From Bremia lactucae (lineage: Eukaryota > Oomycota > Peronosporomycetes > Peronosporales > Peronosporaceae): a DNA stretch of 64,000 nt. This document shows positions 1 through 64,000 of this stretch, piece by piece. The translations under genes and the position numbers were made by a program. Under the pieces are notes generated by a model, which was not told the origin of the DNA, searched no databases, and saw nothing but the letters and a program-made list of their open reading frames with translations. The stretch is taken from contig NC_090617.1 in NCBI RefSeq assembly GCF_004359215.1, positions 4,503,381 through 4,567,380 of the forward strand. Direction: 5' to 3'. Numbering within the stretch: the stretch's first letter is position 1; each line of letters starts with the position of its first letter.

Positions 1-331
1 TCTCATTCGAAGGCTCATAATCAGCCGCCTGACGGGTATCAGGCGACTGTTCCATCCTCCCCGAGTCGGCCATTTCGTCCGACTCGCACTCATAATCGAC
101 CTCTAAAGAGGGGTCGTACTCACGTGGTGAATCACCACGTGCACTCGCAACACCAAGTGTTGTGCGAGTGGAAGACACTACGGTAGACGGAACGTCTACC
201 GCAAGAGATAACAATGCGTCACCCGCGGCTGCACGAACCGCAGCCGAAGGTTCAACACTATCCTCACCCCGCATGAATTGTTCCTTCATGCGATGGAATT
301 TAAAATGATGGATCTGACCAATCAAAATCAT
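1..331 (-). CDS. Antisense accessory ORF of gypsy A1 (N-terminal 110 residues, runs off window)
   Basis: Read on the minus strand, an ATG at 331-329 opens a frame with no stop to the window edge. The protein starts MILIGQIHHFKFHRMKEQ, then an Ala-rich stretch and an acidic tail with EYDPSLEVDYECESDE. It lies 78 bp inside the 3' LTR of a plus-strand gypsy element whose pol would be left of the window, so it is antisense to that pol. The same reading, with frameshifts, is found at 3679-5384 beside the inverted copy of this LTR. I do not recognise the family; function unknown. Its intactness over 110 codons suggests a recent copy. Confidence 0.6.
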   Translation of the reverse strand, partial: MILIGQIHHFKFHRMKEQFMRGEDSVEPSAAVRAAAGDALLSLAVDVPSTVVSSTRTTLGVASARGDSPREYDPSLEVDYECESDEMADSGRMEQSPDTRQAADYEPSNE

Positions 332-394
332 TTTAAAAATTAAGTGGTCATTTAGCGACCACTCCACCTAATGACATTCAGAGTGATTGTCGTT

Positions 395-408
395 TAAGGG
401 AGGGGTGA
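395..408 (+). other. Polypurine tract of gypsy A1
   Basis: A purine-rich run (AAGGGAGGGGTGA) ends exactly where the LTR begins. This is the usual plus-strand DNA primer site of an LTR retrotransposon and fixes the following LTR as a 3' LTR in plus orientation. The mirror copy of the element carries an equivalent tract at 3597-3610. Confidence 0.6.
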
Positions 409-859
409 TGTAACGGGGTGTATCGTTACATGAAATTAACAATAAAAGATTGTTAATTAATATTATCCAAAAGGTAGATAATATTTGGAGGAAATTACTT
501 TAAATAGTAATTTCCTGAATTCTTATCCATAAATAGGTATAGACCATTATGTCTATTTATTCCGCAGACTAATCAGCTGTAGAAGTAATCAAAGAGAGTT
601 ACGAGATAAGATAGATAAGAATTCATTTACATGTTTAGTATTAGTTTATAGTTAAGACAACATTTACAAAGATAGATTAACAAAGACACTTAACTATATT
701 AATACAGTTTTCATTTTACCCTCTTAAGCTAACTTGCCTTAAGAGAAGTCTTCCTCTACACGTACAGTGTACGTTACTTAACGAGAGGCACCACTCACAT
801 CTGAAGCAGTGTGAAGTGGACTTGTACTGAAACAGTACAAGTCGCAGTGCCCCGTTACA
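409..859 (+). repeat. LTR of gypsy family A (3' LTR of A1)
   Basis: The 451-bp repeat starts TGTAACGGGG and ends CCCCGTTACA, a perfect 10-bp terminal inverted repeat. An inverted copy lies at 3150-3596 and a tip fragment at 45487-45615. Near the 3' end it has a perfect 9-bp hairpin (CTTGTACTG / CAGTACAAG, 821-841). The end is followed directly by a second, cut LTR of the same family. Confidence 0.85.
695..707 (+). promoter_or_regulatory. Conserved TATA-like motif in LTR A
   Basis: TATATTAATACAG occurs at this place and again at 914-926 in the cut LTR and at 52463-52475 in LTR B2; LTR B1 has a one-base variant on the minus strand at 18749-18761. Conservation between LTR families of otherwise differing sequence suggests a core promoter or related element. 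No transcript start can be seen from sequence alone. Confidence 0.35.
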
Positions 860-860
860 T

Positions 861-1078
861 TATTAGTTTATAATTAAGTTAAAGTTTACAGATAAAAAGA
901 AGAGATACTTAATTATATTAATACAGTTTTCATTTTACCCTCTTAAGCTAGTTACCTTAAGAGAAGTCTTCCTCTGCAAGTTCTTGTGTACGTGAAATAA
1001 CGTAAGGCACCACTCGCAACTGAAGCAGTGCGAAGCGGACTTGTACTGAAACAATACAAGTCGTAGTGCCGTGTTACA
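861..1078 (+). repeat. 5'-truncated LTR of gypsy A2
   Basis: This stretch matches the last half of the preceding LTR, from its TATTAGTTTATA point to the end GTGTTACA, with scattered substitutions. The first roughly 230 bp are missing. It is followed by a primer-binding site and gag, so it is what remains of the 5' LTR of A2. Confidence 0.8.
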
Positions 1079-1080
1079 CC

Positions 1081-1088
1081 TGGTAGCA
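1081..1088 (+). other. Primer-binding site of A2 (initiator-Met tRNA type)
   Basis: TGGTAGCA lies two bases after the LTR end. It is complementary to the 3' end of a tRNA finishing UGCUACCA, as in eukaryotic initiator methionine tRNA. The same eight bases follow LTR D1 (9277-9284) and, on the minus strand, LTR E1 (43969-43976). Confidence 0.5.
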
Positions 1089-1128
1089 TTTTATAGTCCG
1101 TCCAAGGACCACATTTCCCACATCTAAC

Positions 1129-2260
1129 ATGGACATGTTCGATGATAGTGGGAATACGCATCACGTTTCCCCTGAAAGCTACTCCTTTCTAAGTGATATA
1201 GAAAGGAGTGCGGTTGAACGAATGAATTTGACCGTAGGAAACGATGCAATTTTAACAATGCTGTCCAATTGGACGCCCTTCATTCAACCATCGCCAAGTT
1301 CATACAACATGAACTTGACGAGATGAAGGAAAAAGTAGCCTTGCTGAATCAGCAAGGCTCTCAACAGGCGTAACTGTTGAGGTTACAACAGGTACGGACC
1401 CCTGTACTTAGCATGACATTAACGCGTCGTCCCAAACTTTAAAGATTGACATCTCTAAGTATAGGGTAGTCGAAGAAGACTCCCTCTTGAGATGGTTGGT
1501 CGAGTTAGACGATGCCAAAAGGGCACGTCACATCATCGACGAGCAAATGCCAGTCACTTTCGCTCAATCAAATCTGGCAGGACGTGCCAGAACTTGGGCA
1601 TTGGGTCTTAAGTTGCGCGAACCATACGTCTTTGGATCGCTAAAGGCTTCTAAAACCCCGCTCAAACCGACGTTTGAACCACCAAGGGCTGAGTTCAGAG
1701 CTCGTTCAGAGCTATTGAAACTCAAGCAAGGCAAGCGTGATGTTCACGCATATGCTCAGCACATACAACTCTTAGCAAGTTGTATTACAAAAAAACCAGT
1801 TCATGAACGCACGTTGATTACGGTGTTCATGCAAGGGCTTACGGATGGTCCCGTAAAGACCCATCTGTCCGCTTAGAACTTGATACGCTTGAAGAAGCAA
1901 TATCCGTTGCGGAACATAATGGCTATAGCTTGAGACAGGCTCAAGCTAGTTCGTCATCGTATCCTCCACCAAGACGTCACAAGTTTGGAGGTCCAAAACC
2001 CATTGACCTTTCCTACGTCGAAAGCGAGAGACCTCGCTTTACGAACAATAAGCGATCACAGAAATGCCATCGCTGCCAAAAATAAGGACACTACGCTCAT
2101 GAGTGTAGTGCCCCACGCCCTGCACCGAAAGGTACTGCACGTAATTTCGGACCGTATGCCAAAAAGGGCAACGGTTGCGGGTCTGACGTTGCTGCGAAAT
2201 CGCAAAAGCGAGGCGGACCGCCAAAAAATGGTCGGGGTCAGTAGGGGCGCAACGCCCTAC
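1129..2260 (+). pseudogene. gag of gypsy A2 (broken)
   Basis: Gag packages the element RNA in virus-like particles. The start MDMFDDSG at 1129 follows the primer-binding site. A frameshift near 1290 moves the reading to a frame with FIQHELDEMKEKVALLNQQ. The gag core is an open stretch at 1487-1876 with ARTWALGLKL and a RDVHAYAQHIQLL segment. The zinc knuckle at 2065-2106 reads C-H-R-C-Q-K-stop-G-H-Y-A-H-E-C: all CCHC ligands are present but a TAA (2083-2085) replaces one codon. The intact counterpart is at 53689-53730. At least three lesions make it non-coding today. Confidence 0.75.
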
Positions 2261-2294
2261 TGATCCAGCAACCTCAAGAGAATTTGCAAATCTC

Positions 2295-2774
2295 TTGACA
2301 AAAGTTGCTCCAGACACACAATCATTATGTGTCTCTGCACCTGGTGATGAGGTATCCCTCATCACCTTGAAGTTGAAAGTGACAAATGATTTTTCACTCA
2401 AAGCCCTAGTGGACTGCGGAGCGTCGAATAACTTTATTCGTCGCCAGTCACTACAGGGTCGTAGGCTTAAATATGTTGAGCGCGACATCCCTCCAACGAG
2501 GATGACGGTCGTCTAGCGACAGGGGCATCGATAACAGTAATGAAACGCGTAGTGAAATCTCACTACACGTTAAGAGATTTACAGTTTGATGATGATTTCA
2601 TCGTACTGGATTTGGATGACAAATTTGATGTCATCCTAGGTTTACCTTGGCTCAAAATATACGAGCCAAGGATCAGCTGGCAGCATCGATCCTTAAAGAT
2701 GCCTGCCAATTGTTCATCAGATGGCCATCTGATGAACGTCTTAGAGCGTCCAGAAGCGTGTGGATGTTACAAGA
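2295..2774 (+). pseudogene. Aspartic protease of gypsy A2 (broken)
   Basis: The protease cuts Gag-Pol. The active-site region reads LVDCGASNNFIRRQS, with the triad Asp-Cys-Gly in place of the usual Asp-Ser/Thr-Gly; the same Cys is found in B1 and B2. After a stop at 2514 the second half continues with FDDDFIVLDLDDKFDVILG and LPWLKIYEPRISWQ, the typical flap and ILG-type C-terminal part. The reading stops being gypsy at about 2774, where unrelated element sequence begins; RT and integrase are gone. Confidence 0.75.
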
Positions 2775-2905
2775 GTTGGTCCCAAATGTGCACTACACCC
2801 AAGTATTGGTTCTAATTAGTATAATTTAGTAATTGACCATCCTCTTAAGTACACCAAGTGTACTTATCGGGGACTGTGTAACATTATGGCAACTTTAGCG
2901 CGTTA
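2775..2905 (+). repeat. Fragment of gypsy D: leader between 3' LTR and antisense ORF
   Basis: This segment is the reverse complement of about 36593-36712, including the box AAGTACACCAAGTGTACTT (an inverted repeat around AAGTACAC/GTGTACTT). In D2 that region lies between the antisense ORF and the 3' LTR. Here it is orphaned, joined to the end of the A2 protease. Confidence 0.6.
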
Positions 2906-3149
2906 CAAAAATCACGAAAATTATTTGCGGTTTTGAAGAAAAATCGGCGATCATTCTTAAATTGCTATGACTCGTCAAGTAAAGTAAAGGTAATCAAACT
3001 CGAGTGCGATGGGGTGGCCGGTGCTGCCTCCGGATCTGCAGCCCCAGAAATGTCCGCGTCGCTCGCTTCCACCATATTTGAATTGTTCGGATTCGCGTTT
3101 GTCGAATATATTGGGTTGGCGGAAGACTCGACTTGATCGACTTCTGGAA
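2906..3149 (+). other. Unassigned sequence with a 67-codon frame
   Basis: I do not recognise this stretch. A frame at 2933-3136 has an Ala/Ser-rich middle and a hydrophobic end (IFELFGFAFVEYIGL). No match to other parts of the window was seen. It could be a piece of host sequence or of an unknown element trapped between A2 and A3. Confidence 0.25.
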
Positions 3150-3596
3150 TGTAATGGTCAGTACGACTTATACTGCTTCAGCACAAGTCCACTTCGCACT
3201 GCTTCAGTTGCGAGTGGTGCCTTACGTTTTTCACGTACAATAGTACGTGCAGAGAAAGACTTCTCTTTAAGGCAACTAGCTTAAAGAGGGTTAAATTAAA
3301 ACTGTAGTAATATGATTAAGTATCTCTTCTTTCTATCTGTTAACTCGAACTTAATTATAAACCTTTACAAAACATGCAATTGAAATTCTATCGTATCTGT
3401 CTCTCTCTTTTGTTTACATCAACACTTGATTAGTTAGTCTGCGGGATAGATAGATATAATGGCCTGTACCTATTTATGGATAAGATTTCTGAACATTACT
3501 ATTTAAATTAATATTCAAATAGTATCAAACGTTTAGATAACATATGTATTAACAACCTTTAAATGTTAATTTCTTGTAACAATAAACCCCGTTACA
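3150..3596 (-). repeat. 3' LTR of gypsy A3
   Basis: It is the reverse complement of the LTR at 409-859. On the given strand it starts TGTAATGG (left tip slightly mutated) and ends CCCCGTTACA. The right flank, TCACCTTTCTCTTA (3597-3610), is the reverse complement of a polypurine tract, which proves that the element body lies to the right. Confidence 0.8.
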
Positions 3597-3678
3597 TCAC
3601 CTTTCTCTTAAACAACAAACACTCTGACTGTTATTGGATGGAGTGGTCACTATGTGATCACTTAACTTAAGAAAAACG

Positions 3679-5384
3679 ATGTTGATTGGTCAGAACCATT
3701 GTTTTAAATTCCGTCGCATGAAGAACAAACTCATGCGGGGTGACGATAGTGCTGCGCCTTCGGCTGCGGTTCGTGCAGCCGCGGGTGACGCACGTTTATC
3801 TTTTGCGGTAGAAGGAACGTATCATCTTCCACTCGCGCAACACAAGATGTTGCAGGTGCACGTGGTGATTCACCACGTGAATACGACCCCTCTTTGGAGG
3901 TCGACTACGAATGCGAGTCGGACGAAACGGCCGATTCTGGAAGAATAGAACAGTCGCCTGATAGACGTCAGCCGGCTGACCATGACCTTCGAATGAGATG
4001 GCTCATTCTGATAGACGAGTAAATAGTTTATTTGGATCCGACGATGAGGATGATCCCTCATCGCCTGTACGATCTCCCATACGGTCACCTGCACGTGATT
4101 CTGTGCAAGGTGACGACGATGGCGTAAGCCATCGTAAGAAAAGTTCTTGTGGTACTCCTGCTTCAGTGGGTACCCTTTAGGGGAGTGAAGACAATAAAAT
4201 GTCTCATCTCGCCCTTGAAAAGAAGCCGTGGCTTTTGCCTGAACGGCTTATCAATAGCTTGTCTGGAGAAACTACTCCTCACAATAAATATCCCTTATTT
4301 ATTGCGACAAAGCTACATGGCCTTGATCCCAGCGCGAAGAACTTTCGCGCTGATGAAGATTTCTATCTCGATGCTTTTCTTAAGCATCGGTGGTTTAGTG
4401 GCAATAATAAGCGAGATAAAGTCTCGCTTATGCAAGCTTGGAGTGCGTTCATTCGCAATGTCAAAGACATTCAACGCGAAGCCTGGCTTCAAAAACTTTA
4501 CACGAATCGCGTTAAATTTGAGAAAAGATCTCCAACCGGAGCAAAGTATAAATTGCATCGGTTGTCACGTGAGGTTGGGCTTCCATGTCTCTAGTGGGGT
4601 CATCCTGTTCGTGTTGTGTAGACAACTCGAAGAGGGTAAAAGGGGATGTCTATTCCCTTTCTTCGCCCTGAGAAAGGGCTCGCATCTCTTTTGAGTTGCG
4701 TGACGCAACTGACGATTTGCAATCGATTTATATGCGCCAGGGGCGCGTATTTTCTGAAGGGCCTTCTGAACCATCGAATGGGTCTCGTCATACTGACGGA
4801 CGAGGCCCCCAACGTCAGCAACAGCTAGGAACGTGGCCCCCAGCTGTCATGTGAAGGTGGATAACCATGCCAGCGAACAAGATAAATCGTTCGCTGCCCC
4901 TTTGCATCACGGTGGTTCTGGAGACGTTCCATAAGGAAACGTTAATAACCGTGGGTATCCACCAATGGTTGTTGTGGAGGAGGGAAGATTAGATCCGAAC
5001 CGTGTGTTGGATTTAATGTCGAAAATCGACAAAATCGATCACTTTCTCCATGATTTGAGGGACTTGACCACGAGCGCGGCAAGCGTCGCTCGTTGGAGCA
5101 GATGGTGCAGGCTCAACATATCGAGCGGTTGGAAGACCGTTTGAAAGGTGCGTACTCCATGTTGGGGTACGAGCGGAAATATCATGCTGTTCGCGATGAG
5201 CTGTCGTCAGCTCATCGTGGTTTCGAGAATATTCGGAACCGGCATAAGAAACTTCAAGTTCAACATGAGAATCTGGATCGCGATCACAAGAATCTTGGGG
5301 ATTATTGAAAAGGGTGGTCAGATCCGTCCGCGGAAAAAGCCGCGTACTAATGGTACGGGCGGAGCCGACCAATGTAAAACGTAG
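3679..5384 (+). pseudogene. Antisense accessory ORF of gypsy A3 (frameshifted)
   Basis: Starting 82 bp inside the 3' LTR and opposite to pol, this matches the A1 antisense protein at its start (MLIGQNHCFKFRRMK). A frameshift near 3800 and others break it, but long frames remain: an acidic Ser/Pro part (FGSDDEDDPSSPVRSPIRSP), a core at 4199-4594 with KKPWLLPERLINSLSG and GAKYKLHRLSREVGLPCL, and a heptad-rich, coiled-coil-like part at 5093-5308 (HIERLEDRLKGAYSM). The core REAWL...FEK...GAKYKLHRLSRE is shared with B1 at 20020-20110. It converges on the integrase end. Function unknown; nuclear or RNA-binding roles would be guesses. Confidence 0.6.
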
Positions 5385-5625
5385 GATGCGTTCGCATCTT
5401 ACGTGGCAATTCTATTGTGTACACATCCGTGGATCTCTATCCGAGACCAGTTCACGGGGTAACCCAAGGAGTTTGAATACCATGTCGATAAAGGCACTGG
5501 CACATCACGGAGACGTAATCGACTCTGGTACTGCAGCAAGATGTACCATCTTGCTGAATCTGCCTACAAAAACAAGGATTCCATTGTTTTTGTGATCGTC
5601 TTAAGGAAATCCGAAGCCAATGTCC
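5310..5625 (-). pseudogene. Integrase remnant of gypsy A3 (internal deletion)
   Basis: The minus strand reads NNGILVFVGRFSKMVHLAAV, then LPRELVSDRDPR, which holds the second catalytic Asp, and then jumps to VYTIELPRKMRTHPTFYIGR, the C-terminal domain. The TDGQTER part with the catalytic Glu and the following 250 or so residues are missing. Upstream, the RNase H end is joined directly to the integrase core (GFGFP), so the zinc-binding N-terminal domain is lost too. Confidence 0.7.
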
Positions 5626-5993
5626 ACCATGTCCTTATCTTCTTTGCAGGCTTTCTTTATGTCATCAACTAAGGTTGATGACGGAACACTCGTAGTGAGT
5701 GTTGCAACAGTAATATTACTTTCACAGTTGGAGTGCACTGCTGCCTCGAAATCCGGTCGGCGTGATAACGCATCAGCGACGACATTAAGTCGTCCTAGTT
5801 TATATTTGACGGAGAAATTATACTCCGCGAAGAAGGATAGCCACCTCGCCATTCTTTGCGAGAGGTGTGGGATGTTTACGGCCGTGCGTAATGACGCATG
5901 GTCCGTATATTCGATGAACGGTCTATCTCCTAGGAGATAAACCCTTAATTTAGCCAATGCATATTTCATGGCAAGGAGTTCCTTGTCATGCAC
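5601..5993 (-). pseudogene. RNase H domain of gypsy A3
   Basis: The frame begins MHDKELLAMKYALAKLRVYL and contains the characteristic YTDHASLRTAVN and NVVADALSRRPDF motifs of the RT-linked RNase H of Ty3/gypsy. It degrades the RNA strand during reverse transcription. Its last codons run into integrase sequence through a deletion. The N-terminal part of the domain is seen upstream at 6261-5986, with a 40-bp or so deletion between them. Confidence 0.75.
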
Positions 5994-6324
5994 TCGGTAA
6001 TTGGTAACAGACGACGCGCTCCGCGCCGTCTGTATCGTATTGCATCAACGCGCAGCCGATAGCAAAATCGCTGGCGTCACATTCCACATGGAATTGCCTG
6101 TCTTGATCTGCAATCGCCAAGATGGGCGATTGCATCAAGCTTTGCTTGATACCTTCAAACGAACGCTGACAATCAGCGTTCCATAACCATTTCTCGTCTT
6201 TTTTCAAGAGACGAGAGAGATGAACTGTCATCTCTGCATAATTGCGAGAGTACTTGTGCAAGTACGCCGCTAAACCAAGGAACTTTCTAAGTCCCTTGAC
6301 ATCGACTGGAACTGGCCAGTCGGT
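5919..6324 (-). repeat. Left copy of a duplication flanking the assembly gap
   Basis: This RT/RNase H segment is repeated almost exactly at 6912-7354, in the same orientation, on the other side of the N run. Differences include single bases and a missing stretch of about 40 bp after the CACTCGGTAA point. It may be a real tandem duplication, or two alleles or overlapping contig ends placed side by side. Confidence 0.7.
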
Positions 6325-6917
6325 NNNNNNNNNNNNNNNNNNNNNNNNNNNNNNNNNNNNNNNNNNNNNNNNNNNNNNNNNNNNNNNNNNNNNNNNNNNN
6401 NNNNNNNNNNNNNNNNNNNNNNNNNNNNNNNNNNNNNNNNNNNNNNNNNNNNNNNNNNNNNNNNNNNNNNNNNNNNNNNNNNNNNNNNNNNNNNNNNNNN
6501 NNNNNNNNNNNNNNNNNNNNNNNNNNNNNNNNNNNNNNNNNNNNNNNNNNNNNNNNNNNNNNNNNNNNNNNNNNNNNNNNNNNNNNNNNNNNNNNNNNNN
6601 NNNNNNNNNNNNNNNNNNNNNNNNNNNNNNNNNNNNNNNNNNNNNNNNNNNNNNNNNNNNNNNNNNNNNNNNNNNNNNNNNNNNNNNNNNNNNNNNNNNN
6701 NNNNNNNNNNNNNNNNNNNNNNNNNNNNNNNNNNNNNNNNNNNNNNNNNNNNNNNNNNNNNNNNNNNNNNNNNNNNNNNNNNNNNNNNNNNNNNNNNNNN
6801 NNNNNNNNNNNNNNNNNNNNNNNNNNNNNNNNNNNNNNNNNNNNNNNNNNNNNNNNNNNNNNNNNNNNNNNNNNNNNNNNNNNNNNNNNNNNNNNNNNNN
6901 NNNNNNNNNNNNNNNNN
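6325..6917. other. Assembly gap (593 N)
   Basis: Unknown sequence. Both sides hold copies of the same RNase H region, so the gap may have been sized or bridged wrongly. Confidence 0.98.
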
Positions 6918-8127
6918 AACGGTCTATCTCCTAGGAGGTAGACCCTAAATTTAGCCAATGAATATTTCATGGCAAGGAGTTCCTTGTCATGCACTGGATA
7001 ATTGCGTTCAGCTGGTTGCAGCTGACGCGATTGGTAACAGACGACGCGCTCCGCGCCATCTGTATCGTATTGCATTAACGCACAGCCGATTGCGAAATCG
7101 CTGGCGTCACAGACCACATGGAATGGTCTGTCTTGATCCGCAATCGCCAATATGGGCGATTGCATCAAGCTTTGCTTGATACCTTCAAACGAACGCTGAC
7201 AATCAGCGTTCCATAACCATTTCTCGTCTTTTTTCAAGAGACGAGAGAGATGAACTGTCATCTCTGCATTATTGCGAGAGTACTTGTGCAAGTACGCCGC
7301 TAAACCAAGGAACTTTCTAAGTCCCTTGACATCGACTGGAACTGGCAAGTCGGTACTTGCCTTGATCTTTTCGGGATCAGGGCACACGCCGTGTTTAGCG
7401 ACGATGCACCCAAAAAGTGGTATTTCGCTTGCAGCGAATATACACTTCTTGAGATTTGCATACAACCTATGTTTTCGCATAAGTGTAAGAACATGACGAA
7501 CGTGAGTTTTATGAACTTCCAAGTCCGTCTTACCGTCCATGGCCCGGCTATGGACGAATACATCGTCAAAATAACTCGGTCCGAATTCCCGCACCGGTCT
7601 CGACAGATTTCTTACACATATATTGAACGTTGCAGGGGCGTTACTAAGCCCTTGAGGCATCACTAGCCATTCCCAGAGCTTCCACTGGGGGTGCTCACTG
7701 CTGTGTACGGGATGTCCCGTTTACGCATAAGAATTTGATAGAACCCATCCATCAGATCCATAGATAAAAAGATCGTGCTCTTAGACATACCATCTACGAT
7801 TGCGTCTTTTCTAGGTATCGGCATTTGAGCCGGTACTGATGCAGCATTCAGTTTGTTGAATGCGTGCACTATCCGCCACCCTCCTGTGGCCTTTCGCACA
7901 CAGAAGGTCAGAGAGCTATGTGGGGAGGTTGACTTCCTTACATGGCCCGCTTTTACCCGATCGGTAAAGAATTTACCGATCGCAAGTACTTGATCACAAG
8001 GCAGTGGCCACTGCTTCATGACATGTACTTCGAGCCCGGTTTGAGCTCGATCTCATGTCGAGTGCCTTTATCTTTAGGCAACTCGCATGGAGCTGCTTCG
8101 GGGAATACATCCCCGAATTCTATTTAA
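6918..8127 (-). pseudogene. Reverse transcriptase and RNase H start of gypsy A3
   Basis: Two overlapping frames make up an RT that is otherwise well kept. The first (8019-7663) holds HVRKSTSPHSSLTFCVRKA and the motif A region FLSMDLMDGFYQILM. A frameshift near 7663 leads to MMPQGLSNAPATFN and the catalytic YFDDVFVHSR (codons at 7562-7573), then KFLGLAAYLHKYSRN and the RNase H start FHVVCDASDFAIGCALMQ. Both catalytic Asp pairs are present. The run ends at the N gap. Confidence 0.8.
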
Positions 8128-8865
8128 TCCTCGTATAGAGAATTTCCCTTGAGTGACCCCAATTTGAGTAGTGTATCTTTCAATCCGAGTATTCACTTTC
8201 GTCTATCGATGAGCTGCTGAGAACCCGTTCGTTCTCTAAATTTGTTTATCGCTAACCGAATGTCGGTTACGTATTCGTCCTCAGTGACGTGTACGCAGAT
8301 CTGCTTGGTTTTACCACCATGCAGATCTCTCAATAACCGCTTAAGTTCTAGGGTTGGTAATTGAGTTATCTCCGAAGTTAACTTCGGAGGCGCATACAGA
8401 TCAAGAGTACTCTCGAACCGTTAGTAACCAGGACATTTAATGTCTCGTTTCTTCCTAGGATTTATCCAGAGGCTCCCAATGGATTAATCCCTCGGGATTT
8501 AAAGTCTAGTAACTTCAACTATTTGAGAAAATTTCTCCTCAAGAACGTGAAGAGCTCTTCCCTCAACGTCTTCCGAATGTGATTGCGCTATCCCAATCGG
8601 TCCTCTACGGTCGACTCTCTACTCGACCTAGGATGGTCGCGTTGTCCCTTTGGGGCAACCAATGCACTTCTTGAATGTCGCCCGCCAGGCGTACATTCAT
8701 GTCTCAATCCACTCGACTTATTCGAGTAGTGGACCTTCGGCGCTGCCTGTGCATTAACACAGCCTCCGGCAGCTGACTCCACAGTGTGATTAGTAATCAC
8801 ACTGTGATCTGTGCAGCTGAACTAACGACCATCTACAAGTGAGGCCATCGCACTCACTCGTAGTA
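8128..8865 (-). pseudogene. Protease-RT linker of gypsy A3
   Basis: The region aligns by eye with the linker of B1 (24000-24700) and B2 (54400-55280), including the shared CGATGAGCTGCT and CGCAGATCTGC words. No catalytic motif is expected here. It has several stops. The segment ends in the CACTCACTCG stretch that follows protease in the other copies. Confidence 0.6.
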
Positions 8866-9029
8866 TTAAATAAAATATTAATTTTACCAATCAAATCGTC
8901 ATCTCTATAGATAACACTTTATATGTATTGCAAGCGTAACTTTCTAGATACCTCGCGTAACGGATGACGCTAGCCGTCATCATAGATGATGCTAGGCGTC
9001 ATCCTTCCTAATGTGAAGGCACCTACGGC
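8866..9029 (-). repeat. 5' part of LTR D1, inverted in place
   Basis: This is the reverse complement of the first 165 or so bases of LTR D2 (36713-36880). Its right end, GCATCACA, is the LTR tip TGTGATGC read backwards, and it abuts the forward rest of the same LTR. It contains a hairpin of GGATGACGC / GCGTCATCC arms (8960-9002). Confidence 0.7.
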
Positions 9030-9274
9030 ATCACAACGATTAAATATAAATCAGTCTGAAAACTACTTTCTACTTGATAAGTGCGCACGAGGAGACGGAT
9101 TTCCGCTCCCGTGACGACACTTAACCAGAATTCTTAGTGTGTTGGGTGAGGACGCTAACGCGCCCACCACAACCTTCTCACTGCACGCAAGAGAAGCAGG
9201 TTTAAACGCTTTCTCGCTGTGCTAGGGTGTGTGTCTAAGTAGAGCTTGGCCGCATTACGACATGCCCGCGTACA
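9030..9274 (+). repeat. 3' part of LTR D1
   Basis: It continues LTR D in forward orientation from ACGATTAAAT to the end GCCCGCGTACA. It matches 36881-37088 and the fragment at 62410-62636. The primer-binding site TGGTAGCA follows at 9277-9284. Confidence 0.8.
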
Positions 9275-9330
9275 CTTGGTAGCACTTGAAATCCTCCCCA
9301 CGACCCGCATCTCTGCGTGTATACGTAAGG

Positions 9331-10315
9331 ATGAGCCATAATATTGATTGGGCTCATTTTCCCCACCTCTCCGAAAATCGTCGGGAGGTGGCAGGGCTTA
9401 TGGCGAAGGGACTTGGTGAACAAGCCCTGGCCAGGCTCCTGGGTAGTTATCCTGAGCAACATGTTGCTCAGGAGAAGCAGTTTGAGGCATTCGTGCTCGG
9501 ACAGCGGAGGGCCGCGTCCGAGGCACAGCGCCATGCTGCGGCGGAGTCCGTCACTCAGACTCAGTATGAGCTGAGGCATGATTAGGCTCGGAGCGAGGGT
9601 CTAAACAGGACTGTTGAGATGCTCTCTGCCCGGCCGCATCAGCCGAGGCCCGTTCGGGTGGATACGCCCAAGATCGAAGGAACTGCAGCATACACGATTG
9701 TCCACTAGGTTTTAGCCGTGGTGCAATGCAGTGTCGCCCAACTCATCGAGGACGACAGCCGGATGGTGTCGTACGCCATGTCGCATCTGCGCGGCAAGGC
9801 CTCAGAAATTTTACTCGGCGCTTATGGTGGACAAAAAGGCGTTCCCTACATGAACGATCTATAAGGAAAAGATTCGCGCCATGAACCAGCTGCCGAACAA
9901 CGTTGTGTTGCTTCAGACGCGCTTCTTTATGGCGCGACAGGCAAAGCAATCTCTGCAAGAGTATGTGCAGGAGATGCGCTCGCTGTCGGCGTCTATTACC
10001 GTAGGTCCGGTTCCGGAGCACATTAGGGTGCCCACATTTATGAACGGACTACGGCATGGCCATCGCGACAGGCCCTTTTCGGAAAGGTGCCGTCGACGAT
10101 GTAAGAGGCAATTCAAACTATCTTGGTTGAGGAGCAATCCTACAACAATTCCTCGGCGACAGCTTGGTATAAGCCGCCTGCCGAGAGGTCAAATTTTACT
10201 CCCATGGAGTTGGGCAATGCTGACGTTGACTTATTTAAATGCGGCAAGCGCGGCCATATGATGGCTCGCTGCTATGCCAGGGTCCTTGCTGGGGCGAAGA
10301 CGCCCAATAAAAAGA
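9331..10315 (+). pseudogene. gag of gypsy D1 (broken)
   Basis: The frame MSHNIDWAHFPHLSENRREV is chosen because the upstream ATG at 9286 overlaps the primer-binding region. A stop occurs at 9583. Further frames hold HLRGKASEILLGAYGG and LQTRFFMARQAKQSLQEY, a typical retrotransposon gag core, followed by SITVGPVPEHIRVPTFMNGL. The zinc knuckle reads L-F-K-C-G-K-R-G-H-M-M-A-R-C (10228-10269), so the first Cys is lost. The gene is cut at 10316 by E-family sequence. Confidence 0.7.
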
Positions 10316-10455
10316 TTTTGGCCGCATTTATTACCCATAATAAACGGGATGTAAGTGACTAACCATTTTAAAATTAGATAAAAGGGTATTTTACTAATAA
10401 AGTAAATGTACCACAACAACGGTTCTCCAACCGATGTGTGCCCCATTACACCCCC
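10316..10455 (-). repeat. LTR E fragment inside gypsy D1
   Basis: From TTTTGGCCGCATTTATTACC to GCCCCATTACA this matches the inner edge of the 3' LTR of E1 (38636-38766). On the minus strand it starts with the LTR tip TGTAATGGGG. It borders the E-type antisense ORF to its right, in the same arrangement as in E1. Confidence 0.75.
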
Positions 10456-10560
10456 CCCATCAGACTGTTGACACCGAGTGACAACATTCGCTTCCTTTCC
10501 TCTTTAAGGTTGGAGCCTAAACAGCTAACCGTTTGGTTGTGTTTTCCACTCCTTTGTCTA

Positions 10561-11611
10561 ATGACAATCAAGCGTGAGTCACAGACTCTTGGCACCTTTC
10601 TCGACGATGAGGGAATGGTGGACTTTGAAAGTCACTCTCAATCAGAGAAGGAGGAAAAAGAGCGTCGTTCGCTCACGTCTTCTCCTCCAGACGAGCGTCG
10701 GCGAGCCTTGAATCCGTTCCAAGAAAGTGGTGCCGCTGATGTCTTAACTTCATTGAGCAGGACACGGGACCCTGAGTCCTACATATTTACGAATCCGCTC
10801 GATGAAGAGCAAGAGCAGATAATCCTGATAGAGGATAGAGCTCGTCGTCGAGCTGCCGAAATAGCGAAAGCTAAAGCTCATAGTGAATATAGATTCACTC
10901 TGCTTAGTGCGGACGAGCGTCTCAAGGAGATAGCGGGTCATAGCTTGGCCATCTCGATCTCTGGTGACCCGGTGAGGACGCCAGAGGAAATCGCTTCTCG
11001 CGACGCTCTTCATGAGCAATATCTTACGCCGAAGGTAATGACGCAAAGCCAGTAACCAACGCATTTACATGATCAAGCCCGTGGGGCTTCGATGACCTCC
11101 ATAAGAAAAATTTCGATCATTTTGATTCCAAACGAAACAAGGAGTGAGAACGAAGTCTCATTCAAGAACTGGGTAGACGGGCCCGCCGAATTCGTAATAT
11201 CTGGATATCAAAGAGAGCGGATAGAGGTGATCTTCGTTTGGAACGGAAGTTTCGCTTCGATATTGCTAAACTTAAGGCCAAAGGCCAGTCATGTTACGTT
11301 CGGCATTTATGCCAAAGACGAAGAAAGGCCTGCCAATATTTCAGTGCTTCGGTTGACCGTACAACCATGGATCGAAGCCGCACTGATGCAATAGACCCAC
11401 TAAATTCCACGTTTAGTGGTAAGAAATGTCGTTTGACGCGAGTTGACCTTGAGCTTGGCACTCAAAAACGTCAACGGCATACGTACAATCTTGCTGAAGA
11501 GGTACCTCGAGCTCCCAAGAGTTTTTAGAAAAGGAATACCCTAGCCAATTCACTAGACACTGGTACTGATCCTAACGACGACGTCGCTTTAAAAATTTCT
11601 CCACATGTAGG
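10561..11611 (+). pseudogene. Antisense accessory ORF of family E, copy E2
   Basis: The ATG at 10561 is the first one shared with E1. The first 164 codons are intact: FLDDEGMVDFESHSQSEKEE, then TNPLDEEQEQIILIEDRA, an Arg/Ala-rich helix (RARRRAAEIAKAKA) and LTPKVMTQSQ, where a stop at 11053 replaces a Tyr codon. The reading continues in broken form through NETRSENEVSFKNWV and STFSGKKCRLTRVDLELGTQ. At about 11611 it breaks off and gypsy D1 resumes. The protein is acidic at its start and charged and helical later. Function unknown. Confidence 0.6.
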
Positions 11612-12690
11612 AGGCCTCGTTACACAATGGGCTATGGCAAGAATTAGCGTGCAAGACGCATGAGTTCTGCATTGACCACTGAGGGATCGGGAAATGCAGG
11701 AGCGCAGTTGAGCGGGATGCCCTACTGACGCGGATTCTAAAGCTAACCCTAAGTTCAGAGCTGTAGAACAAACGGGTAGCATAGCCCCGGATGTCTCGAA
11801 ATTTCGGATCTCAACCCTGCTGGTCTATAGCGCTCAAGTAAGAGGCTATGATCAGGTAATGACCCTCCTTGTGGAATAGGGTGCATCACATTTTTTTTTT
11901 GAAACTCGCGGCTCTAAGAAACAGACCAGTGATGTTTGAGTAGCTTTGCCAGGATGGCAAGCGAGAAAAGGCGATTGTTCGTTTTGCGAACGGCGCGCTC
12001 GTTAAGTCTGAGGGAGTTCAGGTAGAACGTTCCTTCAGCTTTAGTGACTTCTCTTGTAAAGAGAAATTCGTAACGCTAGGAATGGAGAGTCCGTATGACG
12101 TCATCCTACGCATGCCATGGTTGGCGAAACACCAACTTTAGATAGACTGGCGTCGCGCACAGTTGCGAACTCTACGCAGGACACCGAAAAGGATGTGCTC
12201 CTGTGAGAGGCCTATGCAACTGATGTCGTGTCAAATACAGTTAAGGGTGGGTTGACGCGATGTGAAACGTCACCAATTCCTACCCAGCACATGGAGACTG
12301 GGGTAGTGAAAAGGAAGATGATAAGTAGTCATGCGCTTGAATGCTCTGCATAAAGCCGAGAGCCTGTGGCAGTAGACGGCGAGCTGACAGAAACTCGTGC
12401 GTCGCATATACCGGTACAGTGCCTAGAGCCTGATGTGGTTGGAAGGGGTGCGTTAGCCAGAAGTGCAACGGCACCCGCTTCCCAGACAAGGTCATGGTGA
12501 CTCGAAGAACGAGCAACCGACAGATTAGGACGATCAAAGGCACGTCTAAACCAGTGACCTTTAAGACAGTTCCTACTAAAGAGGTGGGGCCATCGTTCGA
12601 GGTGTTCGAGGCCGTCAAAGACGAAATTACGATGGCAATCTCAGTTGAGGTGCTACCAAGTCTTTAACTCTCCCGAGGAGGTAGTAATAT
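11612..12690 (+). pseudogene. Protease and linker of gypsy D1 (broken)
   Basis: The active-site stretch (about 11860-11920) reads TLLVE-stop-GASHFFFETR, clearly a decayed LVDSGASHNF motif: the catalytic Asp is now Glu and the Ser codon a stop. The C-terminal part has KFVTLGMESPYDVILRMPWL (12067-12126). Stops then follow through the linker to RT, so no active protease can be made. Confidence 0.7.
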
Positions 12691-13790
12691 TCCCGAAGAT
12701 GTTGTGGGATCTGTTCCTTGCCTAACTAAAGGAAGGAAAGTTACACGAAATAGTCGCACCAGTTCCAGGAGAGAACTTGGTGGACTGTTGCACGTCGTCC
12801 ACGATGAACGAGAATGTCCTAGAAACAGACAAAAAGAAGCGGTTCACTGCTCCAGACTGGAATGCCATAAGAGACAGTCCGTTCTTTGTAGTTCGGTGGA
12901 AACATCGCGATGCGTTCCTACAAGAAGTGCCGAGCCGCCTAACAGCAGAGAGGGGTATCGGGCACGAGATAGATCTCGAACCTGGCACCAAGTACTGTGT
13001 GACCAGGCAATGGCCGTTGCCGAAAAAAACAAGTGTATTATATTGATGAGTTCTTTGACAAGCGAGTCAAGGTGGGACATGTGCGTAAGAGCAAATCGCC
13101 TCACTGCAGTCCAACCTTTTGTGTGCGTAAGTAAAGCCACAGGTGGATGGCACGTGGTTCATGGTTACAATAAGCTGAACACGGCGATCATACCGGCACA
13201 AACGCCAATCGCTCGGAAAGTTGTCGTGTTAAGCTCCATGGGAAAGTCAACTATCTTTTCCGCGTTGGACTTGAAGGATGGCTACTATCAGGTACTCATG
13301 AGAGTCCGATGTAGCCCCAAACGGTATGATTTGGGAGTGGCTTGTGATGCCCCAAGGTTTTGAAAAACGCACCAGCGACATTTAACCGAGTGCTGCCTCA
13401 CGTATTGCGTCGGCACTGTGTCTACGCGCCCCATTACTTTGACGATGTGTTCGTGCATAGTAGGGCCGAGGACGGGCTGAGCGCAATAGAGTCGCACAAG
13501 CGTCATTTAGACGCTGTGTTGCAGACTTTAAAGGACGCCCAATTGTACGTCAACTTGCAAAAGTGCGTCATAGGGGTCCCTGAGATACCTGTACTGGGCT
13601 GCATCGTTGGTACACATGGTGTACGAGCAGACCCAGACAAGGTAAAATCAGTAAAGGAATGGCCAATCCCACGGCATGTGAAGGATTTGCGCCAATTCCT
13701 AGGGCTCGCTAATGACTTGCATAAGTATAGCAAGAATTATGCGGATCAAACAAAACCATTATCTGATTTCCTTAAAAAGGACGCATAATG
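12691..13790 (+). pseudogene. Reverse transcriptase of gypsy D1
   Basis: The pieces read EIDLEPGTKYCVTRQWPLPK, SPTFCVSKATGGW-like fingers in alternate frames, FSALDLKDGYYQVLM (motif A with the catalytic Asp), KNAPATFNRVLPHVLRR, then YFDDVFVHSR with codons 13435-13446, and RQFLGLANDLHKYSKNY. A frameshift near 13330 separates motif A from the NAPATFN part. The frame from 13360 to 13788 is open. Confidence 0.8.
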
Positions 13791-14389
13791 CGATTGGTTA
13801 AAAGAGCAAGAAGATGCGTTCACATCAGTGACTCAATCTCTTGTAAAGGCACCGGTCTGGGCATTGCCAGACGCGGACTAGCTCTTTAGCGTCGTCTGCG
13901 ATGAAAGTAATTTTGCAATCGGCAGCGTGCTAATGCAGAAGGATAACGACGGCGTTGACCGTGTCATCTCTTATCACTCCTGCTTTTGCGGAACTGAATT
14001 ACCCTGTGCATGACAAAGAGCTTCTTCCAATCAAGTATACTCTTGTCAAATTTCGTATGCACCTACTGGGCACCGAACCATTTGTGGTTTATACGGATCG
14101 CGCATCACTGCGGACCGCAATAAACTCACCGCACCTCTCGCCTAGAATGGCAAGATGGCTCACATTCTTCTCTGAATTAAATTTCAAAGTTGAATATAAG
14201 CCGGGTAAGTCGAATGTCTTGGCTGACGCTTTATCGCGCAGACCAGACTTCGAGGTTAGACACCAGGAAAGTGTGTCTAGTGCGAAAGCACAATTTCAGC
14301 CGTCGACGTTGGCAGCCATGAAGGCATACCACGTGACGAGCTCATTGGCCTCTGATATAAAAGAGAGCTACAGTCAGGCCGACCATTGA
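13791..14389 (+). pseudogene. RNase H of gypsy D1
   Basis: Beginning with a stop at 13787-13789, the domain reads FSVVCDESNFAIGSVLMQKD, then NYPVHDKELLPIKYTLVKFR, FVVYTDRASLRTAINS and SNVLADALSRRPDFEV. The stop TGA at 14387-14389 and another TAG at 14399-14401 lie in frame before integrase and are both shared with D2 (33914-33916, 33926-33928). Confidence 0.8.
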
Positions 14390-15664
14390 TGCCTGCTTTA
14401 GGATCGCTTCGGTGAACGAAAGGATTCCCTTCCGTCGCACCTGAAAGCTAAGCTCAATCGCTTTAGCTACAACGATGGCCTATTATGGCATCAGCTGTCA
14501 CATTGCGATCTCTCGAGAATCTATGTGCCTCATGACACAGATCTCAAGCTGATGATCCTTCACGAGCTCCATGATGCGCCATCTAGTGGGCATCTGGGCC
14601 GTGAAAAGACATTCTTACGAGTGTCAGAGGAATTTTGGTGGCCACACCTATATAGATGGGTGGCCAACTATATTCGCTCTTGCGAACAGTGTCAGCGCAT
14701 TAAGCCTGCACCGTCCAGCAGTGCGCCACTGAAGCCGCTACCGATTCCAACCAACTGTTGGAAGTCAGTAAGTCTGGACTTCATGTTTGGCATGCCGCCC
14801 GATCATAAGGGTCGGACAGGGCTAGTCGTCTTTGTAGACAGACTGAGCAAAATGGTAGATTTAGCACCATGTAAGACATCGATCACAGGCAAGGAGGCAG
14901 CTCTCTTGTTCCTGGATCATGTTTACCGACTACACGGGATGCCCGAGTCCATAGTATCGGACCGGGATCCTCGTTTTACGTCTGGTTTTTGGCGACATGT
15001 GTTTGAGCTGCTAGGTAGCAAGCTCCACATGTCGACCGCAGATCATCCCCAGACCGATGGCCAAACAGAACGTGCCAATCGGGTCGTGGCGGATGTCTTA
15101 CGCACTATAGCAACTCCCAAAGAGTGGAGCAAGCAATTGCCCTTTGTGGAGTTCGCTATAAATAACAGTGTCCACGCCAGTACGGGTGAGACACCGTTTT
15201 ATATTAACGGACTGCGCCATCCTCGGACGCCAGTCTCGTTTGTGCGCAGCCCGAGTCTTAGTGGGGGAGGGCCCCTCACTATGCTCGGTGCGAAAGAGGG
15301 ACATAGTTTCGTCAATATGACGATGACCCATGAGGGTATCATCTCAAAGACAGAAACTTGCCCTAGTGACCCTGCCAGTTTAGCAGTGGTCAATAAAACT
15401 ACGCCTTATGACCGACCTCTTGGCGGTATCATAGGCGAGTTTGATGCTAAAAGCGTGAGCGAGGCTCAACGCTTTGTGGATGAGCGATTAGCCATCACAC
15501 GTAAAGTCCGTGACGCAATGGCAAGCGCACAGGACAAGCAAAAAGAATATGCGGACCGAAATGGTCGCAAAAATAATGAATGCTTAAGTGTTCGACATAA
15601 AGTACTGTTAAGTACTGTTACTCTACCTAAAATCGCAATTTTTGTACTACCTGGGGGTACTTAA
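14390..15664 (+). CDS. Integrase of gypsy D1 (long intact frame 14525-15664)
   Basis: Integrase joins the DNA copy to the host chromosome. The open frame of 379 residues contains the zinc-binding domain (His13/16 and His23, Cys53, Cys56 of EQCQR), the DDE core with Asp85 in SLDFMFG, Asp146 in SDRDPRF and Glu182 in TDGQTER (35 residues between the last two, the classical D,D-35-E), and the usual VEFAINNSVHASTGETPFY stretch. The upstream part from 14402 reads DRFGERKDSLPSHLKAKLNR in the same frame behind the two stops. It could still fold, but it has no start of its own beyond Met at 14525. A frameshift near 15660 separates the C-terminal domain. Confidence 0.8.
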
Positions 15665-15987
15665 AATTATTGCTACGTTACATTGGGCCATTTACTGTGG
15701 TCGAGAAGGTCAAAGACCTAAATTATAGGCTCACCCTCCCGCCATATATGAAGATGCACCCCGTCTTTTACGTGGGTCGTCTCAAACGGTATGTGGACCC
15801 AGATGAGGTCACATATTCCCATCAGTCTAAGGAGACTGTTGGTGACACCGACCATGGGTTCAGTATTAAACAGATGGGGGAAATGAGGAAGGCGAAAGAC
15901 TTGCCTCCGACCTTCTCTTCCCATGAGAACGTAACGGACTCGGAGAGCGAGAGATACCACGCGCGTAATACGGTTCCTCAGCATTAA
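15665..15987 (+). pseudogene. Integrase C-terminal domain of gypsy D1
   Basis: YIGPFTVVEKVKDLNYRLTL followed by HPVFYVGRLKRYVDPDEV is the SH3-like C-terminal domain usual in Ty3/gypsy integrases. It continues to an acidic stretch (ENVTDSESERYHA). It is in a different frame from the core. Confidence 0.7.
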
Positions 15988-16029
15988 CTTCTTAAAGATG
16001 TCCAGCCGAAGTTTCAAGCGTTCGTAACC

Positions 16030-16338
16030 CTGACGATTTTTCGCGCGAGCATCATGAAGCCGAGGTCAGTAGCAAGACTTGACCCTCGAAATCCCCAATG
16101 CGTCGTTCAGCAGCGCTTAATGCCTGCAACTGAACGATCGCGGGAAAGGCAGCAGCGATTATGTGGGCAAAATCGCCACTCCTATCGAGCGCCGCCTGCA
16201 CTGATTGGATGCGGATGGGAATCAACGCTTCCTTGCTAAAAGTTTGCTTGCCCACCGCTCCGTGAGGAAGAAGCATCAAATCCTCGTCCAGTGGAGAGGA
16301 TACCCGAAAATTCACCATGTCTTGTCAAAGCCTTAAAG
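16030..16338 (+). pseudogene. Chromodomain of gypsy D1
   Basis: In one frame the sequence reads DADGNQRFLAKSLLAHRSV and then KKHQILVQWRGYPKIHHVL, ending at a stop. The Q-W-R-G-Y-P core is diagnostic for chromodomains of chromoviruses, which read histone marks to guide integration. The domain is short at its end and its link to integrase is frameshifted. The D2 copy does not show it. Confidence 0.65.
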
Positions 16339-16489
16339 TTGACTTAGTGACAAACAAGCCGGGCTTGCATTCACGTCCCATACCATTAAGCACAGAGGTC
16401 TTTGTAACTAAGCCCTGTTTATCCTCTCCTCCTAATGGTTTACCGACCCTAGTTCTTCCCCAGTAGACCGCCCGGCCCCACTCGGCGTT
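16339..16489. other. No gene seen
   Basis: A junction zone between D1 and a minus-strand gag; nothing recognisable. Confidence 0.4.
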
Positions 16490-17110
16490 TCCCGCACCGT
16501 ACAGCTTTCTGGTATAAGGTGGGATTGATGCTTCGAGCTTTGCGCGAATTGCGCAACGGACAAGCCGGGCGCAAGTGCTTAGTGCTTTCTCGCATATAAC
16601 ATCTACGATGTTTGAATGCTATTCCACAGCTTTTCTTCTCCTTACTAATAGACAAATCTGATGCGCTCGACGGGCTTTCCAATATTTCTGCGTACCAACG
16701 CGAGAGGACTTAAAGTCGAACTCAGCGCGTAACCCCATGGCAATTGCCGCTTCTAAAGTAACGGGATGAGATTGGTACAATTCCGTTTGGGCAACCCCCG
16801 CATTAAGGTCTTCCATTATGAACGAATAATTTAACCACTTCTTGCCCTCGGCCTTGATGTATAGCGGCAAAAAGAGCTCTTAACTCCTGGGCGTAGTCTC
16901 CTAGGATCGGTCTACCCTGACGAGCCGCTAAATATCGTGATCGTGTGCGAGAAATCTGATTAGATGGGACAAACATGCTAGTCAGATGATGTTTTGGCAA
17001 ATCACACCCCACGAGAGGCAAGGTAAACCTGCCTACTTGGACGAGCGGTGCAACTTATAGGGTGCACCAACTAAGTACCTGTTTTCAATCCTGTCACATG
17101 CCATAACCAG
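16490..17110 (-). pseudogene. gag fragment of another gypsy family (F)
   Basis: Read on the minus strand: RSRYLAARQGRPILGDYAQE and LRALFAAIHQ, then AELYQSHPVTLEAAI-type sequence, AMGLRAEFDFKSSRVGTQKY, and a zinc knuckle written C-Y-M-R-E-S-T-K-H-L-R-P-A-C, whose second Cys is now Arg. This is the gag layout known from Phytophthora-type gypsy elements. Frames change at least twice. Neither LTR nor pol accompanies it. Confidence 0.65.
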
Positions 17111-17199
17111 TTTGTCAAACTAGGTCTCGCAGCCTACGATTTGCACATTCTGTATGAATGCTCCCGAAGCGTAAAACTAAAAGGAGTTGCATCCTTAGC

Positions 17200-17590
17200 A
17201 CGCGTCCAAGTGTAACATCGATGCCAAAAACGCATCGATGAAGAATTCGTTTTTGTTGTCACCAAACTGTGAAGTCTGGATGAGTGACGACGGGATCTTA
17301 TACCGCTCGTTGGTCATATACCGTTCGTTGGTCATAGCAGACCAACGAACCAAGTTGCCCTTTGCAGGCAACCAAGACTCTTTTCGGGAGCGAACCGCAA
17401 CGAATTGCGGTCTCCGTTCCTTTGGTTAATGCTAAGTTGCAGACTAACATTCTGTTGAAGTGATCTTTACAATCCTTCGTTCCTGGTGGTACATTTTAGC
17501 ATTCCCGGTACGGGGGCTCTTTAGATCGGAGTCATTACAAGATGACTCCTCATCAATATAGTCCGAGGAATGGAACATCTTGGAGATTAA
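17200..17590 (-). pseudogene. Fragment of A/B-type antisense ORF
   Basis: It aligns with 57640-57870 in the antisense ORF of B2, on the same strand, including the GCATCG...GAAGAATTC and GCAACCAAG words. A 20-bp unit around CGTTGGTCATA is tandemly repeated (17306-17340). To its right lies an LTR of family E. Confidence 0.5.
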
Positions 17591-17629
17591 TATCTGATCT
17601 CTCTCGTCTTAACCCACCGTTTTATGACA

Positions 17630-17954
17630 AAATTGCTCAGATAAAGATCTGGAGGCCAAAATTATATTTAAATGAAATTAGAGTAAGGTCGTAATATTAA
17701 ATATAGTTCAGTTCCCCGTTTGATCTAAAACCGTCAAATGCGTTACTAAGGCTTGCCAATGATCTGTGATAGTACAAAGCCGCATGTACACACTCGCAAG
17801 CATAGATATCGCTCAGGTCTACGAACCATTGGTCCCTTGAACTAGGATTCATTAAGTTATACGAGCTTGTACGACTTACGAAGTTGTTAAACTTCTTAAG
17901 ACTATAGAACTAAGCGACTCTTTAAGTATAGAGGAGCGAAGTAGCTTCGCTACA
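17630..17954 (+). repeat. LTR E3, 5' side decayed
   Basis: The part from AGTTCAGTTCCCC to GCTTCGCTACA matches LTR E of 37495-37975. It ends at TACA and is followed by CC and a primer-binding site TGGAAGCA (17957-17964), one base from the E1 version. Confidence 0.65.
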
Positions 17955-18150
17955 CCTGGAAGCACTCGCAGGCAATTTACACTTGATAATTAATTAAATT
18001 TAGCCTCTTCTGGCATGGATATCTTCCCCAAACTTTCAAAGCGAAACGAGTAGCATATAAGAAGCTCAGAACTTTGTATGGGCTCGATCACATAGATCAC
18101 AACCTTTCCCAGGCCCAGATGTTCTTGATGCAAGGCCTAAAGACTTAATA

Positions 18151-18385
18151 TGAATCCTCTCTTATCGGGCAGCAAAGGATCACTTAGCGGAACTCGGTAC
18201 AATCCTGTACCTGATCCGGAGCCTAAGGCTCGCCCTCTTGCTGTCAGTGTTAACACATATGAGGGCAAAGAGGAAGGAAATCTCCTTTTCTGGATTAAAT
18301 AAACGAAAACGTCCATAGCCTCCGTCATGGCTATATTTAAGCTCGGTAGGAAAGCGAGTAAGTAAGCACTCACATGTAGCACGTC
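18151..18385 (+). pseudogene. gag start of gypsy E3 (truncated)
   Basis: [19 protein letters not shown] leads to [17 protein letters not shown], the same block as VKTFEGKEGENFLFWIK in the gag of E1 (43740-43286). A stop follows, then decayed sequence until antisense-ORF material begins near 18400. The start follows the LTR and primer-binding site at the expected distance. Confidence 0.6.
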
Positions 18386-18399
18386 TAAAGACGTCGCAC

Positions 18400-18560
18400 T
18401 TCCCGCGTCTCCTGCTGCTTTAGGGTGAAGCCCATGCCCCTAGAATTGCGTACTCCCTTAGAGACTCTCACTGGAGGACGTGCATCTCTTCTGAGAAGCG
18501 CGAAGGGATTGATAGCTTACAATTCTTTTACGAGCTCACGAAGCGCTCGTTTTCCCAAGG
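18400..18560 (+). pseudogene. Fragment of B-type antisense ORF
   Basis: It matches 20140-20300 on the same strand, with the words CTCCTGCTG, GCGAAGGGATTGA and AAGCGCTCGTT. It lies directly left of LTR B1. Confidence 0.5.
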
Positions 18561-18568
18561 TTTTTTTG

Positions 18569-19080
18569 TGTAACAAGGCACATTTCACTAGTGCTGACCA
18601 GTACTAGTTAATCATACACTGATTACAGTGTAGGATAGGTGCCTCGAAGCTTCACGTACACAAAGGTACCGAGGACGATTTCTTAAGAAGCTAAGGGTCT
18701 TCAGAGTAAAGGTCTAGACTAAGGCCTTAGAATAGAGAAAAGGTAAGACTGTATTAATCTATTCACATTCCTACGAAACGATCTTCTACTTACTACTGAA
18801 CCTATTATATTAATAAGTAACAAGGTATGGCACCTTCTTGCGCACCGCACAATCGTGTCTTAAACCGATTGGCGGGGTTGATTTAAACTTAAATCAACCA
18901 ATCAATAGAACTAATGTCTAATTGCATCAATATTACCAAATTTGGTATTAATGGAACTATTGAAGTCAAAATTAATAAAGATAATAATTTTAAACTTCTT
19001 CATTTATTTCCTCTCATAGGAAATATTATTTCCTATTCCTCCTATAGGATATAATACTTGTGTAACGGGACCCCGTTACA
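18569..19080 (-). repeat. 3' LTR of gypsy B1
   Basis: 512 bp, from TGTAACAAGG on the given strand to CCCCGTTACA. It aligns with LTR B2 (52142-52654) and shares the terminal ten bases with family A. The right flank CTCACCACCACTTAACC is the complement of a purine tract. Confidence 0.8.
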
Positions 19081-19226
19081 CTCACCACCACTTAACCAAC
19101 AGTCACCATAGTGACTGATGTAGGGTGAAACGATATACTATTATGTCTTTCCCTTTAATTTTTGTATGTTGATTTTAACAATAATTCCGATTTTATTTTC
19201 ATAAATTGATTTTGACCGAAATCAAC

Positions 19227-21017
19227 ATGGCGACTAATAAGTCTGTGCGCGTGGCCCGTGAGGCCGCAAAGCTGACAGCTGCACGGTACAGTGCAGCTGT
19301 TGGTAATGAAATTTATCAATGGACGCTAATACGTCTACTGCGGGGAATACGTCACCTACTCCCATTGGAGGTGACGATGACAAGTCATCTGCTACACCGA
19401 CTGTAGGTGAGTGGACCAAGTCACCGGCATCGCCGGACTCAGTGTCTACTGTAAAGGCCGCTGGATCACCCGGGGCCGAGTCCGTTAAGCCTTCAGGTTC
19501 TAACGTGACAACTAGAGGGGTGATGACGAGGTTATTCGACTCGTCGAACCTCTTTGGTGAGGAGTCATCATCCGATGACTCCGTGAGCGATGACCACTCT
19601 GGTAACGTTAGCATGCGTCACCCAGAAAATTAAGTGGTCGCGAGGGGAAGAGTGCTGCTGGTGGTGATAGTTTGCATCACCAGGAAGGGAGTGATTCTAG
19701 AGATCGCTCCAAGGGCTAAGTTAACGTTGACGTTAACATGAGCCAACACGAGAGGGATCGCAATACGTTGCGGTTCGCTCCTGAAAATCGGCCTTGGTTG
19801 CCCTCTAGGAGAAACCTCATTCGTTGGTCTGTATGAACAACGATCGATGTCATATTCCGCTATTCAACTCATCCAGGTTTCACATGCCCGGTGAGGATGA
19901 GACGAAATTCCTCACCGATGCCTTTTCCGGCATCGGTGGTACTCCTCTAAGCTGACAAAGGATGTCAAACCTTTGCGCTAAACTTCGACAGCTTTTATAC
20001 AGCATGTACAAAAATAGGCCGTGAGGTCTGGCTTGACAAGCTAAATGCTTTCCGTGAGCGGTTCGAGAAACAGACCGTAGTCGGTGCATGATATAAGCTG
20101 TACTGTTTGTCTTAGGAGACAGGGATTCCTTGCCTCTCGTGGGGGGACCCATGCTCCTGCTGTTTTAAGGGTGCAGGTCATGCCCCAAAAGAAAGCATAT
20201 TTCTTAAAGATCTTCATTGGAGAACGCTCATCTCTTACGAGATGCGTGAAGGGATTGAGAACCTCCAATCCTATTACGAGCGCGGAAAGCGCTCGTTCTC
20301 CGATGGACCTTCTGTCAAGGAGGATGGGGCTGTTCGTACTGCAAGACGAAACCTGGAACGTCCAACATCAATTGGGAACGAGGCTCCTAGCTATCATGTG
20401 AGGGTGGATACCCTCGCCAACGAACGAGATATCTCGTTCGAACTCTATTTACCTCTGGGTGGTTCGAAAAGCTTTCAACAAGAAAATGCTTCTCACCACT
20501 CGAATCCGTCAATGGATGTGGAGGGGGGGGGTCGGGTTCGCCTCGTTTGACGAACCCGAATCAACATCATGATTCGGATCACGCCCTTTATTTTTTGAGA
20601 AAGGATTCTGATCACGAGCGATCCCGTCGCCGCGAGTTAGCGGTGATGGCTAATAATGTTTCTCGTGACCAGTTGGTAGATTAAAATTGTGTGCAGGTTG
20701 CGACGGATCAACTGGCGAACGAGAGGACACATCAGTTCCTTCAAAACGAGATGGTGACAGCTCGTCAGAAGATCATTCCCTTGGAGAAAAAATGAGTGGA
20801 TCGTCTGATTCAAGACAATCAGAGTCGGTACCGAGAAGATACGGCTTTGGCTCGGAACCATGAAGCTTTGGTGAATGCCCTAGACTGTTCCGGTGAAATC
20901 CGGAACCGGAAGAAGTCTCGTACTGATGGTACGGCGGAGACGCTGAACATAAGACGTAGGATGCGTACGCATACTAAGAGGCAGCTCGATCGTGTACACA
21001 TTGCCTTGGCGATGTAG
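19227..21017 (+). pseudogene. Antisense accessory ORF of gypsy B1 (broken, long)
   Basis: The start MATNKSVRVAREAAKLTAAR lies 146 bp inside the LTR. A frameshift near 19320 leads to a 104-residue Ser/Asp/Thr-rich frame (FGEESSSDDSVSDDHSGN). The core near 20000-20120 has REVWLDKLNAFRERFEK and ETGIPCLSWGDPC. A frame at 20242-20550 has MREGIENLQSYYERGKRSF and PSYHVRVDTLANERDISFEL. The C-terminal part is rich in charged heptads (NEMVTARQKIIPLEKK, RYREDTALARNHEALVNA) and ends at 21017, overlapping the antisense of the integrase C-terminus. Matches to A3 and B2 keep the same reading on the same strand. Function unknown. Confidence 0.6.
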
Positions 21018-22320
21018 TACACGAAACGGGCCGATAGACCTGGGTAGTAATTTATTACTGCCTACATTCGTCACTACATGTTTTTTAGGTTTACAGTAGA
21101 CAGTACCACTAGGTCATTAACATTAAATGAAAGTATTTTTGCTCTTCCATTTTTGTGAGAGTTCTATTTCTATCGGTCTACCGCATCAGCAATGGAATCC
21201 TGTACAAAACGGGCCACTGCTTTTCTATCCAACAGGAAATCACCTGCTGACTGGGTTTTATTTCTGTTTCAGTGCGACCGGCTCGCACTGCGGAGATATT
21301 AATCTCCTCATTATTGAGGGTATTATCGTTCTCATTAATATTATTGTTTTCGGTGCTGAGTCTTTTAGCATCGTTGTCAAAGTCTGTAATATCATTATTG
21401 TATTACTGAGTTTGTCAACTTCAATGTTGATTAAATCAACATTCGTATCCTCGCATTGACCTTACCGCTAATGCGTGACGGCAAGAGCTAAAATGTCCTT
21501 ACTCGAGTGAGTTCTTTCCCACGTAAATAGAATTCCCTCCAAACAAGGTGGGTGGCGTAAGACATTTACCAAAAATGGGGTATGCTTGAAGAAGCATGCA
21601 CTGAATCGTTGATGGTAAATTCTATTATCGGCAAGAGCTCGTTCCAACTCTTAAAAGAATAGACGTATCCGCGAGAAATCTCTTCGAGAATACGGTTTGC
21701 CCACTCCGTCTGACCATCTTCTTAAGGATGATCAAAAGTTAACATTTCAACAGTGTTCCAATTGATTTAAACACAGTTTGCCAATTCCGCCGTGGTTCTA
21801 GGCTCTCGATCTGAGACCAGTTCGCGGGGTCACCCATAGAGTCAAAATATCGTGTCAACAAAGACACGTGCACAGCCTTTGGCTGTGATCGACTCCGGTA
21901 CTTCAGCAAGATGTACCATTTTGCTAAAACGATCAACAAAAGCAAGAACACCATTGTTCTTATGTTCGTCGTCAGGAAATCCGAAGACGAGGTCCATGGA
22001 TTAAGACTGCAACACTGCGGGAACAGGCAGAAGTTGTAATGGATCACGGGATGAAGCACTGGGCTTCATTGGTAAATAAACTCCGCATCTACTTGCGGAT
22101 GAAATCATACTGGCGCGGCTTGTAATACTCGCAACTTATCGTGAGATAGGTCTTCTCATGTCCACGATGACCACTAATTGGTGTATCGTGACACTCATAC
22201 ATGATGCGTAAACGCAAATCATTACGGGTTGGGATGACGACACGAGGTGTGTCGCCAGTAATGGCTGTGTAATACAGTAACCCATTGCGAGTTGTCTTTT
22301 GATCTGTTGAGAAACTATTT
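20880..22320 (-). pseudogene. Integrase of gypsy B1 (broken)
   Basis: The zinc-binding part reads MYECHDTPISGHRGHEKTYL (about 22260-22180). The core has NNGVLAFVDRFSKMVHL-type sequence at 21990-21930, a decayed SDRDP (now WSQIESLEPRR) and RILEEISRGY near 21680. The C-terminal domain frame (21074-20880) reads LLPRSIGPFRVLHRQGNVYT and LPLSMRTHPTSYVQRLRR. The second catalytic Asp and the TDGQTER box are not preserved, so it is inactive. Confidence 0.7.
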
Positions 22321-22900
22321 AAAATCCTTTTAAGGATTGTTGGGATGGATTTCTAAGGCAATCCATCAACCCTTTAAGAGCCTTATCTTCTTGAAAAGCT
22401 TTTCTAATGTCGGAAAATAATGTTGACGACGAAACACTTATTGTTGCAACAGTGGCCGTATGCTCACTGTCCGCTTGCGCACCCCGGCTCAAAGTCGGGT
22501 TGGCGCGAAAGAGCATCAGCGACGACGTTAAGTCATCCTGTTTATTTTCACGGGGAAGTTATAGTCCGTGAAGAAAGACAACCCTCTCGCCATTCTTTGA
22601 GAGCGGTTTGGACCGTTTACGGCCGAGCGTAAAGACGCATGGTCCGTATACGCAATGAGCGGTCTACCTCCCAAGCGATAGACCCTAAACCTAGCTAGTG
22701 CGTATAACATGGCAAGGAATTCTTTGTCATGCACTGGTTAGTTGCGTTCAGCTGGTTGAAGCTGACGCGAACGACGCGCTCTGCGCCGTCTGTGTCATAT
22801 TGCATTAACACACAGCCGATTGCAAAATCACTGGCGTCACAGACCACATGAAATGGTCGGTCTTGGTCCGCAATCGCCAGGATTGGCAATTGCATCACTC
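22319..22900 (-). pseudogene. RNase H of gypsy B1
   Basis: FHVVCDASDFAIGCVLMQYD, MHDKEFLAMLYALARFRVYR and IAYTDHASLRSAVNGPN are in order on the minus strand, in frames separated by small shifts near 22735. The order and wording match A3 (5993-5601). ADALSRQPDF is decayed. Confidence 0.75.
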
Positions 22901-24130
22901 TTTGCTTAATACCCTTAAAGGAAGTCTGGCGATCAACGTTCCGTGACCACTATTTTTTCCTTCAAGAAAGATGTACTGTCGTTTCGGCGTAATTGCTTGA
23001 GTACTTGTGCAGGTACAACGCTAAGCCGAGGAACTTTTGAAGTCCCTTTTCATCGACTGGCTCAGGCCAATCGGTGATCGCCTTAATCTTTTCCGGATCC
23101 GGGCGTGTACCATGTTTTTCCACATTGCACCCAAGAAGTGGTATTTCGCTTGCAGCGAATATTCACTTCTTGAGATTTGCATACAACTCGTGCGTGCGCA
23201 TAAATGTAAGAACCTGACGAACGTGAGTTTTATGAGCTTGCACGTCCGTCTATCCGTCCATGGCCCGGCTATGGACGAATGCATCGTACAAATAACTTTT
23301 TGCGAAATCCCGCACCGATCTCAACAGATCGGTTACACATCTGTTCAATGTCGCAGGGGAATTACAAAGCCCCTGTGGCATAAGTAGCCATTCCGCTTGG
23401 GGTGCTTACTGCTATGAACGGGATATATTGTTCACGCATAAGGATCGGATAGAATCCATCCATCAGATCCATTGGCGAAACGATAGTACTCTTCGACATA
23501 CCATCAATGATTACGTCTTTTCGTGGTATCGGCGTTTGAGCCGGTACCGTTGCAGCGTTCAATTTATTAAATGCATTCACAATCCGTCATCCTCCTGTTA
23601 CATTACGTACACATAAGGTCGTAGAGCTATTGTGGGCAGGTTGACTCCCTCGGATGAGCCGCTGCTATGCGGTCGGCAAGAACATTGTCGATTGCTAATT
23701 TTTGTTCACGAGGCAATGATCACTGCTTCATGACACAGGATTTCGAACTCAAAATAAGGTCGAATTCGTGTCGAGTACCCTTATCCTTATGCAACACACA
23801 TAACTCGCACTCCTTTAATTCGATCAGACCCTTATACAACGGATTTTGTCTTCAAATACTCATAAGATTGGTAGATAAACGTTCCTCCGAGTCTTCTCAT
23901 CGAGGTTACTTTCGTCCATCGATGAGCTGCTAAGAAACAGTTCGTTCTCAGTAAATACTATCGCCGACCGAATGTCGGCCACGTAGTTATCAACTGTGAC
24001 AAGTACGCAGATCTGCTTGACTTTTTCACTACGCAGATTACGCAAGAACCGTTTCAATTTTTTCGTTGACAACTGAGTTATCTCCGAAATTGACTTTAGA
24101 ACTGCTATTAGATCAAGTGTTTAAGCGTCT
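22901..24130 (-). pseudogene. Reverse transcriptase of gypsy B1
   Basis: Recognisable parts are FNKLNAATVPAQTPIPRKDV, MSKSTIVSPMDLMDGFYPIL (motif A) and FVHSRAMDG. The YFDD box is changed: codons 23294-23283 give Y-L-Y-D, so the first of the paired Asp residues is lost. Several stops separate the frames. Confidence 0.75.
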
Positions 24131-24599
24131 ACACTTGAATCATTGTTTATTAAGACACTTATTGTCTCAGTTTCCTCTCTGGAATTTATTTCCAAAGGTA
24201 CCTGTGAACCTTTGACCACAGGTTTCGGGGACAAGAATTTATTTGGGGAGTATCCTCCTCAACTGCCTCTAGCTGTGGTTGGTTACCACAGCGAGATCCT
24301 CAACGATCGACTCCCCAGTCGACCTAGGACTTTTGCACTGCCTCTTATAGGAAGGCGTTTTAAACTTTCTTGGATGTTGCTTTTCAAGCAAATATCCTTG
24401 TTTTGTACAACTCAACTTATTTGAGTGATCGAACTTTGACGCTGCCTGTGCTGTGCACAGCCGTCGGTAACTATATCCGCGTCACAATTGTGGACCTTCG
24501 ACGCCGCCTGTAGCCGTCGGTAACTATGACCACATCACAATGGAGGACCTTCAACGCTGCATGTGCTTGTGCACATCCGTCAGGATCTAACTCCACAGT

Positions 24600-25080
24600 G
24601 AGTTGGGTATTTACACTGAGGTCGTGTGGAGTCAGGTAAACGCCTGAACCACAGGTGAGGCCACCGCACTCACTCGTAGGACATTCACAAGCTTGTGGAC
24701 GCTCCAAGATGTTCATCATTTGGCCATCTCAGGAACAAGAGACAGGCATCGTCACGGCTTGATGCTGCCAATTTAAACATGGCCTGTACTTTCTGAGCCA
24801 TGGTAATTTAAGGATGACATCAAATTTGTCATCCAAATCTGGTACGATATAATCATCATCGTACTGTTTAGCCCTTCATGTGTTTTGTATACCAACCACA
24901 CGTTTCTTTACCGTTACAGATACGCCTGTTGCTAGGCGCACTGTCATCCTCGTTAAAGGGGTATTGCGCTCAATAAGTTTGAGTCTACGATCTTCTCGCG
25001 ATTGGCGTCTAATAAAATTATTCGACGACCCACAATCGGCTAGGGACTTAAGTGGCATTTATTTTACATTTTTATTTTCA
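24600..25080 (-). pseudogene. Aspartic protease of gypsy B1
   Basis: The minus strand reads LKSLADCGSSNNFIRRQS, with the Asp-Cys-Gly triad again, then LATGVSVTVKKRVVGIQ, and after a stop YDDDYIVPDLDDKFDVIL and PWLRKYRPCLNWQHQAVTM. Homologous to the A2 and B2 proteases. Confidence 0.7.
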
Positions 25081-25578
25081 GGGTGATGAGGTTAACCTCA
25101 TCCCGTGTGGCAGTTTCACACAATTTATGTGTGTACGGAGCAACTTTCGTCAAAAGGCCTGCAAATTCTTTTGACGTTGCTGGAACAGTAGGGCGCTCCG
25201 CACCTACTGACCCCGACCGTTTATGGACGAGCCGCCTCGCCGATGCGATTTCGCAACAGCGTCAGATATGCGTCTTCCGCTGTTCCTAGCGAGAGGTCGG
25301 TTCTTTTGCTCAGTGATTTTAGGCACTGGCCGTGGGGCACTACACTTATAGGGTAGTTAGTGGCCTATCTTTTGACAACGATTTAATTTTGTAACCGTTA
25401 GTAACTCGAAGAGCAAGGTTTCTCGCTCTCTGTATACGAGACATCCATCAGTTCTAGACCTATGGTTTCGTGTCGTCTCGGTGGACGATATGACCCCGAG
25501 TGACGAAGCCTGTTTCAGGCTAAAGCCCTCCTGTTTTGCTATAGAGATCGCTTGGTTGAGCGACTCTAATTCTAGCCA
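25081..25578 (-). pseudogene. gag C-terminus and zinc knuckle of gypsy B1
   Basis: The frame at 25629-25357 holds LFWLELESLNQAISIAKQEG and FSLKQASSLG, the end of the gag core. The zinc knuckle near 25361-25320 reads L-N-R-C-Q-K-I-G-H-stop-L-P-Y-K-C, with the first Cys and a central codon lost. At 25578 the sequence switches to copia integrase. Confidence 0.65.
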
Positions 25579-26815
25579 GAACAGGTGGGTGCACGATGGA
25601 GCTCGTGAGTTCGCGACAAGCTCGATCAAGACTTTCTACGAAGATGAAGGAATTGAGCATCAAATTACAGTTCCGTACGCCCAACAGACTAATGGGACGG
25701 CAGAGCGTGCTATTCGGACAACTGTTACAATTGGACGCAGTTTGCTGCATCACGCCAAGCTCGACAAGTGTTTCTGGGCTGAGGCAGCAATGACAGCCAT
25801 ATACGTCAAGAATTGACTGCCGTCACCCAAAGTTTGAGCATAAGACTCTTTATGAGATTGTCTAAGAGTCGAAGCCCAGTGTAAAACACATGCGTGTATT
25901 TGGCTGCCGGACGTACATTCTAACTCCAAAGGAAAAACGACTTAAATGGGACCCTAAGGCTCGCGTCGGAATTTTTCTCGGTTACGAAGAAACATCTTAA
26001 GCTTATCGAGTCTTTTCGTCGATGCAGGGCAAGTTATTATTAGTCGCGATGTTAACTTCGATGAGTCTGTTCTCGAGTTTCTGCCGATAAGCTTGGACGA
26101 AGATGTCGATGATTCGGAATTTGAAGATCTCGAAATTGCTTCCCCAAAAATGGAGTACAAGCAGACAGGAAAGCGAAAAGGTCGCTAAAGTGAAAAGAGA
26201 AACCTACCCAGGAAATTACCTGCTGCTCGACAACAAAATGGTCTTGAAGAAGCAAGCGCGCCCATTGAATCGCGTATGGAAGACGATGCAGAAAAGAATG
26301 ATGACCAAGATGACGAAGCTGCTTCTCCTCTGTTTTGGCGTGCAAGTGCTAATGCCGTTGAAAGATCGATCGACTTATCAGAGCCTAAGTCTTTCTAAGA
26401 GGCAATGAATGGACCGCAGCAAGTTCATTGGCGCGAGGCAATTCGTATGGAGCTCGAAATCATGCTCTGCGTGGTATTTTGTGCTGCCGAGCTGCCACAC
26501 GCTCAACGTGCCATTGGTACCAAATGGGTGTTTAAGATCAACCGCAGAGCGGATGGATCTATCGACAAATACAAGGCTCGCCACGTCGCGAATGGCTTCA
26601 AACAAAAGTACGGCATTGATTACACCGAAACCTTTTCGCCGGTTGTCAAGTATGTGACACTCCATTTCTGTATGGAATCATAAAAGAACAAGTTTATTGC
26701 GAGATCTCTGAAGGAGTACAGTTTGATGACAATTTTAATTGTTTGGAACTGGTCAAGGCTATGTACGGACTCAAACAAGCGTCGCGCGTATGGAATGAAA
26801 CGTTTGACGGGCCAA
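25579..26815 (+). pseudogene. Ty1/copia fragment: integrase end to RT start
   Basis: REFATSSIKTFYEDEGIEHQ then ITVPYAQQTNGTAERAIRT carries the last catalytic Glu of a copia integrase, followed by MRVFGCRTYILTPKEKRLK and GIFLGYEE. The RT part (26405-26810) has GTKWVFKINRRADGSIDKYK, ARHVANGFKQKYGIDYTETF and, in another frame, KAMYGLKQASRVWNETF. Both ends are cut: gypsy B1 on the left, LTR C on the right, before the YVDD box. Frames shift several times. Confidence 0.75.
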
Positions 26816-26985
26816 AGGCGGGTACCGGTGTATACCGGTAGATACCGGGAATGACGTCATGCGGTGAAGTCATTGAGATGACGTCAGTTGATGACGTCAA
26901 AAGCTTCTAGAAGATTCCAGAAGCGATGATTGGCTACAAGTGTAATGGTTGGCTTAAGGGTAAGAAGCAATAGGTTTGCGAAGGA
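26816..26985 (+). repeat. LTR C fragment (5' side of C1)
   Basis: It aligns with 30137-30325 and, inverted, with 32025-32225. It starts with three TACCGG boxes ten bases apart (26823, 26833, 26843) and carries three TGACGTCA palindromes. The end of the LTR, with TGCTCACTTGACC, is missing here. Confidence 0.65.
26852..26899 (+). promoter_or_regulatory. TGACGTCA (CRE-like) array in LTR C
   Basis: Perfect TGACGTCA copies lie at 26852, 26879 and 26892. The other two LTR C copies have them at 30160 and 30173, and at 32154, 32181 and 32194 with a one-base variant at 32167. Spacing is 13 bp between neighbours in all three. TGACGTCA is the consensus site of CREB/ATF-type bZIP factors; the match is seen, the binding is inferred. 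Confidence 0.5.
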
Positions 26986-27460
26986 ACAAGGTGGCGGCTT
27001 CGATGGAGCCGCCACGGGCAAGGACAAGCGTTTATGACAACGGACAACGGTCGGCGTAAGGGACGCCAAAAACCGGTCAAGGCCAACAGCACCTGTAACT
27101 ACTTTGGGTAGCATGGGCATTGGATCGCTAAGTGCCCCGTGCGAATTCGCGAGAACACAGAACGACAGCGGCTACAGCGTGCAAACGTCGCGCAGAGTGA
27201 AGACGACTCTGACGATTATCTTTTTTTCGGTTGGTGGACATTTGAAGACTACCAAGTCAAGTTGCATATGGCTGGTCGATTTAGGTACGACACAGCACAT
27301 GACGTACTCGAAACAGTTCATGAAGAATTTCAAGGGTATTTCTCCGGTGGACGTTCACTTAGCAGACGATGGTGTTGTCCAGGCAGTCGGGACTGGTAAC
27401 ATCGTGATGTATATGAAGACTCCGCATGGAACCAAGAAGGAAGTGCTTTGAGGAGTATGG
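26986..27460 (+). pseudogene. copia C1 gag end, zinc knuckle and protease
   Basis: The knuckle (27091-27132) reads C-N-Y-F-G-stop-H-G-H-W-I-A-K-C, in which the second Cys is Phe and one codon is a stop. The protease follows in another frame as WLVDLGTTQHMTYSKQFM, where a copia protease would have DSGAT; the Ser is Leu. It continues with VHLADDGVVQAVGTGNIVMY. The products would be inactive. Confidence 0.7.
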
Positions 27461-28024
27461 CATATTCCGAAATTATCGCGCAATCTCTTCTCCGTTGGAC
27501 GCTTTACGAAGGACGTGGGTCCAGTCACGTTTGAAAGTGACGGATGCTTTGCTAAAGCAAAAGGATTGCAGTGAAAACTTGGATCCCGTGAGGGTAAAGG
27601 GCTGTTTAGGCTATGCACGACGCTCGTCGGCACTGACGAAGCCAATGTGACAAGCTCGTCGGGATGCCATGGGGACACCACTTCGTACCTCTGGCATCTT
27701 CGACTTAGACACATTAGATATAGTGGTCTAGACACTATCGTCAAAAGGAACTATGGTGTTGACATTGATCTTGCGTCGGTCAATCAGTGGGAGCTGTGCG
27801 ATCGTTGTGCGATTGGCAAACAAACGCGAGTGAGTTTGATGCAAAAGTCACCACATCATGCAAAGAAACTGTTGGAAGTTATTCACAGTGATGTGTGTAG
27901 ACCTATGCAGTCAACAACTTTTAGCGGCAAGCGGTACTTCTCACTTTCACGGATGAGTACTCGCACTTTACCACGGTATCTCTGCTGCGAAACGAATCTG
28001 AAGGTTTTTGGATGCCATGCATAG
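27461..28024 (+). pseudogene. copia C1 pre-integrase domain and integrase remnant
   Basis: IPKLSRNLFSVGRFTKD leads to LWHLRLRHIRYSGLDTI and WELCDRCAIGKQTRVSL, the HHCC zinc domain, then LLEVIHSDVCRPMQSTTFSG with the first catalytic Asp. About 27975 the sequence jumps to LKVFGCHA, which belongs after the core, so the remaining Asp and Glu of the DDE triad are deleted. Confidence 0.7.
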
Positions 28025-28560
28025 CTTACAGTACTTAAGGAAAAGCGAAGCAAATTTGAAGCTTGGTCGGTACGCTGTCGGTTTCTTGGCTACTCAGAGC
28101 ATAAAAGTTGAGAGTGGTCGTGTGCTTGTCAGTCGCGACGCAAAGTTTATGGAAAATACGTTTGATAGTGGGAAGCGCGACCGGCGCTATAATGAGGTCG
28201 TTATTCAAGATGATGATGAAGCGACTGAACAGGACTCCCCACAACACGACCAAACCGATCACGAAAATGAAGAATCTGCGCAGAATGAAGAATTTGAGCC
28301 TGGCAGAAAGCGACACCAAAGGACCCAATCGCTCGAAAAAGCGACTGAAGCGCCAAGGCCCAAACGACACAGTCAATATCAATCGCTTGAAGAAATGTCA
28401 GCTACAGCTCAAGACTTCGAGGCTGCGTACGTTGTGGATTTTCAGTGCGAGAAATGCCAACCACGTTCAAGTTGGCGACGGTATCCAATGACGCAGCTAA
28501 AAAAATGGAAGGAAGCGTGCAGCTTGGAAATGGACTCGCTACAAAAGAACAAGACTTAGA
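28008..28560 (+). pseudogene. copia C1 integrase C-terminal/linker region
   Basis: A 183-codon frame encodes the region between integrase and RT: RVLVSRDAKFMENTFDSGKR, then a Gln/Glu/Asp-rich stretch (QDSPQHDQTDHENEESAQNE) and RTQSLEKATEAPRPKRHSQY. It ends with KWKEACSLEMDSLQKNKT and a stop. The minus-strand copy C2 has the same block at 31247-30795. Confidence 0.7.
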
Positions 28561-29290
28561 CACTTGTGCCCCTGCCGTTAGGATGTAAGGCAATCGGCAA
28601 CCGATGGGTATTTCGAGTTAAGGAAAACCAAGCTGGTGAAGTTGAGCGATACAAGGCGCGCCTTGTGGCGAAAGGTTTCGCACAAAATTCGGCATCGACT
28701 ATAAGAAACGTTTGCGTCGGTGGCGAAGTTTTAATCGATCCGGATTTTGCTAAGTTCTGGCTGCCAAGTACGGACTTACGGTCCATCGAATGGATGTGAT
28801 AACAGCATTTCTTAATGGTCAGCTCGACGGAGATATTTACATGACGCAGCCTGATGGCTTCAGTGATACAGCCAATCCAGGTTACGTGTGCAAGTTACAA
28901 CGGTCGCTGTACGGTCTGAAGCAATCACCTCTCATGTGGAACAAGACAATTGACGACTTTATGCTGGGACTGGAATTCAAGAAGTGTGAATCCGATCACT
29001 GCATCTACATTTAGATGCAGTGATCGGATTCACACTTCTTAAATTCCAGTCCTAGCATAACCTGATTTTTGTTGCATGATACGTCGATGACTTATATTGG
29101 CTAGCAGTACCAGCAAGATGCTACAAGAAACTAAGTTAGCCCTGAGCCACATATTTGAGATGACGGATATGGGCCAGCTCAAGTAATTTCCTGAAATTGA
29201 AATTGAGCAAGACTTTGAGATTGGGGCACTCACGATGCGGCAGACCAAGTTTGCATGTAATATTTTAGCGAAGTTCAACATGGACAACAG
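28561..29290 (+). pseudogene. copia C1 reverse transcriptase
   Basis: [32 protein letters not shown], then [20 protein letters not shown] (the catalytic Asp of motif A) and KLQRSLYGLKQSPLMWNKT. An inverted duplication at 28961-29058 is inserted just before the YVDD box, which is still readable at about 29083-29094 behind a stop (FVA-stop-YVDDL). The end reads LGKFPEIEIEQDFEIGALTM-like sequence in other frames. Confidence 0.75.
28961..29058. repeat. Near-perfect inverted duplication (47-bp arms)
   Basis: The 47 bases from ATGCTGGGACTGGAATTC to TGCATCTA are followed, after a 4-base loop, by their reverse complement with two mismatches. The left arm is ordinary RT coding sequence (MLGLEFKKCESDHC), so the right arm is a copy of it on the other strand, not a conserved structure. 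Confidence 0.9.
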
Positions 29291-30136
29291 TAAGGCCGTT
29301 AGGACGCCCCAGGGTCCAGGACTCAAGCTGACCAAGTCCATGTGCGAAGGCGGATGCAAGCACAGTGAAACTATGGTCGGTGTGCCGTATCGAAATGCTG
29401 TCGGTTGCCTGATACATTATGGTTGGCACACGCCAGGATCTCGCTGCGGCAGTTGGAGTACTTGGCCAATTTGTTGCAGACCCATGCCCAACACACTGGC
29501 AAGCACTCAAAAGGGTTTTCAGGTATATATAAGGTACAAGGACTCACGAAACTCGATGCCGTGGCATCGAGTTTCAAGCAGCAACTCATAATGGACTGCA
29601 AGGGTTTTCGGATGCGGACTGGGCCGGAGAGACGATGTCACGAAGAAGCACAAGCGGCTACGCTTTTATGATGAGTGGCGGGTGTGTCAGCTGGAAGATC
29701 AAGAAACAGCATACGGTGACTCTATCATCTACAGAAGCTGAGTACATGGCACTGTCAGAGGCGACACAAGAGGCAGTATGGCTTAAAACATTTCTGTGCG
29801 AGCTCGGTGAGATGTCCACGGATAGAGCGGTCAAGATTTATGAATATAACCAAGGCTCAATTGCAATGGCAAAGAATCCAGAGTATCACAAGCAAAACAA
29901 GCACATCGACATTCGATATTATTTTGTATACGACAAGGTTAAAGACGGTCAAGTGATTCTCGAATATATTTCTTCTCTCGACATGCTGGCCGATATGACC
30001 AAGCCAATTCCAGCGACACAGTTTTGCGTACTTCGTGGCAAGCTCGGGATACAAGGCCCAAGAGCTGTCGAGTCGAGTGGGAGTGTTCTTAAGGACGCTG
30101 TGAAAAAGGCGTCTCATGCAGCAAGCAGGCCAAAGG
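29291..30136 (+). pseudogene. copia C1 RNase H
   Basis: The intact part (29635-30159) reads RRSTSGYAFMMSGGCVSWKI, TLSSTEAEYMALSEATQEAV, then KIYEYNQGSIAMAKNPEYHK and HIDIRYYFVYDKVKDGQVIL. Glu and Asp residues of the copia RNase H are present (STEAEY; YEYNQ where Asp would be expected, a change from EDNQ). The frame then runs through the likely start of the LTR. Confidence 0.75.
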
Positions 30137-30325
30137 CGGGTACCGGCAGATACCGGTAATGACGTCAGTTGATGACGTCAGAAGCTTCTAGAATATTTCA
30201 GAAGCGCTAATTGGCTAGAAGTAATGGTTGGCTTAGAGGTAACAAGCAATAGGTTTGCGAACTAAGTCCTTTAATATATTTACTTTGCATTTTGCCAACT
30301 AGTGCTCACTTGACCTTTTCATTAC
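30137..30325 (+). repeat. LTR C, 3' copy of C1
   Basis: It begins with GCGGGTACCGG and ends with GTGCTCACTTGACC. The true 5' tip may lie further left (near TGTTCTTAAGG at 30086) because the inverted copy keeps similarity there. The right end abuts the RT of the minus-strand copia C2. Confidence 0.65.
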
Positions 30326-31250
30326 TGCTAGCCAAAATTAAGTCATCGACGTAAAGCGCAACAAAGATCATATCTTGCCTACCACGCTTCATTTAGACGC
30401 AGTGGCCAGATTCGCATTTCTTGAACTCGAGCCCTAGCATAAAATCATCGAGGGGCTTCTTCCACATGCGAGGCGACTGCTTCAGCACGTACACTGACCG
30501 TTCTAGTTTGCACACATAGTCCGGATTGATTGCATCATTGAAGCCATCTGGCTGCGCCATGTTGATGTCCTCGTCGAGCTGGCCGTTGAGGTACGCTGTC
30601 TTTACGTCTATCCGATGGACAGTAAGTCCGTACTTGGCAGCCAAACTGAGCAGAATCCGAATAGATGTAAACTTGGCCACAGGCGCAAACGTTTCTTCGT
30701 AGTCAATGCCAAACTTCTGTGCAAAGCCTTTAGCCACTAGACGCGCCTTGTGTCGCTCCACTATACCGTCTTGATTTTCTTTGACGCGAAACACTTACCG
30801 ATTGCCTATTGGCTTGCGCCCTTTTGGTAGCGGCACAAGCGTCCATGTCTTGTTCTTTTGAAGCGATTCCATTTCCGAGTTGCATACTTCTTGCCACTTG
30901 GCTGCGTCGCTGGATTCCATCGCCGACTTGAACGTGGTCGGCATTTCTCCCACTGAATCCACAACGTACGCAGCCTCAAAATCGTGTGCCGTAGCAGACA
31001 TTTCTTTTACTGATTGGTATCTACTGTGTCGCTTAGACGTTGGAATTTCAGCTGCTTTTTCGAGCGATTGAGTCCTTTCGTGCCGCTTGGTGCCAGGCTC
31101 CATTTCTTCGCTCTGCTCACATTCTTCATTCTCTTGATCAGTTTCTTCGAGTTGTGGAGAGTCGTCATCGGCCAATTCATCAGCCTCTTGAACAACAATC
31201 GCGCTATTCTGGCGGACGCATCTCTCACTGTCAAACATGTCTTCCATAAA
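30326..31250 (-). pseudogene. copia C2 reverse transcriptase and linker, minus strand
   Basis: The linker frame (31247-30795) is intact: SERCVRQNSAIVVQEADELA, an acidic stretch, RTQSLEKAAEIPTSKRHSRY and ALVPLPKGRKPIGNR-like end. After a stop the RT frame (30794-30393) reads MFRVKENQDGIVERHKARLV, FGIDYEETFAPVAKFTSIRI, HRIDVKTAYLNGQLDEDINM. Past a stop it continues DMIFVALYVDDLILASS with YVDD codons at 30353-30342, and is cut at 30326. Confidence 0.8.
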
Positions 31251-32024
31251 TTTTGCATCAAACTCACTAGTACACGGCCATTCTCAATCTTTCTTCGAAA
31301 CGATATGCTTTTTCATGCTTCGAGTAGCCGAGAAATGGACAGCGTACCGTTCGAGAGTCAATCTTGCGACGTTTTTCCTTTGGAACTGTTACAAATGCAT
31401 GGCAGCCAAACACCTTTAGATTTGCCAGCGCTGGTTTCCTCCCGGTCCAAACCTGATATAGTGACTTTTCCATACAATACCTCGCGTTGGACAGCGGTAG
31501 CGAAGGAAGGTAGCGGTCATGAATGCTTCGCCCCAATACGATTTCGGCAGTCCAGCGAGCTCAAGCATACATCTTGCGCAATTCACGAGTGTACGATTCA
31601 TGCGTTCGCCCCCCCCCCCTATTCAGTTGCGAGCGTAGGGTAGCGTGAATTTTTGCTCAATACCACGACGCTTGCAGAACTTGGCCAATACGCTCGAAGT
31701 GTTTTCACCACCGTTGTCTCAACGAAGAGTTTTGACAACTCCGCCGGTCTAAGTCTCAGTGAACGCAACAAACTTGGCGAGCTTGTTTGAGACCTCCGAC
31801 TTGCTTCGTAACAAGAACACTGGTAAAGTGCGAGTACTCATCTGTAAATGTGACGAAGTACCACTTACCGCTAAAAGTCGCTGACTGCATAGGACCGCTC
31901 ACGTCACTCTGAATGACTTCTAGCAGCTTATTTGCGTGATGAGGCGACTTTTGCATGAAGCTCACTCGCGTTTATTTGCCAGGTGCGCAACCATCGCACA
32001 GCTCCCACTGTTTGACTTATGCTA
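31251..32024 (-). pseudogene. copia C2 pre-integrase and integrase, minus strand
   Basis: The zinc part reads WELCDGCAPG near 32005, then MSFMQKSPHHANKLLEVIQS and GPMQSATFSGKWYFVTFTDE with the first catalytic Asp region. The middle is decayed (KHFERIGQVLQASWY). The end (31536-31267) has KVFGCHAFVTVPKEKRRKID and CPFLGYSKHEKAYRF. The upstream side is fused to an LTR, with gag and protease absent. Confidence 0.7.
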
Positions 32025-32225
32025 AGGTCAAGTGAGCACTACTTGGCGAAATGCAAAGTGAATATATTAAGGTCCTTAGTTCGCAACCTATAGCTACCTC
32101 GAAGCCAATCATTGATTCTCCAATCATAGCTCATAGAACCTTCTAGAAACTACTGACGTCATCTACTAACGTCATCCCCATGACGTCACACTGTGACGTC
32201 ATTACCGGTATATAATGGTAATTAT
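32025..32225 (-). repeat. LTR C, inverted copy
   Basis: It is the reverse complement of LTR C at 30137-30325, with the GTGAGCAC end at 32030 and the TACCGG box at 32203. On its right lies the end of a copia RNase H on the minus strand, on its left the pre-integrase domain of C2; it therefore acts as 3' LTR for one fragment and 5' LTR for the other. Confidence 0.7.
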
Positions 32226-32404
32226 GGGTACTATCTTGATGTAGTCGAGTCGCTTCCTAGCTAACACTCTCACTCGACTCGACGATTAGGGAGACGCTTG
32301 AATACCAAGTTTGCTCCGAAGCACACAAAACTGCGTCGCTGGAATAGGCTTCGTCATGATATCAGCTAACTTGTCCAGAGTGGAGACATACTCCAATATC
32401 ACTC
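32226..32404 (-). pseudogene. copia RNase H C-terminal end, minus strand
   Basis: The minus strand reads ILEYVSTLDKLADIMTKPIP and ATQFCVLRSKL, the very end of a copia pol. The part immediately before it, up to KHIDT, lies on the plus strand at 32483-33068, as explained by an inversion. Confidence 0.75.
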
Positions 32405-32482
32405 TACAACACAGCGTCTAAATGACGCTTGTGCGACTCTATTGCTCAGCCCGTTCTCGGGCCCTACTATGCACGAATACAC
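32405..32482 (-). pseudogene. Gypsy D2 RT piece, inverted
   Basis: It is the reverse complement of D1 13445-13522 (FVHSRAEDGLSAIESHKRHL). The continuation of this RT lies at 33069 on the plus strand, about 26 bases of gypsy sequence being missing between them. Confidence 0.8.
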
Positions 32483-33068
32483 AGGATCCGGGACTCAAGC
32501 TGACAAAAAAAAGCTTATGTGCGAAGGAGGTTGCAAACACAACGAGTCCATGGCTGGGGTACCATATAGAAATGCTGTCGGCTACCTGATGTACTTTACG
32601 GTCGATACACGCCCCGATCTCGCTGCGGTAGTAGCAGTGATCAGCCAATTTGCTACAGTTTTATGTCCGACACACTAGCAAGCACTCACGAGAGTATTCA
32701 GGTATATACAAGGCACAAATTGCATGGTATCAAGTTTCAAGCATCAAGTGACAAGGGACTTCAAGGCTACACGGATGCAGACTGGGCTGGAGACACAGAG
32801 TCAAGAAGAAGCACCAGTGGCATTTTTGATGAGCGGCGGATGTATCAGCTGGAAAAGCAAGAAGCAGCGCACTGTGGCACTTCGTCTACGGAAGTCGAAC
32901 ACATGGCGTTGCCAGAAGTAGCACAAGAAGCGGTGTGGCTAAAGGCATTTCTGTGTGAGCTCGTTGAGATGTCGAGAAGCGATGCGGTCAAGATCTATGA
33001 GGACAACCAAGGCTCAATAGCATTGGCCGAGAATCCGACATTCTACAAACGCATCAAGCACATTGATA
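32483..33068 (+). pseudogene. copia RNase H, main part, inverted relative to its end
   Basis: GSGTQADKKKLMCEGGCKHN, VPYRNAVGYLMYFTVDTRPD, GYTDADWAGDTESRRSTSG, VAHCGTSSTEVEHMAL-like sequence and KIYEDNQGSIALAENPTFYK appear in order. It stops at KHIDT, where gypsy D2 begins. The missing tail is on the minus strand at 32404-32290. Confidence 0.8.
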
Positions 33069-33916
33069 CGTCAACTTGCAAAAGTGCGTCATAGGGGTCC
33101 CTGAGATACCTGTACTGGGCTGCATCGTTGGTACACATGGTGTACGAGCAGACCTAGACGAGTAAAATTGGTAAAGGAATGGCCGATCCCACGGCATGTG
33201 AAGGATTCGCGCCAATTCCTAGGGCTCGCTAATAACTTGCATAAGTATAGCAAGAAATATGCGGAGCAAACTAAACCATTATCTGATCTCCTTAAAAAGA
33301 TACAGAATGGGTTTGGTTAAAAGAACAAGAAGATGCGTTCACATCAGTATGGCAATATTTTGTAGAGGCACCGGTCTTGGCATTGCCAGACGCGGATAAG
33401 CCCTTTAGCGTCGTCTGCGATGCAAGTAATTTTGCAATCGGCAGCGCGCTCATGCAGAAGGATGACGACGGCGTTGACCGTGTCATCTCTTATCAGTCCC
33501 GGCTATTAAAAGCCGCGGAACTGAATTACCCTGTGCATGACAAAGAGCTACTTTCAATAAAGTATGCTCTTGTCAAGTTTCGTGTGCACCTATTGGGCAC
33601 CGAACCATTTGTGGTTTATACGGATCACGCATCACTGCGGACCGCAATAAACTCACCGCACCTCTCGCCTAGAATGGCAAGATGGCTCACATTCTTCTCT
33701 GAATTTAATTTCAAAGTTGAATATAAGCCGGGTAAGTCGAATGTCTTGGCTGACGCTTTATCGCGCAGACCAGACTTCGAGGTTAGACACCAGGAAAGTG
33801 TGTCTAGTGCGAAAGCACAATTTCAGCCGTCGACGTTGGCAGCCGTGAAGGCATACCACGTGACGAGCTCATTGGCCTCTGAGATAAAAGAGAGCTACAG
33901 TCAGGCCGACCATTGA
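33069..33916 (+). pseudogene. RT end and RNase H of gypsy D2
   Basis: The RT tail reads QKCVIGVPEIPVLGCIVGTH. The RNase H frame (33377-33916) is open for 179 codons: FSVVCDASNFAIGSALMQKD, YQSRLLKAAELNYPVHDKEL, FVVYTDHASLRTAINSPHLS and SNVLADALSRRPDFEV. It is better kept than in D1, where two short deletions and a changed CDESNF occur. It ends at the TGA shared with D1. Confidence 0.85.
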
Positions 33917-35400
33917 TGCCTGCTTTAGGATCGCTTCGGTGAACGAAAGGATTCCCTTCCGTCGCACCTGAAAGCTAAGCTCAATCGCTTTAGCTACAAC
34001 GATGGCCTATTATGGCATCAGCTGTCACATTGCGATCTCTCGAGAATCTATGTGTCTCATGACACAGATCTCAAGCTGATGATCCTTTACGAGCTCCATG
34101 ATGCGCCATCTAGTGGGCATCTGGGCCGTGAAAGACATTCTGACGAGTGTCAAAGGAATTTTGGTGGCCACAACTATATAGATGGGTGGCCAACTATATT
34201 CGCTCTTGCTAACATGGTCAGCGCATTAAGCCTGCACCGTCCAGCAGCGCGCCACTGATGCAGTTACCGATTCCAACCAACTGTTGGAAAACAGTAAGTC
34301 TGAACTTCATGTTTGGCATGCCGCCCGATCATAAGGGTCGGACAGTGCTAGTTGTCTTTGTAGACAGACTGAGCAAAATGGAAGATTTAGCACCATGTAA
34401 GACATCGATCACAGGCAAGGAGGCAGCTCTCTTGTTCCTGGATCATGTTTACCGACTACACGGGATCCCGAGTCCATAGTATCGGACCGGGATCCACGAT
34501 TTACGTCTGAAATTTGGCGACATGTGTTTGAGCTGCTAGGTAGCAAGCTCCACATGTCGACCGCAGATCATCCCCAGACCGATGGCCAAACAGAACGTAC
34601 CAATCGGGTCGTGGCGGATGTCTTACGCACTACAGCAACTTTCAAAGAGTGGAACAAGCAATTGCCCTTTGTGGAGTTCGCTATAAATAACAGTGTCCAC
34701 GCCAGTACGGGTGAGACACCATCGTATATTAACGGACAGCGCCATCCTCGGACGCCAGTCTCGTTTGTGCGCAGCCCGAGTCTTAGTGGGGGAGGGCCCC
34801 TCACTATGCTCGGTGCAAAAGAGGGACATAATTTCGTCATATATGACGATGCCCATGAGGGTATCATCTCAAAGACTGAAACTTGCCCAAGTGACCCTGC
34901 CAGCTTAGCAGTGGTCAATAAAACTACGCCTTATGACCGACCTATCGGCGGTATCGTAGGCGAGCTTGATGCTAAAAGCGTGAGCGAGACTCAACGCTTT
35001 GTGGATGAGCGATTAGCCATCACACGTTAAGTCCGTGACGCAATGGCAAGCGCACAGGACAAGCAAAAAGAGTATGCGGACCGAAATGGTCGCAAAAATA
35101 ATGAAAGCTTTAGAGTGGGTGAAAAGGTACTATTAAGTACTGCTACCCTACCTAAAAATGCAATTTCTGTACTATCCGGAAGAACTACGAATTTGTTGCC
35201 GCGTTCCATTGGGCCCTTTACGGTGGTACAGAGGTTGGAGACCTAAATTTAGGCACACCCTTCCCGCGTATATGAAGACGCACCCCGTATTTTACGTGGA
35301 ACGTCTGAAACGGTATGAAGACCCAAATGAGGTCAAATTCCCCATTTGGCTAAGGAGACCGATGGTAACGCCGACTGTGAGTCGAGCATCGTTCGGGTGA
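33917..35400 (+). pseudogene. Integrase of gypsy D2 (frameshifted)
   Basis: The zinc domain frame (34052-34258) has MILYELHDAPSSGHLGRERH and then loses the Cys pair by frameshift. The core frames hold SLNFMFGMPPDHKGRTVLVV (the first catalytic Asp is Asn) and HPQTDGQTERTNRVVADVLR with the Glu. The SDRDP motif is split by a one-base loss at 34465 (ESIVSDRDP in another frame). The C-terminal domain reads GPFTVVQRLE and HPVFYVERLKRYEDP. Inactive. Confidence 0.8.
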
Positions 35401-35902
35401 GGGGGAAGGAGAAGGCGAGAAACTATCGGAAAAATGCCTCCCACCAGCGAGAGACATCACGAGAGTAACGCGGATCCCTCAGCATTATCCGTCCAAAGTG
35501 GTCTTAGCGAGTCTTCAGGCGTTCATAACCCTGACAAGCCTTCGCTCGGACATCAACGAGATCCGAGGTTCAGTCGTGAGACTTAACTCTCGAGATCCGC
35601 AATACGTCGTTCAGCAGCGTTTAACGCATGCGACTAAATGGACGAATGTAACGCAGCCGCAGGAATTGCGCTTCGTATTGGTCGGGCGTTTCATTTGAAC
35701 GCAACACGACCGAGATCGGGAAAATACGCCCAAGCGATTTTCCCTGAGCCCTCAATGATTAAAAGACGCCATAATAATTATGTGCGTGTACAAAAGCGCG
35801 CTCTAGGAGCGACGCTCTTGGCCCGTTTAAACGAGGCCACTTAAATGGAGGGGGCATCAAAGATATGCCACCCGTCACATAGCCACGTTTGATACGACTG
35901 GC
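35401..35902 (+). other. Gypsy D2 post-integrase region
   Basis: The first half aligns with 15990-16110 of D1 (SRDPQYVVQQRL versus PRNPQCVVQQRL). From about 35640 no chromodomain is visible, unlike D1. Several stops; nothing else recognised. Confidence 0.5.
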
Positions 35903-36499
35903 TCAGGACACCGACTGAGCACGTTTACGTGTCGTCGGCGGAGCTTTAAGCTCCGAATCCTCTATGTCAGAACCATTAAAAATTTTGGTCTGAGCATAAG
36001 GCGTTGTGGTTTTACCCAACGGAGAATCGGCCGCGCCTTTATGGGCAGCGCTCTCATTACCTGTCGCTGCGCTATCCAGCGCAGACGACGAGATAGCATT
36101 TGTAAATGATGCTGTCTCCATGTTGTGAGCCATGAGATAAGTTTGGATGGGCAATAATGCGCCATCATCCTTTCTCATGTGCTCGTTGTCCGCATCACTA
36201 CTATGAGGTGACGGCAACGATGTCAACTCATTCTAGTCGACAATGAGCGACGGATCAACATCCTTACTGTTAAATTGGGATGGATCCTTTAGCCCTGACA
36301 ACGTGACAGCAGCAGTGGCTGTCGGCGTTTCGACTAAGGCATTAGACGCGGCCGGCAAATTAACGCGGCACGTGCGCTTAGTGTGAGGTTGAGTGGGCGT
36401 CTTCGCAGACGACCCACCAACGTGGCCCCTTTTAGGTGGCAATGTTGGCGCCGTGTATGGAAACACGTGCGTTAGAGTGATTGAGTGAAATAGCGGCAC
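35903..36499 (-). pseudogene. Antisense accessory ORF of gypsy D2
   Basis: Opposite to pol, between its end and the 3' LTR, two minus-strand frames join across a single stop (36234-36232): 88 codons from MPLFHSITLTHVFPYTAP and a following 107-codon part with SLPSPHSSDADNEHMRKDDG, FTNAISSSALDSAATGNESA and DIEDSELKAPPTTRKRAQSV. The composition (Ser, Thr, Pro, Ala, Asp) suggests a disordered protein with a basic end. There is no clear similarity to the A/B or E antisense proteins. The start lies 213 bp inside the LTR. Confidence 0.5.
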
Positions 36500-36712
36500 G
36501 TAAAGCTACTCGCAGCTTCTCGTTCCTCTTTGACAAATTTTAATGTAAATTCGCTCTTTAAGAAGGGTTTGTGTAAAGGCTAAAGTTGCCCTAATGTTAC
36601 ACAGTCCCCGTTAAGTACACTTGGTGTACTTCAGGGGATGGTCAATTACTAAATAATAGTAATTAGACCCAACACTCGGGTGTGGTGCACATTTGTGACC
36701 AACCCTTGTGTA
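36500..36712 (-). other. Leader between LTR D2 and the antisense ORF
   Basis: Non-coding. Contains the inverted repeat AAGTACACTTGGTGTACTT (36615-36633) and a GTTACACAG word. A copy of this region is found at 2775-2905. By position it would be the 5' leader of an antisense transcript. Confidence 0.45.
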
Positions 36713-37088
36713 TGTGATGCACATGGATGCGTTCACATTAGGAAGGATGACGCCAAGCATCTTCCATTATGACGGCTAGCGTCATCCGTTACGTGAGGTA
36801 TCTAGAAAGATACGCTCGCAATACATATAAAGTGTTATCTATAGAGATGACAATTTGATTGGTAAAATTGGTATTTTATTTAATACGATTTAATATTTAT
36901 CAGTCTGAAAACTTCCTCCTACTTGCTAAGTGCGCACGAGGAGCCGGATTTCCGCTCCCGTGAGGACGCTAACGCGCTCACGACAACAACCTCACTGCAC
37001 GCAAGAGAAGTAGGTTAAACCGCTTCCTCGCTGTGCTAGGGTGTGAGTCTAAGTAGAGCGTGGCCGCGATACGATGTTGCCGCCTACA
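36713..37088 (+). repeat. 3' LTR of gypsy D2 (complete LTR D)
   Basis: 376 bp from TGTGATGC to CCGCCTACA. It contains the GGATGACGC / GCGTCATCC hairpin (36753-36798). It is the only copy in the window with the 5' part in normal orientation. No matching target duplication remains because the left half of D2 is rearranged. Confidence 0.75.
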
Positions 37089-37489
37089 TAAGATGTGGTA
37101 TTGAGCGTTGATCTTACCCGTAATTATGCTGATATGGATAGACACAGCTGAATGCAACGTGATTGTATGGAAAGCCTACATTTTAAGAAGTTTAGAGCCA
37201 GGACATTGTACATTAATACATTTCACTTTCCATTTATTATCTTACTACTTAAGTAATTCATCAAATAACACCTTATACATCTTGGTCTTTAAGGTTATGT
37301 CTGCGATGAATTACTAAAGTGACAACATCGCTTCTTTGCTACTCGTGCGTGCTGCTAAATGCATTATCATGCATAAATGGCCCTCTGGCACTTAAATTCA
37401 CCTGCCGTCAATGTCAATCCAATAATATTGGCAAAGTGCAATTAATAAAGCTTAAGCAAATTTCTACAGCTAAATTGTTCAGCGGCAAT
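37089..37489. other. AT-rich stretch, no gene seen
   Basis: Short frames only (up to 69 codons), no known motif. It is the flank of a solo LTR and may be true host intergenic DNA. Confidence 0.5.
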
Positions 37490-37980
37490 GCCGCAGTAAT
37501 GGGGCACACATCGATTTGAGAATCGTTGTTATGGTACATTCACTTCATGGGTAAAATACCCTTTATCATATTCTAAAATAGTAAGTTACTTATATCGCAT
37601 TTATAATGGGTTAAAATGTGTCGCCGCTAAAAATAAATCTGGCGACCGAAATCTTTTTTTTAATTAGCTAGGGTAAGGTTTTAATTAATATAATTAAATG
37701 GAGTTCAGTTCCCCTTTTCATCTTAAAGCGTTCAGTGCCTTCCTAAGGCTTGCGCGTTGATCTATAAGAGATAAAGCCAATCTAAGGTATAAACTCTTGG
37801 GCACTAGTTGCCACTTGGTTATACGAACCTCTAAATTTCTTGAACTGAAATGAATTCAGCGTTTATAGCATGTACGACTCCCTGAGCTCTTAAACCAATT
37901 AGTTGTGTGGAACTAAGGGATTCTCTGAGTCTAAAAGTCTTCCTCTGACTTAAGAAGCGAGGTGGCTCCGCTACAGCCGC
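37490..37980 (+). mobile_element. Solo LTR of family E with 5-bp target duplication
   Basis: The LTR (37495-37975) starts AGTAATGGGG, one base off the family tip TGTAATGGGG plus a changed first T, and ends GGCTCCGCTACA. It is flanked by GCCGC on both sides (37490-37494 and 37976-37980). Such solo LTRs arise by recombination between the two LTRs of a full insertion. Confidence 0.85.
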
Positions 37981-38302
37981 TGTTTTGGCTTATTTGAATC
38001 TATTCGCTTAGATTAATATTCGCCATGCAGCGTCACTAGCGACAAAGCTTCGGCAGCAGAGACAATGAGATGAGCGTATTACGCCATGTTGAGGATTTGG
38101 TACCTCAAAATACTCACCATTGTGCCTAGATAAAGCTTTTAACAATGAAAATATGAGAATTTAAATTCTGAATGCCCTGTAGCCTCAACAAGTTTCCAGT
38201 GGGTACAGCTCATAGATGACTCGAAGTTGCAGAGCTTGCTAAGTATATGCTCAATTCCAAAATTGTTTTTCTGCATGGAGCAACGATTACGTTACGAGCA
38301 TT
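37981..38302. other. No gene seen
   Basis: AT-rich sequence between the solo LTR and element E1, without recognisable coding or repeat content. Confidence 0.5.
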
Positions 38303-38307
38303 TGACT

Positions 38308-38766
38308 TGTAGCGGAGCTACCTCGCTCCTAAAGTCAGAGGAAGACTTTCAGACTCAGAGAGTCACTTAGTTCTATTGAACTAATAGGTTTAACAACACA
38401 GGGAGTCGTACAAGCTAGCAAATCTTAAGAAATCCTAGTTCAAGGGATTCAGCGGTTCGTAAAACCAAGTGGCAACTAGAGCCCAAGAGGATATACCTTA
38501 GAAAGGCTTCTATTCCTTACAGATCAATGCGCAATCTTTAGGAAGGCACTTAACGCTTAAAGATCAAAAGAGGAACTGAACTTTATTTAATTATTTATAT
38601 CTAAAAAATTTAATCTAGCTAATTAAAGTAAATTTTGGCCGCATTTATTACCCATAACAAACGGGATGAAAGTAACTAACTATTTTAAATTAGATAAAAG
38701 GGTATTTTACACATAATGAAAATGTACCACAACAACGGTTCTACAACCGATGTGTGCACGATTAAA
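38308..38766 (-). repeat. 3' LTR of E1
   Basis: Begins TGTAGCGGAG on the given strand and ends near GCACGATTAAA, a decayed form of GCCCCATTACA. Close match to 43979-44425. Confidence 0.85.
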
Positions 38767-38877
38767 CCCTAACCTATCAGACTGTTGACACCGAGTGACA
38801 ACATTCGCTTCATTTCCTCTTTGAGGTTGGAATCTGAACAGCAAACCGTTCAGTTGTGTTTAATATTCCTTTGTCTA

Positions 38878-40188
38878 ATGACAATCAAGCGTGAGTCACA
38901 GACTCTTAGCACCTTCCTCGACGATGAGGGAATGGTGAACTTTGGAAATCACTCTCAATCAGAGGAGGAGAAACAAGAGTGTCGTTCGCTCACGCCTTTT
39001 CCTCCGGATGAACGTCAACGGGCCCTAATCCGTTCCCAGAACGTGGTGCCGCTGATGTCTTAACTGCATTGAGCAGGACACGGGACCCTGAATCCATCAT
39101 TATTACGAATCCGCTCGATGAAGAGCAAGAGCAGATAATCCTGATAATGGATAGAGCTCGTCGTCGAGCTGCTAAGATTACGAAAGCTAAAGCTAATAGT
39201 GAATATAGTATCACTCTGTTTAATGCGGACGAGCGTCTCAAAGAGATAGCGAATCACAGCTTTGGCACCTGGATCTCCGGTGAACAGGCGAGGACGCCGG
39301 AAAAGATCGCTGCTCGCAATGCTCTTCATGGGCGATTCCTTACGCCAAAGGTAATGACGGGAAGTCAATATCTGACGCGTCATCAAGCCCGTGGGACTTC
39401 GGTGACCTCCATGAGGGAAATTTCGATCGTTTTGTTTCCAAACGAAACAAGGAGTGAAAACGAAATCTCATTTGAGAACTGGGTCCACCGGGCCCGCCGC
39501 CTTCGTAATATTTAAAATATATGTGAGTCTGCGGATAGGGCTGATGTTCGTTTGGGACGGAAGTTTTGCTTCAAAATCGCTAAGCTTAAGGTTAAAGGCC
39601 AGTAACGTTCGGCATTTATGCCACAAAACGAAGAAAGGCTCTGCCGATATTTTAGTTCTTCGGTTGACCGTACAACCATGGATCGAAGCCGCACTGATGC
39701 TATAGACCCACTTAACTCCACATTTAGTGGTGGGAAGCGTCGTTTGACGCGAGTTGACCCTGAGCTTGGCACTCAAAAACGTCAACGGCGTACGGGCAAT
39801 CTTGCCGAAGAATACCTCCGAACTACCAAGAGTTTTCAGAAGAGAGGTACCCTAGCCACTTCACAAGATACTGGTATTGACCCTCACGACGACATCACTT
39901 TAAAAGTTTCTCCACATGAAAGTGAAGGTTTTCTCGCGCATCAAGCAGCGCGGGAGGGGGCCGAAATTTCGGCGAAAGCATTTGATGCTCTACGGCACGA
40001 GGTGCAACTTCTTCGTGACGTCCTTGCAAGGGTTGAGAGCTTTTTTTGAGGCAATTCGAAACCGTCTTTCGACGTTGGAGCGTCAGCAGCCTCGTTTAAA
40101 GGGCCAGCTGGACATCCCGGTGAGGATGCAGCAATCTGCGGCACGACCGCCTTCAAGGCCACGTGGGAAGTGTCCAAATTTGACTTAA
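38878..40188 (+). pseudogene. Antisense accessory ORF of gypsy E1
   Basis: The frame opens with MTIKRESQTLSTFLDDEGMV and an acidic stretch. A one-base loss near 39027 shifts it; the next frame (39069-39515) has SRTRDPESIIITNPLDEEQE, DRARRRAAKITKAKANSEYS and NETRSENEISFENWVHRARR. After further shifts 39618-40049 gives SGGKRRLTRVDPELGTQKRQ and a helix EISAKAFDALRHEVQLLRDV. A run of seven T at 40043-40049 shifts it once more; with it read through, IRNRLSTLERQQPRLKGQ continues to a stop at 40186-40188. The end meets the end of pol head-on. E2 (10561-11611) preserves the same protein. Function unknown. Confidence 0.6.
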
Positions 40189-40354
40189 GCAAGCCAACGT
40201 AAAACACTGGGTGTGTACGCAGCTTGCTGGGAAGGTTTGGCGTATGAGCTAGGCTCTTCTTGGCTATGACCGTAAATGGTCCAATAAAGCGCGGGCGCAA
40301 TTTGGTCTTGAAGACCGCGGCAACCAAGTTCACAGATAGATTTTTAGCGTTTAG
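39990..40354 (-). pseudogene. Integrase C-terminal domain of E1
   Basis: LRPRFIGPFTVIAKKSLAHT then LPSKLRTHPVFYVGLLKSNL is the usual C-terminal domain, in an open frame of 130 codons. Its meaningful part ends near 40170, just where the antisense ORF ends; the remaining codons are probably the shadow of that gene. Confidence 0.7.
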
Positions 40355-41250
40355 TCAAACTCGGTCTCTGACCGCATAAGAATTAATACAGCTTCTGCCT
40401 TTGGTATCTGCTTGTTCTTTTTGTTTGTCTTGGCTATCAGCCATCATATCCCTTACGTGTCTTAAGACACTAAATCGTGTCGCAAGAAACTCGCTTTCTT
40501 GTTTCAAAATGGAAACAGGGCTTATATCAGCAAGCTTATCGGTTAATTCTTCCCCATCAAGCCCTGAACCACGCAGTGGTATCGTTAGTGGAACGCGTGG
40601 GTGGGAAAGACCGTTTATATAGAACGGAGTATAGCCTGTAGAGGCATACACAGCGTTATTTAACGCAAACTCCACCACTGGGAGCATGGAGCTCCAGCGC
40701 TTTGCTGTCTGAGCACACACGCTGCGTAAAACGTCCTCAGTGACGCGATTGACACGTTCAGTTTGACCATCGGTCTGCGGATAGTCCGCAGTGGACATAT
40801 CCAATCTGGTGCCAAGCACTAGGAGAATTGATTTCCAGAATTTTCCCGTGCAACGGGGGTCTTGATCAGAGACAATTGCCACTGACAGGACATGTTGTCG
40901 AAACACGCGATTGATAAACAGCTTAGCTGTACCCTCTCCATCAATCGAATCCGGTACGGCCGCTAAGTGAGCCATTTTGCTCAATCCATCGAGAAGAACT
41001 ACTATTCCGGAGTAACCGACTAAATCTTTCGGTAGTTCAAAAACAAAATCCATACTAATGGACTCCCACCATTATATGGGGACGTGAAGACTCGCCAGTG
41101 GCGTAGTAGCATACGCCGAGGGTTTAGCCTGTGGGCAAGTTTCGCATGTGCGAACATATGTGCTGACCAATTTATAAAGTTTGGGCCACCAATAGCACTG
41201 GCTAATAGAGCCGTAGTTCTTTTTTCTACCGAGATGACCGCCATGGACAG
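40355..41250 (-). pseudogene. Integrase of E1 (catalytic core intact)
   Basis: The core frame (232 codons, 41053-40355) has the first Asp in MDFVFELPKDLVGYSG, the second in SDQDPRCTGKFW and the Glu in TDGQTERVNRVTEDVL, so the DDE set is complete. It continues with VEFALNNAVYASTGYTPFY and RHVRDMMADSQDKQKEQAD. The zinc domain is in a different frame upstream (41244-41020) with a decayed Cys pair (FAHAKLAHRL). Broken at the join, but one of the best kept catalytic cores in the window. Confidence 0.8.
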
Positions 41251-41499
41251 AATCGTGTCCCTAAAAGAGGATTCGGTACTTCAAATCCTCAACATGAGAA
41301 ACAACGACACGCGAAGGGTCCGCGATGTCTGTATAATAAAGTAACAGGATGTTGTCGATAGAATGGATGTAACCTTGCACGCAAACGTGCCGGCAATTTA
41401 ATACCTGAATCCGAGTTCTTTAAAGCTCGTAGCAAAGCTTAACACTGCTCATCCTTGGCGTAAGCCGAACGGATTAATTCAGGAATAGGCGACGAGATA

Positions 41500-42110
41500 G
41501 TCGTTAAATGAGAAATCTCATAATCCGGCCTGAGTGATAACGCATCGGCCAAAGCAATCTGCTTGCCGGGCTTATACTACACCTCGAAGTTATATTCTGC
41601 AAAAAGGATAGCCATCGGGTCATTGTCTGTGAGAGATGGGGCGACTTAGTCGCCGTGCGCGTGATCTGTATATATCACAAAATGCTCAGAGCTGAGCAGA
41701 TGAACTCTGAATTTGACGAGAGCATACTTCATAGTAAGTAACTCTTTGTCATGAACTGGGTAGTATTTTTCCGCAGCTTTAAGCTGTCTAGACTCGAACG
41801 CAATAACACGTTTACGGCCATCAACATCTGTTTGTAACTAGGCACTACCAATAACAAAATCCGATAAGTCACAGACGACACTGAAAGGCCAATTTGGATA
41901 TGGCAGTGCCAGAATCAGGGCATCGATAAAACTATCCTTAACTGCTCGAAAAGCATTTTTCGGTGCTAATCCGGCACCATTCTGTTTTCTTTTAAAGGAG
42001 ATTAAATGTTGGCCTAGCCATATCAGCGAAATTTCGCTATATTTGTGTAAATAATCGGCGAGGCCAAACCACTTCCGCAAATCCTTTTGTTTTTTAGAAA
42101 CTGGCTAATC
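41500..42110 (-). pseudogene. RNase H of E1 (decayed)
   Basis: FGLADYLHKYSEISLIW marks the RT end, PFSVVCDLSDFVIGSA the RNase H start. The YTDHA and ADALSR regions are readable only in scattered frames (AFCDIYRSRAR, ALADALSLRPDYE near 41540). Confidence 0.65.
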
Positions 42111-42870
42111 TACTATGGCTATTACCTTAGCGGGATCCGCATTAAGGCCTCGCTTTCCAATGAAGCGTCCTTAAAAAAAATTTCATCTGCACCTAAATGC
42201 ATTTAGATGCATTGGCTACAATTTTTTTGTGCGTATGCACTCGAGCACTGCTCGCAAATGGTCGATATGGTTTTACATATCCGACCGACCCTGCTCCGCA
42301 CGACTATGGACAAAAATGTCATCGAAATAAGTATGTGCATAACCCCGATGAGGGCGAAAGGAACAGTTGCGTCACTATACGATTAAATGTTGCTGGGGCG
42401 TTGGAAAGCCCTTGTAGCATAACTAGCCACTCCCATAACATACCGCTTGCGGTGCTTACCGCTGTAAGCGGGATATCGCTAGCTCGCATGAGCAATTAGT
42501 AGTAACCATCGACTAAGTCCAGTGCACTTTACATTGTACATCCCACCTGTTCTGAAGAACATGCTTTCTAGGAGTGGGGGGGGGTTGTGCTGGCATTGTG
42601 ACAGCGTGAAGCTTATGATAAGCATGTTCAAAGCGCCTTTTACCGTTTGGCTTTTTGAGACAAAATGTCGGAGTCGAATGAGGAGATTTGCTCTCTCGTA
42701 CCATTCCAGCCTCGTGCTGAGTACGGTAAACAATTTTCACTCACGTCAAACTGCTCCCTTGGTAAAGGCCATTGTCGTGTGACGCAGTATTTGGTTCCCG
42801 GAACCAAGTCAACTTCATGACGAACACCTCTATCCGGAGGTAAAACAGATGTTGGATTATTACATACCAC
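42111..42870 (-). pseudogene. Reverse transcriptase of E1 (decayed)
   Basis: Fragments include RGVRHEVDLVPGTKYCVTRQ, SPHSTPTFCLKKPNGKRRF and, at 42330-42319, the codons of YFDD followed by IFVHSRA. The motif A region has lost its reading (DVQCKVHWT). Many shifts and stops. Confidence 0.7.
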
Positions 42871-43285
42871 ATTTTAGAATTCCTTAATCAAGGAATAAAA
42901 GAAATCCGTAGGATCTTTAAGAATCGATGAACCATTTCGCGCACTAAGTGCAGCTTTTGTGTCATCCGGGACAGCTTCGTCGAGAAGTGACGATGAGTTT
43001 AACTCAACCATAGGTCGAATGACCACCATTTTACGATAAGTCACCAGTTTTCAAGGCTCGATCGCACTCATCAATAGACATTTCGTCTAGCTCTAAAAGA
43101 GCATGTAACGAGGGGATTGCCGCAAGGCTAACTTCCCCCTCAATGTTACCGCTTACGCCATTTACAAGCGTATGTAATTTCTCACTCGTATTATTTTGTG
43201 AGGGTATACACGCTTCGTGTCCACCCTGTGTTGGAGTGGAGACAATACGCCTCTTAGAGGCCGGGACATTGACGTCATCGGATTT
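42871..43285 (-). pseudogene. gag-pol linker of E1
   Basis: [20 protein letters not shown] and [20 protein letters not shown] lead to [22 protein letters not shown] sequence. This block usually stands between protease and RT in oomycete gypsy elements. A stop separates it from gag, and the zinc knuckle and protease that should lie before it are missing. Confidence 0.55.
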
Positions 43286-43738
43286 TCAAGCCTGTATTGA
43301 ATCTATACAGCACATGATGTCTAATTTGACATCCGACAAGGAGTTTGGTAATTCAACTTCCTTATCCAGCGAACGTTTACGTGTCGCTTTACGTGCGGTA
43401 TGAGGATGTGACCCAAAATGCCCTGGCGAACCGCCAATTGTGTCACTATTCAACATGCTTGTCATTTGCTGTTTCAGCGAATCCCATGAGGAAAAATCGT
43501 CGTTTATGGACGTGCTGCGCGATAATGCCCACTCCATGGCTCTATCTCCAAGTTTGGAAATGGTCATAGCCACCTTTTGTCGTTCTGTTAAGAACAAGGC
43601 GGAATCAATGGACATTTCCATCTGCTTAATCCAAAAAAGGAAATTTTCTCCCTCTTTTCCCTCAAATGTTTTCACATTTATAGTTAGAGGGTGAGCCCGC
43701 GGATCTAAGTCAGGCACAAAAATGTACGGAGTTGGCAT
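43286..43738 (-). CDS. gag of E1 (truncated, open)
   Basis: A 150-codon frame begins MPTPYIFVPDLDPRAHPLTI and contains VKTFEGKEGENFLFWIKQME, ERQKVAMTISKLGDRAMEWA and SSWDSLKQQMTSMLNSD, the order of a retrotransposon gag core. It stops where an internal deletion joins it to the linker, so the C-terminal half and the zinc knuckle are gone. The E3 copy at 18151 has the same start. Confidence 0.7.
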   Translation of the reverse strand: MPTPYIFVPDLDPRAHPLTINVKTFEGKEGENFLFWIKQMEMSIDSALFLTERQKVAMTISKLGDRAMEWALSRSTSINDDFSSWDSLKQQMTSMLNSDTIGGSPGHFGSHPHTARKATRKRSLDKEVELPNSLSDVKLDIMCCIDSIQA

Positions 43739-43968
43739 AGATGCCGCTAAGTGGTCCTGTTACTGACCAATCAGGGAGATTTCGTACCGCATGAAGGATT
43801 TGGGCCTTGCATGTAGGACCTCTGGGCCCTGCAAAATAATAAATTCCACGTCCAAATAAGGATTCGAGATTGTCAGAAGCGGCGTCTGCGCTTCTGACAA
43901 TTCTGGAACCTCTTCCATTTTCGTGAGGGTTTAGTCTTTTAAAGACTCAGGAGTAGATTGAATACGAG

Positions 43969-43976
43969 TGCTACCA
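43969..43976 (-). other. Primer-binding site of E1
   Basis: TGCTACCA on the given strand, i.e. TGGTAGCA on the element strand, two bases from the LTR end. It matches the A2 and D1 sites and the initiator-Met tRNA 3' end for eight bases. Confidence 0.55.
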
Positions 43977-43978
43977 GG

Positions 43979-44425
43979 TGTAGCGGAGCTACCTCGCTCC
44001 TAAAGTCACAGGAAGACGTTCAGACTCAGAGAGTCACTTAGTTCTATTGAACTAATGGGTTTAACAACTCAGGGAGTCGTACAAGCTAGCAAAGCTTAAG
44101 GAATCCTAGTTCAAGGGATTCAGGGTTCGTAGAACCAAGCGGCAACTAGTGCCCAAGAGGATATACCTTAGAAAGGCTTCTATTCCTTACAGATCAATGC
44201 GCAATCCTTATAAAGGAACAAAATGCTTTAAGGTCAAAAGAAGAACTGGACTTTATTTAACTATTGAAAATTTAAAACCTTACCCCAGCTAATTAAAATT
44301 GATTTTTGTCGCATTTATTACCCATATTAAGAAACTAACTATTTTGAATTAAGATAAAAGTGTATTTTACCCATAAGTAAATGTATCACAACAACCGCTC
44401 TCCAATTGATGTGTGCCCCATTACA
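43979..44425 (-). repeat. 5' LTR of E1
   Basis: 447 bp, from TGTAGCGGAG to GCCCCATTACA on the given strand; both tips intact. Confidence 0.88.
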
Positions 44426-44430
44426 TGACT

Positions 44431-44860
44431 ATTCCGGCTCTTAAAGATGAGAGCTATCCACGTGCGCGAGTTTGCCGTTGCAATTTCTTACATTTTGCGT
44501 GATATTACAGTCGTTTTTTTACAATTTGAGCTCTTCAGCAGTAGTTTACGGGGATAAATTACAGCAGCACAAGCTTAGTGAGGCATAACTTATTTAGATC
44601 ATTGATTTGATACGAGTCTAAAATGTAGTAGCTGACTTAGAATGAATTACAGCAAACCTACGTGATCGCTCGGCGATCACACAGATGCTTGCAATTATGA
44701 ATGGGTTTGCACATGTGTCCGGGCTTACTACTACACATGTGTAAACTCATTCATGACTGCAAACCGTACCAAGCCAGATAATCAAACTCGACTCTCGCGA
44801 ATCAACCTTTCCTTCCGATACGCACGGCGTCAATCTTCTTGCTCCCAGTAGATTCTGCAG
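44431..44860. other. No gene; two hairpins
   Basis: Flank of E1 without coding signal. GTGATCGC / GCGATCAC forms a perfect 8-bp stem at 44662-44680. A longer imperfect stem has ATGAATG...CACATGTGT and ACACATGTG...CATTCAT arms (44697-44718 and 44733-44754, two mismatches). Role unknown. Confidence 0.5.
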
Positions 44861-45440
44861 ATGCCTCGATGTGAAAGTGGGACAGAACGACACATTCGAG
44901 CCTTATGGCGTAAGCTTGTATTGGAAGGCAACCAACTTCCAAAAAAGTGGCTAACTGCTCAAGCGCCGATCTGATTGGCGGATATTACTGGAAGGGTACC
45001 ACTAGTTTACAGCAACGGTCATCACGCACAGGCACGTGCTCGGAAAGAGTACAAGCATGCACGGACGAGGGCCCGACGAGGGCGGTCCTGCGACGAAGGC
45101 GGGGACTGACTCACCGCCGCCACCGGCGCCTGCGTCACCGAATGGTGACGCGGGCGCGCGAACCGAGCGAGACAAGTCAAGCGCGATGGCGGTTTAATCG
45201 CCATTAAAATCAGCGCCATCCGGAGCATGGGCGCCAGCCAACATGGCGAAGCTGAAGAAGCGCATCGCGCGGCAACCAACATCGAGAACTGGGTCAAATA
45301 TAGCTACGGATACAGCGGCGTGGGCCCCGCACTGCTCGGAGGCCCACGAAAACGAGCACCGGCTCTTGTACGAATGCGCCCGGAACAAGTACCGCTTCCG
45401 CATGGACGGCGCTTAGCGAGAGATGACGTTCACTGAGGAT
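44861..45440 (+). other. Unrecognised GC-rich coding-like stretch
   Basis: The base composition rises sharply. Several frames look coding: MPRCESGTERHIRALWRKL from 44861, a middle part rich in Arg/Ala (ARARKEYKHARTRARRGRS), and RLLYECARNKYRFRMDGA ending at a stop near 45415. The frames do not connect without shifts. It may be the start of a decayed non-LTR element or a degraded host gene; I cannot name it. Confidence 0.3.
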
Positions 45441-45486
45441 CGTAAGCTAATGGCGTGGCTTGGGGCGAGAATCTTCCTCTCGGAGC

Positions 45487-45615
45487 CTATTCATGGATAA
45501 GAATTCTGAACATTACTATATAAAGTAATATCCTCCAAATAATATCTACCTTTTAGATAATATATTTATTAACAACCTTTAAGTGTTGATTTCATGTAAC
45601 GATACACCCCGTTAC
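45487..45615 (-). repeat. LTR A tip fragment
   Basis: It is the reverse complement of LTR A 409-540. The tip CCCCGTTACA at 45606-45615 is intact. No element body belonging to family A adjoins it. Confidence 0.8.
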
Positions 45616-46579
45616 AGTGATCGCAAGACGGAGATGATCTCTGCCCCCTCCCACATTCTGCGGCTGCTCGTGATCAAAGGTAGTCGGAAGAGATCGAGGT
45701 ATGGTAGCCAGGCTGTTGTCTACGGTGGCGTGTTTGTCATCACAATCCTTTCCGTTTGACCACTGTTCGCCTTGCCCGAGCCCTTCGATTCGCATCGTGG
45801 CATCCAGACTACCGACCGATTCCGTCAGCGTGTCTGTGGGCTCCTCGTCGTCGTTAATAATCATACCTATCTGATCGTCGTTGCATTCGATCGTCGGTGG
45901 CTCGACACCGGTCGGCGTGCTGGTGCCCGCGCCATCCGCCGTGCGGGTGTCTGCACCGTTCGGCGTGGTGGCACCTTCGCCGTTTGGCGTGCTGTTACTC
46001 GCGCCATTAGCGTGCTGTCGCTCATGCTGTTCGGCACACTGTCACCAGCTTTCTCCGCTGTCGTCAAACCGGCTCCAGCCGCAGTCCCCTGGAGACTTCT
46101 GGCAGGCGTCGATGGTGTGGGTTTGTTTGGCTTCCCCTGTGAAGTTCACTGTTGCCCATAGCGAAGTGAACAGATCTGTTGGTTCATTGCCGCCTTCGCC
46201 TAAACATTAGCCTTCGCAGCTTCCTGTCGTTCGCACTCAGCGACAGCAAGCTTCTGCCACACCTCGACATTGCGGAGCCGCGCTGGCGATCATCTTGGCC
46301 TTGCGCTACGCCGCCTCATGATTTTTGCAGCCTTTTCATCGAGCAATCGTTACTTCACCTCCGGTGCGAGCCTCTCGCGAAGCGATTTCAAACGCTTGGC
46401 ATCGATGATCTTGGCAACCAGTTGGTCTGGCGTCGCAATCTGCTCGACCATCACGTCACGGGTAAAAGACGCTGCAGATGCCATCGGGTCCGTGGCCTGG
46501 CAGTCCTTCTGGAAATGTTTTAAGCTCAAGCACGCTTTGCACGGAATGCGGTTGCTGCATCGCCGGTGGTGTAGTATAA
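45616..46579 (-). pseudogene. ORF1-like gene with CCHC zinc knuckle, minus strand
   Basis: Minus-strand frames give PCKACLSLKHFQKDC near 46540-46495, a complete C-X2-C-X4-H-X4-C knuckle, followed by MASAASFTRDVMVEQIATPD, LVAKIIDAKRLKSLRERLAP and, past a stop, RLLDEKAAKIMRRRSA. A Thr/Ala/Pro-rich tail (RTVQTPARRMARAPARRPVS) follows. A zinc knuckle with helical flank fits the ORF1 nucleic-acid-binding protein of a LINE-like element, but a gag is also possible. The piece lies exactly between two LTR A tips in opposite orientation. Confidence 0.45.
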
Positions 46580-46600
46580 TGTAACGGGGTGTATCGTTAC
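46580..46600 (+). repeat. 21-bp LTR A tip
   Basis: TGTAACGGGGTGTATCGTTAC, one base beyond the limit given here being different, equals the first bases of LTR A. It faces away from the tip at 45615. Confidence 0.6.
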
Positions 46601-47400
46601 GCCAAGCCAGCAGGCGATTCCGCCGCCAAGATACCCCGCTCAGACCCCAAGGCCGAGAAATCGGCAGCGATCCTGAGGTTGGTTACTACTCGAAAACGCC
46701 ACCTGCAACTTCCCGCCGCCCTACCGACTGCCAAAACGGGCCTAGATCGGTGGATCATGGAATGTACAGCCGAGCTTACCAAGCTTGTCACGGCGCTTCC
46801 GCATCCAATTCATTTCCTCCAACAAATGCCTCGGGAATCTCTACTGAACTTCGGTCACGCGATCAACAGCGAGGCAAAGTTTGCTGTCATCCGAAAGAAC
46901 GCCGCTGATCGCAACCTCTCATAGACGATCCGCGAACTCTGCACTGGATGAGCAGCTGCGGCAGGTACCCAGAAGGGCAAGACCAGGTGGAGAACTATGG
47001 ACATGATCGAAAAGTGGGATCTTGGAACAGCATGACAAGAAGCTGCTCTGTGCGACAGTCGTTCAGTCTGTGGACATTAACCATTGGGGAGCACTCAACG
47101 CCATCTGCGTGCTCCTGTCCAACCTCGCGCCTGCGGACACAGAGACTGCAGTAGTAATGCCGCAAATGAAGGCGTTACTATACTTCACCTCCAATGCTGT
47201 GCGCGCAGCCATCGAAGGTATTCTCAGCATTCCAGCTGACTGACAGTCTGTCCTCGATCTCATCACAAACGAGGGCCAGGCGCCGCTGCGTCGAATCTAA
47301 GAACGCCTCGGGCGCTCCTCAAGCTGCGTCAGGGCGGACACATGTGCGGCTCGTGGCGAGCCGCAGCTCGCACCTGACAGGAAGTTTCAGGACTCTAGGG
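46601..47400 (+). pseudogene. Region upstream of LINE endonuclease (ORF1 or ORF2 start)
   Basis: A frame at 46589-46924 contains LDRWIMECTAELTKLVTALP and HPIHFLQQMPRESLLNFGHA. A second (47022-47243) has SVDINHWGALNAICVLLSNL and AVRAAIEGILSIPAD. Both are helix-rich and of the GC-rich type of the following LINE. No zinc knuckle was found. I infer that they belong to the same element. Confidence 0.4.
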
Positions 47401-48200
47401 CGAGACCACTCGAGAACACCATCGGACTGCACACGCAGAACGTTGCGGGACTGCCGAAGGATTCAACGCGTTGCATAGAGTGGTTCTCGCACTTCAGGCA
47501 GCGGGAAGATCGTGGACCGGTGGACATTGTTCTCCTCCAAGAGACTCGCGTCGTGGAAGGGGAGGCGAACAAGATGAACGCGCTGTACTGCGCAGTATGG
47601 GGTTTCAAGGCTGAGGAGAAGCACGGGCTGACGATGTGGACTGAAACATAGGTTCGACGGGGGGGGGAGTCGCTCTTATCCTCAATCCGCACTCTACCGC
47701 CCCCGTGTTTGAGCCGTGGAGAGAGGAGCTCTGGACGGAGCACTGGACGACAGCACGGATTGAGCACCACGGTGGCGACTTTGTTATCGCTAACATCTAT
47801 GCGCCAACAGACAAACATGAGCGCGAGGCGCTGTTCGAGAGGTTCACTCCTATCCTCGCCCAACATACAGGTCCCGTCCTACTTAGCGGCGATCATAACT
47901 GCACGCTCTACACAAGGCTCGACCGCTCATACGATGGCCCGGGGAGTCGACACGACTCGTCCGCCCTCCAACACTTGCTGAGCGCACGAGTTTGGTTGAC
48001 GTGCTCGACGATGAGATCGAGCGACTGGAAGAAGAACGCGGACACTACCAGTTTCACTCCCGAGCGCACACGTACTTCTACCACTTGCCCAAAATTACCC
48101 GAGCAAGCTCCCGCCTCGATCAGTGGGACATCAGTGCATCACACGTGGACTAGATTCGAGACATCAAGCAACCCGTCCCAGGACCTGCGGCTGATGACAA
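47401..48200 (+). pseudogene. LINE apurinic-type endonuclease
   Basis: One frame reads GLHTQNVAGLPKDSTRCIEW and DIVLLQETRVVEGEAN, with the catalytic Glu of the LQE motif. After a stop and frameshift near 47650, 47705-48000 reads GGVALILNPHSTAPVFEPW, GDFVIANIYAPTDKHEREAL and GPVLLSGDHNCTL, the GD-[FH]-N motif of this endonuclease family. It nicks target DNA so that the 3' end can prime reverse transcription. The end is frameshifted (RVSLVDVLDDEIERLEEERG in another frame). Confidence 0.7.
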
Positions 48201-48920
48201 TGGGGTGACGATTTGAGTCGGCGCACCCTCACAGTCTTTCCCGGTACGGAAGCCTCGCCGAGTCTACCCAGTATCCGCAAGTGCAGAGGAAATAGTTGCG
48301 CTGGTAAATCGAGCGAGAACCCGACGCAGCAAGACGCGAAGTAGAAAGGGCACGGGACGACGACCACGTGAAAATGATGACGGCGCAACGGCTCGCGAAA
48401 TGGTGGGACAGCTGGAAGGCTGGGCTGCCCAAGGAGATCCTGATCGAGGCTCGTCGCGTCAAGCGCTGCATGACTCGGAGCTATCGACAACGGCAGCGCA
48501 GACTTCATCGGCGCCTTAATGCAGCGCAACTGGCGACACAACGTCCGATGCAACAGAGTGAAACACGATTCACGCGAGAAAACCGCACCAGTGTGAATTA
48601 AAAAAAAACCAAACTCACGAAGAAGATGACGACGTGAATACACCGCAAGCTTCAGGGCTCGACTTGCCGAGTGCCGCCTCAGGTGGCAGCGAGCTAAATG
48701 CGAGCGCCTGCTCCGATAGAAAACGTACTGTCCAAGACAGTCGTCGCGCCGTTGTGCCGCCGAGACTGCTGCCTTCCTGAGCGGAGCGCCGCTACAACAC
48801 GGTCTGGACGACCCGGCAGATATCGCTTTAATCGCTCCGGACAGCGTTGCCGCTGCACTGAAGAAGCTGAAGCGCGGCAAGGCTGCCGGCCTGACGAACT
48901 CGGCGACACCATCTATCGCA
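48201..48920 (+). pseudogene. LINE region between endonuclease and RT
   Basis: GC-rich sequence with broken frames, e.g. [20 protein letters not shown] and [20 protein letters not shown], and a run of nine A at 48600. Fits the linker of a LINE ORF2. Confidence 0.45.
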
Positions 48921-48923
48921 ACA

Positions 48924-49819
48924 ATGCATTGCCGCTTGCACCAATCCTTGCGCCGTTGTCGTTGCGGTGGCGCGAGTGCGACGTGTCGGTTCATCGTGAA
49001 CGGCTTTCTGTCACGGCGGCGTAACGTGTTGTGCGGGATACGACAAGGGTGCCGGATGGCTCCACTCCTGTTTATCCTCCCGATCGAAAGCCTGTACAAG
49101 GTGATCAGTGCACGCAATGACATCGACGGGATCATGCTCAGTGCCGGTGGTAGATCGGAGAAGATCACCGTTTCTGGCTATGCGGACGACACGGTAGTGT
49201 ACCTGCGCGAGAGTGGTGACATCCCGCGAATGCTAGAGATCCTGGACGCTTTTGCTCAAGTGTTCGGTCTCGCCATCAACCACACCAAGTCCATTATGGC
49301 TGTGCTCGGCCCAAACGACCAAGACCGAACAGTCAAGTCGTACGGGCTAACTTTGCTCAAGCCGAATGAGCAGTGCAGATACCTCGGAGTGCAAGTTGGA
49401 CAAAGCGACACGATGACATCGAACTGGGACCGATGTCCCAAGGCGATCTGGTCCCGTCTCGCTCGTGAGAAGACTCACACGGTCGAGCAGAGAGCGCACC
49501 TCGCACGAGCCATCGCCGTTCCCAAGATCCTTTACGTCGGGCGCCACTGCTAGCCCCCGACTACCACTATCACCAAGCTCCACAATCTGATCAAGGACTT
49601 CGTGTGGGGCAAGCACAACGGAAGACAGCCTCGCCTGTGGGTGCAAGAGGAGCAAGCAGCACTGCCTTTCCGACGGGGAGGCATGTCTTCCCGTGTATCC
49701 GGACCGAACTGACGACGCTTGCAGCCTCAACAATCGGCAAGTGGGCGTCGTCCACTACCACGCGAGATCTCCTCCTCGGCGATACGCTGTGGGGCGGCGG
49801 AGACACAAATCCGCGCTAC
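48924..49819 (+). pseudogene. LINE reverse transcriptase
   Basis: The open frame to 49553 has [39 protein letters not shown] and [12 protein letters not shown] with the YADD codons at 49179-49190, then [15 protein letters not shown] and [13 protein letters not shown], the thumb-side motif typical for non-LTR RTs. After a stop at 49551-49553 the reading continues in other frames to DLLLGDTLWGGG before the N gap. The fingers and motif A are not clear (decayed between 48700 and 48950). Confidence 0.75.
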
Positions 49820-49861
49820 NNNNNNNNNNNNNNNNNNNNNNNNNNNNNNNNNNNNNNNNNN
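49820..49861. other. Assembly gap (42 N)
   Basis: Separates two LINE parts that point towards each other. Confidence 0.98.
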
Positions 49862-50256
49862 CGTTTCTGCTTCGCACTGACGTACAATTTCCCATCTAGT
49901 AATGGTTCAGCTGGCGACCGCGACGTTGTCTGCGAATGCTCTCGCCTCGCGATAGAGTGCTGCAAGGTGGGGCTTGGCGGAGAGTGGTGCATCCGGAGCT
50001 GTAAGAGCACCATCGCACTGTCGCTCACTACGTGCAGTGGCACGAAGCCGCTCCCCTTCGCTTGTCGGAGGCCATGGACAGGTCCGCTGTACTCTGCAAG
50101 GTTGTTCGTTGTCGTCTTCGCGCTGTATGCCATGCACGCGACCCACGTGATCGCCGCTGCGTGTGTTGGGACGTTTACTCGAAGAATCACCGACCCGGAG
50201 CCGCCTGAGCCCGGGTTGCCGCGAGATCATCCGTCGAAGAAGAACAGGTAGAGAAC
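49862..50256 (-). pseudogene. LINE RNase H domain, minus strand
   Basis: The minus strand reads FFFDG-stop-SRGNPGSGGSGSVI, the RNase H opening with its first Asp, then TTNNLAEYSGPVHGLRQAKG (the catalytic Glu) and VPLHVVSDSAMVLLQLR (the second Asp). Plant and oomycete LINEs often carry such a domain after the RT. One nonsense codon is seen; the end is lost in the gap. Confidence 0.7.
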
Positions 50257-51264
50257 ATCTGATTGTCCACCTAATGGCAAGGCCTGCAGTGGAGCGGGTT
50301 TGACATGTCTTAGGAGAGCATCCGCGAGCACTGATCTCATGATAACCTTCAACCGTCCGTCTTCGCCGCCACCAGGTTAGTAAGTCGAACTGCGGAAGCG
50401 CGCAAGCGCACGCAGAAAGCTAGTCTATGTGAGTGCTCGGTGGGCATCCGCCGACAAGTTCGGGTCTTTCATGCGTCGGAGCCGCTCGGTTCAGATCGAC
50501 TGAGCCATTGTTGCTACCTCAAAGCGCCAAAGTTTGTTCGCAGCAGCGAAGACTGTCACTCGTGACGTTTGCGCCGCCTTTCACGCGTTGCTCGGTTGTT
50601 CTGGCAGCTCGAGAGCGAAGACCCAAACGTGGATGTCAGCATCGTCGACGCCGTCGAGGCGACCCCATAGTGCCAAGAGATGTTGCCAATGTCGTTGCGC
50701 TGCAAGACAGGTCCAAAGAGCATGACTGGCGTGTGCGCAGACGCCGTGGGGGCACTCGGGACTCGGGCACGACCTGTCCTGCGCTGCCCAGTTCCAAACA
50801 CGGAAGCTGTTGCTCTTAAGTCGATACAGCGTCCGAGTTACCGGAGGGAACTTTGTAAGTATTTGCCGTAACTCCTTCCACTCGACCATGCCTGCGCCGC
50901 GTGAGACGACGCAATGGTCGTTCGCTGTCACGCGCCTGTCACGCTGCTGTTAACCTTGTCGTTGTTGTCGTCTGGCGATGATCTTCTGCATAACTCCACG
51001 GCGCGGCCGCCATCGATGCTCTCCTACCCAATGCTGCACGATGCGCGTGAGAGCTGGGTGTGCTCCGAAGCGGACAGGATTGACGCAAGAGCGGGTTGCC
51101 GCCCGGCTGCAGGCCGCCATGGAGTGCACTCGGGTCGTGTCGCACTGTTGGCCTGCGTCGTAGTGCGAGAGCGTCGTGCCGCAGCAATTTAACGTCCGGT
51201 CATGATGCCGGTGAACTTCAGTCTGATTCGACATGAGGGTGCCGCCCTCGGCCAGCCGGCGCAA
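50257..51264 (-). pseudogene. LINE region after RT with Cys/His motif, minus strand
   Basis: The frame 50931-50581 has TRTLYRLKSNSFRVWNWAAQ, then CPSPECPHGVCAHASHALWT with CLAAQRHWQHLLALWG, a Cys-Pro-x-Cys..His pattern that resembles the C-terminal Cys/His motif of LINE ORF2. Upstream, HPALTRIVQHWVGEHRWRPR is in another frame. It precedes the RNase H above in the same orientation. Confidence 0.6.
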
Positions 51265-52141
51265 TAGAAAGTCATGTCTTCTGAAGCTGCAAAGGCATTG
51301 CGGACATCGCTTTAATTCTATGGCGGTGTCTTGGCACTTTCGAGAAAGTATTCAGCATGGAGCTACCGAACATTTTATGCTCTGCTTGAGATGTGACTGT
51401 GAACGTTCTCCGGCTACCGAAGATCCGGTTCCAGTTATATGTATTTATTCAGCTGCGTGCGAGCTGTTGTATTTGTCGCTGCATCGGTTGGAAATTATCG
51501 CTCTCGTCGCAAATTATCGTTGGCGTTACTTCACCAAGATGCACGAGCCTTAGCCGACGATATCGCTGTCGCCAGGTGAGAACATCAATACCGTGAATAC
51601 AACACAATGGCGGATCACGTGGGGAGCAGCCTGATGTTATTTCATCAAACTTTAGTTGTCAATCAAGAGTCGGCGACAAATTGGCGCTTCAAGCAAAATT
51701 CTTTTTCATTTGTCCGTTTGATCTATAGTGAGCAAGAATAACAATTTCAATTTTCTAAGCGCAAAGCAGCCATATTCCTTGCTCAATGTTTTACCAGCTT
51801 TTACAACTCTTTTTCTTAAAAAAAAAACAGATTGTCACTGTGCCGAATAATCTTGATAAGCTGCCGCGCAAGACCCGGGCCAAGAATTACGTGAGAACAT
51901 GTCGTATTCATATAGTTTTTCACAATATATGGCTCCATATACACAAAAAATATCGCAAGTACTTTGCAAGTTGGTCTCCTTAGTCTTGGTAATCACCTGA
52001 TGACCAATATATTGCCTTTTTTGTGTCCAGGGCTGATCACTAATGATACAAGTCTTTGTAGATCTCGTCCAGCTCTCTTAAAGGTGTCCATCAAGACCTT
52101 AGCGCATTTCGACTACTCAAGTCTCACCCCCATGTCTGTAG
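51265..52141. other. No gene seen
   Basis: Short frames only. The composition turns AT-rich after about 51600. Probably intergenic sequence between the LINE and gypsy B2. Confidence 0.5.
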
Positions 52142-52654
52142 TATAATGGGGTTTCTCATTACATATGTATTATTTCTTATCAAAGAAATGACATTGAAAA
52201 TTTCCTATAAGATGAAATAAACAAAGAAGTACAAAATTTTTATCATTATTAGTTTTGACTTTTATAGCTCCAATTATACCAAATTTAGTATCATCGATGA
52301 AATACGACGTTAGCTTTATTAATTAGTCAATTTAAGTTTTAACAAAGCCCGCCAATCGTTACTGTACACGATTGTGCTATACGCAAGGAGGCGCTATACT
52401 TAGTTAGGTATTAATATAATAAGTTCAGTAGTAGATAGAAGATCGTTGCGTTAGAAACTAACTATATTAATACAGCTTTACTTTTCTTTAGTTTCTAATT
52501 CATTAAATTACCTTTGGTAGCTAAAGACCCTTAGCTTCTAGAAACCTTCCTCTGTTCCTTTGTGTACGTGAAGTTTTGAGGCACCTCACCTATACTGCAA
52601 TCAGTGTAAGGTTAGTAGGTACTGATCAGTACTATTTAAAGGTGCCCTGTTACA
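52142..52654 (+). repeat. 5' LTR of gypsy B2
   Basis: 513 bp ending GCCCTGTTACA; the start TATAATGGGG is a decayed TGTAATGGGG. It carries a TACTGATCAGTA palindrome near the end (52620-52631). A weak primer-binding site (ATAATGCA, 52657-52664) follows. Confidence 0.8.
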
Positions 52655-52705
52655 CCATAATGCACTTCGTAGTCCGTTCAACGGTCCACGCACATTCCAT
52701 TCAAC

Positions 52706-53997
52706 ATGTCCATGTTGGATGAAGAAGGAGGGAGCTTTCCAGCCCCTCAAGAAGGTTATCACCCAACGCGTGAGAGCTCTTCTCATTTAAATGACTTCGA
52801 ATGATAAGATTTCGAATAAATGAGCTCGGTCCAAGGCGGCCAGCCGTTGAAGCTATGCTGTCCACTCTGGGCAGAGATGAACAGCATGCGGCCATAGCCG
52901 AGTTTATTCAACATGAACTCGTCGGCACTCCAGAATAAGATACCTTGCTTCATTAGCAAGGCTATTAACACGCGGATGTGTTAAGAGAACAAGGTGCTCA
53001 ACAGTTGGAACTGCTAGGACAGCAGCATTTACGTGCTGCTTATGAGCCGACACTTCCGCGTCAACCTAAAAGCTTATTGATCGAAATCTCTAAGTGTAAG
53101 GCAGTCCCTTTTGATATGGTTGGTCGAGTAAGACGACGCCATAGAGTCTCGTCGTATTAGTGATGATTCGACGAAAGTAGAATTTCCCATGTCCAAATTA
53201 GCCGGATGTTCCAAATATTGGGCTTTGGGCTCAAGCTCTACGACCCATTAGTTTTTGGGTCGAATGAGGTCTTTAAGACTCGACTCAGACAATTTAAGCC
53301 GCCACGTGTCAGAGTCAGGGCTTGAGTCGCGCTCCTGGATTTGAAGCAGGTCAAGCGTGATCTACACGCTCATGCCCAATGCCTAACATACATGATACCT
53401 TCTCAGTTGTATCGTAAGTCATCCAACTGACGGAAAACACAGGTAACTCTGTTTATTAAAGGTTTTGCAGACGGTCATGTTAAGACCCACCAGTTCTAGC
53501 TAGAAATAGATTCACTAAACCAAGCAATTTCAATACCGGAACAGGAGGACTATCTTAAACAGGCTTTTGAACACTCTGGTGCTTATCGTCCACCGAGACG
53601 TCAAGAAAACGGAGGTACAGAGCGAATGGATCTGTCGTATGTAGAGAGCGAGAAATCTTGCTCTTCAAGCTACAAACGATTACAGAAATGTTATCGTTGT
53701 CAAACAATGGGCCACTACGCTTATGAGTGTAGTGCCTCATGGCCAGTGCCTAAGAACACTGATCGAAAAGACCGACCTCTCGCGAGAAATAGCGGAGGAT
53801 GCGGTTCCGACGCTGTTGAGAAATCGCAATGGCGAGGCGGATCGCCAAAAACGGCCGGGTCAGAAGGTGCGGAGCGCCCTACTGATCTAGCAACGTCAAA
53901 AGGATCTGCAGGCCTTTTGACGAAAGTTGCTCCTCATACACAAACATTGTGTGTAATTGCCCCAAGGAATGAGCTTAAAATCATCACTTTGAATTAA
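52706..53997 (+). pseudogene. gag of gypsy B2 with intact zinc knuckle
   Basis: The start MSMLDEEGGSFPAPQEGYHP lies 50 bases after the LTR and stops after 31 codons. Further parts are ALREQ..LEL-type coil (MLREQGAQQLELLGQQHL) and a decayed core at 53190-53540. The frame 53626-53997 is open: MDLSYVESEKSCSSSYKRLQ, then the knuckle C-Y-R-C-Q-T-M-G-H-Y-A-Y-E-C with all four ligands (53689-53730), and KVAPHTQTLCV, the start of the protease. Confidence 0.75.
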
Positions 53998-54390
53998 AAG
54001 CGGCAAATAAATTGCTGTTCAAGTCACTAGTCGATTGTGGGGCGTCGAATAATTTTATTCGACGCCAATCGCTAAACTCAAATTTATTGAGCGCGATATC
54101 CCTCTAACGAGGATGACAGCGCGCCTAGCATCAGACGCATCTGTAACAGTAAACAAACGTGTAGTTGGTAGCCAATACACGTTAAAGGGGAGACAATACG
54201 ATGATGATTTCATCGTACTAGATTTGGATGACAAATTTGATGTCATCCGTTGGATTACCATGGCTCAGAAAGTACGAGCCATGCATAAATTGGCAGCATC
54301 AAGCGGTGACGATGCCTGTCTCTTGTTCATCAGATGGCTTACTGATGAACGACTTGGAGCTTTCCAAAGCGTGTGGATGTTTTAAGAGTG
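53998..54390 (+). pseudogene. Aspartic protease of gypsy B2
   Basis: LFKSLVDCGASNNFIRRQS appears in a frame opened after a stop at 53995, again with Asp-Cys-Gly. The second frame (54113-54385) has ASVTVNKRVVGSQYTL, YDDDFIVLDLDDKFDVI and then loses LGLPW by a shift (PWLRKYEPCINWQH in another frame). Confidence 0.7.
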
Positions 54391-55280
54391 AGTGCGATGG
54401 CCTAACTTGTAGGCCGGTCGCTAGCATGACTGCGCAAGACATCAGTATGAATGCCCAACACACTGTGCAGTTATATCCAGACCGCTGTGCACAAGATAGG
54501 CAGCGACGAAGGTCCACCATTGTGACAAGGCATACTTACCGACGGCTGTGCACAAGTACAGGCAGCCTCGAAAGTTCGACCACTCGAAGAAGTTGAGTGT
54601 ACTAAACAGTAATTTTTGCTTAAAAAGCAACATCCAAGAAAGTTTAAAACGCCTGTCTGTAAGAGACAGAGCAAAAATCCGAAATCGACTGAAGAGTCGA
54701 TCGTAGAGGATCTCGCTGTGGTAGCTCAACCACAGCTCGAGGCAGTTCGGGAGGATAATCCTCAAATAAAATCTGTAAGAATAAATCCTGGAAACCTGCG
54801 GTCAAAGGTTACTAGGTACCTTTGGAGATAAGTTCCAGAGATGAAACTGAGACAATAACGTCTGAGTAAGCAATGGATCAAGTGTAGGCGCTTAAACACT
54901 TGATCTTGTAGCCTCTGCGAAGTTAACTTCGGAGATAATTTAATTGTCAACGCTAGACCCAAACATTTCTTGCGTGATCTGCGTGGTGGTTAAGTTAAGC
55001 AAATATGCGCACTTGTCACAGATGACAACTACGTGGTCGATGTTCGGTCAGCAATAGTCATTTATTTACTAAAATACGAATGGGTTCTTAGCAGCTCATC
55101 GATAAACGAAAGTATTCTCGATGAGAAGACTAGGATTGAACGTTGTACGTCCCCATCCCCCTGGGAGTCTTTGAAGACAAACCTTTTCTATAAGGATTTA
55201 AAGGAATTCAAGGATGTCGTTTCTGAATCAGTACCGTGCGAATTATCTCAGGGTTGAGGCACTCGACCCGAAATCGACCT
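54391..55280 (+). pseudogene. Protease-RT linker of gypsy B2
   Basis: Aligns with 24130-24600 and 8128-8865 (both opposite strand). Contains many stops. The RSAIVIYLLKYEWVLSSSSI and INESILDEKTRIERCTSP frames correspond to the linker end. Confidence 0.55.
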
Positions 55281-55930
55281 TATTCCAGGTTCGAAATAAT
55301 GCGTCATGAAGCAATGGCCATTGCCTCATGAGCAAGTATTAGCGATCGACAAATTCTTTGCCGATCGCTTGGCAGCAGGCCATGTGAGGAAGTCAACCTC
55401 CCCACATAGCTCTCCGACCTTCTGTGTTCGTAAAGCAACAAGAGGATGGCACATTGTTCATGCATGCACTTTGCAACGGTGACAGCTCAAACGCGATACC
55501 AAGAAAAGACGTAATCATAGATGGTATGTGAAAAAGTACTATCTTTTCGTCTAGGGATCTGAAGGAAGTATTCTATCAGATCCTTATGCGTGAACAAGAT
55601 GTGTCAAAGAGTACTATCTTGTCGTCTAGGGATCTAATGGATAAATTCTATCAGATCCTTATGCGAGATCAAGGTATCCCATTTACAGCAGTAAAGCATC
55701 TCAAGCAGTATGCTATCGGAGTGGTTAGTTTTGCCACAGAGACTTAGTAATCCCCCTTTTAAATTTTATGGGTATGTAACCAATCTGTTAAGATCGGTGC
55801 GGGATTTCTGACCGAGTTATTTTGATGATGTCTCCCTTCCTAGCAGAGCCATGAATGGAAAATCGGACAATGAAGTACATCGTACCCACGTCATAAAGGC
55901 TCTTATCTACGTGCTTACAAAGTTTGTCGA
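55281..55930 (+). pseudogene. Reverse transcriptase of gypsy B2 with duplicated motif A
   Basis: Read across shifts: MKQWPLPHEQVLAIDKFFAD, HVRKSTSPHSSPTFCVRKAT, then KSTIFSSRDLKEVFYQILM, repeated at once as KSTILSSRDLMDKFYQILMR. The repeat unit is 75 bp (55535-55609, 55610-55684), thus in frame. The YFDD box is kept at 55818-55829 (PSYFDDVSLPSRAMNGKSD). The RT breaks at about 55925. Confidence 0.75.
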
Positions 55931-55939
55931 CAGGTAAAG

Positions 55940-56870
55940 TCAGTGCTTTATTTCGCGCTCCGTTACAACCTCTGGATATTCCGGCATTGTGTTGGCAGTC
56001 CGTATCTATGGACTTCGTCCTCGGATTCCTCGAAGACAACCACAACAATAATGGTATTCTTGTTTTTGTTGATCGTTTTAGCAAGCTGGTGCATCTTGCT
56101 GCCGTCGCGGAGTCGATCACAGCCTAAGGTTGTGCTCGTGTCTCTGTTGACACGATATTTCAACTCCATGGGTTACCCCGTGAACTGGTGTCAGATCAAG
56201 ACCCTAGATTCACAGCGTAATTGTGGCCAACAGTGGTTAAATCACTTTGATCACAATTAAAGATGTCAACTTCGGATCATCCTGATACAGATGGTCAGAC
56301 GGAGCGTGCAAACCGTACTCTCGAAGAGATACTTCGTGGATACGTCCACTCTTTTAAGAGTTGGGGCGAGTTGTTGCCAATGATAGAGTTTGCCATCAAC
56401 AATTCAGTGCATACTTCTACAAAGCATACACCGTTGATCGTGAATGGCTTACGCCACCCACGTATACCTACCCTGTATGAGAGTGACTCTTATTTAAGGG
56501 AAGGAAGGATAGAGCAAACATACTTTCATGTAATGTAAATGACCTAGTCCTACTGACTACCGTATATCTACCAAAACATGAAGCGACGAATGTGGGCAGT
56601 AATTTATTACTGCCCATGCAAATCGGCCCGTTTCACGTACGACAACGCCAAAAAAGTGGATATACGATCGAGCTGCCTTATAGTATGCGTACGCATCCTA
56701 TGGTTTATTTTAAGGGTCCCCGACCATTTTATCAGTATGAGGCTTCTTCCGATACCAGATTACACTGGAGCGGTCAAGGGTATCCACCAAACTCGGACGG
56801 TCCCGAGCCAAAGCCTTATGATCTCGGGTCACAGTCTGATTCTCATGAATTAGACGATCCACTCTTTACT
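55940..56870 (+). pseudogene. Integrase core and C-terminal domain of gypsy B2
   Basis: The first frame (55924-56127) has VSMDFVLGFLEDNHNNNGIL with the first Asp. The second Asp is in ELVSDQDPRF (another frame). The frame 56263-56538 has DHPDTDGQTERANRTLEEIL with the Glu and IEFAINNSVHTSTKHTP. The C-terminal domain (56592-57002) reads LLPMQIGPFHVRQRQKSGYT and SMRTHPMVYFKGPRPFYQYE, and is followed by SDGPEPKPYDLGSQSDSHEL. All DDE residues exist but in three frames. Confidence 0.75.
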
Positions 56871-58314
56871 TCAAGGAAGAGATCTTATGACGAGAGCTCT
56901 TTTAAAAGATTGGTGTATTCTTTCGTTCGCCAGTTGATTCGTCTCAACTTGCGCACAATTTCTCAACCGGTCACGAGAAACATTATCAACCATCAACGCT
57001 AACTCGCGGCGACGGGACTGCTCGTGTTCAAGATCCTTCCTTAAATAGGAAAGGGTGTGATTCAAATCACAATGTTGATCCGGGTTCTTCAAACGAGGCG
57101 CACCCGATTCCTCCCTCCTCCACATCAATTGACGGATTCGGGTAAGAAATGCTTTCTTGCTGAAAGCTTCATGAATCACCTTGAAGAAAAGAAGATTCAA
57201 ATCAGTTATCTCGTTTGTTGGTGAGGGTATCAACTCTCGCATGATAGTTGAGAATGAGGTTTCCAACCAATGATGGACGTTTTCGGTCTCGTCCTGCAGT
57301 ACGACGAGACGTACCCTCTTTGAGAGAAGGTCCATCAGAGAACAAGCGCTTTTTGCGCTCTCGTAAAAGGATTGGAGGTTCCGAATCCCTTGACGCATCT
57401 CGTAAAAGATGAGTGTCCTCCATCGGGGGGTTTCCTGGCACTCTTAAAACAGCTAAGAGATGAGGTTTCCATGAGAGGTAAGGTATTCCCGTCTCTCTAG
57501 ACAAACGGTGCAGCGTGTAGCGTGCATCCGTTTCTCAAAACGCTCACGAAAAGTATTTAGCTTGTCAAGCCAGACCTCACAGCCTGTTCTCTGTTCATTC
57601 TATACAAAGGCTGTATAAGCATAGGATAAAGAATTGACATCCTTTGCCCGATTACAAGTGGACCACCGATGCCGGAAAAGGCATCGGTGAAGAATTTCCG
57701 TTTCATCCTCACCAGGTTTCTGAAGCCTGGTTGAGTCGAATAACGGAATATGATATTGATTGTTGGTCATACCGGACCAATTGCCTTAGAAGGCAACCAA
57801 GGCCTCTTTTCAGGAGCATACCGCAACGTTTTGCGATCCCTCTCGTGTTGGCTCATGATAATGTTAACGCTAACTTGGCCCTTGGAGCGAATCTAGAATC
57901 ACTCCCTTCCCGGTGATGCAAATTAGCACCAGCAGCACCATCTCTTTTTCTTGATCACTTCGTTCTTGGTGACGCACCTTAACGTTTATCATCGCCCATG
58001 GAGTCATAATCAGATGGCTCCCCACCAAAGTGGTCCGACGAGTCAAACAACCTTGCCATAACCTCTTTGATTGTCACGTATGACCCTAAAGATTTATCAG
58101 ACTTGGCCCCGAGTGATCCGGCGGCCTTCATAGTCGGCACTGAGTCGGGCGATGACGGTGACTTGGACCAGTCACGTATAATTGATATAGCAGGCAATGT
58201 CATCAACAGATGACATACCCCAGTCACCTCCAATCACTGACAGCTACACTGATCCGTGCAGCTGCCAGCTTAGCGGCCTAACGGGCCTGACGCACAGACT
58301 TTTTTTGTCGCCAT
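56871..58314 (-). pseudogene. Antisense accessory ORF of gypsy B2
   Basis: On the minus strand an ATG at 58314-58312 (MATKK) matches the MATNK start of B1; a run of seven A then shifts the frame. The acidic part is at 58233-57979 (KEVMARLFDSSDHFGGEPSD). The best kept stretch (57398-56871) has MRQGIRNLQSFYESAKSACS, ETSFSTIMRELIPSPTNEIT and a charged coil-like end (LEHEQSRRRELALMVDNVSR, QLANERIHQSFKRALVIR). This end aligns residue for residue with B1 20600-20740. It converges on integrase. Function unknown. Confidence 0.6.
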
Positions 58315-58506
58315 CTTGATTTTGGTCAAATCAACATTGCAATTAAAATGTATTTGATTAAAAGCATAATGCAAATAAAATCAATACTTTGATCTTATTC
58401 ATAATACGAAATCGGTATCTAAATTAGAAGCAATAATGCAAACTTCAGAAAAACTTAATAGCCTTTCCTGTCACCTATACAGCAGTCACTGTAGTGACTG
58501 TTGGGT

Positions 58507-58519
58507 TGAGGGGGGAAGG
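58507..58519 (+). other. Polypurine tract of gypsy B2
   Basis: TGAGGGGGGAAGG precedes the 3' LTR and, as in A1, separates it from the start of the antisense ORF. Confidence 0.55.
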
Positions 58520-58520
58520 T

Positions 58521-58738
58521 TGAGTAACAATGTGTCCCGTCACATAAGTACTATATCCTATAAGAGGAATGACAATTATCATTTCATATAAGATGAAATA
58601 AACAAAGAATTACGAAAATTATCGTTATTAGTTTTGACTTAAGTAGTTCGAATAATATCAAATTTGGTATTATTGATGCAAATGGACATTACCTCTATTG
58701 ATTGGTTTATTTAAGTTTTGATAACCCCGCCAATCGTT
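58521..58738 (+). repeat. 3' LTR of gypsy B2, truncated
   Basis: The first 218 bp of LTR B, up to GCCAATCGTTT. The rest is missing. Confidence 0.75.
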
Positions 58739-58870
58739 TGGAGCCATGCTTAAACTGGCAGCATCAAGCTGTGATGGCGCCTACCTCTCGTTCATCAGAG
58801 GTCTTCTGATGAATGTCTTGGTCCACAAAATTGTGAATATCCGACGAGTGAGTGCGATGGTCTCACCTGT
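58739..58870 (+). pseudogene. Gypsy A/B protease end fragment
   Basis: LKLAASSCDGAYLSFIRGLL corresponds to the end of the protease in B2 (MHKLAASSGDDACLLFIRW), up to the GAGTGAGTGCGATGG word. It joins the cut LTR on the left and copia on the right. Confidence 0.6.
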
Positions 58871-59164
58871 GGTGTCTCTACAACGTAGTTCAAGAAGCGG
58901 TCTGGCTTCAATTGTTGCTGAAGGACATGCAGTTTCCTTAAGAGCGGATCCACTACGATATGACAAGATTTCCAAGGATGTGTTGCATTAGCAAAGAGCC
59001 CTGTCTACCATTTGAGAACCAATCACATCGATATCAAGTCTCACTTCTTACGTGAAAAAGTTGAACGCAAGGTATTTGAGTTGAAGTACAAGCCCACGGA
59101 AGATATGGTGGCCGACGGGCTGACAAAGGCGCTTCCAGAGGACAAGCACAGCAAGTGTTAAAAG
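58871..59164 (+). pseudogene. copia G RNase H end
   Basis: Across two shifts it reads VQEAVWLQLLLKDMQFPLRA-like sequence, then SPVYHLRTNHIDIKSHFLRE, KVERKVFELKYKPTEDMVAD and GLTKALPEDKHSKC with a stop. This is the end of a copia pol, distinct in wording from family C. Confidence 0.7.
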
Positions 59165-59429
59165 TGATGTTGCAAATCTGAAATAACATAGTGCACATGA
59201 ATGAAAGGATAGTTTATTTGCATTGTTTGATTGAGTGTCTGTATATAATGTGTGTAACTGAAGTATCATTCACGCTATCCTGCCAGATAGTGACGTCTTA
59301 CAACAGAAAGAAATTAATGTGATTACAAGCCAATAGACGATAGGAACGAATGATCAGCAACATTTCGTAGAATAAATAAACGTGAACCAAATCGCTCACA
59401 AATAACACATACTTAATTTTGATCTTACA
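59165..59429 (+). repeat. LTR of copia G (left copy)
   Basis: Starts TGATGTTGCA, ends GATCTTACA; aligns with 62917-63291, except that the second copy has an internal duplication. It follows the end of pol, yet the sequence after it (CTCGGCCACAAGTAA) equals the leader after the right copy, as if a second element began here. Confidence 0.7.
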
Positions 59430-59544
59430 GTCTCGGCCACAAGTAACAACGCTACAAGCATAGACCTTCTTTAGATGACGCTGTGACTTATGGTGATTGA
59501 TAGCGTATACAAATCATTGCAATTTTAAAGCATAGAAGGGTCTA

Positions 59545-59880
59545 GCTAGTAACGAGGCACCTTTCTTCGAAGTGATAACCGTAATAGCCCATCTACACTA
59601 ATAACAGTAAGCATTGAGGTGCCTCAAAGCTTCACGTACCCACACATGTAGATAAAAATTTAAGTAGCTATTAAGTCTTAGCCGCTACAGATTAATACGA
59701 AGGCTTTTGTATAGGCAAAGAAAAATATATCAACGTTTCTACGTAACGATCTTTTATCTACTTCCTTTAATTTAGTAATATCAAACTAGTATAGCGCTTC
59801 GTTGCGCACCATCTAGTAATGATCGACTTGATTATGTAAACTCAAATCAACGAATGAACTGGTACGTTATTATTTTTATT
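59545..59880 (-). repeat. LTR B fragment
   Basis: Shares the words GAGGTGCCTC, AAGCTTCACGTAC, CGTAACGATCTT and TAGCGCTTCGTTGCGCACC with LTR B1 in the same orientation. Both tips are decayed. Confidence 0.6.
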
Positions 59881-60129
59881 GTTAATAAGGAATCGTTAAT
59901 CTCCTCCCAGTTTTTTGGTAAAATCCCTTCAGTTTGATGTAAGTCTACATAACTGGCTAATTTAAAGGGAAAATCATCCTTCATCGCTAACAATTTCCTG
60001 TTTAATCAGATTCGAGTACATTGGCGCTCTATTTTAAGCCGACATATCGAGCCTTAAAACGGGTGCTAAACTGTGTCATAGATTTGCGTCGAGGAAGCTG
60101 CAATTTTTATCAAGTGCTACGTGTAATGG
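59881..60129. other. No gene seen
   Basis: AT-rich sequence between two LTR B fragments; no motif recognised. Confidence 0.4.
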
Positions 60130-60420
60130 GACACCTTTCACTAGTACTGATCAGTACTAACAAATCTTAAACAGATTTCAGTGTAGGAGAGGACTTCGAA
60201 ATTTCACGTACACAAAAGAACAGAGGAAGCTTTCTAGAAGCTTAGGGTCTTTGGCTGCTAATGATAATTCAAAGGATTCAAATTAAGGAAAAGTAAAAGT
60301 GTATTGAAAGATTTAGTTCTCTACGATACGATGTTCAAACTACTACTGAATCTATTATATTATTATCTCACTAAGTATAGCGCTTTCTTGCACACCGCAC
60401 AATCGTGTATAGTGCTGAAT
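60130..60420 (-). repeat. LTR B fragment
   Basis: From TGTAATGGGACACC (the tip is kept) to CGCACAATCGTGTATAG. It matches LTR B1 18569-18860 in orientation; the other half is absent. It borders copia RT. Confidence 0.7.
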
Positions 60421-61026
60421 AATTCATCAATGCGCGTTTGATCAGTTCAATATGCTCTACGGTTTTGCTGAAAAATAAACTCGTCAACATATATGGCAAC
60501 AACGCCGTATTCGGCCTAAGCCTTTCCGACGCACACGCATGGGTCTGCCACAAAACGATCAAAGCTTTGACCCTCTAAGTGCTGATTAAGCGTTTTATTA
60601 TACTGACGTACAGCTTTCTTCGTTCTATACAATCCCTTTCCAAAAGGATACTTCTAAGCTGGTTTGTACAAGATTACGAAGTCGTCCGGTTGACCTATTT
60701 TAATATCTTGTTTGACTTCACCGTAAAGAAATGCTTTATCCACATCAACTTTGTCCGTTTGAGATCCTCAATCGCGGCAATTTCTTATGCAGTATTTACG
60801 GACTCTTTCCGAGCCACTGGAAAGAATCGGTCCAGGTAATCAATGCCAAGTCGCTTCGCCTTGAAATTGAATAAAGAATTGATCAAGTTGCCTTTAATTC
60901 GAAAAACCTACTTGCATCGGATAGCCTTCTATCCTTTCGGCATAAACACGAGCTCCCACGTCTTGTTCTTTTCTAACGATTTCATTTCGTTCTTCATCGC
61001 TTCAAGCCCCTGATTCTCCTATTTGC
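60421..61026 (-). pseudogene. copia RT fragment, minus strand
   Basis: Across shifts the minus strand reads EAMKNEMKSLEKNKTWELVF, KAIRCKVFRIK-like sequence, VDVDKAFLYGEVKQDIKI, QPDDFVILYKPA and SFDRFVADPCVCVGKA, then VVAIYVDEFIF, a YVDE in place of YVDD. It is a copia RT different from family C. Cut on both sides. Confidence 0.65.
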
Positions 61027-62409
61027 TACGTAAAATACAGGGTGCGTCTTCATATACCGGGGAAAAGTGAGCCTTTAAGTTAGGTCTCTAACCTCTTCTA
61101 CCACCGTAAACGGCCCAATGAAACGCGGATATCATTTTGAAGTAGCTCCAGGTAGTACAGAATTGCATTTATAGGTAGGGTAGCAGTGCTTATTAGTACA
61201 TTTTACTCTCACTTTAAAGCGTTCATTATTCTTGCGACCATTTCAGTCAGTATATTCGTTTATCCTGCTGCCACCGGTCACGGACTTTTCGTGTGACAGC
61301 TTATTGCTCATCCAGAAAGCGCTGAGCTTCGCTCACGCTTTTAACATTTACTTGCCAATGACACCACTAATCGGTAGGTCATAGGACGTAATGATAACAT
61401 TGTTATTGATCTGGAGCACAGGCATATCTTGCCGTGACTCCATACTACGATTGCCGACCCGGCAGGGTCACAAGGGCAAGTTATTATTTTTGAGATGATA
61501 CCCTCACGGGTCATCGTTATATTGACATAACCATGTCCTTCTTTTGCTCTGAGCACAGTGAGGAGCCATCCTCCACTAAGGCTCGGGCTGCGCACATATG
61601 AGACTGGCGTCCGAGGATGGCGTAGTCCGTTAACATAAAACGGTGTCTCACCCGTACTGGGGTGGACACTGTTATTTATAGCGATCTCCGCAAAGGGCAA
61701 TTGTTTACTTTGTTTATTGGGAGTCGCTATCGTGAGTAATAAATTTGCCATGACCCGATTGACACGTTTTGTTTGGCTATCGGTCCGGGAATAATCTATG
61801 GTCACCCTGTGGAGCTTGCTACCTAGCCGCTTAAACACATATCGCCAAAAACTGACGTAAAACGTGGATCCCGGTCCGATACTATGGACTCGGGCATCCA
61901 GTGCAGTCGGTATACATGATTTATAAACAAGTAAGCTGCCTCCTTGCCTGTAATCGATGTTTCACATGTTGCTAAATATTTTATTTTGCTCAGTCTGTCT
62001 ACAAAGGCGACGAACCCCGCCCGATCCTTGTGGTCAGGCGGCATGCAAATAATGAAGTCTAGACTTACTGACTTTCGACAATCCGTTGGAATCGGCAGTG
62101 GCTTCAGTGGCGCACTGCTGGTCGGTGCAAACTTTGTGCGATAGCACCGCTCGCAAGAGCGACTATAATTGACCGCCCATAGATATAGGTATGTCACCAA
62201 ACATCCTCAGACATGTGCAAAAATATCTCTTAACGTCCTAGACGCCCACTTCATAGTGCATCATGGAGCTCGTTAAGTAACATCAAATTGAGATCTGTGT
62301 AATGGGAAACATAGATTTTAAAGGGATCACAAGGTTCCAGCTGATGCCATATCAGGCCATCGCTGTTGCAAAAGCGATTTAGCTTAGCTTTCCGGTGTAA
62401 CTTGTAACT
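61027..62409 (-). pseudogene. Integrase of gypsy D3, minus strand
   Basis: The frame 62200-61823 has YSRSCERCYRTKFAPTSSAP, SVSLDFIICMPPDHKDRAGF (first Asp) and ESIVSDRDPRFTSVF (second Asp). The frame 61838-61341 has TDSQTKRVNRVMANLLLTIA, where the catalytic Glu is Lys, then VHPSTGETPFYVNGLRHPRT. The C-terminal domain ends near 61030 (PRFIGPFTVVEEVRDL). Same family as D1 and D2 but clearly older. Confidence 0.75.
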
Positions 62410-62636
62410 CGATTAAAATTAAGCGAGTATTAAGATTACTTCCTCGTGAACAAGTGTGCACGACGCCGGATAACCACTTCCGTGACATCACTTGTACTAA
62501 GTTGCTTAGTTCGTTGGGCGCGGTCGCATAGGCTCCCATTAATAACCTCGCTGCACGTGAATAAAGAAGGTCACACAATATTCTCTTTGCGTTTAGAAGT
62601 AGAGCGTGGTTGATATAGAAGTGCCCGCCTAACATA
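62410..62636 (+). repeat. LTR D fragment
   Basis: Matches the last 225 bases of LTR D (GCGAGTATTAAG...GTGCCCGCCTAACA), in plus orientation, while the adjoining D3 integrase is on the minus strand. Confidence 0.6.
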
Positions 62637-62916
62637 GCAAACATCCGAAGAGTTAGATTTAACGAAAATGTGTGCACTTTTCCTACAGATCGATGTACAG
62701 GTTAACTGCCACGACTGATCGACTTACGTTTTACTGACTAACTCTAAGTACCTGCTGACATTACACCGCATTAAAAATGTGCGTCTTGACAGCCCCTTGC
62801 TACACTCAAAAATGTTTTTTTTCTTTTCTTTGCTTGTGCTCGCTCAAGTAGCGCGTTGGCTCTTTTTTCAGCCTTTTTTTCGTCCGTTACTCGGCTTCAC
62901 ATGACGATGTCGAAGG
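62637..62916. other. No gene; pyrimidine-rich stretch
   Basis: T-rich runs at 62813-62826 and 62860-62881. No coding signal; flank of copia G. Confidence 0.5.
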
Positions 62917-63291
62917 TGATGTTGCAGCTCTGAAGTTACATACGTGCACATGAAGGAAAGGATACTTTATTGCATAATTTAGCTGAGTGTTTGTATACAA
63001 TGTGTATGGTTTTAGTATCATCCGCGCTATCCTGTCAGATAGTGACGTCTCCCGTTTCTCTGCTATGACTTACAGCATATGTAATGTGGATACAAACTAA
63101 TTGACGATAGGAACGAATAATCAGCAATGTTTTGTAGAAAAGAATGGACGTAAACCAATTCACTCACAAATAACACAAACCAATTGACGATAGGAACGAA
63201 TGATCAGTAATGTTTTGTAGGAAAGAATGGACGTGAATCAGTTCACTCACAAATAACACTCTCACTTGATATACTCAATTTTGGGTGTACA
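62917..63291 (+). repeat. 5' LTR of copia G (right copy)
   Basis: 375 bp from TGATGTTGCA to GGGTGTACA. An 83-bp unit starting ACAAAC(T/C)AATTGACGATAG is present twice (63092-63174, 63175-63257); the left copy at 59165 has it once. Confidence 0.75.
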
Positions 63292-63340
63292 ATTTCGGCC
63301 TCAAGTAAATACTCTTCAACAATAAACATCCTATAAGTTC

Positions 63341-64000
63341 ATGATCCCAACCAACAACGATTCAAGCGTCAAAGTCAAATCCCTCGACGGAAGCAACTAT
63401 GCTTGTGGAGTTTCAATCTGAAAATACCTTATGAAGATTGGACTGGGATAAGCGATCACTTACGAAGCTCCCGTATCAAAGTCAACGAAGCAGCAGGAGC
63501 ACGTAGCGATCTTTCTCAACAGCAACAACTCGCAGCTCATGCATGTTGTGACTACAACAAGTGCAGAGGAGGCGTGGTTGGCACTAGAGAAGTTTCATCG
63601 ACCAGGATATGGCAAACCGACTATGCTTTTAGGAGAATTCTGCGTATTTTCGGTTGCGTAGCCAAATATCACCGAGCACGTCATGACGTTCGATAAAATG
63701 GTTACGGATATAAAGAGCGCGAATTGCCGGCCGCGCGAGTAAGACATTAGCGCGACATGCTGTAAAATTTGCCCGCTTCTTACGAATGTCTCATTTAAGC
63801 GTTTTGAATGTCGATCGCTTCGTTCAGTTCTGGAGATTTCGTAAGCAAGAAGATTGCTAAAGAAGTGTGTCAGAAGAGTCGAAGTCATCGAGGAAGTTAC
63901 GGAACTGCTTACAAAGCAGCAAGAACCAAAAATATTAGTATGAAAAGCAGTGCGAATGTAGAACCAAGGCACCGTCTGGGATGTGCTTTGCTTCTGGTAA
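63341..64000 (+). pseudogene. gag of copia G (broken, runs off window)
   Basis: MIPTNNDSSVKVKSLDGSNY starts 50 bases after the LTR. After stops and shifts the frame shows YEAPVSKSTKQQEHVAIFLN, HVVTTTSAEEAWLALEKFHR and ITEHVMTFDKMVTDIKSA, the standard copia gag (UBN2-type) order. The end (EEVTELLTKQQEPKIL) reaches the window edge. Several lesions. Confidence 0.7.

What the first reader, a model, noticed from the sequence alone, without database searches (positions are those of the whole stretch)
38303..44430. Target-site-bounded gypsy element that carries an opposing gene beside its 3' LTR
E1 has both LTRs and a TGACT duplication at both ends, so its content arrived together. Between the end of pol and the 3' LTR, on the other strand, lies a protein-like frame of about 430 codons (with lesions) that is also found as E2 at 10561-11611 next to the same LTR edge. 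Antisense accessory ORFs are known in a few plant Ty3/gypsy elements (for example Grande and RIRE2), but I know of no description of this protein.
Basis: partly seen in the sequence, partly recalled or inferred. Interest (0 to 1): 0.88.

Follow-up and report, generated by a model that had tools for sequence, protein, structure and literature searches.

The report
Antisense gene in oomycete gypsy retrotransposons
A family of virus-like mobile elements in what is likely a downy-mildew genome carries a second gene on the strand opposite its own genes, kept by selection and overlapping the end of its main gene; the protein it is predicted to make is unnamed and would most likely regulate the element itself.

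Summary
E1 (38303-44430) is a Ty3/gypsy element on the minus strand with two LTRs and TGACT duplications. On the plus strand beside the 3' LTR lies a 1,311-base frame (38878-40188), broken in this copy. It is a real gene of the family. (1) In 66 distinct copies no position between the stop in the LTR and the shared end stop carries a majority stop; the other five frames carry 14-39 in that span. (2) Changes shared by many copies are far more often synonymous in this frame than private ones (odds ratio 0.17-0.34 in 26 copies found by DNA search). (3) 75 database relatives, including 11 named species of Phytophthora, Peronospora and Hyaloperonospora. New: its last 140-200 codons lie antiparallel over pol's linker and chromodomain; 39 of 51 relatives tested read as the reverse strand of a pol C-terminus in one fixed phase. 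No convincing Pfam or PDB match. The nearest published analogue is the antisense TRP28 ORF of plant Retand elements, with another protein and another layout. A role as a self-associating nuclear regulator is inferred; transcription, translation and function are untested.

The parts
38303..38307 (.). left target-site duplication TGACT
38308..38766 (-). 3' LTR (element reads on the minus strand)
38878..40188 (+). antisense accessory gene, about 436 codons, broken in this copy (2 stops, 2 frame-breaking indels)
39724..40188 (.). antiparallel overlap of the antisense gene with the 3' end of pol (linker and chromodomain part)
39724..39726 (-). place of the family's pol stop codon
40181..40312 (-). 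pol SH3_Tf2-1 domain (PF24626, E 6e-8)
40355..41071 (-). integrase piece (rve PF00665, E 6e-4, below the curated cut-off)
41646..42104 (-). RNase H pieces (RT_RNaseH E 2.9e-16; RT_RNaseH_2)
42479..42873 (-). presumed reverse-transcriptase stretch by position, broken, no Pfam match in the pieces scanned
43286..43759 (-). gag-like frame (weak DUF4939 and Ty3_capsid matches, below cut-off)
43965..43976 (-). candidate primer-binding site, 2 bases inside the 5' LTR edge (by eye)
43979..44425 (-). 5' LTR
44426..44430 (.). right target-site duplication TGACT
10400..11607 (+). E2: LTR inner edge and a truncated second copy of the antisense gene (ATG at 10561)

Best explanation
The frame is an antisense accessory gene of a chromodomain Ty3/gypsy family, kept by selection and overlapping the end of pol antiparallel, and it likely is transcribed from the 3' LTR side and makes a nuclear, self-associating protein that regulates the element. 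Shown here: the gene sits beside the 3' LTR; its frame is kept open across the family; amino-acid changes were selected against while copies multiplied; the protein is conserved in three oomycete genera; and its last 140-200 codons are encoded opposite pol's linker and chromodomain in one fixed phase. Predicted: a disordered acidic N-terminus, a basic ordered domain of about 170 residues, a disordered stretch with a KR-rich (nuclear-signal-like) motif, and a 57-residue C-terminal coiled coil. Inferred: promoter activity near the 3' LTR, translation, nuclear entry, binding of nucleic acid or chromatin by the basic domain, oligomerisation through the coil, and control of the element's own transcription or integration, as HBZ does for HTLV-1 and as was proposed for plant TRP28 proteins. 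The overlap would tie the antisense gene to pol's chromodomain, so that the element cannot easily lose or change one without the other.
For: Open frame: no position with a stop in more than half of 66 copies over 496 codons, against 14-39 such positions in each other frame in that span (15-42 in the whole 1,761-base stretch). Stop rate in the non-overlapping part 0.0046 per codon, other frames 0.025-0.092. Selection in the non-overlapping part: N/S 3.05 (private), 1.31 (4 or more copies), 0.57 (10 or more), p=2.2e-5 for 4 or more against private; 21 of 33 changes shared by 10 or more copies are at codon position 3 (chi-square p=0.0008). With 26 copies found by DNA search: OR 0.34, 0.29, 0.17 at thresholds 3, 4, 6; p 4.6e-5, 7.7e-5, 7.3e-6. 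Homologues: 29 by sequence, 61 by profile, 75 distinct. Overlap: family control 102 of 102; best database pairs 154 of 155, 156 of 158, 189 of 199; P. effusa with P. effusa 129 of 140, P. cactorum with P. cactorum 147 of 168; over 9 pairs, other phases score at most 9 and 72 shuffles of pol at most 14, against 91-179. Linkage elsewhere: adjacent locus tags PI125_g21549 (pol) and PI125_g21550 (antisense protein) in P. idaei; P. cactorum gene model P0039 joins the antisense protein to pol's SH3. Structure.
Against: No transcript, ribosome or protein evidence. No fold or family match points to a function. The initiator-like sequence upstream of the ATG is no better conserved than its surroundings and is expected about once per ten leaders by chance (hand estimate). 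The KR-rich motif lies where both strands code, so pol may explain its conservation, and a simple pattern for it was absent in 1 of 7 relatives checked. In the overlap the selection signal for the antisense frame is weak: p=0.038 at 4 or more copies, p=0.127 at 6 or more. The mirror frame on the other strand also drops (OR 0.54, p=0.0016), as expected since it shares the third positions, but it has 15 majority-stop positions. The adjacent P. idaei pair shows no overlap match (score 9), because that gene model lacks the C-terminus.
Confidence: 0.6

Rival explanations
1. A shadow frame: pol's codons happen to leave one opposite frame open, and no antisense protein matters.
For: 140-200 codons of it lie opposite pol in one fixed phase, and in the overlap the antisense frame's selection signal is weak.
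Against: About 284 codons (reference positions 166-1018) lie outside pol, where no sense frame is free of majority stops, yet this frame is open, under selection and conserved in other genera (most near-invariant columns, P0001 residues 236-247, lie outside the overlap).
Confidence: 0.03
2. The working product is the antisense RNA: it pairs with the 3' end of the sense RNA, feeds small-RNA silencing and limits copy number; the protein is secondary.
For: Tail-to-tail overlap of about 465-600 bases; P. infestans makes sense and antisense small RNAs from gypsy elements (PMC3522703, passages).
Against: RNA pairing needs no open frame, while amino-acid changes are selected against outside the overlap.
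Confidence: 0.1
3. The protein counters a host defence, for example silencing of the element, rather than regulating the element directly.
For: Gypsy elements are small-RNA targets in Phytophthora; accessory proteins of retroelements often do this (recalled).
Against: No match to any known suppressor in Pfam or PDB; nothing specific for it.
Confidence: 0.2
4. A structural or envelope-like protein of the particle.
For: Position after pol, where env lies in retroviruses.
Against: Opposite strand; no hydrophobic 19-residue segment above 1.0 in 7 of 7 relatives checked; no viral fold match with E <= 0.001.
Confidence: 0.03
5. A captured host gene or inserted passenger with no use to the element.
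For: No family match shows an origin inside retroelements.
Against: Every relative long enough to test scores far above chance against a pol C-terminus in 39 of 51 cases, and at least six of the other 12 end before the overlap; a passenger would not stay open and selected in hundreds of copies and three genera.
Confidence: 0.04

Closest known systems
Antisense TRP28 (PF04195) ORFs of plant Retand Ty3/gypsy elements
   Same: An ORF antisense to gag-pol between pol and the 3' LTR, conserved across a lineage, unknown function, regulatory role proposed (PMC11963269: abstract, passages, Discussion).
   Different: No PF04195 match seen; Retand is non-chromovirus with a 2.9-6.6 kb pol-3'LTR region, while here there is a chromodomain, about 0.96 kb from 3' LTR to the pol stop, and a long antiparallel overlap with pol. 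Host is an oomycete.
HBZ / APH antisense proteins of HTLV-1 to -4
   Same: A gene on the antisense strand at the 3' end of an LTR element; HBZ transcripts start in the 3' LTR and it overlaps sense genes (PMC8781085 passages; listings).
   Different: No bZIP match; the basic motif lies about 60 residues before the coil; the overlap is with pol, not the pX region; no transcript known here.
ASP of HIV-1
   Same: A gene overprinted antiparallel on a sense gene of a retroelement (PMC8781085 passages).
   Different: ASP overlaps env and is young; this gene overlaps pol, has a large part of its own and is shared by three oomycete genera.
Chronos and other chromodomain gypsy elements of oomycetes
   Same: Ty3/gypsy with a captured chromodomain in oomycetes (PMC5348765 passages).
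   Different: That paper's main text has 0 occurrences of 'antisense', 'opposite' and 'additional ORF'. Chronos has an extra archaeal-type RNase H, not seen in the pieces scanned here.

Membership tests
Ty3/gypsy LTR retrotransposon with chromodomain | paired LTRs with TG..CA ends and target-site duplication | tested here: met
Ty3/gypsy LTR retrotransposon with chromodomain | pol order RNase H, integrase, SH3_Tf2-1, chromodomain | tested here: met
   window pieces and family copies: RNase H, H2C2, rve, SH3; Chromo PF00385 E 6.7e-12 in relative P0092 and a partial, below-cut-off match in family copy L020
Ty3/gypsy LTR retrotransposon with chromodomain | placement in a reverse-transcriptase tree | not tested
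   the reverse transcriptase of this copy is broken; no tree was made
Retand antisense TRP28 ORF | ORF antisense to gag-pol between pol and the 3' LTR | tested here: met
   (here partly inside pol)
Retand antisense TRP28 ORF | TRP28 domain PF04195 in the antisense protein | tested here: not met
   no PF04195 match in Pfam scans of 10 proteins at E<=1 and 8 at E<=0.1, nor among the 25 of 70 families listed for 28 members. By sequence only; remote homology by fold not tested; the genome scan rang nowhere, its controls included
Retand antisense TRP28 ORF | non-chromovirus element with a 2.9-6.6 kb pol-3'LTR region | tested here: not met
   chromodomain in the family; about 0.96 kb between 38766 and 39724
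HBZ-like antisense regulator | bZIP domain | tested here: not met
   coiled coil predicted, but no bZIP family among the Pfam matches seen
HBZ-like antisense regulator | antisense transcript from the 3' LTR | not testable with these tools
   no RNA data; promoter motif look was inconclusive
Chronos (oomycete gypsy) | additional archaeal-type RNase H in pol | tested here: inconclusive
   only RT_RNaseH families in the pieces scanned; pol of this copy is broken

The most novel reading that the evidence does not exclude
Oomycete chromodomain gypsy elements evolved, independently of plants and of HTLV, an antisense regulator overprinted on the pol chromodomain itself; the two proteins act in one pathway (where the element integrates, or how its chromatin is read), and the antiparallel overlap locks them together.
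Probability: 0.25. Interest if true: 0.87.

Novelty: new variant of a known kind. Interest (0 to 1): 0.74.

Why it matters
Antisense genes of LTR elements are known from a few retroviruses and from one plant lineage. Finding another one, with an unrelated-looking protein, beside the 3' LTR of oomycete elements would make it a repeated solution rather than a curiosity, and would turn the open question of what such proteins do into one testable in three groups. The long antiparallel overlap with pol's chromodomain, conserved across genera, is also a rare case of two-strand coding in a cellular genome. It explains a set of database proteins now called hypothetical in plant pathogens.
Full report
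What is there. The element at 38303-44430 is bounded by TGACT on both sides and by two LTRs, 38308-38766 and 43979-44425, 87.8% identical. Its gag-like, RNase H, integrase and SH3_Tf2-1 pieces read on the minus strand; the left LTR is therefore the 3' LTR. On the plus strand, starting 111 bases inside that LTR, a frame runs from ATG 38878 to TAA 40188. It is broken in this copy by two in-register stops and two frame-breaking indels. E2 at 10400-11607 is a truncated second copy.

The host. Every named relative of the antisense protein is an oomycete of the Peronosporales, so a downy-mildew-like host is likely; this is inference.

Is the frame real? A DNA search gave 41 matches in the genome (40 candidates scored) and a protein search 150, both capped. 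From the copies held, 72 pieces were laid on the coordinates of one real copy, L018; identical and more than 99.5% identical ones were dropped, leaving 66. A stop codon shared by more than half of the copies occurs in the antisense frame at reference position 7, inside the LTR, and next at 1498; nothing in between, 496 codons. In the same span the other frames have 14 to 39 such positions. In the non-overlapping part the stop rate is 0.0046 per codon against 0.025-0.092. Individual copies are mostly dead: of 58 copies with at least 400 of 444 codons covered, 5 have no in-register stop and 53 have 1 to 6. The ATG is kept in 60 of 66 and the end stop in 50 of 66, with 15 gaps there.

Selection. 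Private changes stand for decay after insertion, shared ones for the time when the lineage was multiplying. In the part outside pol, N/S in the antisense frame is 3.05 for private changes (467 to 153), 1.31 for those in 4 or more copies (77 to 59) and 0.57 for those in 10 or more (12 to 21); Fisher p=2.2e-5 for 4 or more against private. The two other plus frames show no drop (OR 1.09 and 0.97). On the minus strand the mirror frame, which shares third positions, drops too (OR 0.54, p=0.0016), the others not clearly (OR 1.00 and 0.66, p=0.059); all minus frames are full of majority stops. Since 40 of the 66 copies came from a list ranked by protein score, the test was repeated with the other 26 (DNA search and window): OR 0.34, 0.29 and 0.17 at thresholds 3, 4 and 6. 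In a short pol-only stretch (1500-1655) pol's own frame falls from 2.54 to 0.10, and its mirror frame with it. In the overlap signals are weak in both frames (antisense p=0.038, pol p=0.31 at 4 or more copies; 0.127 and 1 at 6 or more).

Relatives. A 388-residue open stretch of L018 found 29 proteins, a profile of 28 of them found 61; 75 are distinct (in both searches only the roughly 8,000 candidates sharing most words were scored). Named sources: Peronospora effusa, P. matthiolae, P. farinosa, Hyaloperonospora arabidopsidis, Phytophthora ramorum, P. cactorum, P. sojae, P. palmivora, P. nicotianae, P. idaei, P. aleatoria. They are called hypothetical, unnamed or uncharacterized, with one model named ZIP permease (P0067). 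The most constant columns lie in the part outside pol.

The overlap with pol. In this family pol stops at reference 1019 and the antisense gene at 1498, so about 480 bases code on both strands. DNA of other species could not be fetched, so a protein-only test was made: given an antisense protein and a pol C-terminus, can one DNA encode both, antiparallel, in the phase seen here? 51 of the 75 antisense proteins (those longer than 200 residues) were run against 120 pol C-termini (the best 120 of 271 found). 39 of 51 score 21 to 179; the lowest, P0013, is marginal. The other 12 score 11 to 15, the level of shuffles; at least six of them (P0004, P0016, P0018, P0046, P0064, P0073) end or turn into other sequence before the overlap, the rest were not inspected. 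Over nine chosen high-scoring pairs, other phases reach at most 9 and 72 shuffles at most 14, against 91-179. A match across species partly reflects that the pols are homologous; the near-perfect pairs (154 of 155, 156 of 158) and the same-species pairs (P. effusa 129 of 140; P. cactorum 147 of 168) are the strong cases. In five pairs located the overlap spans pol's end; in P0092 it is residues 279-418, right after SH3 (225-270) and including the chromodomain (354-405).

Linkage elsewhere. P. idaei PI125_g21549 is a pol C-terminus and PI125_g21550 the antisense protein; that pair shows no overlap match, its antisense model lacking the C-terminus. P. cactorum P0039 and the unnamed P0026 join antisense protein to pol pieces in one model, as rearranged copies would.

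The protein. AlphaFold models give an ordered domain (P0001 about 81-255; P0016 about 121-287), disorder between and before, and a helix 375-431 with strong heptad pattern (hydrophobic at a/d 0.88, elsewhere 0.27). Overall confidence is moderate (mean pLDDT 63.9 and 70.0). Net charge is -8 and -11 at the N-terminus and +11 and +7 in the ordered domain of P0001 and P0006. No family or fold match gives a function.

How it most likely works. By position and make-up it resembles HBZ and the plant TRP28 proteins, both antisense products beside a 3' LTR (PMC8781085 and PMC11963269, passages and sections). The reading offered is a trans-acting regulator of the element. That step is inference: the gene's reality I hold at about 0.95, the regulator role at about 0.6, counter-defence or RNA-level roles share most of the rest.

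Limits. No RNA, no translation evidence, no DNA from other species, no reverse-transcriptase tree, host unnamed. The literature searches (listings only, apart from the papers named) found no earlier description of this oomycete gene, in a library without most subscription journals.

Noticed in passing
37801-37975: An LTR fragment in inverted orientation faces the left LTR of E1 (175 bases, 82% complementary to 38308-38482, 332 bases apart).
   Followed up: no
10201-10312: E2's LTR edge abuts a frame that reads like a gag zinc knuckle (CCHC, by eye) of another element.
   Followed up: no
G000 copies listed: 12 of the 150 listed matches share the same score, open length and stop pattern on different contigs or places, as after a recent burst.
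   Followed up: no
P0073 (Phytophthora cactorum GQ600_7469): A gene model joins the N-terminal part of the antisense protein to a PexRD54 WY effector domain: element DNA next to, or within, an effector gene model.
   Followed up: no
P0090 (Albugo candida) against L012:2438-3382:-: An Albugo candida pol C-terminus is 64% identical over 89% of the query, as close as that of some Peronosporales; old shared element or horizontal transfer. No Albugo antisense protein was listed.
   Followed up: no
43965-43976: The candidate primer-binding site (TGGTAGCACTCG on the minus strand) is not the common initiator-Met one (recalled) and starts 2 bases after the LTR.
   Followed up: no
window pol, 40355-41071 and relatives: In several fetched copies stretches of pol read N (withheld), e.g. 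L010, L011, L014.
   Followed up: no
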